Shown here in pieces: positions 1-47,618 of a DNA stretch of 47,618 nucleotides. The notes beneath the pieces were generated by a model. That model was not told the origin of the DNA, ran no database searches, and saw only the letters and a program-made list of their open reading frames with translations. The stretch lies in assembly GCA_017454675.1 (NCBI GenBank), contig JAFTCN010000047.1, forward strand, positions 1 through 47,618, in the 5' to 3' direction. This stretch comes from Clostridia bacterium (lineage in GTDB: Bacteria > Bacillota > Clostridia > Oscillospirales > CAG-272). Position 1 is the stretch's first letter. Every line of letters begins with the position of its first letter. The position numbers and the translations under genes were made by a program.

Positions 1-58
1 TCGAACCCGCCACCTCGACCTTGGCAAGGTCGCGCTCTACCAAATGAGCTAAATCCGC
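1..58 (-). tRNA. tRNA-Gly (GCC), 3' end cut by window edge
   Basis: Read on the minus strand the segment starts with acceptor strand GCGGATT, then a D arm (GCTC/GAGC) and an anticodon stem CGACC/GGTCG closing loop TTGCCAA, so the anticodon is GCC (glycine). The T arm begins with GCGGG-TTCGA and the rest lies outside the window. It is the last visible member of a four-tRNA cluster transcribed leftward. Confidence 0.95.
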
Positions 59-63
59 AAGTA

Positions 64-139
64 TGGTGCCTCCGGTCGGAATTGAACCAACGACACAGGA
101 ATTTTCAGTCCCCTGCTCTACCAACTGAGCTACAGAGGC
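64..139 (-). tRNA. tRNA-Phe (GAA)
   Basis: The minus strand folds into a full cloverleaf: acceptor GCCTCTG pairs with CGGAGGC, the anticodon stem GGGGA/TTCCT closes loop CTGAAAA (anticodon GAA), and the T stem is GTTGG/CCGAC. The 3' CCA is encoded (TGG on the plus strand at 64-66). Confidence 0.97.
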
Positions 140-165
140 GTAGACTGAAGCCTGGAGCTGTTTAA

Positions 166-242
166 TGGCGACCCGGACGGGGCTCGAACCCGTGACCTCC
201 AGCGTGACAGGCTGGCGCTCTAACCAACTGAGCTACCGGGCC
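166..242 (-). tRNA. tRNA-Asp (GTC)
   Basis: The minus strand gives acceptor GGCCCGG pairing with CCGGGTC, and an anticodon stem CCAGC/GCTGG around loop CTGTCAC, so the anticodon is GTC (aspartate). The 3' CCA is encoded. It lies between tRNA-Val and tRNA-Phe in the same leftward cluster. Confidence 0.97.
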
Positions 243-249
243 GGATCGG

Positions 250-322
250 TGGGAACAACAGGGCTCGAACCTGTGACCCCATGCTTGTAAGGCATGTGCT
301 CTCCCAGCTGAGCTATGCTCCC
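250..322 (-). tRNA. tRNA-Val (TAC), CCA not encoded
   Basis: The minus strand gives acceptor GGGAGCA pairing with TGTTCCC, and an anticodon stem CATGC/GCATG around loop CTTACAA, so the anticodon is TAC (valine). The T stem is ACAGG/CCTGT. The bases after the discriminator A are CCG, so unlike its Phe and Asp neighbours this gene does not encode the 3' CCA and would need CCA-adding enzyme. It is the promoter-proximal member of the cluster. Confidence 0.96.
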
Positions 323-354
323 GAAAAAGCGGCTTCCAGCCGGCGACGAGCAAT

Positions 355-383
355 ATTATACCACTGTTTTTCTCTGTTGTCAA
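355..383 (-). promoter_or_regulatory. Sigma-A promoter of the tRNA cluster
   Basis: On the minus strand TTGACA (378-383) is followed by exactly 17 bases and TATAAT (355-360). This is a perfect housekeeping consensus about 30 bases upstream of tRNA-Val. It diverges from the promoter at 442-470. Confidence 0.9.
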
Positions 384-441
384 CACATTTTTGCCCGATT
401 TGACAAAAAATTCGAAGAAATCGGCGAAAAGCCGAAAAGTG

Positions 442-470
442 TTGCATTGACGGGAGATTTGCTTTATAAT
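442..470 (+). promoter_or_regulatory. Sigma-A promoter of the metallophosphoesterase gene
   Basis: TTGCAT (442-447), a 17-base spacer and TATAAT (465-470) lie about 50 bases upstream of the ATG at 521. The start also has an AAGGAA ribosome binding site just before it. Confidence 0.75.
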
Positions 471-520
471 ATTCCTAAAGAGTTGGGCGTCGCAAAGCGA
501 CGCAGATGGAAGGAACATAA

Positions 521-1474
521 ATGAAACCGATACTGAAATTCAGCCCCGAAGGGCGCTTCCGCATACTTATGGTCTCCGACATACAGGAACCGCCCTGCCC
601 CGACCCCAGGGCCCTGCGCTGCTACAGGGCGCTCGTCGATCACACGAGACCCGACCTGATAATATGGGGAGGAGACAACTGCGACGGCCGCAAGCTCAAG
701 ACTGAGCCCGAACTTCGCGAATACCTCGAGGTCTTTACCGCTCCGGCCGAGGAAGCCGGGATCCCGTGGATGCACATATTCGGAAATCACGACTATGACG
801 TCGATCTGCCCGTTAAGCGCCAGCACGAGCTGTACACAGCATACCCTCACAACATCTCGGGTACGTCGCCCGATGGCGTGCCCGGCGTTTCGAACTACAT
901 GGTCCCTGTATACAGGGACGACGGCAGAGCGGGCTACGCCGTATACGCCTTCGACACGATGTACAAGAACCCCGTGATAGAAGGGGTCCCGGGCGAGAAG
1001 ATACTGCTGCCCGAGCTTGCCCCTCCGGCGCGGAAATGGGACTTCCTTCGCTTCGAACAGCTGATGTGGTACTGGAACACGTCGCTGCGGCTCGAGAAGG
1101 AGAACGGCGGCAGGGTGCGCGCCGCGGCGGTCATGCACGTTCCGCTCTACGAGTTCATCAGGGCCGTCGGCAACCCGGAGGAGACCGGACTGCGCGGAGA
1201 CGCCGACCAGAAGATCCAGTCAGGCATGCTCAACTCCGGCTGCTTCGCCGCAATGCTCCAGCGCGGCGACATCGAATGCATCGCGGCGGGACATCTTCAC
1301 GAGGACACCTTTGACGCAGAATATGCGGGCATCAAACTGTGTTTCGACGGCTGCGCGGGATTTACACCGTCGTCGAAGCCCGGCCGCAGGGGAGGCCGCG
1401 TTTTCGACATAACGGCCGACGGCGGATTCTCGACGGAATTCATAAAATACAGCGACATAACGGACATCGACTGA
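521..1474 (+). CDS. Calcineurin-like metallophosphoesterase, 317 aa
   Basis: This is a predicted two-metal phosphoesterase (Metallophos superfamily), substrate unknown. The conserved blocks are in order: block I around D20 (MVSDIQ; the usual second-residue His is Gln22), block II GGDNCD at 50-55, block III GNHD at 88-91, a later His at 206 (VMHVPLYE) and block V AGHLHE at 256-261. It has no signal peptide, so it is probably cytoplasmic. The length fits small family members. It stands alone between its own promoter and a strong terminator, and opposes the tRNA cluster. ATG 521 is chosen for the AAGGAA site a few bases upstream. It serves here as the active reference for the degenerate relative at 34775-36394. 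Confidence 0.88.
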   Translation: MKPILKFSPEGRFRILMVSDIQEPPCPDPRALRCYRALVDHTRPDLIIWGGDNCDGRKLKTEPELREYLEVFTAPAEEAGIPWMHIFGNHDYDVDLPVKRQHELYTAYPHNISGTSPDGVPGVSNYMVPVYRDDGRAGYAVYAFDTMYKNPVIEGVPGEKILLPELAPPARKWDFLRFEQLMWYWNTSLRLEKENGGRVRAAAVMHVPLYEFIRAVGNPEETGLRGDADQKIQSGMLNSGCFAAMLQRGDIECIAAGHLHEDTFDAEYAGIKLCFDGCAGFTPSSKPGRRGGRVFDITADGGFSTEFIKYSDITDID

Positions 1475-1487
1475 CCGTCTCGCGGCA

Positions 1488-1530
1488 AAGGCCGCGCCTC
1501 GTCCCATGAGGGACGGGCACGGCCTTTTTA
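1488..1530 (+). terminator. Intrinsic terminator after the phosphoesterase gene
   Basis: AAGGCCG (1488-1494) pairs with CGGCCTT (1520-1526) and an inner stem CGTCCC/GGGACG closes an ATGA loop. The stem runs straight into TTTTT. It lies between convergent genes. The minus-strand read ends in only three T residues, so activity in that direction is doubtful. Confidence 0.85.
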
Positions 1531-1551
1531 TTGCGTTCTAAAGAGCTTCCG

Positions 1552-3054
1552 TCAGGTCGACGCGTTGGTGATCGTAGCTATTGCATCGTCGAGTGCCGCC
1601 GTCCACTTGGAGCCGTAGGTTTTGAGCATGCGGTTCAGGACGTCGGTATTGCCCGTGATGTCGTTCCTCCACAGTCTGACGGGCCCGCTGCTGTCTCCGC
1701 CCATCTGGTCGAACATCGTGCGGCCGAAGTCAAAGACGACGCCCCTGCGGATTATGTCGAACATCTGGCCGTCGGCCGCGCCCTGGCTGTACTTGTACTT
1801 GAACGCGGTGTCGAAGACCGTCGGAGTCACCTCCTCGTAGCTCGTCCTGGCGGTCAGCTCGAGGACCGCGCCGCTCATATCGGGATCGTTCGCGTCGAGC
1901 GGGATGCAGTACATCGAGTGCGGGAAGCCGACCGCGGTGTAATAGTTCTCCTGGTCCGAGTTGTACTTGGGTGCACAGAGGATCCCGTAGCTGAAATCGG
2001 CCTGGCTCATCCTGGCCTGAAGTCTGCTGCCGTTGATTACGTAGAGCAGCGATTTACCGGTCGAGAGCGCCGCGAGGTCGTCGCCGGAGTTCGAGTAGTA
2101 GCCGTCGGACTCATTGCCGCTCCAGAACACCTTGCGGAGCTTCTCGCGGATATCGGACGAGATGTCGCCGCCTATGTCGTCCGAAACGACTGCCCGCCCG
2201 TCGGAGTCGATCTCGACGTAGTTGAGGCCGGCGCCCAGATAAAAGATGTCGAGCTGGGGATGGCTGATGAGATAGAGCCCGTAGGTGTTGTTGATGTCGC
2301 GGGGAGTCGCGCCGCCGCTGGCGTCGGTGTATACGTTCGAGATGATCTCGAGCATGTAGTCGAAGGTCCAGTTGCCGGCCAGCGCCTTTTCCTGGACCCC
2401 GGAGATGCCCCTGTCCTTCGCAAGGTCGTTGTTGATGCTCATGAACATCATCTCATAGAGCAGGCTCGTCGCGATATCGCCCGACGAGAAGTAGAGCTTC
2501 CCGCCGATCGTGTTCAGTTTCACAAGGCTCTCCGGCCACCAGGTCTGTTCGAAATCGAGGTATTCGTTGTCAAGCAGATTCAGGAGCGACCCCTGCATCA
2601 TGAGCAGCGACGCCGATCTCGAGTAGCAGGCGAGCGCGTCATAGGCGTGCGCGCCCGACTTTATGTTGTTGCCGGCGGTCTGGCAGAACGTGGTGAAAGT
2701 GGAGGAGTTTCCGGGCTCCTCGATGAACTCGAGCTCGACACCGAGCTTGTCGGATACTATCGAGTTTCGCCGGAAGAGCGACGTCTTGATCATGTCGCCG
2801 TCGGAATCGTCCCCGTAGTATTCGGAGATGCCCTGCTTCCACACGAGGTAGGTGAAGGTCCTGCCTCCGTAGTTGATCCCGGCAAAGGGATCTTCCTCTG
2901 TCGTCTCGTCAGGAGTCTGCGCGCTCGTAGAGGCGGCAGCTTCGGGATCTGTTTTCACGTCCTCTCCGCCTTTGTCCGCGCAGGCCGCGAAGAGTCCTCC
3001 GGTAAGCAGCACCGCCATGACGGCGGCAAGCAGTTTGAGAAGTCCGTTCTTCAT
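1552..3054 (-). CDS. Extracellular solute-binding lipoprotein, 500 aa
   Basis: This is a secreted lipoprotein resembling the ligand-binding subunit of carbohydrate ABC importers (family 1-like), as seen in many Clostridia. The N-terminus has a Lys start, a hydrophobic stretch and a lipobox-like LFAAC with Cys25, followed by a Thr/Glu-rich linker to about residue 58. The mature part carries motifs shared with the paralogue at 10053-11549, including PWWP, SGDI and a C-terminal VFDxxxKxKY block. No permease or ATPase gene is adjacent, so the ligand and partner are unknown. ATG 3054 has AAAGGA upstream. No good promoter is visible in 3055-3148, so it may be read through from the gene at 3149-5464. 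Confidence 0.8.
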   Translation of the reverse strand: MKNGLLKLLAAVMAVLLTGGLFAACADKGGEDVKTDPEAAASTSAQTPDETTEEDPFAGINYGGRTFTYLVWKQGISEYYGDDSDGDMIKTSLFRRNSIVSDKLGVELEFIEEPGNSSTFTTFCQTAGNNIKSGAHAYDALACYSRSASLLMMQGSLLNLLDNEYLDFEQTWWPESLVKLNTIGGKLYFSSGDIATSLLYEMMFMSINNDLAKDRGISGVQEKALAGNWTFDYMLEIISNVYTDASGGATPRDINNTYGLYLISHPQLDIFYLGAGLNYVEIDSDGRAVVSDDIGGDISSDIREKLRKVFWSGNESDGYYSNSGDDLAALSTGKSLLYVINGSRLQARMSQADFSYGILCAPKYNSDQENYYTAVGFPHSMYCIPLDANDPDMSGAVLELTARTSYEEVTPTVFDTAFKYKYSQGAADGQMFDIIRRGVVFDFGRTMFDQMGGDSSGPVRLWRNDITGNTDVLNRMLKTYGSKWTAALDDAIATITNAST

Positions 3055-3148
3055 TCTGACATTCCTTTCTTGCTGTGGATCGCTTTCGATATCCTGTTAA
3101 ATTATGTCCGTCAGGGGCGGCGGACGGCGGGATGATGCCGTAACGGGA

Positions 3149-5464
3149 TCAGTCTGAATTGACGGTGTAGCCGAAATATGTCCTGGCGGCGGAAGAGTAG
3201 TTGCAGAGCGCCCGGCAGAGGTCGTCTATCGGGTCCTCCGTGCCGTTCCCGAGCATGTAGGAGCAGTACTCGGTCACGCTGTAGCTGAAGGCGTTGTCGT
3301 ATTTCACGGTGTCTCCGGATGTCTCGGCAAGCCTGAAGTAGTAGGTGTCGGCGAATTTCTTGGCAGTGATACCGCCAAGAGAGAAGCTGCCGTCGGCGGA
3401 CGGCTCGAGGACAGTCGTGCAGTGCGAAAGCGTCATGAGCTCCGAGAGCTGCCTGCCGCTGCTCTGAGCCTCAGCCTTGAGCGCCCTGTATTCGGAATCG
3501 GTGAAGACGAGCAGCTTCAGGCCGTCCGTCCTTCCGTCGACCCTGAGCCTGACGGTCACTGTATCCTGCAGCACGAGCAGCACGCCTTTGATATGTGCCG
3601 AGGTCTCGGAAGCCAGCACTGGAGCCGGGAGCGCGCCGCTCACGGTGTCGGGGTTGACCGATATCTGCTGCGCGACGGCCGGCAGCACCCTGTTGGCGAG
3701 CCGGTCGGGCGAGTATCCGAAATACAGCTGCGCCGCCGCGGAGTAGTTGAGCATCGACGCGAGCATCGAGTCGAGGCTCTGGTTTTTACCGTAGACCGTA
3801 CCGACGTACTCGACAGCCGAGTACGACATCTCTCCGCTCTTCAGCGTGTATGTCCTGCCGCCGGAAACGGCCGATATCTCGACTCTGGACGACACTCTGT
3901 CGCCCATGAATTTGGCGGGGATGCCGTCGGTGGTGAACTGGAGGGTCCCGTTTTCGACCGAATCGGCCGTATATACCCTGTCGCTGCCGGCGAGGTTGCC
4001 GCAGTAGAGTTTGTACGACGCGCCGCCGCCCAGCGCCGGAATGTCCGCGGACGCCTTGAACCTCAGCGCCACGTTGTTGCCGATGACAAGGCTGGCGGAG
4101 GTGACGGAGATCTCTCTGTCGCAGGTGTATACCGTCCTGCCGTTCTCGGTCCCGGCGGTGACGAACGGGTCTGCCGCAACGCAGGACACGGCGGCGTCGG
4201 CTATGACTTTTCCGCCTCTGACCTCGAGCAGTCCGTCTTTACCGAGCGTGATGCTGCGGCTGCCGGCGTCGAGCGTCGTGCCGGAGGGCAGCGTGTGGGC
4301 GGCGTCGACGGAGCAGTCGGCGTACAGCCTGACCGTCGAGACCGACGGCAGGTTGTCGAGCGCCTCGTCGAGGCTCTTATGCCACTGCTGCGACAGACGT
4401 TTGCCCGAAGCGTCGGTGACCTCGATAGAGACTGCCGGAAGGTCGCCGGTGCGCTCGGCGTAGGTGAGCGAGATCCAGCCGTCGTAGTCGACGCCCTCGA
4501 TCGTCACGAAGATGCGTCCGAAGCCCGACGAGATCTCGGTCACGTTGACGGTATAGCGGTAAGGAAGTATGTAAAGGGTCTCGTACGACGTTGAGGCGCC
4601 CGCCCGTATGCGGAGACCGCCGCTGTAGGTCACGGCGTACTCGCCGGGCGTGAGCGTAGACGGGGCGGCCGGAGGAGTGTCGGGAGCCGCCGCGCCGGGA
4701 TCGTCCGGGGTGCCGGGGTCTGACGGGGCGTCGGGATTGACGGCCGCGGTAAGCTTTGTGTCCTCGAACCAGATCATGCCCTCGAAGGTGAAGACAGACG
4801 GACGTCCGTAGAAGGCGTTGAACTCGTCGATCGTGCAGCGTATACCGGTACCGATCGGGTAGCTGACCCCGCCGAACCTCGTGCTGAAGTTGTCGGTGAA
4901 ATATACGTAGTTGCCGATAACGGCGTGTATGAGCATCGCGTGACCGTAGATCTTTCCCGTCGACGTCATGGTGCTCTCGTATCCGACGAGGATGTTCGTC
5001 GCGACGGAACATGAAGCCGAGATGGCCTTGAGCGCGGTGAGTATGCTGTATTTGGTCGCGGGATATGCGTGTATCTTTCTGCCGCCGGTCGAGTAACTCA
5101 GATCCTTGTAGTTGTCGAACTCGTCCTTGCCGTTTCCTCCGACGTAGCCTGAGTTGACTCCGTTCATTATCAGCTGGATATGGACGTAGTGCGCGCACTT
5201 TCCGGCGAAGGAGTTGCCGGCGTAGTGATAGTGCGACTTGTCGAAGGCAAGGGCGCGGTTGTAGATCGTCGAGACCTGATTCATCATCGATGCGTCGGTC
5301 GGAACGGTCACGGACGCCGCGGAGACGATCCCCGCCGGCACCGACATCAGCACCGGCGCGAGCACTGTCAGCGACAGAAGGAACGCGGCTGCGCGAAGCC
5401 TTATTCTGTTGCGGCGGGCGATGCGCCCGCGGACGGGTCCCGGACCCGAGATCATATTCTCCAC
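3149..5464 (-). CDS. Large exported protein: cysteine-peptidase-like domain, SH3 domain, duplicated C-terminal modules
   Basis: The 771-aa protein has an Arg-rich start and a hydrophobic export segment (about 24-50). An N-terminal domain (about 55-235) has C90 (GKCAHYVH), H175 (YGHAML) and D191/N192, in the order expected of a CHAP/NlpC-like peptidase or amidase. A Pro/Asp-rich linker (241-272) leads to a bacterial SH3-like domain (about 276-338), suggesting cell-wall binding. Residues 360-430 look like a beta-rich spacer. The C-terminus holds two related modules, each ending in an NYS(A/S)AAxxYFGY motif (about 572-584 and 755-766). The start is GTG 5464: GAGGTGAG lies 8 bases upstream, while the ATG three codons later is badly spaced. 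It has its own promoter at 5665-5693. The peptidase assignment is inference from motif order. Confidence 0.7.
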   Translation of the reverse strand: MENMISGPGPVRGRIARRNRIRLRAAAFLLSLTVLAPVLMSVPAGIVSAASVTVPTDASMMNQVSTIYNRALAFDKSHYHYAGNSFAGKCAHYVHIQLIMNGVNSGYVGGNGKDEFDNYKDLSYSTGGRKIHAYPATKYSILTALKAISASCSVATNILVGYESTMTSTGKIYGHAMLIHAVIGNYVYFTDNFSTRFGGVSYPIGTGIRCTIDEFNAFYGRPSVFTFEGMIWFEDTKLTAAVNPDAPSDPGTPDDPGAAAPDTPPAAPSTLTPGEYAVTYSGGLRIRAGASTSYETLYILPYRYTVNVTEISSGFGRIFVTIEGVDYDGWISLTYAERTGDLPAVSIEVTDASGKRLSQQWHKSLDEALDNLPSVSTVRLYADCSVDAAHTLPSGTTLDAGSRSITLGKDGLLEVRGGKVIADAAVSCVAADPFVTAGTENGRTVYTCDREISVTSASLVIGNNVALRFKASADIPALGGGASYKLYCGNLAGSDRVYTADSVENGTLQFTTDGIPAKFMGDRVSSRVEISAVSGGRTYTLKSGEMSYSAVEYVGTVYGKNQSLDSMLASMLNYSAAAQLYFGYSPDRLANRVLPAVAQQISVNPDTVSGALPAPVLASETSAHIKGVLLVLQDTVTVRLRVDGRTDGLKLLVFTDSEYRALKAEAQSSGRQLSELMTLSHCTTVLEPSADGSFSLGGITAKKFADTYYFRLAETSGDTVKYDNAFSYSVTEYCSYMLGNGTEDPIDDLCRALCNYSSAARTYFGYTVNSD

Positions 5465-5664
5465 TTTACCGTCTCACCTCTGCAGTGCTTTCTTCAGTCC
5501 GGTTCATTTCCGTTCCGGGCTCTTATGTTCTGTCCTGTTGCGATCATCGCATCCGCCCGGGGGCGGCCGCGGAAACATCCGGCCGGCATGACAGCGGACG
5601 GGAGACGCGAAAGATCAGATTCATAATACTACATTATCTCCCATTTTACACGGTATACACAGTT

Positions 5665-5693
5665 ATTTTACTATTCTCCGCTCTATTTGTCAA
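5665..5693 (-). promoter_or_regulatory. Sigma-A promoter of the exported peptidase-like gene
   Basis: On the minus strand TTGACA (5688-5693), a 17-base spacer and TAAAAT (5665-5670). It drives the gene starting at 5464 after a leader of about 190 bases. Confidence 0.8.
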
Positions 5694-5795
5694 TATTTTT
5701 TTGTCCGAAAAGCCCGGATGCGCCAGGAGAAAAGGCACCGGAGCGCCGCGGATCCCCGGAACCTCCGCGACCCGCGCCCAGGAAGAAAAATACAG

Positions 5796-5824
5796 TTGAA
5801 AAAATCAGCGGAATATGATATAAT
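5796..5824 (+). promoter_or_regulatory. Sigma-A promoter of the metallo-beta-lactamase-fold lipoprotein
   Basis: TTGAAA (5796-5801), a 17-base spacer and TATAAT (5819-5824). The ATG follows at 5946, preceded by AAAGG. Confidence 0.82.
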
Positions 5825-5945
5825 ACATTTTACAGGTATAACTATACTTTGCCGGCCGGCCCGGTTCTCCGGGAAGCTCGCGGATACCGCGCGGCGTAAA
5901 ACGGGGCCGTCCGTCCGGCGTAACACTATCTGAAAGGCAGAAAAA

Positions 5946-7832
5946 ATGAACGCTAAGAAAACACTGGCTCTGCTTCTGGCCCTCCTCATGATCGCCGCGG
6001 CGATCCTTCCCGGCTGCAAGGAGCCCGGTACTTCCGACGGCACCACCGCCGTTGATACAGAGGCGCCCGATGTCACCTCGGAGACCGCTCCCGCCGCCGA
6101 CCTGTTCAAGCTCGTCGAGGCCGGAAAATCCGAGATAAACATCGTAAGGCCGGACAGCCATACTAACTCCGACGCAGACGTCAAGGCTGCCATGAGCATC
6201 CGCTCCAACCTTGTCAAGCTCGCGACGGCCAAGAACCCCGGCATCACGACAGACTGGACCAAGGACGGCAAGCATGACAGCAGTACCGTCGAGATCCTGG
6301 TCGGCGATGTCAGCTACGACGAGACCGCCGCCGTGAAGAAGGACCTCGGATACGGCGACTACTGCATCAAGGTGGTAGGCAACAAGATCGTCGTGCTCGG
6401 CTTCACCGACAACTCGATGAACTACGCGGCCACCGTATTCAACTCCATGGTCAACCAGGCGGCCGTTAAAGAGGAAGACGGCGAGCTCTACAATGTCTTC
6501 CTGAAAGCAGAAGACCTGAACAAATCGGGCACCCGCAACGAGGTCATCTCGAAGATCCCGGTCTATGACGGCGGAAACTTTGGCGCGTACTATCTGGCCG
6601 GCGACGAGACCGACGAGGTCATCATAAAGAACACCACGGTCGACGAATTCAGGAAGTACCAGGAAAAACTGAAGGCCGGCGGCTACACCGAATACACCAC
6701 CAACGAGATCACCGGCAACTACTTCGGCACATATTACAACAGCGAATTCACGATCAACGCCGGATTCTACGCCTATGAATCCTCGGTGAGGATCCTGGTC
6801 GAGCCCTTCGAGCCCGAGACCCTCATCGGACTCGAGAGCGACAACAAGTACAACGTCGTCACCACCTCGCAGATCACGATGATCGGACTTGAATACAAGA
6901 AGTCCGACGGCGGATACGCCTCCAACGGCCTGAGCATACTCATGAGACTCGCCGACGGCCGCTTCATCGTCGTCGACGGCGGCTTCAACAGAGCCAAGGA
7001 CATGACGATGCTCATCAACCAGATGAAAGAGCAGTCGGCCGACTATGCCGCCAAGACCGGCGGGATCAAGGTCGCGGCCTGGATCATCACCCACGCTCAC
7101 GGAGACCACCAGGGCGCCCTCGCCGGACAGAACTCCGCTCTCCGGAGCAACAAGATCACGGTAGAGCGCATGCTGGTCAACTTCATGTCGAATTCCGAGC
7201 GTGAAAAATCGATCAACTACTACCTCAGCAACAGCTCGTCGAACTGGAGCAACGGAGAAGGCGGCGGATACACCAGCGTTTACACCGCCGCAGCGACGCT
7301 CGGCGCGGATGTCGTCAACGTTCACGTCGGTCAGGTGTTCTACCTCGCCGACCTCAAGCTCGAGGTCCTCTACACGATCGAGAGCTACGGACCCGCGATC
7401 ACCAACGCGCTCAACACAACCTCGCTCATCATGAAGCTCACCTTCACCGATCCCGCGACCAAGAAGGAGACCGTCTACATGAGCACCGGCGACGCGACCG
7501 GCCCCGGGTTCCTCATCTGCCACAAGATGTACGGCAGCTATCTCAAGTCCGACATCGTCCAGGTCGCCCACCACGGATATACGACGTGGGGCACCGAAAA
7601 CGGCACGACTTCCGCCTATATCGACATGGCTCCCCCGACCCTGGCATGGCCTCAGGGCGAGATGGCATATCCGAACTATGTGAACAAGTCATACAACGCT
7701 GTCCTCTGGAACAAGAGTTCCAACCCGAACTATATTGAGACCCTTGTGGCAGGCTGGGAAAACTCGATAACGATCTTCCCGATGCCTTACACGCCGGGAT
7801 CGGCAAAGGTCACCCTCACGCACGGTTCGTAA
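5946..7832 (+). CDS. Exported lipoprotein with metallo-beta-lactamase-fold hydrolase domain, 628 aa
   Basis: The N-terminus has a signal peptide and lipobox LPGC with Cys24, then a Thr/Asp-rich linker. Residues about 114-172 form a small alpha/beta domain with the pattern 'VEILVGD ... KIVVLG ... AATVF', which resembles the N-terminal domain of alpha-glucuronidase-type exported enzymes; a similar stretch occurs at residues 153-215 of the protein at 34775-36394. The C-terminal half is a metallo-beta-lactamase fold: HAHGDH at 383-388, a later Asp in STGD (516) and HH at 542-543, giving a full di-metal ligand set. It is probably a surface hydrolase; the substrate is unknown. It has its own promoter and is followed by a very strong hairpin at 7843-7884. 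Confidence 0.8.
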   Translation: MNAKKTLALLLALLMIAAAILPGCKEPGTSDGTTAVDTEAPDVTSETAPAADLFKLVEAGKSEINIVRPDSHTNSDADVKAAMSIRSNLVKLATAKNPGITTDWTKDGKHDSSTVEILVGDVSYDETAAVKKDLGYGDYCIKVVGNKIVVLGFTDNSMNYAATVFNSMVNQAAVKEEDGELYNVFLKAEDLNKSGTRNEVISKIPVYDGGNFGAYYLAGDETDEVIIKNTTVDEFRKYQEKLKAGGYTEYTTNEITGNYFGTYYNSEFTINAGFYAYESSVRILVEPFEPETLIGLESDNKYNVVTTSQITMIGLEYKKSDGGYASNGLSILMRLADGRFIVVDGGFNRAKDMTMLINQMKEQSADYAAKTGGIKVAAWIITHAHGDHQGALAGQNSALRSNKITVERMLVNFMSNSEREKSINYYLSNSSSNWSNGEGGGYTSVYTAAATLGADVVNVHVGQVFYLADLKLEVLYTIESYGPAITNALNTTSLIMKLTFTDPATKKETVYMSTGDATGPGFLICHKMYGSYLKSDIVQVAHHGYTTWGTENGTTSAYIDMAPPTLAWPQGEMAYPNYVNKSYNAVLWNKSSNPNYIETLVAGWENSITIFPMPYTPGSAKVTLTHGS

Positions 7833-7842
7833 CAGCGTTACC

Positions 7843-7884
7843 GCGCAAGGCGGCCGCCGCGTTCTCGCGGCGGCCGCCTTGCGC
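7843..7884. repeat. Perfect 19-base-pair inverted repeat (hairpin without T tract)
   Basis: The arms 7843-7861 and 7866-7884 are perfectly complementary over 19 bases with a TTCT loop. No T tract follows on either strand, so it is not a classical intrinsic terminator. It may stabilise the 3' end of the upstream mRNA or act as a weak terminator. Confidence 0.85.
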
Positions 7885-7966
7885 CCGGCAAAGGTACGGA
7901 AGGACTGCCCGTCACCGAAATACCTGTGTCTGCCCGCGGGCAGGCACCTCCGAAAGGAACAGACCG

Positions 7967-8857
7967 ATGCAGAAAAAATACGACAGACCTCTTTTCGGAC
8001 CGGCCGGAGGGTCGGACGAATTCCACGCATCCGGGAAAAAAAGCACCGTCGACGCTCCCGGATGGATCCGCGACCGCGGCCTCGACGCCTACGAATTCCA
8101 GGGCGGGAACGGCATGCGCTTTTCCGACGCCCTCTTTTCGTCGGTCGGAGCAGCGGCTGCGGACGCCGGGATCGCGATGTCGGTCCACGCGCCGTACTTC
8201 ATCTCGCTGTCCGGGATCGACCCCGAAAAGCGCCTCAAGAGCGTGAACTACATATATGATTCGCTCAGGGCGGCAAAGCTGATGGGCGCCGACACCGTCG
8301 TCATCCACACCGGAAGCGCCGCGAAGATAAGCCGCGAAGAGGCAATGGAGCTTGCCGAAGACACACTGCGCCGGACGATCGAATACATAGACGCAAACGG
8401 CGGGACGGGCGGCGTCCGTCTGGGCCTCGAGACGATGGGCAAGAAAAACCAGCTCGGCACTCTCGACGAGGTCATCCGGCTCTGCAGGATCGACCCCGCC
8501 TTCTGCCCCGTCGTCGATTTCGGGCATCTCAACGCCCGCGAATGCGGCGGCGTCTTCCCCGACGCCGGTGCCTACAGGCGTGTTTTCGGAGACATAGCCG
8601 ACGCGCTGGGAGCCGAATACGCCGAGACGCTGCACTGCCACTTCTCAAAGATAATGTTCACCGACGCCGGAGAAAAGAAGCATCTTCGCTTCGCCGACGA
8701 CCCCGGAAACGTCTGGGGCCCCGATTTTCTCCCTCTCGCCGAGGTGATCGCCCGGGACGGCCTCCGTCCCCGCATCATCAGCGAATCGGCGGGCGATCAG
8801 GACGCCGACGCCCTCGCGATGAAGCGGGCGTGGAAGGCCGCAAAGGAAAACGTCTAA
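7967..8857 (+). CDS. TIM-barrel protein of the endonuclease IV / sugar-phosphate isomerase superfamily, 296 aa
   Basis: The sequence follows the AP-endonuclease-2 TIM-barrel pattern: HAPYFISL near residue 65, VVIHTGS near 110, a Glu in LGLETMG near 150, VVDFGHLNA near 180, LHCHFSK near 225 and a final ISESA near 282. These His, Glu and Asp residues match the trinuclear zinc ligands of endonuclease IV (Nfo), and the length is close to Nfo. The start MQKKYDRPLFGPAG diverges from a typical Nfo N-terminus, so an isomerase-like role is also possible. ATG 7967 has AAAGGAA 9 bases upstream. No promoter is visible after the 7843 hairpin. The M24 peptidase gene follows after 48 bases, probably in the same transcript. 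Confidence 0.72.
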   Translation: MQKKYDRPLFGPAGGSDEFHASGKKSTVDAPGWIRDRGLDAYEFQGGNGMRFSDALFSSVGAAAADAGIAMSVHAPYFISLSGIDPEKRLKSVNYIYDSLRAAKLMGADTVVIHTGSAAKISREEAMELAEDTLRRTIEYIDANGGTGGVRLGLETMGKKNQLGTLDEVIRLCRIDPAFCPVVDFGHLNARECGGVFPDAGAYRRVFGDIADALGAEYAETLHCHFSKIMFTDAGEKKHLRFADDPGNVWGPDFLPLAEVIARDGLRPRIISESAGDQDADALAMKRAWKAAKENV

Positions 8858-8875
8858 CGATACTTAAGGGATAGA

Positions 8876-8908
8876 AAGGATGCGCGGTCACACGCGCGAA
8901 AAACAATG
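8876..8908 (+). promoter_or_regulatory. Ribosome binding site separated from its start codon by a hairpin
   Basis: AAGGA (8876-8880) is 25 bases from ATG 8906, too far for normal initiation. The intervening GCGCG (8882-8886) can pair with CGCGC (8893-8897); folding it out leaves an effective spacing of about 9 bases. A competing ATG at 8880 is out of frame and opens only a short ORF. Confidence 0.5.
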
Positions 8909-9988
8909 TCTCATCTTTCAAGACTGCGGGCCGCTCTCGCGAAGAAGCCCGGCATCGACGCCCTACTCATCACATCCGAAGTCAACCAGCGCTGGGTAAC
9001 AGGATTCCCCTTCACCGACGGTCTCGTCGTCGTCACCGCCGGCCGCGCGGTGCTGCTCACCGACTTCCGCTACATCGAGGCCGCATGCGCCTCCCCCGCG
9101 GCGGCAGAGTTCGAGATCCTCATGCCGGCCGAAAAAATGTACACGGCGGCATACGGCATCATCCGCGAGACCGGAGCCTCGAATATCGCGATCGAGGAGG
9201 CTACGCTTCCCGTCGCGGCCGCGGATGCCCTCCGGGCGACGTTTGAGGGCTGCAATATCACAGAGGGAGCCTCGCTCCTCATCGACGGCCTTCGCGCCTT
9301 CAAGGATGTGGAGGAGACAGAGAAAATGAAAAAGGCGCAGGCCGTAACCGACAGCGCCTTTGCACATATCATCGAATGGCTGGACCCCGGCAGGACAGAG
9401 CTGGAGGTCGCGCTTGAGATCGAGTTCTTCATGAGGGCCCACGGGGCGGAATCGACGGCCTTCGACACGATAGCGGTGTCGGGGAAGGCGTCGTCGATGC
9501 CGCACGGAGTCCCGCGCGACGTCAAACTCGAGAAGGGCTTTCTCACGATGGACTTCGGCGCGAGGTACGACGGCTACTGCTCCGACATGACGAGGACGGT
9601 CGTGATCGGAAAGGCCGACGCTGAGATGCGCCGGCTCTACGGGACGGTGCTCAGGGCTCAGACCGACGTTCTGGACGTCATCGGTCCCGGCAAGGGATGC
9701 CGCAAGATGCATATGATCGCCGACAGAGTCATAAACGACGCCGGATACGCCGGATACTTCGGGCACGGCCTCGGCCACGGCGTCGGCATGTACATACACG
9801 AATTCCCGAACCTGTCGCCCCGCGCCGCGATGGCGAGCATGCTGCGCCCCGGCCACGTGGTGACCGTCGAGCCCGGCATCTACATCGGAGGAAAGTACGG
9901 CTGCCGCATCGAGGACATGGTGCTCATCACCGAGGACGGAGCCTACGACTTCACGCAGTCTCCCAAAGACCTCATCGAGATAGGCTGA
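8906..9988 (+). CDS. M24-family aminopeptidase P-like metallopeptidase, 360 aa
   Basis: This is a predicted Xaa-Pro aminopeptidase or dipeptidase (cytosolic, pita-bread fold) releasing the N-terminal residue before proline. An N-terminal creatinase-like domain spans about 1-130. The catalytic domain shows the five di-metal ligands: D216 (MDFGARYDG), D227 (SDMTRT), H291 (GLGHGVG), E322 (VEPGIY) and E336 (RIEDMV). The length of 360 residues matches the short Firmicutes PepQ/YqhT-type enzymes. It lies 48 bases after the TIM-barrel gene and ends at a strong bidirectional terminator. In some Firmicutes such a peptidase gene directly precedes efp, but here efp is far away at the right edge. Start ATG 8906 has an unusual structured spacer (8876-8908). 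Confidence 0.92.
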   Translation: MSHLSRLRAALAKKPGIDALLITSEVNQRWVTGFPFTDGLVVVTAGRAVLLTDFRYIEAACASPAAAEFEILMPAEKMYTAAYGIIRETGASNIAIEEATLPVAAADALRATFEGCNITEGASLLIDGLRAFKDVEETEKMKKAQAVTDSAFAHIIEWLDPGRTELEVALEIEFFMRAHGAESTAFDTIAVSGKASSMPHGVPRDVKLEKGFLTMDFGARYDGYCSDMTRTVVIGKADAEMRRLYGTVLRAQTDVLDVIGPGKGCRKMHMIADRVINDAGYAGYFGHGLGHGVGMYIHEFPNLSPRAAMASMLRPGHVVTVEPGIYIGGKYGCRIEDMVLITEDGAYDFTQSPKDLIEIG

Positions 9989-10004
9989 CTGAACAAAAAT
10001 CAGC

Positions 10005-10050
10005 AAAAACGCCCTGCACAGGCGGGTACCCGCCTTTGCAGGGCGTTTTT
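10005..10050. terminator. Bidirectional intrinsic terminator between convergent genes
   Basis: AAAAACGCCCTGCA (10005-10018) pairs with TGCAGGGCGTTTTT (10037-10050), enclosing an inner GGCGGGTACCCGCC palindrome. A-runs on one arm and T-runs on the other let it serve both the M24 peptidase gene and the lipoprotein gene ending at 10053. Confidence 0.92.
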
Positions 10051-10052
10051 CG

Positions 10053-11549
10053 TCAGCCGGCGAATGCGGCATTTATGCCCTCGACGGTCTTTCTCAGCAC
10101 CCTCAGCTCGCCTTTGACGAGCGAGCTCCATCCCGACGTTGACGTCAGAGCGCTCTGGAAAATGGTGTCGGGAGCCTTGCCTGAAGAGTCGAAGACCTTC
10201 CAGAAGATCCTGGAGAGGTCGTAGACCGCTCCGGCCCTCACGGTGTCGTAGACGGCCGCGTCCTCGCCGCGCTCGGCATATCTCGCCTTCATAGTAACGT
10301 CGAAGACCGACGGCGTGACCTTTCTGTAGCTCTCGGACGCCATGCATTCGATGACCGTCGCGCTCATCTCAGGATCTGCCGCGTTGACAGGGATCGAGTA
10401 GAGCGAGAAGGGATTGCCAACGGCGGTGAGATATCTCTCCTGGTTCGCGTCGAATTTGGGGACCGGGAGGATGCCGAGGTCGAAGGTCTTGCCGTCGAGG
10501 TCGGATATGGCGATGTCGGCGCGGTCGGTCACGAAGAGCGAGCGGCCCTCACGGAAAATACCCTTGTAATCGTTCTGGAGCAAGGCGTCGCTCGAGCCGA
10601 AATAGTCGCGGAGACTGTCGATCAGCGAGCCCATCTTCTCACCGGTGAACTGTTCGGACAGCACGAGGCTGCCGCCTTCCTTGTCGATCGCGGAGATGTC
10701 GCTGCCGAAGAAATAGGCGTCGCAGTGGAGCGTCCTCGTCGCCTGACCGTAGATGTCGCCGGTCGACTTTTTGCCGTCGTTGTCGGCGTCCTGATAGATC
10801 CCCGTGCTCAGCTCGATCATCTTCTCGAGCGTCCAGTTGCCGTCGGGGACCAGAGTCAGCGGGTCGGTGAGCCGGAGGTCCTCCGCCATCGACCTGTTGT
10901 AGAAGACGACGTACATCATGTATAGCATGTTCGTGGAGATGTCGCCCGACACGAAATGGAGCCTGCCGTTTATGACGGCCTTTTCGGTCAGCGACGACGG
11001 CCACCACGGCTTGGAGGTATTGATGACGGGATACTGCATCAGGTCCTGAGTCAGCCCGTTGTACGCGCAGAGCCCGATGCTCCGGCTGTGCGCGGATATG
11101 ATGTCGTAACCGGGGTCGCCGGACTTGACGTTGTTCTGCACCCCGGCGAGGAACTCAGACGCTTTGGACGAGTTACCGGGAGTCGGGACGAAGTCGAACT
11201 TGACGCGCAGCCTGTCCTCGACGGCGCTGTTACGGCTGAAAATGGCGTCGTTCACCTCGCTGCCGTTCTCGCCCTCGGAAAAATACTCCTGGTTCTCGCG
11301 GTCGGACCAGTAGAGCACGCGCACTTCGGCGTCGCCGAAATCTATGCCGGAGCCGATGTCGTCGAGCAGGAAGCCGTCTTTGTCGTAGAGCGGCGCGGTC
11401 GTCTGCCCGGCGGATCCTTCGGTGTCCGGGCCGGCGGCAGCCGAAGTCGAATCCGGCTGTCCCGGCGTTCCGCACGCTGCGGCGGCTCCGGCGGCGATGA
11501 TCAGCGCGGCGGCAAACGCCGCGGCGCGCGGCAGGAATCTCTTCTTCAT
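10053..11549 (-). CDS. Extracellular solute-binding lipoprotein, 498 aa (paralogue of 1552-3054)
   Basis: This is a secreted lipoprotein of the same orphan solute-binding type as the one at 1552-3054. It has a basic start, an Ala-rich hydrophobic segment, a lipidation Cys26 (AAAAC) and a Ser/Thr/Gly-rich linker. The shared landmarks are NSxVxDxL, the NNxKSG segment, PWW(P), SGDIxTxxLY and VFDVTMKARY near the C-terminus. Overall identity looks low, so this is an old paralogue rather than a recent copy. No permease or ATPase gene is nearby. ATG 11549 has AGGAG 8-9 bases upstream. It lies downstream of folT-folC on the same strand with no visible promoter, so it could be co-transcribed. The ligand is unknown. 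Confidence 0.8.
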   Translation of the reverse strand: MKKRFLPRAAAFAAALIIAAGAAAACGTPGQPDSTSAAAGPDTEGSAGQTTAPLYDKDGFLLDDIGSGIDFGDAEVRVLYWSDRENQEYFSEGENGSEVNDAIFSRNSAVEDRLRVKFDFVPTPGNSSKASEFLAGVQNNVKSGDPGYDIISAHSRSIGLCAYNGLTQDLMQYPVINTSKPWWPSSLTEKAVINGRLHFVSGDISTNMLYMMYVVFYNRSMAEDLRLTDPLTLVPDGNWTLEKMIELSTGIYQDADNDGKKSTGDIYGQATRTLHCDAYFFGSDISAIDKEGGSLVLSEQFTGEKMGSLIDSLRDYFGSSDALLQNDYKGIFREGRSLFVTDRADIAISDLDGKTFDLGILPVPKFDANQERYLTAVGNPFSLYSIPVNAADPEMSATVIECMASESYRKVTPSVFDVTMKARYAERGEDAAVYDTVRAGAVYDLSRIFWKVFDSSGKAPDTIFQSALTSTSGWSSLVKGELRVLRKTVEGINAAFAG

Positions 11550-11653
11550 AGCTTTTTTCTCCTGAATGAATGATGTCGGTTCTGTTTTGAGGGGCAGCCT
11601 GGTCCGGTGAGGATCAGTCGACAGCTCCGGCCGGCTTCGGGGCGGGCCCTATG

Positions 11654-11736
11654 GCGGGCACCAGGGCGGGCACCAGGGCGGGCACTAGGACTGCCCCTAG
11701 GGCTGCCCTAGGGCTGCCCTCAGGGCCGCGATCAGG
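11654..11736. repeat. Array of 12-base (and one 11-base) repeats across the folC stop codon
   Basis: Three near-identical 12-base units GCGGGCACCAGG (11654-11689) are followed by units of the form ACTGCCCCTAGG, GCTGCCCTAGG, GCTGCCCTCAGG and GCCGCGATCAGG to 11736. The array starts in the intergenic region and runs into the last codons of folC (stop at 11697), so it encodes the end of that protein. Confidence 0.8.
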
Positions 11737-12977
11737 GCCCCGTACATGTATAGCGACCCCAGGGCGACCAGAGGCCTGCCTTCGCTCTTCGCGGCTGTGA
11801 GGGCCGCGGAAACGGCCAGAGAGACGTCCTCAAAGCCGCGGGCCGGCACTCCGTGCCGCCCGAACTCCGCCGCGAACTCAGAAGGCGCCAGCGCGCGCGG
11901 GTTCGGCGGCCGCAGCGTTATGACTTCGGACGCGACGGGCGACAGCTCCTCCGCCATCCCGCGCCAGTCCTTGTCCTTCATGACGCCGGTGAGCAGCACT
12001 ACGCGCTCCCCGCCGAAATAGCGCTTTATTCCCTCGACGGCCGCCGCGATCCCCTCGGGGTTGTGCGAACCGTCGGATATGATCACGGGATCCCTGCAGA
12101 GGAGCTCAAAGCGGCCCTTCCATTTCGCTGCGGCGAGGCCTTCGCGCAGATCCCCGTCGGTGATGCGGAAGCCCCTTTCGCGGAGCAGGCGCACCGCCGC
12201 TATGACGTTCGCCGCGTTCGCAGGCTGATATATGCCGAGCAGCGACAGCTTCGCGTCGAAGCCGTCCCAGACGAACGACGTCCCGTCGAGCGTGAACTCT
12301 TTAATGACCGGCTTTATTCTGCCCGCGTTCACGACGGGGCAGCCCTTCTCCGCGGCCGCGCGGTGTATCACACGCGACGCATATCTGTCGCGTCCGCCCC
12401 AGACGAGCGGCACTCCCGGGCGGAGTATGCCCGCCTTCTCTGCCGCTATCTTCGACGTCGTGCCGCCGAGTATGGCGGTGTGGTCGAGCGATATACCAGT
12501 TATGACCGACAGTACCTGCGTGTTCACCGCGTTGGTTGCGTCGAGCCTGCCTCCGAGGCCGGCTTCGAGCACGACGGGATCAGCCCCGTGCCTCAGGAAG
12601 AAGAGCATCGCGACGGCAGTGATCAGTTCGAACTCGGTCGGTCTGTCGTCCATCAGTTCGGCGTACGGCTTCACTGTGCTCACGATCTCGGCGAGCTCTT
12701 CGTCGGAGATCGGTTCGCCGTCGAAGACCATCCGCTCGTTGAACTTCTCGATGTAGGGTGAGGTGTACAGTCCCGTCCGGTATCCGGCGCGGCGCAGGAC
12801 GGAGTCCGTCATGGCGCAGAACGACCCCTTGCCGTTCGTCCCGGCCACGTGTATGAAGCGCAGCCTGTTCTGCGGGTTCCCCAGCCTGCCCAGAAGTTCG
12901 CTGACGCGCGAAAGTCCGGGCCGGGTCCCGCCGAAAAAGCCGCAGTGTATGTACTCGAGCGCCTCAGTATAGTTCAT
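11697..12977 (-). CDS. folC: Bifunctional folylpolyglutamate synthase / dihydrofolate synthase, 426 aa
   Basis: FolC adds glutamate to dihydropteroate and to folates in the cytoplasm, making and retaining the cofactor. The Mur-ligase-type P-loop is GTNGKGS (46-52), followed by LYTSPY, the TEFELIT segment, LEAGLGGRLDATN and ISLDHTAILG, all diagnostic of FolC, with a C-terminal ligase domain to 426. The length is normal. It overlaps the end of folT by 14 bases, which implies translational coupling and joins folate uptake with folate trapping. The extreme C-terminus (AALRAALGQP) is encoded by a 12-base tandem array and may be a recent addition. Confidence 0.95.
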   Translation of the reverse strand: MNYTEALEYIHCGFFGGTRPGLSRVSELLGRLGNPQNRLRFIHVAGTNGKGSFCAMTDSVLRRAGYRTGLYTSPYIEKFNERMVFDGEPISDEELAEIVSTVKPYAELMDDRPTEFELITAVAMLFFLRHGADPVVLEAGLGGRLDATNAVNTQVLSVITGISLDHTAILGGTTSKIAAEKAGILRPGVPLVWGGRDRYASRVIHRAAAEKGCPVVNAGRIKPVIKEFTLDGTSFVWDGFDAKLSLLGIYQPANAANVIAAVRLLRERGFRITDGDLREGLAAAKWKGRFELLCRDPVIISDGSHNPEGIAAAVEGIKRYFGGERVVLLTGVMKDKDWRGMAEELSPVASEVITLRPPNPRALAPSEFAAEFGRHGVPARGFEDVSLAVSAALTAAKSEGRPLVALGSLYMYGALIAALRAALGQP

Positions 12978-13533
12978 GATCCGTCAGATCCCCCAGTATG
13001 CCGGCGATGGCCCTGTTTCTGAACATCAGCCGGATGATGAAGAACTCCGCGGTCCCGACTCCGAGCGAGATCCCGAGTCCTATGAATATGCCGTACTTCG
13101 GCATGCCGTAGTAGACTATCTTCCCTATCGACTTTATGAGCACCTGCCCGATCAGATGCGCCGGGATCAGGCCGGCAGCGAGGACCGGCGCCGGCTTCAT
13201 CTTCGGGACCGCCTTCCGCAAGATCAGCGGTATCAGCCCCGACAGCAGCCCGACGGCAGCCGCGCCGGCGGATATTATCGGGTTTACGACGGGGTTCGTC
13301 GAGAGCAGGCAGCTGATAGCGTCGGCTCCGACGCCCACCGCGACACCGATGATCGGACCGAAGCAGTATCCCGCCATTATCACCGGGAAATTCTCGAAGG
13401 TGACCCTGTAGTAGACTCCCCAGGTGAAGAGATTCTTGCATACTATCCCTATCACCACGCTGAGCGCCATGAGCATAGCCGAGATGCTTATCACGCGTAT
13501 CGATTTTTTTATTCTGTTTTTTTCCTTTTCCAT
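12964..13533 (-). CDS. folT: Folate ECF transporter S component, about 189 aa
   Basis: This is the substrate-binding membrane subunit of an energy-coupling-factor vitamin importer; it would need the shared EcfA/EcfT module, not seen here. After a Lys-rich start it has about five to six hydrophobic segments. FolT-like landmarks are the YYRVTFENFP segment, the following AGYCFGPIIG, GADAISCLL with NPIIS, and the paired Lys/Tyr region KSIGKIVYYG. The neighbour folC supports folate as substrate. I prefer ATG 13533; an in-frame TTG at 13539 would add two residues. The gene has its own promoter (13616-13644) and a GC-rich leader of about 75 bases. Confidence 0.9.
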   Translation of the reverse strand: MEKEKNRIKKSIRVISISAMLMALSVVIGIVCKNLFTWGVYYRVTFENFPVIMAGYCFGPIIGVAVGVGADAISCLLSTNPVVNPIISAGAAAVGLLSGLIPLILRKAVPKMKPAPVLAAGLIPAHLIGQVLIKSIGKIVYYGMPKYGIFIGLGISLGVGTAEFFIIRLMFRNRAIAGILGDLTDHELY

Positions 13534-13612
13534 AGGCAAGACCTGCCTTTCGGGATCCCGTTCCCGGTCTTTCGCCGCGGGCCCGGCCGGTCCGCAGGCA
13601 ATATCTTATTAT
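13534..13612 (-). promoter_or_regulatory. Structured GC-rich folT leader that may cover the ribosome binding site
   Basis: On the minus strand GCCTGC (13594-13599) can pair with GCAGGT (13541-13546), which overlaps the GGCAGG that would act as ribosome binding site for folT. Smaller GC-rich stems, including a GGGATCCC palindrome, lie between. It does not match the tetrahydrofolate riboswitch consensus I know, so regulation is only a possibility. Confidence 0.35.
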
Positions 13613-13615
13613 TAT

Positions 13616-13644
13616 ATTGTACCACCTTGAACTGTCCGTGTCAA
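13616..13644 (-). promoter_or_regulatory. Sigma-A promoter of folT-folC
   Basis: On the minus strand TTGACA (13639-13644), a 17-base spacer and TACAAT (13616-13621). It diverges from the promoter at 13739-13767. Confidence 0.87.
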
Positions 13645-13738
13645 CAAAAACAGTTCCATGCGCCCCCGCGAAAGGCTGTGCCGGCGCACATTCCGTTCCC
13701 TTCCGTTCCCGCCGCCCCCTTCCGCGCCGGACACGGCA

Positions 13739-13767
13739 TTGACAGCCGGAACGCTGCGTGATATAAT
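13739..13767 (+). promoter_or_regulatory. Sigma-A promoter of the HEYGH membrane protein gene
   Basis: TTGACA (13739-13744), a 17-base spacer and TATAAT (13762-13767) form a perfect consensus about 57 bases before ATG 13824, which also has a strong GGAGGAA site. Confidence 0.9.
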
Positions 13768-13823
13768 TAAACAGCCGCCGCGGCGGGTGAACGTCACATG
13801 AGCCGGGGCGGCGGAGGAAGATC

Positions 13824-14339
13824 ATGAAATTCATAAAAAGGGTCCTGTATGTCCTGCTACAGTGGACGTTCGGACTCCCGCAGAACATAGCCGGCGCCGC
13901 GGTGTATCTGTTCCTCACGGTATTCAGAAAGTACTCAAGGGAAAACAGGTTCCGGTACCGGAACGCCCTCGGCATCAGATGGAAGAATTACGGCAGCATG
14001 GGACTCGGGATGTTCATCTTCCTCGGGCGGATGCCGGCGCACGCCGAGCGGTACATACTCACCCACGAATACGGCCACACGCTGCAGTCGCTGATACTGG
14101 GGCCGCTCTTTCTCCCCGTCATCGGCATCCCTTCGCTGCTGTGGGCGTCTCTTCCCTGCTTCGTGAACAAAAGAAGGCGCGGAGAGGCCGATTACTACAG
14201 GTTCTACCCGGAAAGATGGGCAAACAGCCTCGGCCGCCGTGCCGAGAGCGGGAAAAGGAACGTGAACAGCGACAGAGGCAGAGACGGAGACAGAGACAGA
14301 GACAACGACAGAAAAAAGGCCGGGCCGGGACTGACCTGA
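13824..14339 (+). CDS. Small membrane protein with HEYGH zinc-peptidase-like motif, 171 aa
   Basis: I do not recognise a named family. The protein has an N-terminal hydrophobic segment (about 5-33), a central HEYGH at 81-85 that fits the HExxH zinc motif, a second hydrophobic segment (about 88-112), and a conserved-looking EADYYRFYPERWAN stretch (121-134) whose acidic residues could give a third metal ligand. The last 25 or so residues are a low-complexity Arg/Asp tail (RGRDGDRDRDNDR) made by a 6-base repeat. It has a perfect promoter and a strong ribosome binding site, and is divergent from folT. It could be an intramembrane or membrane-tethered metallopeptidase, or only a structural relative; activity is unproven. 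Confidence 0.7.
   Translation: MKFIKRVLYVLLQWTFGLPQNIAGAAVYLFLTVFRKYSRENRFRYRNALGIRWKNYGSMGLGMFIFLGRMPAHAERYILTHEYGHTLQSLILGPLFLPVIGIPSLLWASLPCFVNKRRRGEADYYRFYPERWANSLGRRAESGKRNVNSDRGRDGDRDRDNDRKKAGPGLT
14271..14312 (+). repeat. Six-base tandem repeat (GACAGA-like, 7 units)
   Basis: Seven successive hexamers (GACAGA, GGCAGA, GACGGA, GACAGA, GACAGA, GACAAC, GACAGA) encode the Arg/Asp-rich tail of the HEYGH membrane protein just before its stop codon. Confidence 0.85.
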
Positions 14340-14355
14340 CCTGCCCTCACGGCAG

Positions 14356-14475
14356 AAAAAAGGCCACGGGTTCCCGCGGTTCTCTTATGGATGGTTCGGT
14401 TTTTGTCGTTTTTCTCCCGATCGGCTGGTTCTCTGATCATCCTTATGAGAACCAGCCTTCCCGGGGCCTTTTTTT
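14356..14475. terminator. Compound bidirectional terminator between convergent genes
   Basis: An outer pair AAAAAAGGCC (from 14356) with GGCCTTTTTTT (to 14475) encloses an 11-base stem GGCTGGTTCTC (14423-14433)/GAGAACCAGCC (14447-14457). The T-run at 14469-14475 serves the plus-strand gene. The complement of the A-run near 14356-14361 gives a T-run for the minus-strand gene ending at 14507. Confidence 0.75.
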
Positions 14476-14506
14476 GTTTCGAAGAGGAAGGGCGCGGCCG
14501 TCGCCG

Positions 14507-16294
14507 TCACTTCTTTTCGCTGCCGAAGACAGCGATCTCGCGGGTGTTGATCTCCATGAGCCCTGTGTTGTTCGAGCTCACCTCGCCGCCCTTGATGATG
14601 CCGATGCGGATGTATTTCCCGCTCGCGCCGCCCATCGAGAACGCGGTGAAGACGGTGGGCTTGTTCTGATTCCACGGGTCGGGGAAAGCCGCTCCGTCGA
14701 GGCTCGCGAGAGCCGTCTGCTTCGCGTCGTAGCACGCCGGCTCCACCTTCACCCAGTCCTCGCCGTTGTCGCTGACGTAGACGTCCTGCGCCTGCGCGAA
14801 GCCCTTGAGCGAGCCCGAGAAATACCCTATTGCGTCGAACGTCATGACTTTGCCGAAATTCAGCGTGATCAGCGCGGTGTATGGCGCGGAGGCGTCGGTA
14901 TTGCCGTTGACGTTGTAGCGGTTCCGGTCGAAGAACATCGCGGCCATGTAGGAACTGCCCCAGTGGCCGTTGACAAGGTTGCCGACCGACGTCATCTTCC
15001 CGGCAGCCGTCGTGACATCGGTTCCGGTCTTGGAGCTGTCCATGTATTCGATTCCGATGACAGACACCCCGTAGTTCCTGTCGGCTATGTCGGCCTTCTG
15101 GGCGTCAGTCAGCGCTGTGGCGCTGTATTCGGCCGACGCGACGGCGTCCCTGTCGCCCCTGATGCCGGAAAAGGTCTTTGAAGAGTCGCTCTTGAGCGTC
15201 ATCCAGCCGTCTCCGGTCTCACGTGAGTCGCGGGTCACGACCGAGATGATGCCGGAGGACGGCGGCGTCTTCAGCATCACCGTCTTCGAAGGATCGACCT
15301 GTCCCTCGACAGCCTCCACCTTCTCAACTGGCTTCACCCCCGCCGACGATGTCCTGTACGCCGGATCAACGGGCGCTCCGTTCATCACGGTATCGGACGC
15401 CGCAGCCTTGAGCTTTTCCGCGAATGCCGCGGTCATGTCGGCGTTGTCGGTCAGCATCGCGGGATCGACTCCGAATATCGTCCCGAAGAGCGTCCAGGCT
15501 ATCAGGTGGCTGCCTGCCGCCGACGGATGCTTGAGGTCGGAATTGTACAGATCGATCTCAGGATGGTCGCGGAAGCACTTCGTCATCGCGGCTCCGGCGT
15601 ATCCCACCTTCACTCCGAGCTCCTCCGCGATGGCGGTGTATGCCGCGCGGAGCTTCATCTCCATGGCCTCGGTGGTCGGTCCGTACGTCCCGAGTCCCGA
15701 GTGGCCGGTCTTGTATCCCCAGGTCGAATAGAGCCACATCTCGGCGCCGTTTTTGTCGATCAGTTCCTTGAAACGTCTGCAGGACTCGTAGAAATCGCCG
15801 GGATCCGCTATCGGATTCGCGCTCTGCTCCTGAAGAATGACGATATCGAACTTCGTCGAAGATCCGAGGAGAGTGAGCACCTGGTGTCCGTAGCTGTCGG
15901 AATCGTCGAGGAACTGGTGCAGATAGTATCCGCCCTTGTAGACCGTCGTCACCTTTATGCCGCTGTATCCGGCCTTTTTCGCTATCCTCGCGAAGATGCC
16001 GTTCGGCTGGTTCATGTCGTTGTAGTATGTGAAGCTGTTGCCGATGAACAGCACGCGGTATGTCCCGCCGGGGTCGCGAGGCGTAAGCGCCTGCGCGGAT
16101 TCTGACGTGGTGACGTCTCCCGGAGTACCGCTCTCCTGCGTTACGTCCGTTCCGGCGGCAGTACCGTCGGGAGCAGGAGCTGACGTCCCGCCGTCAGGCG
16201 AACTTCCTTCCGGAGCGTTTCCGCCGCCGCACCCGCCGAAGAGGAGAGCGGCAGCTACGATCAGCCCGATAGATGTAAGCATTTTCTTTTTCAT
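14507..16294 (-). CDS. SGNH/GDSL-type hydrolase lipoprotein with C-terminal discoidin-like domain, 595 aa
   Basis: This is a predicted surface-anchored esterase, perhaps removing acyl groups from glycans. The signal peptide ends in lipobox LFGGC with Cys22, followed by a Gly/Ser/Thr-rich linker to about 76. The SGNH domain shows block I GNSFTYY with nucleophile S87, an ILQEQSANP block near 154-162 and the closing D253/H256 pair (DLKHPS). The last 165 residues or so look like an F5/8-type (discoidin) carbohydrate-binding fold (motifs ITLNFGKV, YVSDNGEDW, KYIRIG). It is the distal gene of a three-gene minus-strand unit, 27 bases after the TIM-barrel gene. The substrate is inferred from context only. 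Confidence 0.82.
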   Translation of the reverse strand: MKKKMLTSIGLIVAAALLFGGCGGGNAPEGSSPDGGTSAPAPDGTAAGTDVTQESGTPGDVTTSESAQALTPRDPGGTYRVLFIGNSFTYYNDMNQPNGIFARIAKKAGYSGIKVTTVYKGGYYLHQFLDDSDSYGHQVLTLLGSSTKFDIVILQEQSANPIADPGDFYESCRRFKELIDKNGAEMWLYSTWGYKTGHSGLGTYGPTTEAMEMKLRAAYTAIAEELGVKVGYAGAAMTKCFRDHPEIDLYNSDLKHPSAAGSHLIAWTLFGTIFGVDPAMLTDNADMTAAFAEKLKAAASDTVMNGAPVDPAYRTSSAGVKPVEKVEAVEGQVDPSKTVMLKTPPSSGIISVVTRDSRETGDGWMTLKSDSSKTFSGIRGDRDAVASAEYSATALTDAQKADIADRNYGVSVIGIEYMDSSKTGTDVTTAAGKMTSVGNLVNGHWGSSYMAAMFFDRNRYNVNGNTDASAPYTALITLNFGKVMTFDAIGYFSGSLKGFAQAQDVYVSDNGEDWVKVEPACYDAKQTALASLDGAAFPDPWNQNKPTVFTAFSMGGASGKYIRIGIIKGGEVSSNNTGLMEINTREIAVFGSEKK

Positions 16295-16321
16295 GGCGGT
16301 TTTCCTTTTTTCCTTTAAGGC

Positions 16322-17239
16322 TCAGTTCATCGACGCAGATGCGGAGTTCTTCGCGGCGGCGGCGTCGATCATACCGGCGAATCTCTTCATCCTCGAATAA
16401 AGCGTTCCGATCAGATCTTCGTAGGGTATTCCGCCGTAGAAGGAGACAAGGCCGTCGGTTATCTTCATGGCGGGGTCGCCGGAGAGCTTCATGGACGACG
16501 TGGCACGCGCGATCTCCTCCGCCGTCATGCCGGGCATCTCGACGTCGTGCGCGCCGCCGAATTCGGCGCAGATCCTCCCTCTCGTATAATCCGTCGAGGC
16601 GAATACAGAGGCGAGGGCATCCCAGTCGATCGTGCCGTCGAAGGGCAGGATGTGCATGTCGCGGGCGCCGTCGTTGTCGTGCAGGTGCGTCGCGGCGAGC
16701 CGGTGTCCGTATTTTCCGAGGAAGTCGTGCTCCGGGCAGAAGGCGTTCCAGTGGCCGCAGTCGAAGCAGTAGCCGAACTCGGGAACGTCGAAGCGGTCGA
16801 GCACAGAATAGAAATGCTCGGGGAATATAGAGTTCTCGACGGCCACGGTGAACCCGCATCTGCCTGCCGTCTCCCTGATCCTTTCGTATCTGCGGAAGCC
16901 GGCCTCTCCGGGCGGCTCGGGAATGACGGACCTGCCCCAGGTGACATGCACGATGCCGGTGTGAAGACCGAGCTCTGTCATCTCGGCGATCTCGCGGCAG
17001 TATCTGTCGCAGATCGCTTCTCCGGCGTCTCCGGGCGACCAGATCAGGTTGGTCTTGCCGCCGGTCAGGTGGACATTGTCAAAGGGGATCCCCACTCTGT
17101 CGCACAGTTCGGGAGTGGCCCCCGACGCGATGCCGGGAACAGTCAGGCAGACGAAATCGAAACCGGCGTCCTTTATGACACGCAGTCTCTCCTCCGGCGA
17201 CCCCTTCCCTTTTACGATATATGTTCCGATCTCAGGCAT
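16322..17239 (-). CDS. Sugar phosphate isomerase/epimerase-like TIM-barrel protein, 305 aa
   Basis: This is a xylose-isomerase-like TIM barrel of the IolE/IolH and AP-endonuclease-2 type, probably metal dependent. Landmarks are FVCLTVPG near residue 30, an HLTGG segment near 57, GIVHVTWG near 95, AVENSIFPEHF near 132 (Glu ligand), the FDCGHWNAF segment near 159 (Asp/His), THLHDNDG near 184 and CAEFGG near 223 (Glu). It has no signal peptide. It sits between an SGNH lipoprotein and a serine hydrolase with gaps of 27 and 15 bases, so it is probably in one operon handling a sugar released at the surface. The exact substrate is unknown. ATG 17239 has a GAGGAG site upstream. Confidence 0.82.
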   Translation of the reverse strand: MPEIGTYIVKGKGSPEERLRVIKDAGFDFVCLTVPGIASGATPELCDRVGIPFDNVHLTGGKTNLIWSPGDAGEAICDRYCREIAEMTELGLHTGIVHVTWGRSVIPEPPGEAGFRRYERIRETAGRCGFTVAVENSIFPEHFYSVLDRFDVPEFGYCFDCGHWNAFCPEHDFLGKYGHRLAATHLHDNDGARDMHILPFDGTIDWDALASVFASTDYTRGRICAEFGGAHDVEMPGMTAEEIARATSSMKLSGDPAMKITDGLVSFYGGIPYEDLIGTLYSRMKRFAGMIDAAAAKNSASASMN

Positions 17240-17254
17240 TTTACGCTCCTCCTG

Positions 17255-18382
17255 TCAGTCCCCGCAGACAAGGTTGCGCATCAGCGGGTGCAGCACGTTG
17301 TAGGCGTAGTTGCAGCTCCTGACATGGGTGCTGAAGTAGAACGCGGTGCGTGCGGGGCGGTCGACCATCGTGAACGCGGCCGCAGCGCCGTCCCAGCCGA
17401 ACTCGCCGGCCGAGGACATCGAGAGCGAATACGCGGGATCGATGTGCACCCTTCCGCAGAGTCCCCAGCCGTAGCCGTAGAGCCTCGTCACGACGAAATC
17501 CGCGAGCGCCGCGGGGCACAGGAGGTTCTTCTCCATCATCTTCACCGTTTCGGTGTCGAGCAGACGGTAGCCGTCGGGCGACGTCCCGCCGCACGCCAGA
17601 GCGGTGACGAGCTTAACGAAATCGTCAGCGTTCGAGAAGACTCCGGCGCCTCCGCTGTCGTAGTTCGGGATGAGCTCGTACTCGTTCCGGAGCGGTACCG
17701 GCTCGGACGTGCCGTCCCAGATATGGTAGCGGTACATGTCGCAGAAGCGTTTCCTCTGTTCTTCTGTCGGGTGGAACCCGCTCGACGTCATACCGAGAGG
17801 CCCGAAGATGTATTTTTCGACATATTCGGAGAATCTCATACCGGAGCAGACCTCGACGACCGCCGCGAGGACGTCGTGGCAGAGGCTGTAGCGGTAGCGG
17901 GTGCCGGGCTCGAAGAGCAGCGGGGTCTTGGCCATCGCCGACACGATGCTGAGGGTGTCCGCGCCGGGAGCCTGCCGCGCCTCGAGGACATGGGGGGCGT
18001 TGAAGTTGTAGTCCATGCCGCCGGTCATGGTGAAGAGGTGTATGAGCCTCATCGGGACTTCGGCCGGGCGGAGCGAGCCGTCGCGCTGCATGACCGACAT
18101 ATTCTCCGGGGCAAACGACGGGATGTATCTGTCGACCCTGTCGTAGAGCGCGATCTTTCCCTCCTCGAGGAGGCGCATCGCGGCCGTGCAGGCGACGACC
18201 TTCGAGCAGGAGAATACCCAGTAGAGGTCGTCGGCAGAGGCCGGTCTCGTCTTTTCGACGTCGGCGTACCCGACCGCGCGGGAATAGACGTTCTTTCCGT
18301 CGACGGTCACAGCTATCTGCGCCGACGGGAACCCGAGCGACGGGAGCGATGTCATCAGTTCGTCAAGCTTTTTTTCGTTCAT
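17255..18382 (-). CDS. Serine hydrolase of the beta-lactamase / penicillin-binding-protein fold, 375 aa
   Basis: This is a class-C beta-lactamase-related serine hydrolase. The SxxK motif is SCSK at 58-61. The second motif is YSL at 165-167, where the usual YxN Asn is replaced. The C-terminus has a DRPARTAFYF segment and a candidate third-motif region near HVRS. The TMTGGMDYN stretch (118-126) is typical of the EstB/AmpC-like group. No signal peptide is seen, so it is probably a cytoplasmic esterase or amidase and not a resistance enzyme. It is the first gene of a three-gene minus-strand operon with the promoter at 18521-18549. Confidence 0.83.
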   Translation of the reverse strand: MNEKKLDELMTSLPSLGFPSAQIAVTVDGKNVYSRAVGYADVEKTRPASADDLYWVFSCSKVVACTAAMRLLEEGKIALYDRVDRYIPSFAPENMSVMQRDGSLRPAEVPMRLIHLFTMTGGMDYNFNAPHVLEARQAPGADTLSIVSAMAKTPLLFEPGTRYRYSLCHDVLAAVVEVCSGMRFSEYVEKYIFGPLGMTSSGFHPTEEQRKRFCDMYRYHIWDGTSEPVPLRNEYELIPNYDSGGAGVFSNADDFVKLVTALACGGTSPDGYRLLDTETVKMMEKNLLCPAALADFVVTRLYGYGWGLCGRVHIDPAYSLSMSSAGEFGWDGAAAAFTMVDRPARTAFYFSTHVRSCNYAYNVLHPLMRNLVCGD

Positions 18383-18487
18383 GATCCTGTCCTTTCGCGA
18401 AAGCCCTCCGGCATCCCGGAGAGATGATGAAGACGGCCGCGGACGGCCCGTCCGGCGCGGCGCCGGGGCGGGATACCGCGCTCATGC

Positions 18488-18507
18488 GCAGGCGCCCGAT
18501 CGCCTGC
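18488..18507. repeat. Seven-base-pair hairpin in the operon leader
   Basis: GCAGGCG (18488-18494) and CGCCTGC (18501-18507) can form a stem with a 6-base loop in the untranslated leader just downstream of the promoter at 18521-18549. Its role is unknown. Confidence 0.6.
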
Positions 18508-18520
18508 ATAACCGGATAAA

Positions 18521-18549
18521 ATTATACCATCAATAGTTTGCCGTGTCAA
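18521..18549 (-). promoter_or_regulatory. Sigma-A promoter of the serine hydrolase-isomerase-SGNH operon
   Basis: On the minus strand TTGACA (18544-18549), a 17-base spacer and TATAAT (18521-18526) form a perfect consensus. It diverges from 18600-18629. Confidence 0.88.
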
Positions 18550-18599
18550 TAGCGTCCGGATCTTTTCGCCGCGCCGGCGTCCTCACCGGCAAAAAGTTG

Positions 18600-18629
18600 T
18601 TGACATCGCTCTTATAGATGAGATATAAT
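18600..18629 (+). promoter_or_regulatory. Sigma-A promoter of the M16C peptidase gene
   Basis: TTGACA (18600-18605), an 18-base spacer and TATAAT (18624-18629). A second TATAAT at 18633-18638 has no matching -35 element. The gene starts at 18713. Confidence 0.82.
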
Positions 18630-18712
18630 TGTTATAATTATATAATTGCCCGTGCCGTTTCTCCGCTGACGCGGGGCGCGGGCCGAACGAAAGGCGAAGG
18701 TGAACAGACAAA

Positions 18713-21643
18713 ATGCAGATCAACGACCTTTTCCACGGATTCAGAGTGCTGTCGTCCGAGAGGATCGACGAGATCGACGCCGTGCTCTGGCGGATGGAAT
18801 ACGAAAAGAACGGCGCACAGCTCATATGGCTCGAACGGGCGGACGACGCCGGCAACAAGACCTTCGGGATCGCCTTCAAGACCGTCCCGCACGACGACAC
18901 GGGCGTTTTCCACATCATAGAGCATTCGGTCCTCTGCGGATCCGACAAATACCCCGTGAGGGAGCCGTTCGTCGAACTGCTCAAGAGTTCGCTTGCGACC
19001 TTCCTCAACGCAATGACCTACCCCGACAAGACCGTCTATCCTGTATCCAGCCGTAACGACGCCGACTTCCTCAACCTGATGGACGTCTACCTCGACGCCG
19101 TCTTCCACCCGCTGAGCATCCGCAGCCCTCTCGCCTTCAGGCAGGAAGGCTGGCACTGGGAGACCGGAGAGGGCGACGATCCCGGAGAGGTGAAGTGCAA
19201 CGGAGTCGTATACAATGAGATGAAGGGCGCCTACGCCTCGGCCGACCGCATGCTCGGCCACAGCATCGACAGGCTGCTCTTCCCCGACAACTGCTACAGC
19301 CGCAGTTCGGGCGGCGACCCCGCGCATATCCCCGAACTCACCTACGAGATGTATCTCGAGGAGCACCGCCGCTTCTATTCGGCGACGAACTCGAGGATCT
19401 TCCTCGACGGCATGATCGACACCGAAGCCGTTTTCTCAAAGCTCGACGCCTGCCTTTCCGAATACGGCAGGATCGAAGTCGACGCCGACATCCCGCTCCA
19501 GAAGCCGGTCTGCCCGCCCGAATACATCGGGGAATACGCCATCGGAGCCGATGAGGACCCGGAGGGAAAGGTAATGGCGGCCGAAGGCTGGGTCTTCGCC
19601 GACTATTCCGAACAGGAAAAGACGCTCGCCGCCGAGATCCTCGCCGACTACCTCGCCGGCACCAACGAATCGCCGCTGTCGAAGGCCGTGCTTGGCAGGG
19701 GGCTTGCCGAGGATATAAGCCTCGGAATATACAACGGAGAGCTCCAGACCTCCGCCGTGATCAGAGTCAAGAACACCACCGACGAGAACTGCGAGGAGAT
19801 CAGACGGGTCACCCGCGATGTCATAGAAAACGAGATAGAGCACGGGATCGGCAAAGACCGGCTCGAAGCGATCCTCAATTCGATGGAATACCACGCCCGC
19901 GAGCAGGACTTCGGGGGCACGCCCCGCGGCCTGGTCTACGGGCTCACCACGCTCGACAGCTGGCTCTACGGCGGCGATCCCGCCCTCCCGCTGCGCCTGA
20001 TCGGCTGCTACCGGACGCTCAGGGAAAAGATCCGCGACGGCGGCAGCTACTTCGAGGACCTGCTCCGTGAGATCTTCATCGACTGCCCGCATCACGCCTG
20101 CGCGAGGCTCAGACCTTCGCAGACACTGACGGCCGAGACCGCCGCCGCCGAGGCGGAGATGTGCAGGGCCGCCGGAGAGAGCTGGTCCGAAGCCGACCGC
20201 GCGAAGGTCCTCGACGACCTCGCCGAGCTCCGCCGCTTCCAGAAGACGGCAGACACCCCCGAGCAGCTCGCGACGCTCCCGATCCTCCCGCTCTCCGATA
20301 TCAGCGAGACTGTCCCGCCGTCCGGACTCGTCGAGGAGAAGGAGAACGGAGTGACCGTCCTCCGCCACACCCACGGCAGCAACGGCATAATCTACGGAGC
20401 GCTTTACTTTGACCTTTCGGACATCGGCGGCGATGATCTGCACTTCCTGTCATTCCTCTGCCGGGTGTTCGGCGACACCGACACCGAGCTGCACTCGGCC
20501 CTCGAGATCAGCGATATCCTGAGTCGCGACCTCGGACGCTTCGATTCGTCGCTGCCCGTCGAGACCTTCCTCGCGCCCGACAGCGGGTTCCGCGCCGAGT
20601 TCAAGATCTCCTTCAGCGCCCTCGAGGCGAACGTCGGGAAGATACTCCCGATCCTCTCCGAGATCATGCTGAAGTCGAAATACGACGCCGCGGGCGAGCT
20701 CACCGACCACCTGAAACAGTATATCATCGACTCCGAGCGCGCCTGGACCATGTCAGGCAACAGCGCAGCGGTCAGACGCGCGGCGTCGAGGCTCTTCCCC
20801 GCCGACGCGTTCAGCGAGCAGATCTCGGGCTTCGAGCAGCTTTCATGGGCAAGGTCGGCCGTCGCGGAGATCGCAGAGTCCGGCTTCGGCAGATTCGCGG
20901 AACGGCTGTCGGCCCTGGCAAAAAAGATATTCGTCAGAGAGCGCCTGACCGTCAGCGTGACGGGCAGCGTGCCCGAAGGCTGGATCGCCGGTGTCATAGC
21001 GTCGGTGCCGTCCTGCCCGGAGGCAGTAGGACCCGCCGTAAAGAGAGAAGTCAGGTCGGCTCCCGGCAATGAAGGCATCGTGATCCCGGCTCAGATCGGA
21101 TTCGCCGCGGAAGTCGCGAAGATACCCGGCAGCTTCGGGTACACCGGTGCCTGCCTCGTCGCTTCGCAGTTCCTGAAATACGACTACCTCTGGAACGAAG
21201 TCAGGGTCAGGGGCGGCGCCTACGGCACCGGCATGAACATCGGTTCGGACGGCAGGCTCAACTATTCGTCCTACCGCGACCCGCAGCCGGGCCGCTCGCT
21301 CGGCATATTTCCGGGCTGCGGAGAGCGCCTGCGCGAGCTCGCGAAGAGCGGCGACGACGTAAAGATAGACAAGTACATCATCAGCTCACTCTCCTCCTCC
21401 GACCCGCTCTTCACTCCGAGGACCAGGGCTTCGTCCGAGGACGCCCAGTGGTTCAAGAAGCTTCCGGCCGACCGCCGTCAGCAGCTCAGACACGACATCC
21501 TCTCGACTACCAAGGCGGACATGGCGAAGATCGCCGACATGCTCGACGCCTGCGAGGAGGGCAGAGCCGTGTGCGTGGTGGGCGGCAGCGAGACTCTCGA
21601 CGCATGCGGGAACCTGCTCGATGTGAGAATACCGCTCAAATAA
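18713..21643 (+). CDS. Insulinase-family (M16C) presequence-protease-like metallopeptidase, 976 aa
   Basis: This is a large clamshell zinc peptidase like mitochondrial PreP/Cym1, which degrades short unfolded peptides. The inverted zinc motif HxxEH is at H67-E70-H71 (HIIEHSVLCGS), with the distal Glu ligand at E169 (VVYNEMKGAY). The rest spans two pairs of M16 repeats; a C-terminal RGGAYGTG segment near residue 835 matches the substrate-binding Arg/Tyr region. The length of 976 matches bacterial and organellar PreP. There is no signal peptide, so it is cytosolic. It is monocistronic in appearance, with its own promoter. The start has a weak AAGGTGAA-like site a few bases upstream. Confidence 0.93.
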   Translation: MQINDLFHGFRVLSSERIDEIDAVLWRMEYEKNGAQLIWLERADDAGNKTFGIAFKTVPHDDTGVFHIIEHSVLCGSDKYPVREPFVELLKSSLATFLNAMTYPDKTVYPVSSRNDADFLNLMDVYLDAVFHPLSIRSPLAFRQEGWHWETGEGDDPGEVKCNGVVYNEMKGAYASADRMLGHSIDRLLFPDNCYSRSSGGDPAHIPELTYEMYLEEHRRFYSATNSRIFLDGMIDTEAVFSKLDACLSEYGRIEVDADIPLQKPVCPPEYIGEYAIGADEDPEGKVMAAEGWVFADYSEQEKTLAAEILADYLAGTNESPLSKAVLGRGLAEDISLGIYNGELQTSAVIRVKNTTDENCEEIRRVTRDVIENEIEHGIGKDRLEAILNSMEYHAREQDFGGTPRGLVYGLTTLDSWLYGGDPALPLRLIGCYRTLREKIRDGGSYFEDLLREIFIDCPHHACARLRPSQTLTAETAAAEAEMCRAAGESWSEADRAKVLDDLAELRRFQKTADTPEQLATLPILPLSDISETVPPSGLVEEKENGVTVLRHTHGSNGIIYGALYFDLSDIGGDDLHFLSFLCRVFGDTDTELHSALEISDILSRDLGRFDSSLPVETFLAPDSGFRAEFKISFSALEANVGKILPILSEIMLKSKYDAAGELTDHLKQYIIDSERAWTMSGNSAAVRRAASRLFPADAFSEQISGFEQLSWARSAVAEIAESGFGRFAERLSALAKKIFVRERLTVSVTGSVPEGWIAGVIASVPSCPEAVGPAVKREVRSAPGNEGIVIPAQIGFAAEVAKIPGSFGYTGACLVASQFLKYDYLWNEVRVRGGAYGTGMNIGSDGRLNYSSYRDPQPGRSLGIFPGCGERLRELAKSGDDVKIDKYIISSLSSSDPLFTPRTRASSEDAQWFKKLPADRRQQLRHDILSTTKADMAKIADMLDACEEGRAVCVVGGSETLDACGNLLDVRIPLK

Positions 21644-21727
21644 AAAAGCGGACCTTCTCCGTGATCAGAAAAAGCCGCGGGCAGAACGGCAGATTTAATT
21701 ATTTGTTAACATTTCGTTAATTATCTG

Positions 21728-21756
21728 TTGACAATTTGTTCTTAAAGTAGTATAAT
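21728..21756 (+). promoter_or_regulatory. Sigma-A promoter of comM, with AT-rich upstream stretch
   Basis: TTGACA (21728-21733), a 17-base spacer and TATAAT (21751-21756) form a perfect consensus. The roughly 35 bases before it are AT-rich with repeated GTTAA steps and could act as an UP element. Confidence 0.9.
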
Positions 21757-21822
21757 ATCGGCAAAGGCGCTCCGGACTCCGTCCGCGCGCCGCAAAGATC
21801 AGAACAAAGGAACTGTCTGCCG

Positions 21823-23391
21823 ATGTTATCGACCGTATTCAGCGCCGGGCTCTCCGGCATCGAAAGCTACACCGTCACCGTCGAGGTGGACGGATATCCC
21901 GCCATCCCCGGATTCTGGCTCGTCGGGCTGCCCGACGCGGCCGTCAAGGAGGCCAACGAGCGCATCCACAGCGCCTGCTTCAACAGCGGCTACCGTTTCC
22001 CCGAGATGGCGCTGACGGTCAACCTCGCCCCCGCCGACCGCAAGAAGGAGGGGTCGTCGTACGACGTCCCGATGCTCCTCGGGATCCTCCGCTGCGGTGA
22101 GACACTGCGGCGCGACGTAGACCTCGGGAGCCGCTGCTTCGTCGGTGAGCTGTCGCTCACCGGCGCGGTGCGCGGCGTCCGTGGCGTGCTTTGCATGTGC
22201 GCTGCCGCGCGCGACGCCGGATTCGCCGAATTCTACGCCCCCGAGGCGAACGCGCGCGAAGCGGCTGCGGTGGAGGGCATAACCGTCTACGCAGTAAAGA
22301 CCATAAAGCAGCTCGTCGACCACCTGAACGGCACAGATCCGATGACGCCGGTCGCGGGCGACGTCCACGCTTTCGACAAGGCTTACGACGGCGGGATCGA
22401 CTTCGCCGACGTGAAGGGGCAGTCGGTCGCCAAGCGCGCGATGGAGATCGCCGCCGCCGGCGGCCACAACATCCTTCTGATCGGCCCGCCCGGCACCGGC
22501 AAATCGATGCTTGCGAAGCGGCTGCCGTCGATCCTGCCTCCGCTCACCTTCGACGAGGCCATCGAGACCACAAAGATACACTCGGTGGCGGGACTTCTCC
22601 CCGAGAACGTCTCGCTGCTCACCACGCGCCCGTTCAGGGCGCCGCACCACACGATGTCGGCGGTATCGCTCGTCGGGGGCGGGAGCAACCCGAGTCCCGG
22701 CGAGATCTCGCTCGCTAACAACGGCGTGCTGTTCCTCGACGAGCTTCCCGAATTTCCAAAGCTCGTCACCGATACCCTGCGGCAGCCGCTGGAGGACCGC
22801 AGCATCACTATCACACGCGCCAGCGGACGCGTGAATTTTCCGTGTTCGTTCATGCTCGTGGCGGCGATGAACCCCTGCCGCTGCGGCTATTTCGGGCATC
22901 CCACGAAGCCCTGCACATGCACGCCTGCAGATGTCCGCCGATATATCTCCAAGATAAGCGGCCCGCTGCTCGACCGCATCGACATCCAGGTCGAGCTGCC
23001 TTCGCTCTCCTTCGGAGAACTCGCCGCCGACGCATCGCCCGGAGAGCCGTCCGCCGTCATACGCAAGCGGGTCGTGGCGGCCCGCGAGTTCATGAGGGAG
23101 CGGCTCGACGCCGAGATAAAGCGCGGCGGGAAGCGCGCGCTCGACGGGATATTCTGCAACGCCCAGCTCGACGCCGCCGGCATACGCCGCACCTGCAGAG
23201 CGACGCCCGAGGCGTCGCGCCTGCTGCACGAGGCCTACGACAGGCTGGGGCTCTCGGCGCGGGGCTACGACAGGGTCATGCGCCTGGCGAGGACGATCGC
23301 CGACCTCGACGCCTCGGAGACCATCGGTCCCGACCACATAGCGCAGGCGGTGTCGCTGCGGAGCCTCGACCGGAAATACTGGGGCATCTGA
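21823..23391 (+). CDS. comM: ComM/YifB-family AAA+ ATPase (Mg-chelatase-like), 522 aa
   Basis: This belongs to the YifB/ComM group; ComM in other bacteria is a branch-migration helicase for incoming transforming DNA. An N-terminal Lon-substrate-binding-like domain (about 1-175) carries the family signature (GLPDAAVKEANERI, ADRKKEGSSYDVP). It is followed by Walker A GPPGTGKS (221-228), Walker B GVLFLDELPEF near 305-315, and the family Cys cluster NPCRCGYFG with PCTC near 350-365. The C-terminal helical domain reaches 522. Length and motifs are complete. AAAGGAA precedes ATG 21823. It heads a plus-strand run with tmk 100 bases downstream. Confidence 0.94.
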   Translation: MLSTVFSAGLSGIESYTVTVEVDGYPAIPGFWLVGLPDAAVKEANERIHSACFNSGYRFPEMALTVNLAPADRKKEGSSYDVPMLLGILRCGETLRRDVDLGSRCFVGELSLTGAVRGVRGVLCMCAAARDAGFAEFYAPEANAREAAAVEGITVYAVKTIKQLVDHLNGTDPMTPVAGDVHAFDKAYDGGIDFADVKGQSVAKRAMEIAAAGGHNILLIGPPGTGKSMLAKRLPSILPPLTFDEAIETTKIHSVAGLLPENVSLLTTRPFRAPHHTMSAVSLVGGGSNPSPGEISLANNGVLFLDELPEFPKLVTDTLRQPLEDRSITITRASGRVNFPCSFMLVAAMNPCRCGYFGHPTKPCTCTPADVRRYISKISGPLLDRIDIQVELPSLSFGELAADASPGEPSAVIRKRVVAAREFMRERLDAEIKRGGKRALDGIFCNAQLDAAGIRRTCRATPEASRLLHEAYDRLGLSARGYDRVMRLARTIADLDASETIGPDHIAQAVSLRSLDRKYWGI

Positions 23392-23491
23392 GCCGCAGGC
23401 GGTTTTTCTCGGAAAAACCTACCATATATACAACATAAACAACAGCGGCCGGACGGCCGCGGAAAGCAGAGAGAGAGAGAATAAGAAGATC

Positions 23492-24139
23492 ATGTCTGCT
23501 AACGGAATCGAAACAAAGCGCGGAAAGTTCATAGTGTTCGAGGGAATCGACGGCTGCGGCAAGACAACGCACGCCGGTCTCCTCTGCGACTATGTCGCCA
23601 AAAAAACCGGAAGGGGCTGCCTGCTCGAGCGCGAGCCCGATTCGCGCGACCTGATAGGAGCGATCATACGCACCGCGCTCTACGGAGGCGTGAAATTCCT
23701 GCCCGAGACGATGGCGTATCTGCACGTCGCCGACCGGCTCGAGCATATCGGATATATGCTCCCGCTCTTAACGAAGGGACATAATATCGTCTGCGACAGG
23801 TATTACATATCCAACATGGCATACAACGCAGGCGAATCGCTCACTCCGCGCGACATCTACGAGCTCAACCGGCCCTGCGCAGAGAAGCTGAACCCCGACG
23901 CCGTGATCTTCCTCGACGTCTCGCCCGAGGAGACAAGGGCCCGCCGCGAAGCCGAACGGACCGACCGCGAGCTCTACGACGCCGCCGAAAAGCAGCGCCG
24001 GATCAGGAAAAACTACATAAAGGCGCTCGAGATCGTCGAGAGCGAGGGCGTACGAGTATTCAGGATCGACGCCTCGCGCGCAAAGGAAGAAGTCGCGGCC
24101 GACATACGCAAAGCCGCCGACACGGTATTCGCAGACTAG
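23492..24139 (+). CDS. tmk: Thymidylate kinase, 215 aa
   Basis: This enzyme phosphorylates dTMP to dTDP for DNA synthesis in the cytoplasm. The P-loop is EGIDGCGKTT (17-26), the DRY-type motif is CDRYYISNMAY near 107-117, and a mobile lid region with ERTDRELYD lies near 153. The RxPD-like segment is REPDSRDLIG near 48. The length is standard. The upstream segment is purine-rich (GAGAGAGAGAATAAGAAG), giving a weak ribosome binding site. A second nucleotide-kinase-like gene lies on the other strand at 28901-29485. Confidence 0.95.
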   Translation: MSANGIETKRGKFIVFEGIDGCGKTTHAGLLCDYVAKKTGRGCLLEREPDSRDLIGAIIRTALYGGVKFLPETMAYLHVADRLEHIGYMLPLLTKGHNIVCDRYYISNMAYNAGESLTPRDIYELNRPCAEKLNPDAVIFLDVSPEETRARREAERTDRELYDAAEKQRRIRKNYIKALEIVESEGVRVFRIDASRAKEEVAADIRKAADTVFAD

Positions 24140-24243
24140 ACCGGGCTCCGCGGCATACGTCCGCGGGCTGCAGCTCAGGGGCAGCGCTCTCCGCGGGGGA
24201 CACCGCGGGGAGCAGGAGCGATAGAAACAGGGGATACTGAAAC

Positions 24244-25656
24244 ATGCTGTACAAAAAGGATATAGAAACTCTGTACCGGCCCGAAGTGCTCGTCGTCGGC
24301 GGAGGTCCCTCCGGGCTCTGCGCCGCGCTGGCGGCGGCGCGCGAGGGCGCCGACACGATGCTCATCGAGCAGTACGGCTTCTGCGGCGGAATGGCCACCG
24401 CCGGGCTCGTCGCGCCCTTTATGACCTGCTACGACAGCAGCGGCGGCGACCAGCTCATCAGGGGGCTCTTCGAAAAGATAGTCGGCCGCCTCTGCGAGAC
24501 CGGAGGCGCGATCCGCCCGTCGGAGGTCGGCGCCCCCTCCGCCTTCACGTCGTACATAACCGTCGGACATATACACGTCACGCCATTCAGGGCGGAGGCG
24601 CTCAAGCTGACCGCCGACCGCATGCTGGCCGAGGCGGGCGTGAAGGTGCTCTACCACACCTCTTTCGTCGATGCCGAGGCGCAGGGCGGATATATAAAGA
24701 GGATCGTCATACACAGAAAGAACGGCCTCGCGGCGATCGAGCCGAAGGTGACCGTCGACTGTACCGGAGACGCCGACGTCGCGGCGGCCGCGGGAGCCGG
24801 ATTCGTGCTCGGTGACGAAAAGACCGGCAGGATCCAGCCCGCAACGATGTTCTTCAGGATCGGGAACGTCGATTCGTCAAAGATAGAGGAAGACTACAGG
24901 GCAAATATTAACAATTTCTACCGGCGCGACGGCGTCAACTACCGGTCGCTGCACTGGTGGGTGGAAAAGGCACGCGAAGCCGGAGACTGGGACCTCGATC
25001 GAGTCTCCGTCGGCCTCTTCAGGGGCGTCGACGAGGACGAGTGGAGCATAAACACCTCACGCATCATGAATGTCGACGGCACCGATTCTGAGAGCCTCAC
25101 CCGCGCCGAGACCGAAGGCCGCGAGCAGGTCGACGAGATCTTCCGCTTCTTCGTGAAATACGTGCCGGGCTGCGAGAGGGCGAAGCTGCTGCAGACAGGC
25201 AGCACCGTCGGGATCAGGGAGACGAGGCATATCAAGGGGATGAAGCGGATAACCGTCGATTCCCTTCTGGGATGCGAGGTCCCGGACGACTCGATAGCCG
25301 TGGCGGCAAATTCGGTCGACGTACACGGCAAATTCGGCCCCCGGAGCAACGAGTACATAGCTCTTCCGGCCGGTAAATACTACGGGATCCCCTACGGGGC
25401 GCTCGTGCCGGACGGATTCGCCAACCTGCTCGTTGCGGGGCGCCCGGTCAGCGCCGACAGCGACGCGGCCGGAGCGATCAGAGTCATGCCGCCGTGCATG
25501 GCGACGGGCGAGGCGGCGGGAACCGCGGCGGCGCTCTCAGCCGGCTGCGACGGCAGCGTCACTGCCGGCGCAAAAAAAAGATTCACGCCCGCCCCGGAGG
25601 CAGACGTGGATCTTCTGAGAACGCTGCTCCGCTCGCGCGGAGCCAGGGTCGACTGA
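24244..25656 (+). CDS. FAD-dependent oxidoreductase (FAD_oxidored type), 470 aa
   Basis: This is a flavoprotein of unknown substrate. The Rossmann dinucleotide motif is [12 protein letters not shown] near residues 16-27, with a loop [12 protein letters not shown] (about 46-57) typical of the PF12831 FAD-oxidoreductase family. A conserved CTGDADVAA segment lies near 178 and the closing AGRPVSAD ... [11 protein letters not shown] segment near 400-423 contacts FAD. The length fits the family. It follows tmk by 104 bases, a stretch with GC-rich inverted segments and no visible promoter. Its 3' end converges with the DUF1667 gene 19 bases away, so it flanks another redox cluster. Confidence 0.85.
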
Positions 25657-25675
25657 GCGTCAGCCGGCCGGCAGG

Positions 25676-26020
25676 TCACATATCCCGGGTCGCGACGAAA
25701 TTCGCGCCGGTACCCAGAATATCGGACACTACGACGTCGCCGGTCTTTACCGGCGACGTTATTTCGAGCCCGCGGAGGAGCTCCATCGCGTCGCCTATCA
25801 GCTTTTTGGGTATCGGTCTGTCCGTCTTGACCGGGCAGCGTGAATAGATGCCTCCCGTGATGCCGACCGTCGACGTGATTACCCTGGTCGGGTCCGTTAT
25901 CTCCTTTTTACCGTATTCGGCGCCTCTCGCACAGCCGTTTCCGGTGACGGCACAGCCGTTCTCCTCGTCGACCTTCAGGTGGCAGCCCTTGGGGCAGATT
26001 ATGCATATCAGTTCTTTCAT
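25676..26020 (-). CDS. DUF1667 cysteine-rich protein, 114 aa
   Basis: This is a small protein with an N-terminal Cys cluster (C6, C9, C13, then C23 and C30, in CIICPKGC and NGCARG) that probably binds an iron-sulfur centre. The middle GGIYSRCPVKT segment and the C-terminal GTGANFVATR are typical of DUF1667. This family is regularly encoded after a GlpA-like dehydrogenase and an FAD/NAD oxidoreductase, and that order occurs here. It may be an electron-transfer subunit replacing GlpC; that role is inferred. The start ATG 26020 has a GAGG site. Its 83-base upstream gap holds GC-rich inverted segments. Confidence 0.9.
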   Translation of the reverse strand: MKELICIICPKGCHLKVDEENGCAVTGNGCARGAEYGKKEITDPTRVITSTVGITGGIYSRCPVKTDRPIPKKLIGDAMELLRGLEITSPVKTGDVVVSDILGTGANFVATRDM

Positions 26021-26103
26021 CGGTTTTGCCTCTGTCTCTCGTCTGTGTTATGATCCGGTACAAGTCCGGGCGCCGGAGTCTCTCCGGGCCCCGGGCTTTT
26101 GTT

Positions 26104-27393
26104 TTATGCCCTGTCGGCGGCCTCCCCGGCAGGCTCCACGCTGACGGTGACCGTATCACCCGCCCGGTCGAGCAGCACCCTGGGAAGCGGGATCTTCTCC
26201 ATCTCGCCGGGTGCCATGTACTCTCTCCTGAACGACGCGATCTGCGTGTCGCCCGACATCACCCTGATGACGGACTTCTTTCTCGGAATATTTGTACGGA
26301 AGAACACCTCGGTCACCTTGCCTGCGTTGTCCGGCCTTATCATCTGCGGAACGGTATAATTGACGCCCTCTCCGTTCACGAGCTTTATCACTCTGCCAGA
26401 CACGCGCTTTCCAGCAGCGTATTCGGCGGCCGCTGCGCCCGCGCGCATGCTCTCGGCCGTCACGAAGTCGACGAGGTCGTGCACGTGGACGACGTTCCCG
26501 CAGGCGAAGACGCCCGGCCTCGTCGTCATCATGTTCTCGTATACCGTCGGTCCGTTCGTGCGGCGGTCGATCTCGATGCCGGCGTCGCGGGTGATCTCGT
26601 TCTCGGGGATCAGCCCGACCGACAGCAGCAGAGTGTCGCATTCGATGTCGAATGCGGTGCCCTCGACCGGCCTTCTTTTGTCGTCGACGCGGGATACCGT
26701 GACCCTCTCGAGTCTTCCGCGCCCGTGCACGCCGGTGACGGTGTGCGAGAGGTAGAGCGGGATCCCGTAGTCCTCGAGGCACTGCACGATATTGCGGTTG
26801 AGTCCGTTGGAATAGGGGCAGAGCTCGACGCACGCGAGCACCTTCGCGCCCTCGAGCGTCATCCTGCGGGCCATGATCAGACCGATGTCGCCCGAGCCCA
26901 GGATGACTATCCTGCGGCCGATCATATATCCTTCCATATTTACGTAGCGCTGCGCCGTGCCCGCCGTCATGACGCCCGACGGCCGGTCTCCCGGTATCGC
27001 TATCGCGCCGCGCGTCCGCTCGCGGCATCCCATGCACAGCACGACGGCCCCCGCTCTGTATTCGCGGTAGCCATCCTCACGGCTCACGCACCTGATCACG
27101 GGACCGCTCTCCGGAGTGTCGATGCCGAGGACCATCGTCCCGGTGACCACCTCCGCCGCTGTGTTCCGCACCATTTCGGCAAATCTCCCGGCGTATTCGG
27201 GGCCGGTGAGCTCTTCCTTGAAATAATGAAGTCCGAAACCGTTGTGGATGCACTGGTTAAGGATGCCTCCGACGACCTTGTCGCGCTCGATGACGAGCAC
27301 CTTCGCCGCCCCGTGTTCGCATGCCGATACGGCTGCCGCCAGCCCGGCGGGACCTCCGCCGATAACGGCTACATCATAATACTTCTCAGTCAA
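26104..27393 (-). CDS. FAD/NAD(P)-dependent oxidoreductase, 429 aa
   Basis: This is a two-dinucleotide-domain flavoprotein. It has the FAD motif GGGPAG at 12-17, a second nucleotide-binding motif ILGSGDIGLIMARR near 152-165, and a closing FACGNVVHVHDLVD near 313 that contacts FAD. It is probably the partner of the GlpA-like dehydrogenase just upstream. The start is TTG 27393, overlapping the upstream stop as TTGA; no better in-frame ATG precedes the FAD motif and a GGAAGAG sequence lies just upstream. The tight coupling suggests the two subunits are made together. The last 100 residues (after about 330) form a beta-rich accessory domain. The substrate is not determined. Confidence 0.88.
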   Translation of the reverse strand: MTEKYYDVAVIGGGPAGLAAAVSACEHGAAKVLVIERDKVVGGILNQCIHNGFGLHYFKEELTGPEYAGRFAEMVRNTAAEVVTGTMVLGIDTPESGPVIRCVSREDGYREYRAGAVVLCMGCRERTRGAIAIPGDRPSGVMTAGTAQRYVNMEGYMIGRRIVILGSGDIGLIMARRMTLEGAKVLACVELCPYSNGLNRNIVQCLEDYGIPLYLSHTVTGVHGRGRLERVTVSRVDDKRRPVEGTAFDIECDTLLLSVGLIPENEITRDAGIEIDRRTNGPTVYENMMTTRPGVFACGNVVHVHDLVDFVTAESMRAGAAAAEYAAGKRVSGRVIKLVNGEGVNYTVPQMIRPDNAGKVTEVFFRTNIPRKKSVIRVMSGDTQIASFRREYMAPGEMEKIPLPRVLLDRAGDTVTVSVEPAGEAADRA

Positions 27394-28832
27394 TTCTCTT
27401 CCGCTCCAGTTCTTCCGGTAATAATGAACGATCCCTGTTTGTCAAGCATTACATCTTCCATCGGCACGCCGAGTTCGCGCGAGATAATCTCGTGTACCCG
27501 GGGCGAGCAGAAGCCGCCCTGGCAGCGGCCCATCCCTGCCCTGCAGCGGCGCTTGATCGCGTCGATCGAACGTGGCACGATCGGGCGGCGGAGGGCGTCG
27601 ACGATCTCTCCCTCGGAGACCGTCTCACAGCGGCAGATTATGTTTCCGTAAAGCGGGTTTTCTTCGATTACGCGCCGCTTTTCTTCGTCATCGAGTTCGG
27701 CCAGACGCACGACGGGCGGCCGTTCGTCGATGAATCCGCGCCGGCGCTTCAGCACAAGACCCTGCTTCCCGAGCAGCCTCACCGCCTCGTCACCTATCGC
27801 CGGAGCCGACGACAGTCCGGGTGAGCAGATGCCCGCGAGATTTATCATCCGCCTGCAGGAGCGGCTCACTCCGATCACGAAGTCCTTCTCCGAGGTCGTA
27901 GGTCTTACCCCGGTGTATTCCCTGATGATATTTCTGAAGTTGACCGACGGCACCGACGAAAGTCCGGACTTCATTATCCTGTCGAGCGACTCCCGGTCGG
28001 TGGAGAGATCGTCGGCGTCGGCGCGGGGTTCGGCGTCGGGTCCGACGAGCAGGTTGCCGTGGACCGTCGGCGCGACGAGCACGCCCTTGAAACCGTTCTC
28101 GTCGGGGCAGCGGAAGATGACGGAATTGACCTTCTTCCCTTCCTCCTTGTCGAGCACGTAGTACTGTCCCGCCCTGGGCAGCGACTTTACCGAGGTGTCG
28201 CCCGCCATAGCGCTGATGTCTTCGGCGAAAGCTCCGGCGGCGTTGACGACGAATCTCGTCTCGAGCTCGCCCCTGTCGGTCACGACGGTCAGCTTTCCGC
28301 GTCCGCGGCGTATTCCGGTAACCTTGTGCTCCAGCAGCAGGTCCGCGCCGTTGATCACCGCGACCTCCGCCATCGCGAGGGCGAATTCCCACGGGTTGAT
28401 GATGGCGGAATCGCGCGAATGCAGCGCTCCCACGCAGTCGGGGGACGCCGCCGGTTCGGCCGCGAGCACTCCCTTTCTGTCGAGGATGCGCACATCGGCG
28501 CTGTTTTTCTTTCCGCGGGCGTAAAGTTCGCGGACGGCCTCCATATCCTTTTCGCTGAAGGCCAGGACCAGCGACTGCAGCGGGCGGTATTCGACGTCCA
28601 GTTTTTTGCAGATCTTTTTCGCGGCTTTGATACCCAGCCGGTTGAGCGATGCCATCTTCGTGCCCGGATGAGGGTCGTACCCCGCGTGCATAATTGCGCT
28701 GTTAGCCTTTGTCGCGCCGCACGCGACGTCGTTGAAGCGTTCGACGATGCCCACCTTCAGGTCGTATCTCGCCAGCGAGTAGGCCGCCGCGGCTCCGGTG
28801 ACACCGCAGCCGATAATCAATACATCGTACAT
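27390..28832 (-). CDS. GlpA-like anaerobic glycerol-3-phosphate dehydrogenase family protein with BFD-like Fe-S domain, 480 aa
   Basis: This is an FAD enzyme of the DAO superfamily, most like GlpA or its L-2-hydroxyglutarate-oxidase-like relatives. The FAD motif is GCGVTGAAAAY (8-18), followed by a GATKANSAIMHAGYD segment (39-53). The C-terminal domain has C400-x-C402 and C437-x4-C442, matching a BFD-type [2Fe-2S] site. I start it at ATG 28832 because an AGGA site precedes it and the FAD motif then begins at residue 8; the open frame runs further upstream without coding character. It is the first gene of the three-gene redox module. Glycerol-3-phosphate is the best guess for substrate. Confidence 0.85.
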   Translation of the reverse strand: MYDVLIIGCGVTGAAAAYSLARYDLKVGIVERFNDVACGATKANSAIMHAGYDPHPGTKMASLNRLGIKAAKKICKKLDVEYRPLQSLVLAFSEKDMEAVRELYARGKKNSADVRILDRKGVLAAEPAASPDCVGALHSRDSAIINPWEFALAMAEVAVINGADLLLEHKVTGIRRGRGKLTVVTDRGELETRFVVNAAGAFAEDISAMAGDTSVKSLPRAGQYYVLDKEEGKKVNSVIFRCPDENGFKGVLVAPTVHGNLLVGPDAEPRADADDLSTDRESLDRIMKSGLSSVPSVNFRNIIREYTGVRPTTSEKDFVIGVSRSCRRMINLAGICSPGLSSAPAIGDEAVRLLGKQGLVLKRRRGFIDERPPVVRLAELDDEEKRRVIEENPLYGNIICRCETVSEGEIVDALRRPIVPRSIDAIKRRCRAGMGRCQGGFCSPRVHEIISRELGVPMEDVMLDKQGSFIITGRTGAEEN

Positions 28833-28900
28833 GTCGTCCTGTTGTTTCTCCCGATTTTCGGTAATATTTTCAAATTTCCGGCGTGCGCCGGTCCGCACAG

Positions 28901-29485
28901 TCATCTGAGGAAGAACTTGCGGTAGTGCTCCCTGTCCTCGCAGAATTTCGAGAACTCCGACATGATGAGCTCGGCGACCTCGTCGCAGTCGCGGAATTCG
29001 GTGTCGATGACGCAGTCGTAGTTCCGCAGGTCGAGGTTGTCGACGTTGTATATCATCCTGTAACGGTAGTTCTCCTCCTCCATGCGGTCGTTTATCTGCT
29101 TTACGGCGTCTTCGAAGCTGCTGTAGCTCTCGACACTCCCGCGGGAGCCGTCGCCCATGATGCGCTTCGCCGATACTGCCGTGTTCACGTAGAGGTAGAC
29201 CTTGAAGGAATCGACGGCGAAATTCCACGCCATCCTCGAGTCGTAGATGATCCGGTCGGCGGCCCTCTCTATCGAGATACGCTTCGTCTCGTTGTCGATC
29301 ATGTAGTCGTACTTGGGGTCGGCTGTCATGAGCTTGTTGAATTCGAGCGCCGTCATGCCGAGTTCCGCCGCGATGTTGCGCAGCGCGGTGCCGGTGCTTA
29401 CGATCTCGAAGCCGTATTTTTCGGCTATTATCTTCGCGACTGTGGACTTCCCGCTTCCGAGTCGTCCGGTGATGGAAATGTGCAC
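28901..29485 (-). CDS. Cytidylate-kinase-like P-loop protein, 194 aa
   Basis: This is a predicted nucleoside monophosphate kinase of the cytidylate-kinase-like group (PF13189 type). The P-loop is GRLGSGKST at 7-15. A STGTALRNIAAELGM segment (30-44) and a DSRMAWNF segment near 102 match the NMP-binding region, and MGDGSRGS near 131 replaces the lid. It is shorter than canonical Cmk (about 220-225 residues), so the true substrate is uncertain. It precedes the GlpA-like gene by 68 bases, a gap with a CCGGCG/CGCCGG hairpin. It lies downstream of a repeat-rich gap. Confidence 0.82.
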   Translation of the reverse strand: MHISITGRLGSGKSTVAKIIAEKYGFEIVSTGTALRNIAAELGMTALEFNKLMTADPKYDYMIDNETKRISIERAADRIIYDSRMAWNFAVDSFKVYLYVNTAVSAKRIMGDGSRGSVESYSSFEDAVKQINDRMEEENYRYRMIYNVDNLDLRNYDCVIDTEFRDCDEVAELIMSEFSKFCEDREHYRKFFLR

Positions 29486-29844
29486 GCTTTTCGTCCTCCT
29501 CTTTTTTTCCCCGTTATTATCGACTGACTGACTGAACGTTTTTTCGGCTTTTTGCCCGGTCTTACGCCTTTGCCGGGGCTGCCGGTTTCGACCTGCCTTT
29601 CCGGCCGTCTTTCCGGCTGCCTTTCCGGCTGTCTTTCCGGCCGTCTTTCCGGCTGTCTTTCTGGCTGTCTTCCGGCTGTCTTTCCGGCTGTCTTCCGGCT
29701 GTCTTTCCGGCTGTCTTTCCGGCTGTCTTCCGGCTGTCTTTCCGGCTGTCTTCCGGCCGTCTTTCCGGCCGGCTCAATGCTTTTGCCGGGCATGTCGCCT
29801 GATCCGCCTTCCGGCTCTCCCGGAATCATTTTTCCGCGGGAGAC
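29486..29844. other. 359-base intergenic region with a 15-unit tandem array
   Basis: Between two minus-strand genes; about half is the 11/12-base array at 29597-29772. The flanks carry a CTCCCG/CGGGAG inverted pair near 29815-29840. Long open frames cross the array on both strands, but the mixed 11- and 12-base units shift frame, so I do not call a gene. Confidence 0.7.
29597..29772. repeat. Tandem array of 15 units, 12 or 11 bases each (CTTTCCGGCTGT type)
   Basis: Units read CTTTCCGGCTGT or CTTTCCGGCCGT (12 bases, 11 copies) and CTTCCGGCTGT or CTTCCGGCCGT (11 bases, 4 copies, at 29669, 29692, 29727 and 29750). The purine strand reads ACAGCCGGAAAG on the minus strand. There are no spacers, so it is not a CRISPR array. 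Confidence 0.95.
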
Positions 29845-31659
29845 TCAGTTCATGCCGGCGAGCTTGCGGAGATATTCGTCCTTCGACTCCTCAGCTACGC
29901 CCTTGCGCTTTATCTTCTTCGTCGTGGTCTTGCTGAACTCCTCCTTGCGGATGACGAAGTACGATATATGCTTGAACGACTGGACAGACGCGTTCACCTC
30001 GGCGACCGCCTTCGCGAACTCGGCCTCGATCTGGCCCGACGTATACCTCGGACCGTAGACCTCGGTGAAGGTCTCGGTGTCGGGATACATCACCGCGACG
30101 ATATCGTAATCGCCCTTCGTCTCGTTCATATAGGCCACGACGACAGCCTCCGCGACGAAACTGGTGCGGCAGAGATGGTCCTCGAGTTCCTCGGGCGAGA
30201 CGTTCTTTCCTCCCAGCGTGACGATCAGGTTCTTCTTGCGTCCGGTAATGTATAAGAAGCCGTCACGGTCGATGTAGCCTATGTCGCCGGTGTAGAACCA
30301 GCCGTCGCGAAGCACTTCGGCGGTGGCTTCGGGGTTCTTGTAGTAGCCGAGCATGACGTTGTCGCCCTTGTACCGGATCTCGCCGGTACCGTCGCTCTTG
30401 ACGTCGTAGATGTCGAGCACACCGTGGGGCGTGGGAAGTCCGGCCGATTCGAACTTGAAGGCGTCGTCCTTGTTGACGGCGGCGAGCGGCGCGCACTCGG
30501 TGAGGCCGTAGCCCTGTATCGCCAGGAATCCGAAGCCGTGCAGCCCCTTCAGTACGGCGGGATCGGCCGCGGCGCCGCCGCTGATGATCAGCCTGACCCT
30601 GCCGCCGAGCGAATCGTGGATCTCAGCGAAGACCCGGCGCTTGAGCGCCATGTTGTTGCCGGTGAGCTTTACGAGAGCAGAGACGAGTTTTTCCGTCTTT
30701 GGGCCCTTCCGGCGGATATTGATCATTATCTTGCGGTAAACGGTCTCGATGAGGATCGGCACTCCGAGGATGATCGTCGGCTTGACCTCCTGAAGGTCGC
30801 GGGTTATATACCGCAGTCCCTGGCAGATCGCGACGCAGCAGCCCCGGCAGAGCGGGAAAAGGAGCGACGTGGTGCAGGGATACGCGTGATGGAAGGGCAG
30901 GACGGCAAAGAAGATGTCGTCCGGCTCGTGCCAGATCATCGTCGCGATGTCGGATATGTTCGAGCATATGTTCTTCTGCGAGAGCATGACGCCCTTCGGA
31001 CGGCCGGTGGTGCCCGAAGTGTAGAGGAGCACCGCGAGCGCCTCGCTGTCGATCTTGAGATTGACATAGCGGGTGTCGCCGTCGTATATCCTGCGCTGGC
31101 CCGACTCTGCCAGCCCCGCGATCTCGGTAAAGCAGATGCGTCTGACCTCGGGCGGCAGCCATTCGGCCTTGGCCTTCTGTTTCTCGGAGTAGAAGATCGC
31201 GGTCGGCTGGCATTCGCCGGCGATCATACGGAACTCCTCCTCGGGTATCTCGCTGTCGATCGGAACGACGACCCCGAGGCCGCCGGCCGTCGCCAGATAG
31301 GCACAGCCCCATTCCATCGAGTTCTCGCCTATGACGAGGAAGGTCCCTCCCCCCATGCCCTGAGCGTAAAGTTCGGTGCCCAGGCCTTCGGTCAGATCGA
31401 GGAACTCGGCGTAGGTATAAGCCCTCCAGCTGCCCTTCTCCTTCTGCAGGAACGCGGGGCGTTCGCTGTACTGCCTCTCGGACGCTCTCAGAGCGTCCCG
31501 GAGGGTGTCGAACGGCTTGGCGGGATAGTAGGTGGGTTTTTTCGTAAGCGAGAACGGTAGTGAGATTGCCATGTTTCCGCCTTTCGGTTTCCTTTCCGCG
31601 CGATTTTTCCGGATCGACGCAAGGACTTTCTGCATTGATAACGGTAACGAAATTGCCAT
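29845..31659 (-). CDS. AMP-binding protein, long-chain acyl-CoA-synthetase-like, 604 aa (or 575 from the second start)
   Basis: This is an adenylate-forming ligase, probably activating a fatty acid with ATP and CoA. The P-loop-like AMP motif is YTSGTTGRPKGVM, followed by QGYGLTECAPL, the A8-type YTGDIGYID and a C-terminal TTKKIKRK Lys segment, all standard. The cytoplasmic enzyme has no signal peptide. There are two in-frame ATG starts, 31659 and 31572, each preceded by a GAAAGG-type site, because a segment of about 50 bases is duplicated; the peptides MAISLPLS and MAISLPFS show it. The shorter product starts close to the usual family N-terminus. It lies downstream of mtnN by 118 bases. Confidence 0.88.
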   Translation of the reverse strand: MAISLPLSMQKVLASIRKNRAERKPKGGNMAISLPFSLTKKPTYYPAKPFDTLRDALRASERQYSERPAFLQKEKGSWRAYTYAEFLDLTEGLGTELYAQGMGGGTFLVIGENSMEWGCAYLATAGGLGVVVPIDSEIPEEEFRMIAGECQPTAIFYSEKQKAKAEWLPPEVRRICFTEIAGLAESGQRRIYDGDTRYVNLKIDSEALAVLLYTSGTTGRPKGVMLSQKNICSNISDIATMIWHEPDDIFFAVLPFHHAYPCTTSLLFPLCRGCCVAICQGLRYITRDLQEVKPTIILGVPILIETVYRKIMINIRRKGPKTEKLVSALVKLTGNNMALKRRVFAEIHDSLGGRVRLIISGGAAADPAVLKGLHGFGFLAIQGYGLTECAPLAAVNKDDAFKFESAGLPTPHGVLDIYDVKSDGTGEIRYKGDNVMLGYYKNPEATAEVLRDGWFYTGDIGYIDRDGFLYITGRKKNLIVTLGGKNVSPEELEDHLCRTSFVAEAVVVAYMNETKGDYDIVAVMYPDTETFTEVYGPRYTSGQIEAEFAKAVAEVNASVQSFKHISYFVIRKEEFSKTTTKKIKRKGVAEESKDEYLRKLAGMN

Positions 31660-31689
31660 GTTAAGACCTTTCGGTTTTCCTTCCGTACG
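31553..31689. repeat. Duplicated ribosome-binding-site/start segment, period 87 bases
   Basis: Bases 31553-31602 and 31640-31689 are similar (about four in five positions) and each contains a minus-strand GAAAGG site, ATG and the codons for MAISLP. The 87-base offset keeps both starts in frame. Confidence 0.85.
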
Positions 31690-31777
31690 GACCGCGCCGC
31701 CGCGGAAGGAAACACAGTGGATTTTGTATTGCGATCTGTTCTGATCACCGGTCCGTAACGGACCCGGATCCGGCTTT

Positions 31778-32533
31778 TCAGAGCCGCCGGTCTTTTATAA
31801 GACCCGCAAATGCCGCGACCAGCTTTGCCGACGTCCCGGACGCCGTCGCGGCGACTTCCGCGAAGCTGACTCCGGCGTCTCCGTCGGCAAGATCGGAGAC
31901 CGACCTGACGATCCCGCATCTTATACCGAACAGACGGCAGGCGTGCAGCACCGCGGCGCCCTCCATCTCGCAGACCGCGGCGCCGTGCCGTTCAGAGATC
32001 GCCGCCTTGACGGCCGGGTCGCTGACGAACCGGTCTCCCGTTGCGACGGTCCCCGTCACGCAGCCGATGCCGGCGATCCTTCCCGCCTCGCAGAGCATGT
32101 CGGCGACCTCCCTGTCGGCCGGCATCCCTGTGAGCGACGTCCCGTCCGGGAGGAAGACCGTCCCGCCGGGGTGTCCGAGGAGGCCGTAATCGAGGTCGTA
32201 CTCGACCGCCTCCGTCGCTACGACGGTATCGTTCACCCGGAGCGAACGGTCGAGCGCGCCGGCGCACCCGGTGTTGACGATCGCACGGGGCGAATACAGC
32301 ACTGCCATCGCGGCCGCGCATGAGGCGGCGTTCACCTTGCCCTCTCCGGACTTCGCGACGACGGTGCGGGCGCCACTCAGGCTCCCTGTGTAAAATGTGA
32401 CAAGGCCCGCCTTTTCCTCGCGGAGGCCGTCGAGGCTCTGAAGCAGCAGCGAGACCTCACAGTCCATCGAGCCTATGACACCGAGATCTGTCTTTGCGGC
32501 GCGTCCGGAGCGCCGGTATGCCGTGCCGCCCAT
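31778..32533 (-). CDS. mtnN: 5'-methylthioadenosine / S-adenosylhomocysteine nucleosidase, 251 aa
   Basis: This enzyme hydrolyses MTA and SAH to adenine and a thioribose or ribosylhomocysteine, recycling SAM by-products in the cytosol. Family landmarks are GSMDCEV near residue 21, INTGCAGAL near 86, ATEAVEYDLD near 106, the CEMEGAAV substrate-binding motif near 188 and SVSDLADG near 211 with the catalytic Asp. The N-terminus has about 16 extra residues compared with usual family starts. Start ATG 32533 overlaps the upstream stop as TGATG, so the two genes are coupled. The upstream run contains two SAM-consuming methyltransferase genes (rlmN, rsmB), which fits the role. Confidence 0.93.
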   Translation of the reverse strand: MGGTAYRRSGRAAKTDLGVIGSMDCEVSLLLQSLDGLREEKAGLVTFYTGSLSGARTVVAKSGEGKVNAASCAAAMAVLYSPRAIVNTGCAGALDRSLRVNDTVVATEAVEYDLDYGLLGHPGGTVFLPDGTSLTGMPADREVADMLCEAGRIAGIGCVTGTVATGDRFVSDPAVKAAISERHGAAVCEMEGAAVLHACRLFGIRCGIVRSVSDLADGDAGVSFAEVAATASGTSAKLVAAFAGLIKDRRL

Positions 32534-33093
32534 CAGTACCTCATCGTGCGGACGACGGTCGCTTCCCTGTTATAGAAGCGGCAGCGCTTCAGCATGTCGT
32601 TCGTCGCCTCGAAGAGGAAGGCGCAACGCTTCCCGTCCTCGCCGGAATAAAGGGCAAAATATGCGTCCTCCGCCTTCTCGCTCGACAGCGCGCTTATGAC
32701 GGTCTCGGGAGCGTATTCCCGGTATTTCGCCTCGTACTCCGGCTCACGCAGCGGGGCGATGAGAGAGCACTCGCGGAGCATGAACTCCGCCTTCGGCTTC
32801 TTTATTCTGTGGTTGAACGCGTTCTGTATGAGTGTGAAGGTCACTTTTCCCGAAGTCACCTCGTACGAATACTCGACGCTCACCAGCCTCCAGGTGAAGA
32901 AGATGAGCACCGCGTCGGCGAGCACGATGAAGGCGCCCATATAGACCATTCCCTTCAGCGGACCCATGATCAGGATGAGGGTGATCACCGGCATGAGCAC
33001 ATACAGTGCGATGAGGCCGGCTCTGCGCCATCTCCATTTGCCCTCGGCTTTCTGGGCTACACTGTACTCGTAGGTCTCGTTGATCTCAGCCAT
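32533..33093 (-). CDS. Membrane protein of unknown function (DUF6106-like), 186 aa
   Basis: Function unknown. The N-terminus is cytoplasmic-looking (MAEINETYEYSVAQK), followed by two hydrophobic segments (about 26-44 and 49-67), then a soluble C-terminal domain of about 115 residues with no catalytic motif that I recognise. Size, topology and position next to thiN are like the DUF6106 proteins of Clostridia; the assignment is from memory and not searched. It sits 32 bases after thiN and overlaps mtnN by one base, in the long minus-strand run. Confidence 0.75.
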   Translation of the reverse strand: MAEINETYEYSVAQKAEGKWRWRRAGLIALYVLMPVITLILIMGPLKGMVYMGAFIVLADAVLIFFTWRLVSVEYSYEVTSGKVTFTLIQNAFNHRIKKPKAEFMLRECSLIAPLREPEYEAKYREYAPETVISALSSEKAEDAYFALYSGEDGKRCAFLFEATNDMLKRCRFYNREATVVRTMRY

Positions 33094-33125
33094 TTTCGCT
33101 CTCCTTTGAACGTCTTTCCGCGCGC

Positions 33126-33758
33126 TCAGGCGTCGCGCGATTCTATTATGAATACTCCGCCGGAGCGGACCGAGATCAGCGCACAGTTGCCTTCGATCTC
33201 GTTGCTTACCGCGTACTGCACGGTCCTGTCGATGCGCCCGCCCTTGAGAGGGTATTTGCAGCCGTCGATCTCCACGCCCTTTACCCTGCTGTCAGCCGCG
33301 ATCACAGACAGATACCGGTAGGGACTGCGTCCTATTAGCGCCGAAGACGAGCGCATGAAGCGAGCCCTCGACCTGCCGTCGGTGATGACGGCCCAGACGC
33401 CTTTCGAATTCAGGTATTCGAGGATGAAGAGGTTCGCCAGCGTGTGGTCGAGACGGCCGGCGAGGCCGCCTACGATAACGATCTGATCCGCTCCCCGTTC
33501 GAGCGCCAGGGATACGGCCGCCTGAGTGTCGGTGTTGTCCTTCACCGTGTTGAGGCGGACGATCTCGGGTCCGTCAGGGACGTTGTTCTGTCCGAGCGAA
33601 TCGAAGTCGCCTATGAGCACCGCGACCTTCTCGCCGAGGCGGAGGGCATTGCGGTAGCCCGAATCGGCCGCGATGACCAGGTCGTCGCCCTTGGGATGCT
33701 CGATTATGTATTCGGGGCAGATATCCCCGCCGGTGTAGATGAATGCTTTCGATCCCAT
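33126..33758 (-). CDS. thiN: Thiamine diphosphokinase, 210 aa
   Basis: ThiN transfers pyrophosphate from ATP to thiamine, making the cofactor TPP in the cytoplasm. Landmarks are AADSGYRNA near 31-39, LIGDFDSLG near 48-56 (acidic metal and ATP site), NTDTQAAVSLA near 75-85 and GGLAGRLDHTLAN near 97-109, the family core. The C-terminal beta domain (about 140-205) binds thiamine. The length is normal. It follows rsgA by 72 bases; in many Firmicutes rpe lies between these two, but it is absent here. Confidence 0.94.
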   Translation of the reverse strand: MGSKAFIYTGGDICPEYIIEHPKGDDLVIAADSGYRNALRLGEKVAVLIGDFDSLGQNNVPDGPEIVRLNTVKDNTDTQAAVSLALERGADQIVIVGGLAGRLDHTLANLFILEYLNSKGVWAVITDGRSRARFMRSSSALIGRSPYRYLSVIAADSRVKGVEIDGCKYPLKGGRIDRTVQYAVSNEIEGNCALISVRSGGVFIIESRDA

Positions 33759-33830
33759 TTCAGTTCAGTTTTCAGCAGCACCGCCTTCCCGCCCCGGATG
33801 GCATATCCGCGGCGCGGCCGGCGATCCGGC

Positions 33831-34778
33831 TCAGTCCCATTTGCGCTTTTCCTTCAGGAGGCGGTACATCTCCCTGTAGCTCTCGTGCCTCGACGGCGCT
33901 ATCCTGCCCTCTCTGACTGCCTTCGCGACGCCGCAGTCAGCCTCACCGGTGTGTGTGCAGTCGGGCCAGCGGCAGTCGGGATAGCAGTCTGCGAAGTCGG
34001 GCATGCAGTCGGGGAGCGCCTCCGCCGGGATAAAATCAAAATTCGTGAAGTCTATCATCGAGAACCCGGGGGTGTCGGCAATGAACGCGCCGGGTATCCC
34101 GGGGGCGGGATACAGCTCGACCTTTCGCGTGGTGTGCCTGCCCCGTCCGGTCTTGCGGCTGACCTCTCCGGCGTCGAGTCCCAGGCCGGGGAAAAGCCGG
34201 TTGAGAAGGGTCGACTTTCCGGCGCCGGACGCGCCGGCGAATGCAGCGGTCTTTCCGGGGAGCGTCTCCGCGATGAACCGTCCGAGCTCTGTGACGCCGC
34301 AGCTCTCTCCCGCCGCGCCGTCCGGGCAGAATCCTGTCCTGAAGACGGGATAGCCGGACCTCCGGTATATGTCTTCCAGCCTGTCCGAGGAATCCTCATC
34401 CAGGTCGGACTTGGTCACGACGATCACCGCCGCCGTATCCCTGTATTCGGCCGCCGCGAGCAGCTTGTCGAGCGTAAGCAGCGACGTCCCGGGCCTCGCG
34501 GCCGAGCAGACGGCGAAAAGCGTGTCGATATTGGCCATCGGAGGCCTGATGAAGACGTTTTTCCGCTCTGCGACCCCGATGATCGACGCCCCCGCCGCCG
34601 CTCCTCTGCCTTCGGCTGCTCCGTCTGGCAGCGCGACCGTCACGCTGTCGCCCGGGAGCACGGGGCCGTCCAGCTTCAGCACGCCGCGGGCGCGGCAGTC
34701 GAAGCTCTCTCCTTCGCGGGTGAGGACTCCGAACAGTCCTCCGACTGCCCGTATGACGCGTCCTTCGACGGTCCTCAT
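33831..34778 (-). CDS. rsgA: Ribosome small-subunit-dependent GTPase A, 315 aa
   Basis: RsgA is a circularly permuted GTPase that checks late 30S subunit maturation. An N-terminal OB-fold (about 1-78) is followed by the G4 motif VTKSD (121-125), G1/P-loop GASGAGKST (182-190), a TTRK switch segment and G3 DTPGF. The C-terminal zinc knuckle is DCRWPDCTHTGEADC with the expected Cys and His. The length is normal. Its ATG 34778 overlaps the stop of the upstream gene by 4 bases (ATGA). In Firmicutes it usually follows pknB directly; here one extra gene is inserted. Confidence 0.96.
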   Translation of the reverse strand: MRTVEGRVIRAVGGLFGVLTREGESFDCRARGVLKLDGPVLPGDSVTVALPDGAAEGRGAAAGASIIGVAERKNVFIRPPMANIDTLFAVCSAARPGTSLLTLDKLLAAAEYRDTAAVIVVTKSDLDEDSSDRLEDIYRRSGYPVFRTGFCPDGAAGESCGVTELGRFIAETLPGKTAAFAGASGAGKSTLLNRLFPGLGLDAGEVSRKTGRGRHTTRKVELYPAPGIPGAFIADTPGFSMIDFTNFDFIPAEALPDCMPDFADCYPDCRWPDCTHTGEADCGVAKAVREGRIAPSRHESYREMYRLLKEKRKWD

Positions 34779-36394
34779 CGGGCGTTCTCCGAAACGGGGG
34801 CGAGGACGAATTCGGGAGAAAAGTCCCGCCTCCCGTCTTCGCCGGCGTCCTCCTCAAGTGCGAGGAAGGCTCCGCCGCGCAGGCTGTTGTGGAAGGCATA
34901 GCGCCCGCCCAGCCCGTACGAGGAGTAGTCGGCGCAGCCGCACAGTGCGAACGAGATCCCGGGGAAAGCGCCGCTCGCGCAGTCCTTCACGGCCGAGATA
35001 TTGTTGTTTCCGGCGTAGAACACGAAATCGCTGAACCCGCGGCCGGCGAGTTCGCCCATAAGGACGGAGGATGCGCCGGGAAGGCAGTCCGTCTCGCTGT
35101 CCCATATCCCCATCCCGTTCAGTTCCTCCGGTGTGAGCTCCGAAGTATACGCCTCAAGGACTCCGCTCACAAGGCCGGGGAACACCGCCGCGGCGGATAT
35201 ATCCCGGCCCGCTCCTCGACGCATGGCGGCGAAGTAGGCGGAGATGCCGGGCGACGGCCCCTCGGTGTCAGGGTAGCCGGAAGCAAGTCCGGCTCCGACC
35301 GCCAGCACGGCGGCCTCCGGAACGCCGTCCTTCGCGCTGATAAGCCACCTTCCCTCGGCGGGAATGATAACGTCTTTTCCCCCGATATCGGCGATGATCC
35401 CCGCTGTCTCCTTCAAGACCGGGGCAAGTTCGGAGCCGTCGGGGCCCTGCATGCAGAACCAGCGGGTCCCGAGGCTGTCGAGCGTCTCGGATATTGCGGT
35501 CCACGCCTCCCTGATCTCGCCGGGATCGGTCTTTCCGCAGTCGAGTCCTCCGTTGAAGATCACGGCGGACGGCGAAGTTTTGCCTATCAGGCTCTCTATC
35601 GCCTTCAGCGATTCGCCCCCGACCGAAGGCCGGGAGATCACCAGGACACCTGCGCCCTGATCCAGAAATACCGGAGTCTGCGGCAGCTTTTCCGAGACGC
35701 TCGTCCCGTACATCGTGCCGAAGAACCGGTGCAGCCGGCTGTATATCGCGAAATAGTCGGTGAATCTGTCGGCGGCCTGTATCGCGGCCTCCTCGCTCAT
35801 CGCGAGCAGGCTGACCGTTATTCCGTCTCCTTCGCCGCCGGCGCGGGCGATCTCCCAGCCGTCGGGGCCGAGCCGGAGCCAGACATCGAAATAGCTCTCT
35901 TCATTCTGCGATGTGTACCCCAGGAGCACCGTAAGGCTCGCGGTGTCCGCCGAAGCGTCGTATACGCTGTCCGGGACCGCTCTGACCTCCAGGGAATCGA
36001 CCGAGGACAGCTTTGAGATAACTATCCCGGCGACGTTCTCCGCCCAGCCGTCCGACGCGCCGTACACCACGAGCACCGACGCCCTGTCGTACTTTTTTAT
36101 CAGCTCTTCGGCCGAGATTCCGTTGTCGATGACCCCCGTCTTCAGTCCGACGGCCCGTATCACTGTGAATACGGCCGCGGCAGCGAAGAGCACGAGCAGG
36201 CCGAAGATCGATATCTTTACCGCCTTTTCGGCTTTGCCGCCGGTCGCGCGGCCGCCTTCGTCAGAACGGCTGCCTTCGTCAGAACGGCCGCCTTCGTAAG
36301 AACGGCTGCCTTCGTAAGAACGGCTGCCTTCGTCAGAACGGCTGCCTTCGTAAGAACGGCTGCCTTCGGACTTCCGTTTGAAAAACGGCTTCAT
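34775..36394 (-). CDS. Membrane-anchored degenerate metallophosphoesterase-like protein, 539 aa
   Basis: An N-terminal tail with seven hexapeptide EGSRS(Y/D)-type repeats (about 10-51) is followed by one membrane helix (about 60-81), so the bulk should be outside the cell. Residues about 153-215 resemble the small domain in the lipoprotein at 5946-7832. Residues 249-490 align by eye with the phosphoesterase at 521-1474: ISRPS for VSDIQ, GGLDCG (282-287) for GGDNCD, GPDG (317-320) for GNHD, AGNNN (461-465) for AGHLH, and a matching CGC near 485-487. The equivalents of metal ligands D20, D52, H90, H258 and H260 are Arg, Leu, Asp, Asn and Asn. It should therefore be catalytically dead and may bind a ligand. 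It overlaps pknB and rsgA by 4 bases each (ATGA). Confidence 0.78.
   Translation of the reverse strand: MKPFFKRKSEGSRSYEGSRSDEGSRSYEGSRSYEGGRSDEGSRSDEGGRATGGKAEKAVKISIFGLLVLFAAAAVFTVIRAVGLKTGVIDNGISAEELIKKYDRASVLVVYGASDGWAENVAGIVISKLSSVDSLEVRAVPDSVYDASADTASLTVLLGYTSQNEESYFDVWLRLGPDGWEIARAGGEGDGITVSLLAMSEEAAIQAADRFTDYFAIYSRLHRFFGTMYGTSVSEKLPQTPVFLDQGAGVLVISRPSVGGESLKAIESLIGKTSPSAVIFNGGLDCGKTDPGEIREAWTAISETLDSLGTRWFCMQGPDGSELAPVLKETAGIIADIGGKDVIIPAEGRWLISAKDGVPEAAVLAVGAGLASGYPDTEGPSPGISAYFAAMRRGAGRDISAAAVFPGLVSGVLEAYTSELTPEELNGMGIWDSETDCLPGASSVLMGELAGRGFSDFVFYAGNNNISAVKDCASGAFPGISFALCGCADYSSYGLGGRYAFHNSLRGGAFLALEEDAGEDGRRDFSPEFVLAPVSENAR
36242..36367 (-). repeat. 18-base tandem repeat coding EGSRS(Y/D) (7 units)
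   Basis: Seven 18-base units differ mainly at one codon (Tyr or Asp) and encode the cytoplasmic N-terminal tail of the degenerate phosphoesterase. The reading frame is preserved in every unit. Ser and Tyr recur in each unit. Confidence 0.95.
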
Positions 36395-38862
36395 GGCGTC
36401 GTTACGGGGAGAGTCTCCGCCGAAGTCTCCTCCGGCGGTTCAGTCGGTTGCGGTTCGGTCTGCGGTTCGGTCGGTTGCGGTTCGGTCTCAGGGACCTCGA
36501 TCTCGGGACCGGTGTATCCCGGCCCGCGGCTGACGTATATGTCGACCGTTATCGTTCCCTCAAGGCCGGTGATCTCGGTATCGGGAGCGGCAGACTGTCC
36601 GAAGACGGTGTATTCCCCGGCGGTGTTCGCGCGATAGAGTATCCTTGCTTCGATGCCGCATTCGAGCATAAGCGACACGGCGTCCTCGTAATCCATCCCG
36701 ACGGTGTCGGGCACAGTGACTGTCACGGTGTAGTCGGGACCGCCCGAAACGGTAAGAGACACGTTGACGTAACCCGAAGCGATGTCCACCCTGGTCTTCG
36801 GCGCGGGAGACTGCGCTATGACGGTGCCGGCGGGAGCGTCGTCCCTCTTGTAGATCACGGCTATGCGCGGCACGGCGAAGCCCTCAAAACCGTAGTTTAT
36901 GAGCAGCTCGGCGTCTTCGAGAGGCAGATTGCATACGTTGTACATCGCGAGAGTGCGGTCGTATTCGGGGCCTCCGCTCACATTGAGGATGACCTCGGTG
37001 AGCTCTGCGTCGATATCCGATTCGGGGGACGGCGACTGCACCACGACGGTGCCGACCTCCGTGTCGCTCTTGACGAAGATGGTCCTGCCCGTCAGTCCGT
37101 ATACCGCGAGCCTGGCTGTTGCCTCCTCCGAAGTGAGACCCCGGACGTCGGGGTATACGTTGGTGTTGAAGTCCGGGCCGCCGCTGACCACGAAGTCCAC
37201 CTCCGACGCGCCGGTGTAGAGCGCGCCGCCCTCTGCGGGTTCATGGCTTATAATGCTGCCGGCGGGCATCGACGACCTGGTGTAGATCACGTCGCCGACG
37301 TATATCTGATGCTCGTCGAGGACCTTCATTACTTCGGGCTCGGTCATGCCGGTGAAGTCGGGAAGAACGAAGACAGAGGCCTCGGTCCCGATGCTCACGC
37401 GCAGCGTGATGCGGCTGCCGATCTCGACTTTCGTCCCCGGCTCGGGGTCGGTGGCGATGACATAGCCTGACGGGATGACAAGGCTCGACTCGCGCACGAC
37501 GAGCACGGTGAAGCCGCTCGAACGCAGCGACGTCTGCGCTATCCGCCAGTCCATGATGGTGAAGTCCTCAAGTACGGCTGTCTCGACGCCCTTGCTGACC
37601 GTAAGCGTGACGGTGCAGGGGCTCCTGCGGCTGGCGCCGCCGTTGGGATTCTGCTTGATTATAGTTCCCGCGGGGTGATCCTCGGAGAACACATATTCGA
37701 CTTCGAGTCTGAAATCCGAGCCGAGGCCGAGCGTCTCGAGCTGCTCGCCGTAAAGCTTTTTGTCGCCGATCTCGTCCTCGGACATGTACATCCCGCCTTC
37801 GACGTTCGGCACGGTGACGCTCTTTCCGCCGAGAGTGCCTATGTTGAGCCTGTCTAGGACGGTGAACGCCGAAACGATGCCGACCAGCAGCAGAGCGAGC
37901 GCGATCCCTATGATGACGGGGGTCATCGACCGGCTCGGCGGGTTCTCGGAGCGGTTCTTCTCCGATCTCGTCTCGGCCTTGATGCGCGCGGGCGTCATGA
38001 CCTTCGCGCGTCTGTTCCGCTTCAGTCTGCGAAGCTCTCTGAACATGTCCAGGGCGCTCTGGTATCTGTCCTCCGGCTTTTTTGCGATCGACGACATGAT
38101 CAGCGTCTCGAGTCCCTTCGGGATCTTCCGGTTGATCTCGCGCGGCCGGACCGGCTCGGCATTTATGTGCATCATGACGACGGACATAGCGGTCTCGTCG
38201 TCGAAAGGCAGCCTGCCGGTCGCCATCTCGTACATCATGATGCCGAGCGAATAGAGGTCGGACCGGAAATCGATGTTCTCGCCCTCGGCCTGCTCGGGAC
38301 TGATGTAGTATACGGTGCCGATCGCCTTCTCGGACACGGTGCCGGTCTCGGCGTTCGGCAGTTTCGCGATGCCGAAGTCGGTGACCTTGACGTATCCGTT
38401 CTTCAGGAGCATGATGTTCTGCGGCTTGATGTCGCGGTGGACTATGCCCTTCGAGTGGGCGTGCGCCAGCGCCGCCAGGATCTGCTCGGTGTATCCCTCG
38501 AGCTCGTCGAAGCTGAGCGCGCCGCGCTTGTCCATGTAGTCGCGGAGAGAGATGCCCTCGACATACTCGAGGACTATATATTTCACGTCGCCGCTGATGG
38601 ATATGTCGAATACCGACACGATGTTCGGATGAGAGAGCATCGAGACCGCTTTCCACTCGTTCATGAACCGGCGGAGGACTTCCCGGTCGCGGGAGGCCTC
38701 CTCCTTTATGATCTTGACCGCGACGGGCTTGCCGCTGTCGAGATCGGTGGCTTTGAAGACATATGCCATTCCGCCGCTTCCGAGGAGCTTCTCGAGCCGG
38801 TATCTGGCGTCGAGGGTCTTGCCGAGGAAGCGCTCGTATTCTTTCTTTCTTACTTTGTCCAT
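36391..38862 (-). CDS. pknB: PASTA-domain serine/threonine protein kinase, 823 aa
   Basis: This is a PknB/PrkC/Stk1-type kinase that senses wall fragments and phosphorylates cytoplasmic proteins. The kinase domain (about 20-283) is complete: Gly loop GSGGMAYV (28-35), K50, E69, HRD (142-144), DFG (162-164), SPE (188-190) and DRYQSA near 265. A basic linker leads to a membrane helix (about 315-336). I count six extracellular PASTA modules (from about 348 to 795), each ending in a VSxG(P) or VSIGT segment; three to five are usual. A Pro/Glu/Thr tail (TEPQPTEP repeats) closes it. It pairs with the PP2C phosphatase upstream (106-base gap) and overlaps the downstream gene by ATGA. Confidence 0.95.
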   Translation of the reverse strand: MDKVRKKEYERFLGKTLDARYRLEKLLGSGGMAYVFKATDLDSGKPVAVKIIKEEASRDREVLRRFMNEWKAVSMLSHPNIVSVFDISISGDVKYIVLEYVEGISLRDYMDKRGALSFDELEGYTEQILAALAHAHSKGIVHRDIKPQNIMLLKNGYVKVTDFGIAKLPNAETGTVSEKAIGTVYYISPEQAEGENIDFRSDLYSLGIMMYEMATGRLPFDDETAMSVVMMHINAEPVRPREINRKIPKGLETLIMSSIAKKPEDRYQSALDMFRELRRLKRNRRAKVMTPARIKAETRSEKNRSENPPSRSMTPVIIGIALALLLVGIVSAFTVLDRLNIGTLGGKSVTVPNVEGGMYMSEDEIGDKKLYGEQLETLGLGSDFRLEVEYVFSEDHPAGTIIKQNPNGGASRRSPCTVTLTVSKGVETAVLEDFTIMDWRIAQTSLRSSGFTVLVVRESSLVIPSGYVIATDPEPGTKVEIGSRITLRVSIGTEASVFVLPDFTGMTEPEVMKVLDEHQIYVGDVIYTRSSMPAGSIISHEPAEGGALYTGASEVDFVVSGGPDFNTNVYPDVRGLTSEEATARLAVYGLTGRTIFVKSDTEVGTVVVQSPSPESDIDAELTEVILNVSGGPEYDRTLAMYNVCNLPLEDAELLINYGFEGFAVPRIAVIYKRDDAPAGTVIAQSPAPKTRVDIASGYVNVSLTVSGGPDYTVTVTVPDTVGMDYEDAVSLMLECGIEARILYRANTAGEYTVFGQSAAPDTEITGLEGTITVDIYVSRGPGYTGPEIEVPETEPQPTEPQTEPQPTEPPEETSAETLPVTTP

Positions 38863-38968
38863 GCTGTTTATGTTTTCCGTCTATTCGTCACAGGGATTTG
38901 CCGCTCCGGCCGTTTCGCGCGGGCGCGGCATGCGGGCTGCCGGTGAGGCGCTTCACGCAGGCGCCGGC

Positions 38969-39742
38969 TCAGAGCTCGATCAGTAAGACCGTTATATTGT
39001 CGGGCCCGCCGGCTTTTCTGGCGGCGGATACGAGCCTGTCGGCTTTTTTCGCTATCGTGTTGCCGCTGGAGAGCACCGACAGGATCTTTTCCGCCGGCAC
39101 GCAGGTGTACAGACCGTCAGAGCAGATCATGAGGTATCCGGCCTCGCCGTTCTCGGGAGAGGTATCGACACCGATTATGTCGGCATCAACGTAGGTATCG
39201 ACGCCAACCGCCCTCGTGATGATGTTCCGGATCGGCGAGTGCGTCGCGTCCTCGGCCGTGATGGCCCCCTTGTCGACCATCTCCTGGACCATCGAGTGGT
39301 CGCGGGTCAGCTGAGTCAGCCGGTCGGAGAAGACGCGGTAGAGACGGCTGTCACCGACGTTCACAGACCAGGCGAAGCCCGAATCGGTTATCAGAACGGC
39401 GTTGAGCGTCGTACCCATTCCGTTGAGGCTGCCGTCCTCCTTCTCTCTCGCCTTGCTGAAGACGGCATAGTTGGCGGCGTCGGCGGAGGCCGTCAGTGCG
39501 TTTCGCACCGAACGTTCGCTCAGATCCGGAACCGCCGCGGGGTTGTCGGGGATGAGCGTCTCGCGCATCATGGCGACGAATGCCTCGAGCGCCGTTTTCG
39601 ACGCGAGAGAGCCTCCGGCGTAGCCTCCCATGCCGTCGCAGACGACGCAGAGAGTCACCCCCGGAAGCAGACTGTATATTCCGAAGCTGTCCTGATTCTC
39701 GTGACGGATGATTCCGACATCGCTTTTTCCGTAAAATCTCAT
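38969..39742 (-). CDS. stp: PP2C-family protein serine/threonine phosphatase, 257 aa
   Basis: This cytoplasmic metal-dependent phosphatase (PrpC/Stp) is the usual partner of the PASTA kinase and reverses its phosphorylations. Landmarks are RHENQDSFG (13-21), CDGMGGYAGG (35-44) with the metal Asp, the SVNVGDSRLYR motif, TRDHSMVQEMV, ICSDGLY and the final GGPDNITVLLIE. The length is standard. It lies 43 bases after rlmN and just before pknB, the canonical order. Confidence 0.95.
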   Translation of the reverse strand: MRFYGKSDVGIIRHENQDSFGIYSLLPGVTLCVVCDGMGGYAGGSLASKTALEAFVAMMRETLIPDNPAAVPDLSERSVRNALTASADAANYAVFSKAREKEDGSLNGMGTTLNAVLITDSGFAWSVNVGDSRLYRVFSDRLTQLTRDHSMVQEMVDKGAITAEDATHSPIRNIITRAVGVDTYVDADIIGVDTSPENGEAGYLMICSDGLYTCVPAEKILSVLSSGNTIAKKADRLVSAARKAGGPDNITVLLIEL

Positions 39743-39785
39743 TCAGGCTACCGCCTTTCGTATCTGTCCTGTCTTCTGTCTTCTC

Positions 39786-40916
39786 TTATATCTTCTCTTG
39801 TTTGTTTTCCGTTCCGGCCGTGTCCGCGGCTTCCGCAGCAGAGCGCCGGAGCTGTCCGCACGACGCGTTTATATCCGGCCCCAGCGTCCGCCTCACCGTG
39901 GCTCGGACACCGTGCTTTTCGAGCGTCTGCCGGAAGGCCTCGGTCTGCGCTCTGTCGGGCGCCCGGAGATCGCGTTCCCTGACACTGTTGAGCGGGATCA
40001 GGTTGACGTGTATCGGATACCGGCTCATGGTGCCCCGGCGCAGCGCCCGGTTCAGGAGCTCAGCCAGCGCCGCCGCGTCCTTTTCTCCGCAGTTTTTTCC
40101 GCTTATCAGAGTGTACTCGAACGATATCCGGCGGCCCGTCGCACCGGCGTAGCGCCGGCACGCGGCCAGCAGCTCGGAGATGTTCCAGCGCCGGTTGACC
40201 GGCATAACGGCGTCGCGGACGGCGTCGTCGTGAGCGTGGAGCGACACGGAGAGCGTTATCTGGAACTTCTCGGCGGCAAGTCTGTCGATACCGTCGACGA
40301 CCCCGCATGTCGAGAGCGATATGTGCCGCTGGCCGATGCAGAGCCCGCCGCGCGGATCGCTGACGAGACGTATGAAGGCCGTCGACGCTTCATAGTTGTC
40401 GAGCGGCTCGCCGATGCCCATCATGACGATGTTGTCGACCCGCTCGCCGCTGTCGTTCCCCGCGGCGATCACCTCGCCGAGGATCTCTCCGGCGGTCATG
40501 TTCCGTATCCGCCCGCCGAGCGTGGACGCGCAGAACGCGCAGCCCATCCGGCAGCCGACCTGCGTCGAGACGCAGACGGTGTTGCCGTGCCTGTACCGCA
40601 TGAGTACGGTCTCGATCAGGTTGCCGTCGGCGAGCCGGAGCAGATATTTCACCGTGCCGTCGACCGACGACACCAGCTTCCGGGCTATCTCCGGCAGCCT
40701 GTACGGGGCCCTTTCCTCAAGCTCCGCGACGAGCTTTGCCGGTATGTTGCCCATCTTTCCGGGCGGGATCCCGCGCTGCATGCGCGGGTATATCTGTTCA
40801 GCCCTGTAGGAGGGCTCGCCCAGCGACGCGAGCAGTTCCGACAGCTGTCCGAAGCTGAACGAGAGCAGGTCCGGAGGATATCCGGCGGACGGTCCCGCGA
40901 CTGTTCGGTTGTCCAT
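39786..40916 (-). CDS. rlmN: 23S rRNA (adenine-2503-C2)-methyltransferase, radical SAM, 376 aa
   Basis: RlmN methylates A2503 of 23S rRNA (and A37 of some tRNAs) with a 4Fe-4S cluster and SAM. The cluster motif is C122-x3-C126-x2-C129 (CRMGCAFCAS), with MGIGEPLDN, SLHAHDD and NLIPLN segments as expected. A conserved C-terminal Cys in INASCGQL (near 355) is the methylated catalytic residue of the family. The N-terminus has the accessory domain with YPRMQRGIPP. The length is normal. It starts 21 bases after rsmB in the long minus-strand run. Confidence 0.96.
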   Translation of the reverse strand: MDNRTVAGPSAGYPPDLLSFSFGQLSELLASLGEPSYRAEQIYPRMQRGIPPGKMGNIPAKLVAELEERAPYRLPEIARKLVSSVDGTVKYLLRLADGNLIETVLMRYRHGNTVCVSTQVGCRMGCAFCASTLGGRIRNMTAGEILGEVIAAGNDSGERVDNIVMMGIGEPLDNYEASTAFIRLVSDPRGGLCIGQRHISLSTCGVVDGIDRLAAEKFQITLSVSLHAHDDAVRDAVMPVNRRWNISELLAACRRYAGATGRRISFEYTLISGKNCGEKDAAALAELLNRALRRGTMSRYPIHVNLIPLNSVRERDLRAPDRAQTEAFRQTLEKHGVRATVRRTLGPDINASCGQLRRSAAEAADTAGTENKQEKI

Positions 40917-40937
40917 TCCGCGGACCTCCTTCCGTGC

Positions 40938-42326
40938 TCAGGCTCGAAGTTTTCTCAGTTTTGCGATGAAGAAGCCGTCGGTCCCGCCGTCCGGCGTGAG
41001 CGTCAGCATCCCGTCCGGCGCGGAAAAGCCGCACGATTCGAACGGCTCGGCGGCGAATCTGCCGTCGTCCTTCAGAAAAGCTCCGACGACCCCCGAATTC
41101 TCCCCGGGCAGCAGAGTGCAGGTCGAATAGACGAGCACGCCGCCGGGGCGGACGGCCTCCGCGGATGCCCTGAGTATGCGGGACTGCAGCTCCGGCAGGT
41201 CCGCCGACGATGCCGGGTCCCTGTATCTGAGCTCGGGTTTGCGTCCGATGACGCCGTATCCCGAGCAGGGGACGTCGCACAGGACTCTGTCGAAAGCCTC
41301 TCTGTCTTCCGGGACCGGGACCGACGAATCGGCCGCGGCGGCGCTCAGGATCCCTATGCCCAGCCTCGAAGCTCCCTCATCTATCAGGGGCAGCCTCGAC
41401 TCCCGAAGCTCCCGGCAGACGATCCTGCCGCGCCCCTCCATCCGCATCGCGGAGCAGAAGCTCTTCGATCCCGGCGCAGCGCAGACGTCGAGCAGCGACT
41501 CGCCGGGCAGGGCGCCCAGCACCTCGCAGCAGATCTGCGACGCCGTATCCTGGACGAACGCGAGGCCCTCGCCGATGACAGAAGGAAGGCCGGAGCCTGC
41601 GGCGAGCTTCACGCCGCGCGGCGTGATGTCGGGAACGGCTTCGACGCCCGTGTCCGCGAGTTTATTTATAAGTTCCTCCCTGCCGCACCGGAGCGTGTTG
41701 ACGCAAAGCGTCAGCGCACCGCTCCCGAAAGAGGAGGCGAGTATAATTTCGGCTTTTTCGGGCCCGAAGGCGCCGGTGAGACTGCGGCAGAGCGGCCGTC
41801 CGGCCGAATACACGACCGACAGATATCCGGCGAATCTCTTTTCGAAGCCGCAATCATCATCCCGCGGCCTGTCCGGAAGCGGGATGCCGCCTTCGGCCGA
41901 ACGCCGCGCGAATTCACGCAGCAGAGCGTTCGCGAAGGCCTTTTTTCCTCTGTCAGCCCCCGGGAGGCCGTCCAGCAGCTTCACCGTCTCGTTGACGGCA
42001 GCGTGGGCGGGTATCCCGTCCATATACGCCAGCTGGTACATCCCCATGCGGATGACGTTCCTCACCTTACCGTCGATGCTGCCGTCCGGCCTCGACGAAA
42101 GGCACGATATGAAGTAGTCGAGCGTCAGGCGCCGCTCGGTGACGCCGAGCACCAGCGCCGACGTCAGGGCCCTGTCCTTTTCGTCCGCCGCGGTCCTCCC
42201 GAACTCCGAAGCGAGCAGGATGTTGGAATACCCCGCTCCGCTTTCGATCCGTTCGAGGATCCGCAGCGCCGCGCTCCGGGGATCTGACGGCCTCACGCGG
42301 GAGGGCTGAGGGGCCTTCCGGTTCAT
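40938..42326 (-). CDS. rsmB: 16S rRNA (cytosine-967-C5)-methyltransferase, 462 aa
   Basis: RsmB methylates C967 of 16S rRNA using SAM. The N-terminal NusB-like RNA-binding domain (about 10-140: LRILERIESGAGYSN, GMYQLAYMD, AVNETVKL) is followed by the Rossmann methyltransferase domain with DVCAAPGSKS (SAM motif) and CDVPCSGYG with the catalytic Cys. The C-terminus (VYSTCTLLPGEN) is typical. I start it at ATG 42326, which overlaps the stop of fmt by 4 bases (ATGA); the frame stays open further upstream, but that part is a shadow of fmt. The length matches the family. Confidence 0.95.
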   Translation of the reverse strand: MNRKAPQPSRVRPSDPRSAALRILERIESGAGYSNILLASEFGRTAADEKDRALTSALVLGVTERRLTLDYFISCLSSRPDGSIDGKVRNVIRMGMYQLAYMDGIPAHAAVNETVKLLDGLPGADRGKKAFANALLREFARRSAEGGIPLPDRPRDDDCGFEKRFAGYLSVVYSAGRPLCRSLTGAFGPEKAEIILASSFGSGALTLCVNTLRCGREELINKLADTGVEAVPDITPRGVKLAAGSGLPSVIGEGLAFVQDTASQICCEVLGALPGESLLDVCAAPGSKSFCSAMRMEGRGRIVCRELRESRLPLIDEGASRLGIGILSAAAADSSVPVPEDREAFDRVLCDVPCSGYGVIGRKPELRYRDPASSADLPELQSRILRASAEAVRPGGVLVYSTCTLLPGENSGVVGAFLKDDGRFAAEPFESCGFSAPDGMLTLTPDGGTDGFFIAKLRKLRA

Positions 42327-43270
42327 TGTCCGAGGACGTCCCCTTCGGAAACGCCTCTGCCGCGCACGAAGTCCGCGGCGCTCATGCATCCCCTTCCCTC
42401 GGGAATGACGGACAGGAGCCGGAGACGGCCGTTTCCGCCGGATCCGCAGGCCACCGTGATCCCGTCTCCGCCGGCGCTGACCGCGGTGCCCGGCTTCACG
42501 GGCTCCCCGTCTCCGGTGACCGCGGACGACACCACCTTCAGCAGCCTTCCGCGTGCTGAGGTCCTCGCGAGCGGCGACGGCGACAGACCCCTGATGAGGT
42601 CGTGCAGCTTCTGAGCCGGAAGGCTGAAATCTATGACGCAGTCCTCTTTGACGATCTTCGGCGCGTACGTGGGCGCGATGTCCGACTCCGACTGCGGAGT
42701 ACGTTTCAGCGTGCCCGCCTTCAGCGCTTCGAGCGTCTCGATGACGACCCTCGCTCCTGCCTCCGCCATCCTCGCGCAGAGGCTGCCGAAGTCCTCGTCG
42801 GGCCCGATCGGGACCTCGTGCCGGATGAGCATGTCCCCGGTGTCGAGGCCGTCGTCCATGAGCATCGACGTTATGCCCGTCGTCCGTCTGCCGTCGATCA
42901 GCGCGCGCTGGATCGGCGCGGCGCCGCGGTACTCCGGCAGCAGCGAACCGTGTATGTTTATGCACCCGTATTTCGGATATGCGATGATCCCGTGCGGAAG
43001 TATCTTTCCGTATGCCGAGACCACAACGAGTTCGGGGGCGAGCTCTTCGATCACCGGCTGGAAGCTGCCGTCGCGGAGCGTCGCCGGCTGGTATACCGGG
43101 ATGCCTCGCGCCTCGGCGTAGACCTTTACCGGCGGAGGCGTCATGCGGTGCCCCCTTCCGCTCGGCTTGTCGGTCTGGGTGACGACCGCTGCGATCTCCT
43201 CCCCGCTCGCGTAGAGCGCTCTGAGCGGCTCAACGGCGAATTCGGGGGTACCCATGTAAAGGATCCTCAT
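42323..43270 (-). CDS. fmt: Methionyl-tRNA formyltransferase, 315 aa
   Basis: Fmt formylates Met-tRNAfMet with 10-formyl-tetrahydrofolate so that translation can begin. Landmarks are MRILYMGTPEFAV at the start, DKPSGRGHRMTPPPVK, and the catalytic region CINIHGSLLPEYRGAAP with TGITSMLMDDGLDTGDM. The C-terminal OB-like domain follows residue 205. The length is normal. It overlaps def upstream and rsmB downstream by ATGA, giving tight coupling of formylation and deformylation. The folate link makes the folT-folC pair in the same window relevant. Confidence 0.97.
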   Translation of the reverse strand: MRILYMGTPEFAVEPLRALYASGEEIAAVVTQTDKPSGRGHRMTPPPVKVYAEARGIPVYQPATLRDGSFQPVIEELAPELVVVSAYGKILPHGIIAYPKYGCINIHGSLLPEYRGAAPIQRALIDGRRTTGITSMLMDDGLDTGDMLIRHEVPIGPDEDFGSLCARMAEAGARVVIETLEALKAGTLKRTPQSESDIAPTYAPKIVKEDCVIDFSLPAQKLHDLIRGLSPSPLARTSARGRLLKVVSSAVTGDGEPVKPGTAVSAGGDGITVACGSGGNGRLRLLSVIPEGRGCMSAADFVRGRGVSEGDVLGQ

Positions 43271-43725
43271 GCCTTTTCGTTCATATATTCGGCGCGGTCG
43301 GGGTAGAGGATCCCGTCGAGATGGTCTATCTCGTGGCAGAAGGCGCGCGCGAGCAGTCCCTCGCCCTCGATCTCGACCTCTTTACCGTCGGTGTCGAGCG
43401 CCCTGACTTTTACCTTCATCGGGCGCCTGACGCATCCCGATTCGCCGGGCAGCGACAGACATCCCTCGTCGCCCACCTGCTCGCCCGACGATTCCGTGAT
43501 CTCGGGATTAATGAGCATATAGGTCTGCCCGGGCTCGGTCTCGACGACTATCACGCGCCTGAGAACACCGACCTGGGGTCCGGCGAGGCCGACTCCGTCG
43601 GCGTCGCGCATCGTATCCAGCATGTCCGCGAGGAGCTGCCTGATCCTCGGCGTAATTTTATCCACCGGCCTGCAGACCTTGCGCAGCACCGGATCGTTTC
43701 CGGTCACTATCTTTCTTTTTGCCAT
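43267..43725 (-). CDS. def: Peptide deformylase, 152 aa
   Basis: This enzyme removes the N-formyl group from nascent peptides with a bound metal (Fe or Zn). All three signatures are present: GVGLAGPQVG (motif I), EGCLSLPG (motif II, metal Cys) and HEIDHLDG (motif III, two metal His and the catalytic Glu; the common HEFDH Phe is Ile). The length of 152 fits the short type 1 enzymes. Start ATG 43725 is chosen because it precedes the conserved IVTGNDPVLRK segment; the longer open frame upstream is antisense-like shadow. It lies 32 bases after priA and overlaps fmt by ATGA. Confidence 0.97.
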   Translation of the reverse strand: MAKRKIVTGNDPVLRKVCRPVDKITPRIRQLLADMLDTMRDADGVGLAGPQVGVLRRVIVVETEPGQTYMLINPEITESSGEQVGDEGCLSLPGESGCVRRPMKVKVRALDTDGKEVEIEGEGLLARAFCHEIDHLDGILYPDRAEYMNEKA

Positions 43726-43757
43726 TTCAACCTGTTTTTCCTGTGTCGTGTTTTGAG

Positions 43758-46079
43758 TCAGAGCGACGTCGGACCGAAATCCACCGTCAGCTGAGTCGAC
43801 GAGGTCCCGGGAAGCGTCCTGAAGCCGGCGAGTATGCCGGCGAAATACGCCCTTGTAGCGGAATTCAGTCTGCATTTTATGACAAAACGCATCCTGTATC
43901 TGTTTTCCACCCGGTATACCGGAGCCTCGAAGGGCCCGAATATCAGTATCGGCTGGTTTCTGTACGCCTCGCTTCCCGCGCTCTCGCGCAGCAGGCCGTA
44001 CAGTTTCGACGTGCTGTCCGCGACGTTCTTTTCGTTCTCCGAAGTCAGCGTCAGCAGCGCGATGTCGCAGAACGGCGGAAAAGCCAGGCTGCGGCGCAGC
44101 TTTATCTCGCCCGCGTACATCGATTCGTAGTCCTGACGGCCGGCCAGGCGGATTATCTCGCTGTCGGGATTGTTCGTCTGGATGACGGCCTCTCCGGGTC
44201 TGTCGCGCCTGCCCGCACGGCCTATCACCTGCGTCAGCAGCGCGAAGGTGCGCTCGGCGGCACGGTAGTCGTCGTAATAGAGCGAGACGTCGGCGAGGAG
44301 CACCCCGACGAGGGTGACGTCGGGGAAGTCGTGGCCCTTCGTGACCATCTGCGTGCCGAGAAGGATGTCGGCCTCGTGGCGCCTGAACCTGCCGAGCATC
44401 TCGTCGTAGGCGTCGCGGCCCGACGTCGAGTCGGCGTCCATACGGAGGACTCTCGCCCCCGGTACGAGCGACGACAGTTCCTCCTCGACCTTCTGGGTGC
44501 CGTATCCGATCCTGATCATCGGTCCCGCGCCGCATTCGGGGCATTTTTCGGGGACGGGAAGCCGCAGACCGCACCAGTGGCAGACCATGACGCCGGTCCC
44601 GCCTCCGCGGGTCACATGGTATGTCATCGAGACGCTGCAGCGCGGGCATTCGAAGGCCTTGCCGCACGACGCGCAGGAGATGTAGTTGTTGTAGCCCCTG
44701 CGGTTGAGGAAGAGCACCGACTGCTCGCCTCTCGCGTACGTCTCCTTCAGCTTCCCCGCCAGCAGCGAGCCGATCGGGTTCGCGCTGCCGCCGGCCGCCT
44801 CGCGGCGCATATCGGCGACAGTCACCGAGGGGAGGACGGAGTTCCCGTACCGGTTTTTCAGCATCAGGAGCTCGTATTTGCCCTCTTCTGCGCGGTATCT
44901 GCTCTCGAGCGACGGCGTCGCGGACGCGAGGAGCATCAGCGCCCCCGACTCCGCGCACCTGAATCTCGCTATGTCGCGAGCATGATAGCGCGGCGACGAA
45001 TCGGACTTGTATGTGTGTTCCTGCTCTTCGTCGATGATGATGAGCCCCGGGTCGGAAAGCGGTGCGAAGACCGCCGATCTTGTCCCGATGACGAGGTCGG
45101 CCTCCCCGCTGCGGATCCGCAGATAGGCTTCGGCGCGCTCGCCGGCCGAGAGGCCGGAATGAGTGACGGCCACCCTGTCGCCGTAGCGCGAGCAGAAAAT
45201 GGCGAGCGTCTGGGGCGTCAGCGCGATCTCGGGGAGCAGGAGGATGACGCCTCTGCCCGATTCGAGCGTGCTGTCGATCAGCCGCAGCATCACGCAGGTC
45301 TTGCCGCTTCCGGTGACCCCCTCGAGCAGCGCGGCGTGGGGCTTCCTGTCCGAAGCAAGCAGGATGAGTCTGTCGTAGGCAGCCTGCTGCTCGCCGTTCA
45401 GGACTATCTTTTCCACTCCGGAGTGGATCCTTTTCCCGCCCGGGAGCCGTACGGCGGGGGCGCTCTTTCTGTCCTCGCGGACGATGAGCCCCTTCCCGGC
45501 GAGAGCCCGCAGGTTCTCGCCGGTCACTCTGCCGTCCCGGCTGAGTGACGCCCGGCTGACGGCCGCCCCTCCGGCGGCCAGCAGCGCTTCCAGCGCCGCA
45601 CGCTGCCCCGGCGAGCCGATCCCGCTCCCGCGCTTCGCGCCCGGCGCCCTGCGGGCGCCGGCCAGTATCTCCTCAAGCTCGCCGGGCGGCACAGCCGGGC
45701 GGAAGTACGCTTCCGTCTTTCCGGCATATCCCTTCAGCACCGCCGACGGGATCATCGCTCCCGCCGCGTCTCCCGTCGAGCAGAGCGTCCTCGAGCGGAG
45801 GAATTCCAGCACCCGGAGCTGGCCTTCCGAAAAAGCGGCCTCCTCCGGGCACGCGGACAGCACCGTCTTGATGCCCTCCGCCGCGCAGGCGGGGACATCG
45901 GATATCCTCTCTACGATGCCGGTGCAGCCGCTTCTGCCTCTGAGCGGTACACGCACGAAACTCCCTCTCCGCACAGTCTCCGAAAGCTCCGGAGGCAGAG
46001 CGTAGTCGTATTCGCGGTCCGCCGTCTGCGGCAGGTCAAGCAGCCGTACGCCGGCGTATCTGATCCCGCTGCCGCTCAC
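43758..46079 (-). CDS. priA: Primosomal helicase PriA, 773 aa
   Basis: PriA restarts stalled replication forks and reloads the replicative helicase. An N-terminal DNA-binding domain (REYDYALPP, RGSFVRVPL) is followed by Walker A GVTGSGKT, LLPEIALTPQ, DEEQEHTYKSD (DEEx box), a zinc-binding insert with paired Cys (CASCGKAFECPRC, CHWCG, CPECG) and the helicase motifs TQMVTKGHDFP and QVIGRAGR. The length is typical. The start is GTG 46079 with GGAAGAG upstream. In many Firmicutes coaBC lies between rpoZ and priA; here only 19 bases separate them. Confidence 0.96.
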   Translation of the reverse strand: MSGSGIRYAGVRLLDLPQTADREYDYALPPELSETVRRGSFVRVPLRGRSGCTGIVERISDVPACAAEGIKTVLSACPEEAAFSEGQLRVLEFLRSRTLCSTGDAAGAMIPSAVLKGYAGKTEAYFRPAVPPGELEEILAGARRAPGAKRGSGIGSPGQRAALEALLAAGGAAVSRASLSRDGRVTGENLRALAGKGLIVREDRKSAPAVRLPGGKRIHSGVEKIVLNGEQQAAYDRLILLASDRKPHAALLEGVTGSGKTCVMLRLIDSTLESGRGVILLLPEIALTPQTLAIFCSRYGDRVAVTHSGLSAGERAEAYLRIRSGEADLVIGTRSAVFAPLSDPGLIIIDEEQEHTYKSDSSPRYHARDIARFRCAESGALMLLASATPSLESRYRAEEGKYELLMLKNRYGNSVLPSVTVADMRREAAGGSANPIGSLLAGKLKETYARGEQSVLFLNRRGYNNYISCASCGKAFECPRCSVSMTYHVTRGGGTGVMVCHWCGLRLPVPEKCPECGAGPMIRIGYGTQKVEEELSSLVPGARVLRMDADSTSGRDAYDEMLGRFRRHEADILLGTQMVTKGHDFPDVTLVGVLLADVSLYYDDYRAAERTFALLTQVIGRAGRRDRPGEAVIQTNNPDSEIIRLAGRQDYESMYAGEIKLRRSLAFPPFCDIALLTLTSENEKNVADSTSKLYGLLRESAGSEAYRNQPILIFGPFEAPVYRVENRYRMRFVIKCRLNSATRAYFAGILAGFRTLPGTSSTQLTVDFGPTSL

Positions 46080-46098
46080 TTGTGCTCTTCCGTGACGA

Positions 46099-46443
46099 TT
46101 ACTTCGCGACGGACGGTTCGGCGGCCACTCTGGAATCCCAGTCCGCCTTCGTCTCGCTGTCGGTGCTGATGCCGGTCTCCGACTTGTCGACGATCACGTA
46201 TTCGCCGTCCTCGATCCGGTCGATCGCCAGCTTGACGGCCTTGACGTCGCGGTATTCCCTGTTCACGATCGCTTCGGCGTTGGCTCTGTCGATCTCCTTG
46301 TTTCCGGTGGAGATCTTGTCGGCCTCGTGGCGCTGTGCGATGTACTCGTCGGTGATCATGCGCGCGCACTTCGACGCCGCTATCGCCAGCTGGTACCTGT
46401 TGAATTTTCCTTTGGTGAGACTGTTGATCGTTGGGTAAATCAT
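46099..46443 (-). CDS. rpoZ: DNA-directed RNA polymerase omega subunit, 114 aa
   Basis: RpoZ helps assemble RNA polymerase. The N-terminal core matches the family (YPTINSLTK, KFNRYQLAIAASKCAR), followed by a helical middle rich in charged residues and an Asp/Ser-rich C-terminus with a repeated ETK-type pattern. It is longer than the roughly 65-90-residue norm, which is common in Clostridia. It lies between remA and priA, its normal neighbourhood. The ribosome binding site is weak (AGGAAAGG about 14 bases before ATG 46443). Confidence 0.92.
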   Translation of the reverse strand: MIYPTINSLTKGKFNRYQLAIAASKCARMITDEYIAQRHEADKISTGNKEIDRANAEAIVNREYRDVKAVKLAIDRIEDGEYVIVDKSETGISTDSETKADWDSRVAAEPSVAK

Positions 46444-46581
46444 TTTTATGCTTCTTGCCTTTCCTGGTGTGTTTTTTCTTTTTTTCTGCCTCAGGCTGCC
46501 GCGGACTTCCTTCGGCCGCCCTGTGCTTCCTCCGACTGCCCCGGGTTTCCTCTTGATGCATCCGGCTGCCGCCTGCGGTTC

Positions 46582-46929
46582 TTATTCTTTTTCTTTCTTC
46601 TTCGGGGGCGCTGCCTCCCGGCGTGACGCCCTCTGCGGCCTTTCCGCCTCCGGCTGCGCCGCGGCCTCAGTATCGCCGTCGCGCTCCTTCAGGTCCTCGG
46701 CGCCGAACCTGGGCGCCAGAGTCTCCACCTGGAGCGCGGACAGGATCACATGCTCGGAATCGGTCACGATGACCGAGCGCGTCCGCCTGCCCGACGAAAC
46801 GTCGATCAGCCTGCCCTGTTCCTTCGCGTCCTGGACGAGCCGCTTGACCGGCGCCGAATCGGGGCTTGCGACGAGCACCACTCTGTCGGCAGCGATCACA
46901 TTGCCGTAGCCTATGCTCACAAATTTCAT
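46582..46929 (-). CDS. remA: RemA-type regulatory protein (DUF370), about 115 aa
   Basis: RemA is a small DNA-binding protein that activates biofilm-matrix and osmoprotection genes in Bacillus. The conserved core (MKFVSIGYGNVI, VASPDSAPVKRLVQDAK, LIDVSSGRRTRSVI, DSEHVILSALQVETLA) covers about residues 1-78. The remaining 37 or so residues are a charged, low-complexity extension (EDLKERDGD, REAAPPKKKEKE) that is not in typical 90-residue RemA. Start ATG 46929 is chosen because homology begins there; the frame extends upstream without similarity. It is first in the long operon, with the promoter at 47040-47068. Confidence 0.92.
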   Translation of the reverse strand: MKFVSIGYGNVIAADRVVLVASPDSAPVKRLVQDAKEQGRLIDVSSGRRTRSVIVTDSEHVILSALQVETLAPRFGAEDLKERDGDTEAAAQPEAERPQRASRREAAPPKKKEKE

Positions 46930-46984
46930 CTTTTCCGTCCGCTGTCCTTTGTTTCTTTTCGCGTTTGCCCCGCCGTTACGCGTA

Positions 46985-47002
46985 CGCACGTGCGCACGTG
47001 CG
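46985..47002. repeat. Eighteen-base perfect palindrome in the remA leader (two GCACGTGC blocks)
   Basis: GCACGTGC occurs twice in direct succession (46986-46993 and 46994-47001); with one flanking base on each side the 18-base segment is its own reverse complement. It lies between the transcription start (near 47032) and remA. It could be a protein-binding site or a loopless hairpin. Confidence 0.9.
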
Positions 47003-47039
47003 CGCAAAAGGCGCGGGCCTCCATTTTTATAGATATAAT

Positions 47040-47068
47040 ATTATACTACTTTCCGGCATTTTTGTCAA
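47040..47068 (-). promoter_or_regulatory. Sigma-A promoter of the remA operon
   Basis: On the minus strand TTGACA (47063-47068), a 17-base spacer and TATAAT (47040-47045) form a perfect consensus, giving a leader of about 100 bases before ATG 46929. Confidence 0.9.
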
Positions 47069-47485
47069 CACCTCCGGCGTGCCCGCCCGAACGGTTCCGG
47101 AACAGCCGGGCACCTGCACCGGAAGCGTGTTCCCGCGCTATGCGGCAGGCGCTTTTTGCTGTAAAAAGATTTGTTTATTGTTTTGTTGAAAAATTTCATC
47201 TGGAACAGCTTTCGCCCGGCCTATGCCGGGCTTCCGGAGGAGCCCGGTCCGGGCCATTCCCGCCGCGGGATCAGCGGCCTTCCGGATCTGTTACAGCCGC
47301 GGCAGGGAGCCTCACGCGGCGCCGCGATCAGCTCACGGTTTCCGTTTTATGTCCCTCATCGGGCGTTTTTGCGCCGGAACCGGGCCATTTTAAGGGAAAG
47401 ACGCTAAAAAACTGTTGCATTTCCGGAGGAAATAATGTAAAATATAGTGTAAAAATTTTTTTAGACCCCCACGGAGGTGATATTT
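47069..47485. other. 417-base intergenic region with several GC-rich hairpins
   Basis: No protein gene is supported. It holds a GCCCGGC (47214-47220) / GCCGGGC (47225-47231) hairpin, further CCCG/CGGG-type stems to about 47260, an AT-rich stretch (47160-47200), a CGCGGCGCCGCG palindrome near 47320, and the efp promoter at 47415-47443. A structured RNA is possible, but I recognise no family. Confidence 0.5.
47415..47443 (+). promoter_or_regulatory. Sigma-A promoter of efp
   Basis: TTGCAT (47415-47420), a 17-base spacer and TAAAAT (47438-47443). A strong GGAGGTGA site follows about 7 bases before ATG 47486. Confidence 0.78.
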
Positions 47486-47618
47486 ATGGTTACAGCAGGT
47501 GATTTCAAAAACGGCGTAACATTCGAAATGGACGGCAACGTCTTTCAGGTGATCGAGTTCCAGCATGTCAAGCCGGGCAAGGGCGCGGCCTTCGTTCGCA
47601 CGAAGATGAAGAACGTCA
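47486..47618 (+). CDS. efp: Elongation factor P, 5' part (cut by window edge)
   Basis: EF-P rescues ribosomes stalled at polyproline stretches. Only the first 44 codons are visible: a start [13 protein letters not shown], then [19 protein letters not shown], which contains the conserved KPGKG loop with the Lys that is modified in many bacteria. The ribosome binding site GGAGGTGA and the promoter make it a well-started gene. The C-terminal OB domains lie outside the window. Confidence 0.96.

Follow-up and report, generated by a model that had tools for sequence, protein, structure and literature searches.

The window analysed here, a stretch of 47,618 nucleotides, carries a gene, here called X, between the PASTA kinase gene prkC and the GTPase gene rsgA, in the order rlmN – prpC – prkC – X – rsgA – thiN (Table 1). 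The stop codon of prkC and the start codon of X share the tetranucleotide ATGA at 36391–36394, and the stop of X and the start of rsgA share a second ATGA at 34775–34778. The reading frame has exactly the coordinates given in an earlier note on this DNA, both overlaps that the note mentions are real, and its suggestion that X is co-encoded with the kinase agrees with the overlap and with retention of X at this locus by other species. Not every species shares the translational overlap (a gap of 51 bp separates the genes in L025), leaving adjacency alone as the constant feature. Gene order is otherwise that of the Firmicutes prpC-prkC-cpgA (rsgA) operon, from which this locus differs in the additional gene between prkC and rsgA.

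Table 1. Genes, domains and motifs discussed in the text, with their positions in the window
Feature	Position	Strand	Description
X	34775..36394	minus	539 aa; a cytoplasmic tail and a single TM helix, followed by a GH67N-like domain and a degenerate metallophosphoesterase (MPE) domain
X residues 1–55, predicted disordered cytoplasmic tail	36230..36394	minus	6-residue (18-bp) tandem repeats inside
X residues about 57–85, single transmembrane helix (signal anchor)	36140..36226	minus	hydrophobic segment present in orthologues too
X residues about 89–235, GH67/GH20 N-terminal-like accessory domain, probably extracellular	35690..36130	minus	Foldseek and profile relatives
X residues about 241–535, MPE-like domain	34790..35674	minus	all canonical metal/catalytic positions replaced
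NGGLDCG, X residues 281–287	35534..35554	minus	counterpart of MPE GGD(N)xxxG motif
AGNNN, X residues 461–465	35000..35014	minus	counterpart of MPE AGHxH motif
GLGGRYAFHNSLRGG (GLGGRxxxNNSLRGG element), X residues 494–508	34871..34915	minus	best-conserved X element across both genera
prkC/pknB, PASTA Ser/Thr kinase	36391..38862	minus	823 aa, 6 PASTA stretches
rsgA/cpgA GTPase	33831..34778	minus	start codon overlaps X stop
prpC (PP2C-type phosphatase)	38969..39742	minus	named by position and sequence
rlmN	39786..40916	minus	named from sequence
thiN, thiamine pyrophosphokinase	33126..33758	minus	family match
Stand-alone MPE, ligands intact, paralogue for comparison	521..1474	plus	

The predicted product consists of a disordered tail of ~55 residues, a helix (residues 54–85), a mixed alpha/beta domain reaching to about residue 235 and a second domain that continues to the end of the protein. 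The single membrane helix described previously corresponds to a single hydrophobic helix at residues about 57–85. An 18-bp tandem repeat (6.7 copies, 36249–36368) encodes the Ser/Tyr/Asp-rich cytoplasmic tail and differs in copy number in the sister species; the tail is very short in L027 and L033–L035, and long and charged in a second genus, g80.

As a single sequence X has no Pfam or NCBIfam match and no significant PDB sequence match (phmmer); a profile search of the PDB with X returned nothing significant, and a single-protein scan of genome contigs recovered only the sister species. Pairwise BLASTP aligns X with the stand-alone MPE of the window (E = 0.005), and a profile built from the X orthologues of the genus (A1) finds this same MPE as its sole non-self match in the whole genome of the window (E = 4.3e-7). 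Across 295 family genomes, X orthologues aside, A1 matches mostly open reading frames about as long as an MPE, together with some that are longer, and the matches read individually (L078–L085) contain MPE motifs. Against a nine-member MPE alignment A1 scores an hhalign probability of 99.4% (E = 8.6e-22, 272 columns), compared to 0.2% against a control rsgA alignment, which rules out a chance alignment. Profile search and hhalign thus relate X over the whole domain to the calcineurin-like metallophosphoesterase superfamily.

The AlphaFold2 model of X is of moderate quality (mean pLDDT 68.6) and low in confidence around the C-terminal motif. Foldseek places it in the PDB beside two unrelated groups, GH67/GH20 enzymes and MPEs (1uf3, 2yvt, Rv0805, SbcD); the output has no residue ranges, and, guided by the profile results, we attribute the GH67/GH20 matches to the first domain and the MPE matches to the second. 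The second-genus homologue gives a better model (pLDDT 75.2), which matches purple acid phosphatase, Lmo2642 and GpdQ with E-values down to 1.7e-9 and the GAP50 structure 3tgh at 2.8e-6. On these two models the predicted MPE fold of X is sound, a fold unrelated to MPEs being ruled out by profile and fold comparison together, and X is almost certainly derived from an MPE. The earlier note's proposal of resemblance to the intact paralogue and of an MPE-like fold therefore stands; the Cys-rich end cited in its favour is a weak feature, and the strongly conserved C-terminal element is instead GLGGRxxxNNSLRGG. Calcineurin-like MPEs (PF00149), here stand-alone proteins of ~330 aa from the same bacterial family, resemble X in motif order, predicted fold and whole-domain alignment, but they have neither its membrane anchor nor its GH67N-like domain, and X in turn lacks their metal ligands and the catalytic His.

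This additional domain (residues about 89–235), absent from the earlier reading, has no direct Pfam match in isolation or within X. Its relation to the N-terminal domain of GH67 enzymes emerges from the Foldseek match of the X model to 1k9e (GH67 alpha-glucuronidases, E 3.3e-7) and from a profile neighbour, L124, which matches Pfam Glyco_hydro_67N at 4.5e-9. A profile of the domain finds relatives in 52 of 71 family genera, and those examined carry GDSL lipase, endonuclease/exonuclease/phosphatase, DUF4838, BNR, alkaline phosphatase or GHL10 domains. Since the domain is common on exported hydrolases, an extracellular hydrolase was probably the ancestor of X, and these relatives together with the anchor suggest that X is itself exported.

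All eight positions of the MPE ligand set (D-x-H / GD / GNHD / H / GHxH) are replaced in X. By alignment, D20 corresponds to Arg255, Q/H22 to Ser257, D52 to Gly283, N89 to Pro318, H90 to Asp319, H206 to Pro406, H258 to Asn463 and H260 to Asn465. The counterparts of D20 and Q/H22 were set by hand, because the aligner opens a gap at that spot, with the conserved Ser before D20 at Ser254; the register of D52 is supported by L036, which has Asp exactly in the Gly283 column. The loss of ligands reported previously (Arg, Leu, Asp, Asn and Asn) is thus upheld, with the correction that the D52 counterpart is Gly283 and not Leu284, an offset of one residue; the replacement of H206 had been overlooked. 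Members of the genus show only isolated canonical letters, such as the Asp in L036, and most former ligand columns are no more and no less variable, roughly, than an average one. Pro406 is invariant in the genus, and most of GLGGRxxxNNSLRGG is invariant or close to it. Judged from these residues, X is very probably catalytically dead.

In g80, X lies at the prkC/rsgA locus in five genomes, prkC being hidden by contig ends in two of them, and its match to the Pfam MPE family reaches the cut-off or falls just short of it. This version retains the aspartates at D20 and D52, H206 and the two histidines of GHxH (GD, HTP and GHDH are kept), while GNHD is replaced by GEQD, and the second His by Asp. 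Both genera have therefore lost the catalytic GNHD motif, no homologue at the locus has the full ligand set, and the g80 protein looks, from its residues, like an intermediate in ligand loss. The ligands kept in g80 and the Asp of L036 could also indicate that X retains an unorthodox enzymatic or metal-binding activity through other residues, but we consider this unlikely given the variable ligand columns in the genus, the invariant Pro at the H206 position and the absence of GNHD throughout.

Within the genus, X lies at the prkC/rsgA locus in all 12 further species sampled, to the extent that contig boundaries let this be seen (X is split over two contigs in G007, and the G009 contig stops inside the gene). 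Together with the g80 genomes, this answers the earlier question of whether other species keep the gene between the kinase and rsgA. The genomes are draft assemblies in numerous contigs. Scans of the family and order detected no further full-length X, and hence none away from prkC/rsgA, so that X is constantly linked to prkC in the sampled carriers. Only two of the 71 sampled genera of the family carry it: among 68 same-contig prkC-rsgA pairs there are three carriers (G000, G010 and G091), and X is missing from all 65 others: in 64 of these the matched parts lie no more than 840 bp apart, which leaves no room for X, while the 1455 bp between matched prkC and rsgA in G133 contained no X on inspection. 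X is thus a pseudo-phosphoesterase that the prpC-prkC-rsgA operon has recruited in this lineage specifically, present in every sampled species of the genus, half-degenerate in the second genus and absent from the other pairs. In a tree of four flanking genes, both X-bearing genera fall with g19 and g92 in one clade (support 0.999) whose internal order is not resolved. The simplest reading is a single insertion of X, g19 and g92 having either lost the gene or branched off early; lateral transfer may alternatively have produced the pattern.

Comparison with the sister species gives a dN/dS of 0.21 for X overall and 0.15 for its MPE part, compared to 0.14 for rsgA and 0.09 for the available part of prkC. 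X is therefore a working gene under purifying selection, looser than that on its neighbours. It also diverges much faster, at about 24–34% identity where prkC holds 47–62%, which fits a looser role. Fast divergence and the loss of all catalytic residues might be read as signs of a decaying gene without function, but this is extremely improbable: the frame is open wherever no contig end truncates X, the invariant motifs persist, and dN/dS and conservation together speak strongly against pseudogene decay. The tail is the least conserved part, with a dN/dS of about 1.4 based on few changes. Its Ser/Tyr-rich tandem repeats, and the long charged tails of g80, raise the possibility that the tail is the working part, as a kinase substrate or docking site, and the ectodomain a mere anchor; this appears highly unlikely, as it is the ectodomain that carries the constraint and the tail is very short in several orthologues.

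Several observations concern kinases and PASTA proteins in related genomes. In three other genera of the family (g56, g71 and g48), rlmN and rsgA flank a gene whose product, a membrane-anchored protein of 276–422 aa, is made of PASTA repeats only (L159:1682-2950 (-), L160:1842-3095 (-), L161:2021-2893 (-), L162:3460-4290 (+) and L163:2212-3084 (-)). In these genomes prpC was not detected, and a Pkinase-family match was present in one of six (G067), weak and elsewhere in the genome; G059 is 71% complete and the other five 93–97%. A PASTA ectodomain without a kinase fits reported kinase-independent PASTA functions (PMC12505970). PrkC is 708–834 aa long in X carriers (L025–L035, L073–L076) and mostly 560–680 aa in non-carriers, a difference that may reflect phylogeny only; we set the longer PASTA ectodomain aside as evidence because it is confounded by phylogeny (744 aa in g92, 783 in g53, up to 757 in g65). 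The genome of the window also contains a second, weaker Pkinase-family match (G000:C52:23893-24783) in an open frame of 742 aa.

Our search of the open-access literature found neither a PASTA kinase associated with a metallophosphoesterase nor a bacterial pseudoenzyme of the metallophosphoesterase type. In the B. subtilis prpC-prkC-cpgA system CpgA is a target of PrkC, and muropeptide sensing has been linked to the PASTA domains (PMC6449344); in S. aureus the membrane protein AuxB binds PknB (PMC12505970). AuxB is comparable to X as a type of membrane partner of a PASTA kinase, but is unrelated: it has four TM helices and lacks an MPE domain. The MPE fold serves as a scaffold in VPS29 (PMC9636581), a retromer component that resembles X in its non-catalytic use of the fold, by principle only, being eukaryotic, cytosolic and without close sequence relation. 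Plasmodium GAP50 holds a complex (PMC8949495) and, like X, combines a membrane anchor with a purple-acid-phosphatase-like fold, but it is eukaryotic, has reported phosphatase activity and is not encoded in a kinase operon.

We propose that X began as an exported phosphoesterase whose gene was inserted between prkC and rsgA in an ancestor of the clade, and that its active site was then lost, partly in one genus and fully in that of the window, while the gene stayed under purifying selection. Co-produced with the PASTA kinase, X would work without catalysis as its partner, tuning or positioning the kinase by binding either a wall-derived glycan or phospho-ligand or the kinase's own PASTA repeats. 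From the operon context, and by analogy with the B. subtilis and S. aureus cases and with VPS29 and GAP50, in which MPE folds act as a scaffold or an anchor, we give about an even chance to X serving the kinase ectodomain as a non-catalytic partner that binds a ligand or provides a scaffold. Against a partnership with the kinase, genes that share an operon need not have interacting products. The main rival explanation, which we hold to be possible but less probable, is that X binds an envelope glycan or phospho-polymer non-catalytically in a job of its own and is merely co-expressed. Exported hydrolases commonly carry a GH67N-like accessory domain, the operon also holds the unrelated rlmN and thiN, and the overlap is not conserved, all of which suit such an independent role; its confinement to the prkC/rsgA locus, with no full-length copy elsewhere in the family or order, does not.

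If X is indeed a partner of the kinase, the two might together form a composite wall sensor, in which a captured exported hydrolase became a dedicated extracellular receptor subunit in steps, from GNHD to GEQD and then to full loss, a scenario we advance only tentatively. For the question of what PASTA kinases sense, and with which partners, X provides a specific candidate partner: a lineage-conserved, probably dead enzyme encoded between the kinase and rsgA, whose product is a substrate of the kinase in B. subtilis. The two genera may represent successive stages in the change from enzyme to pseudoenzyme at one fixed locus.
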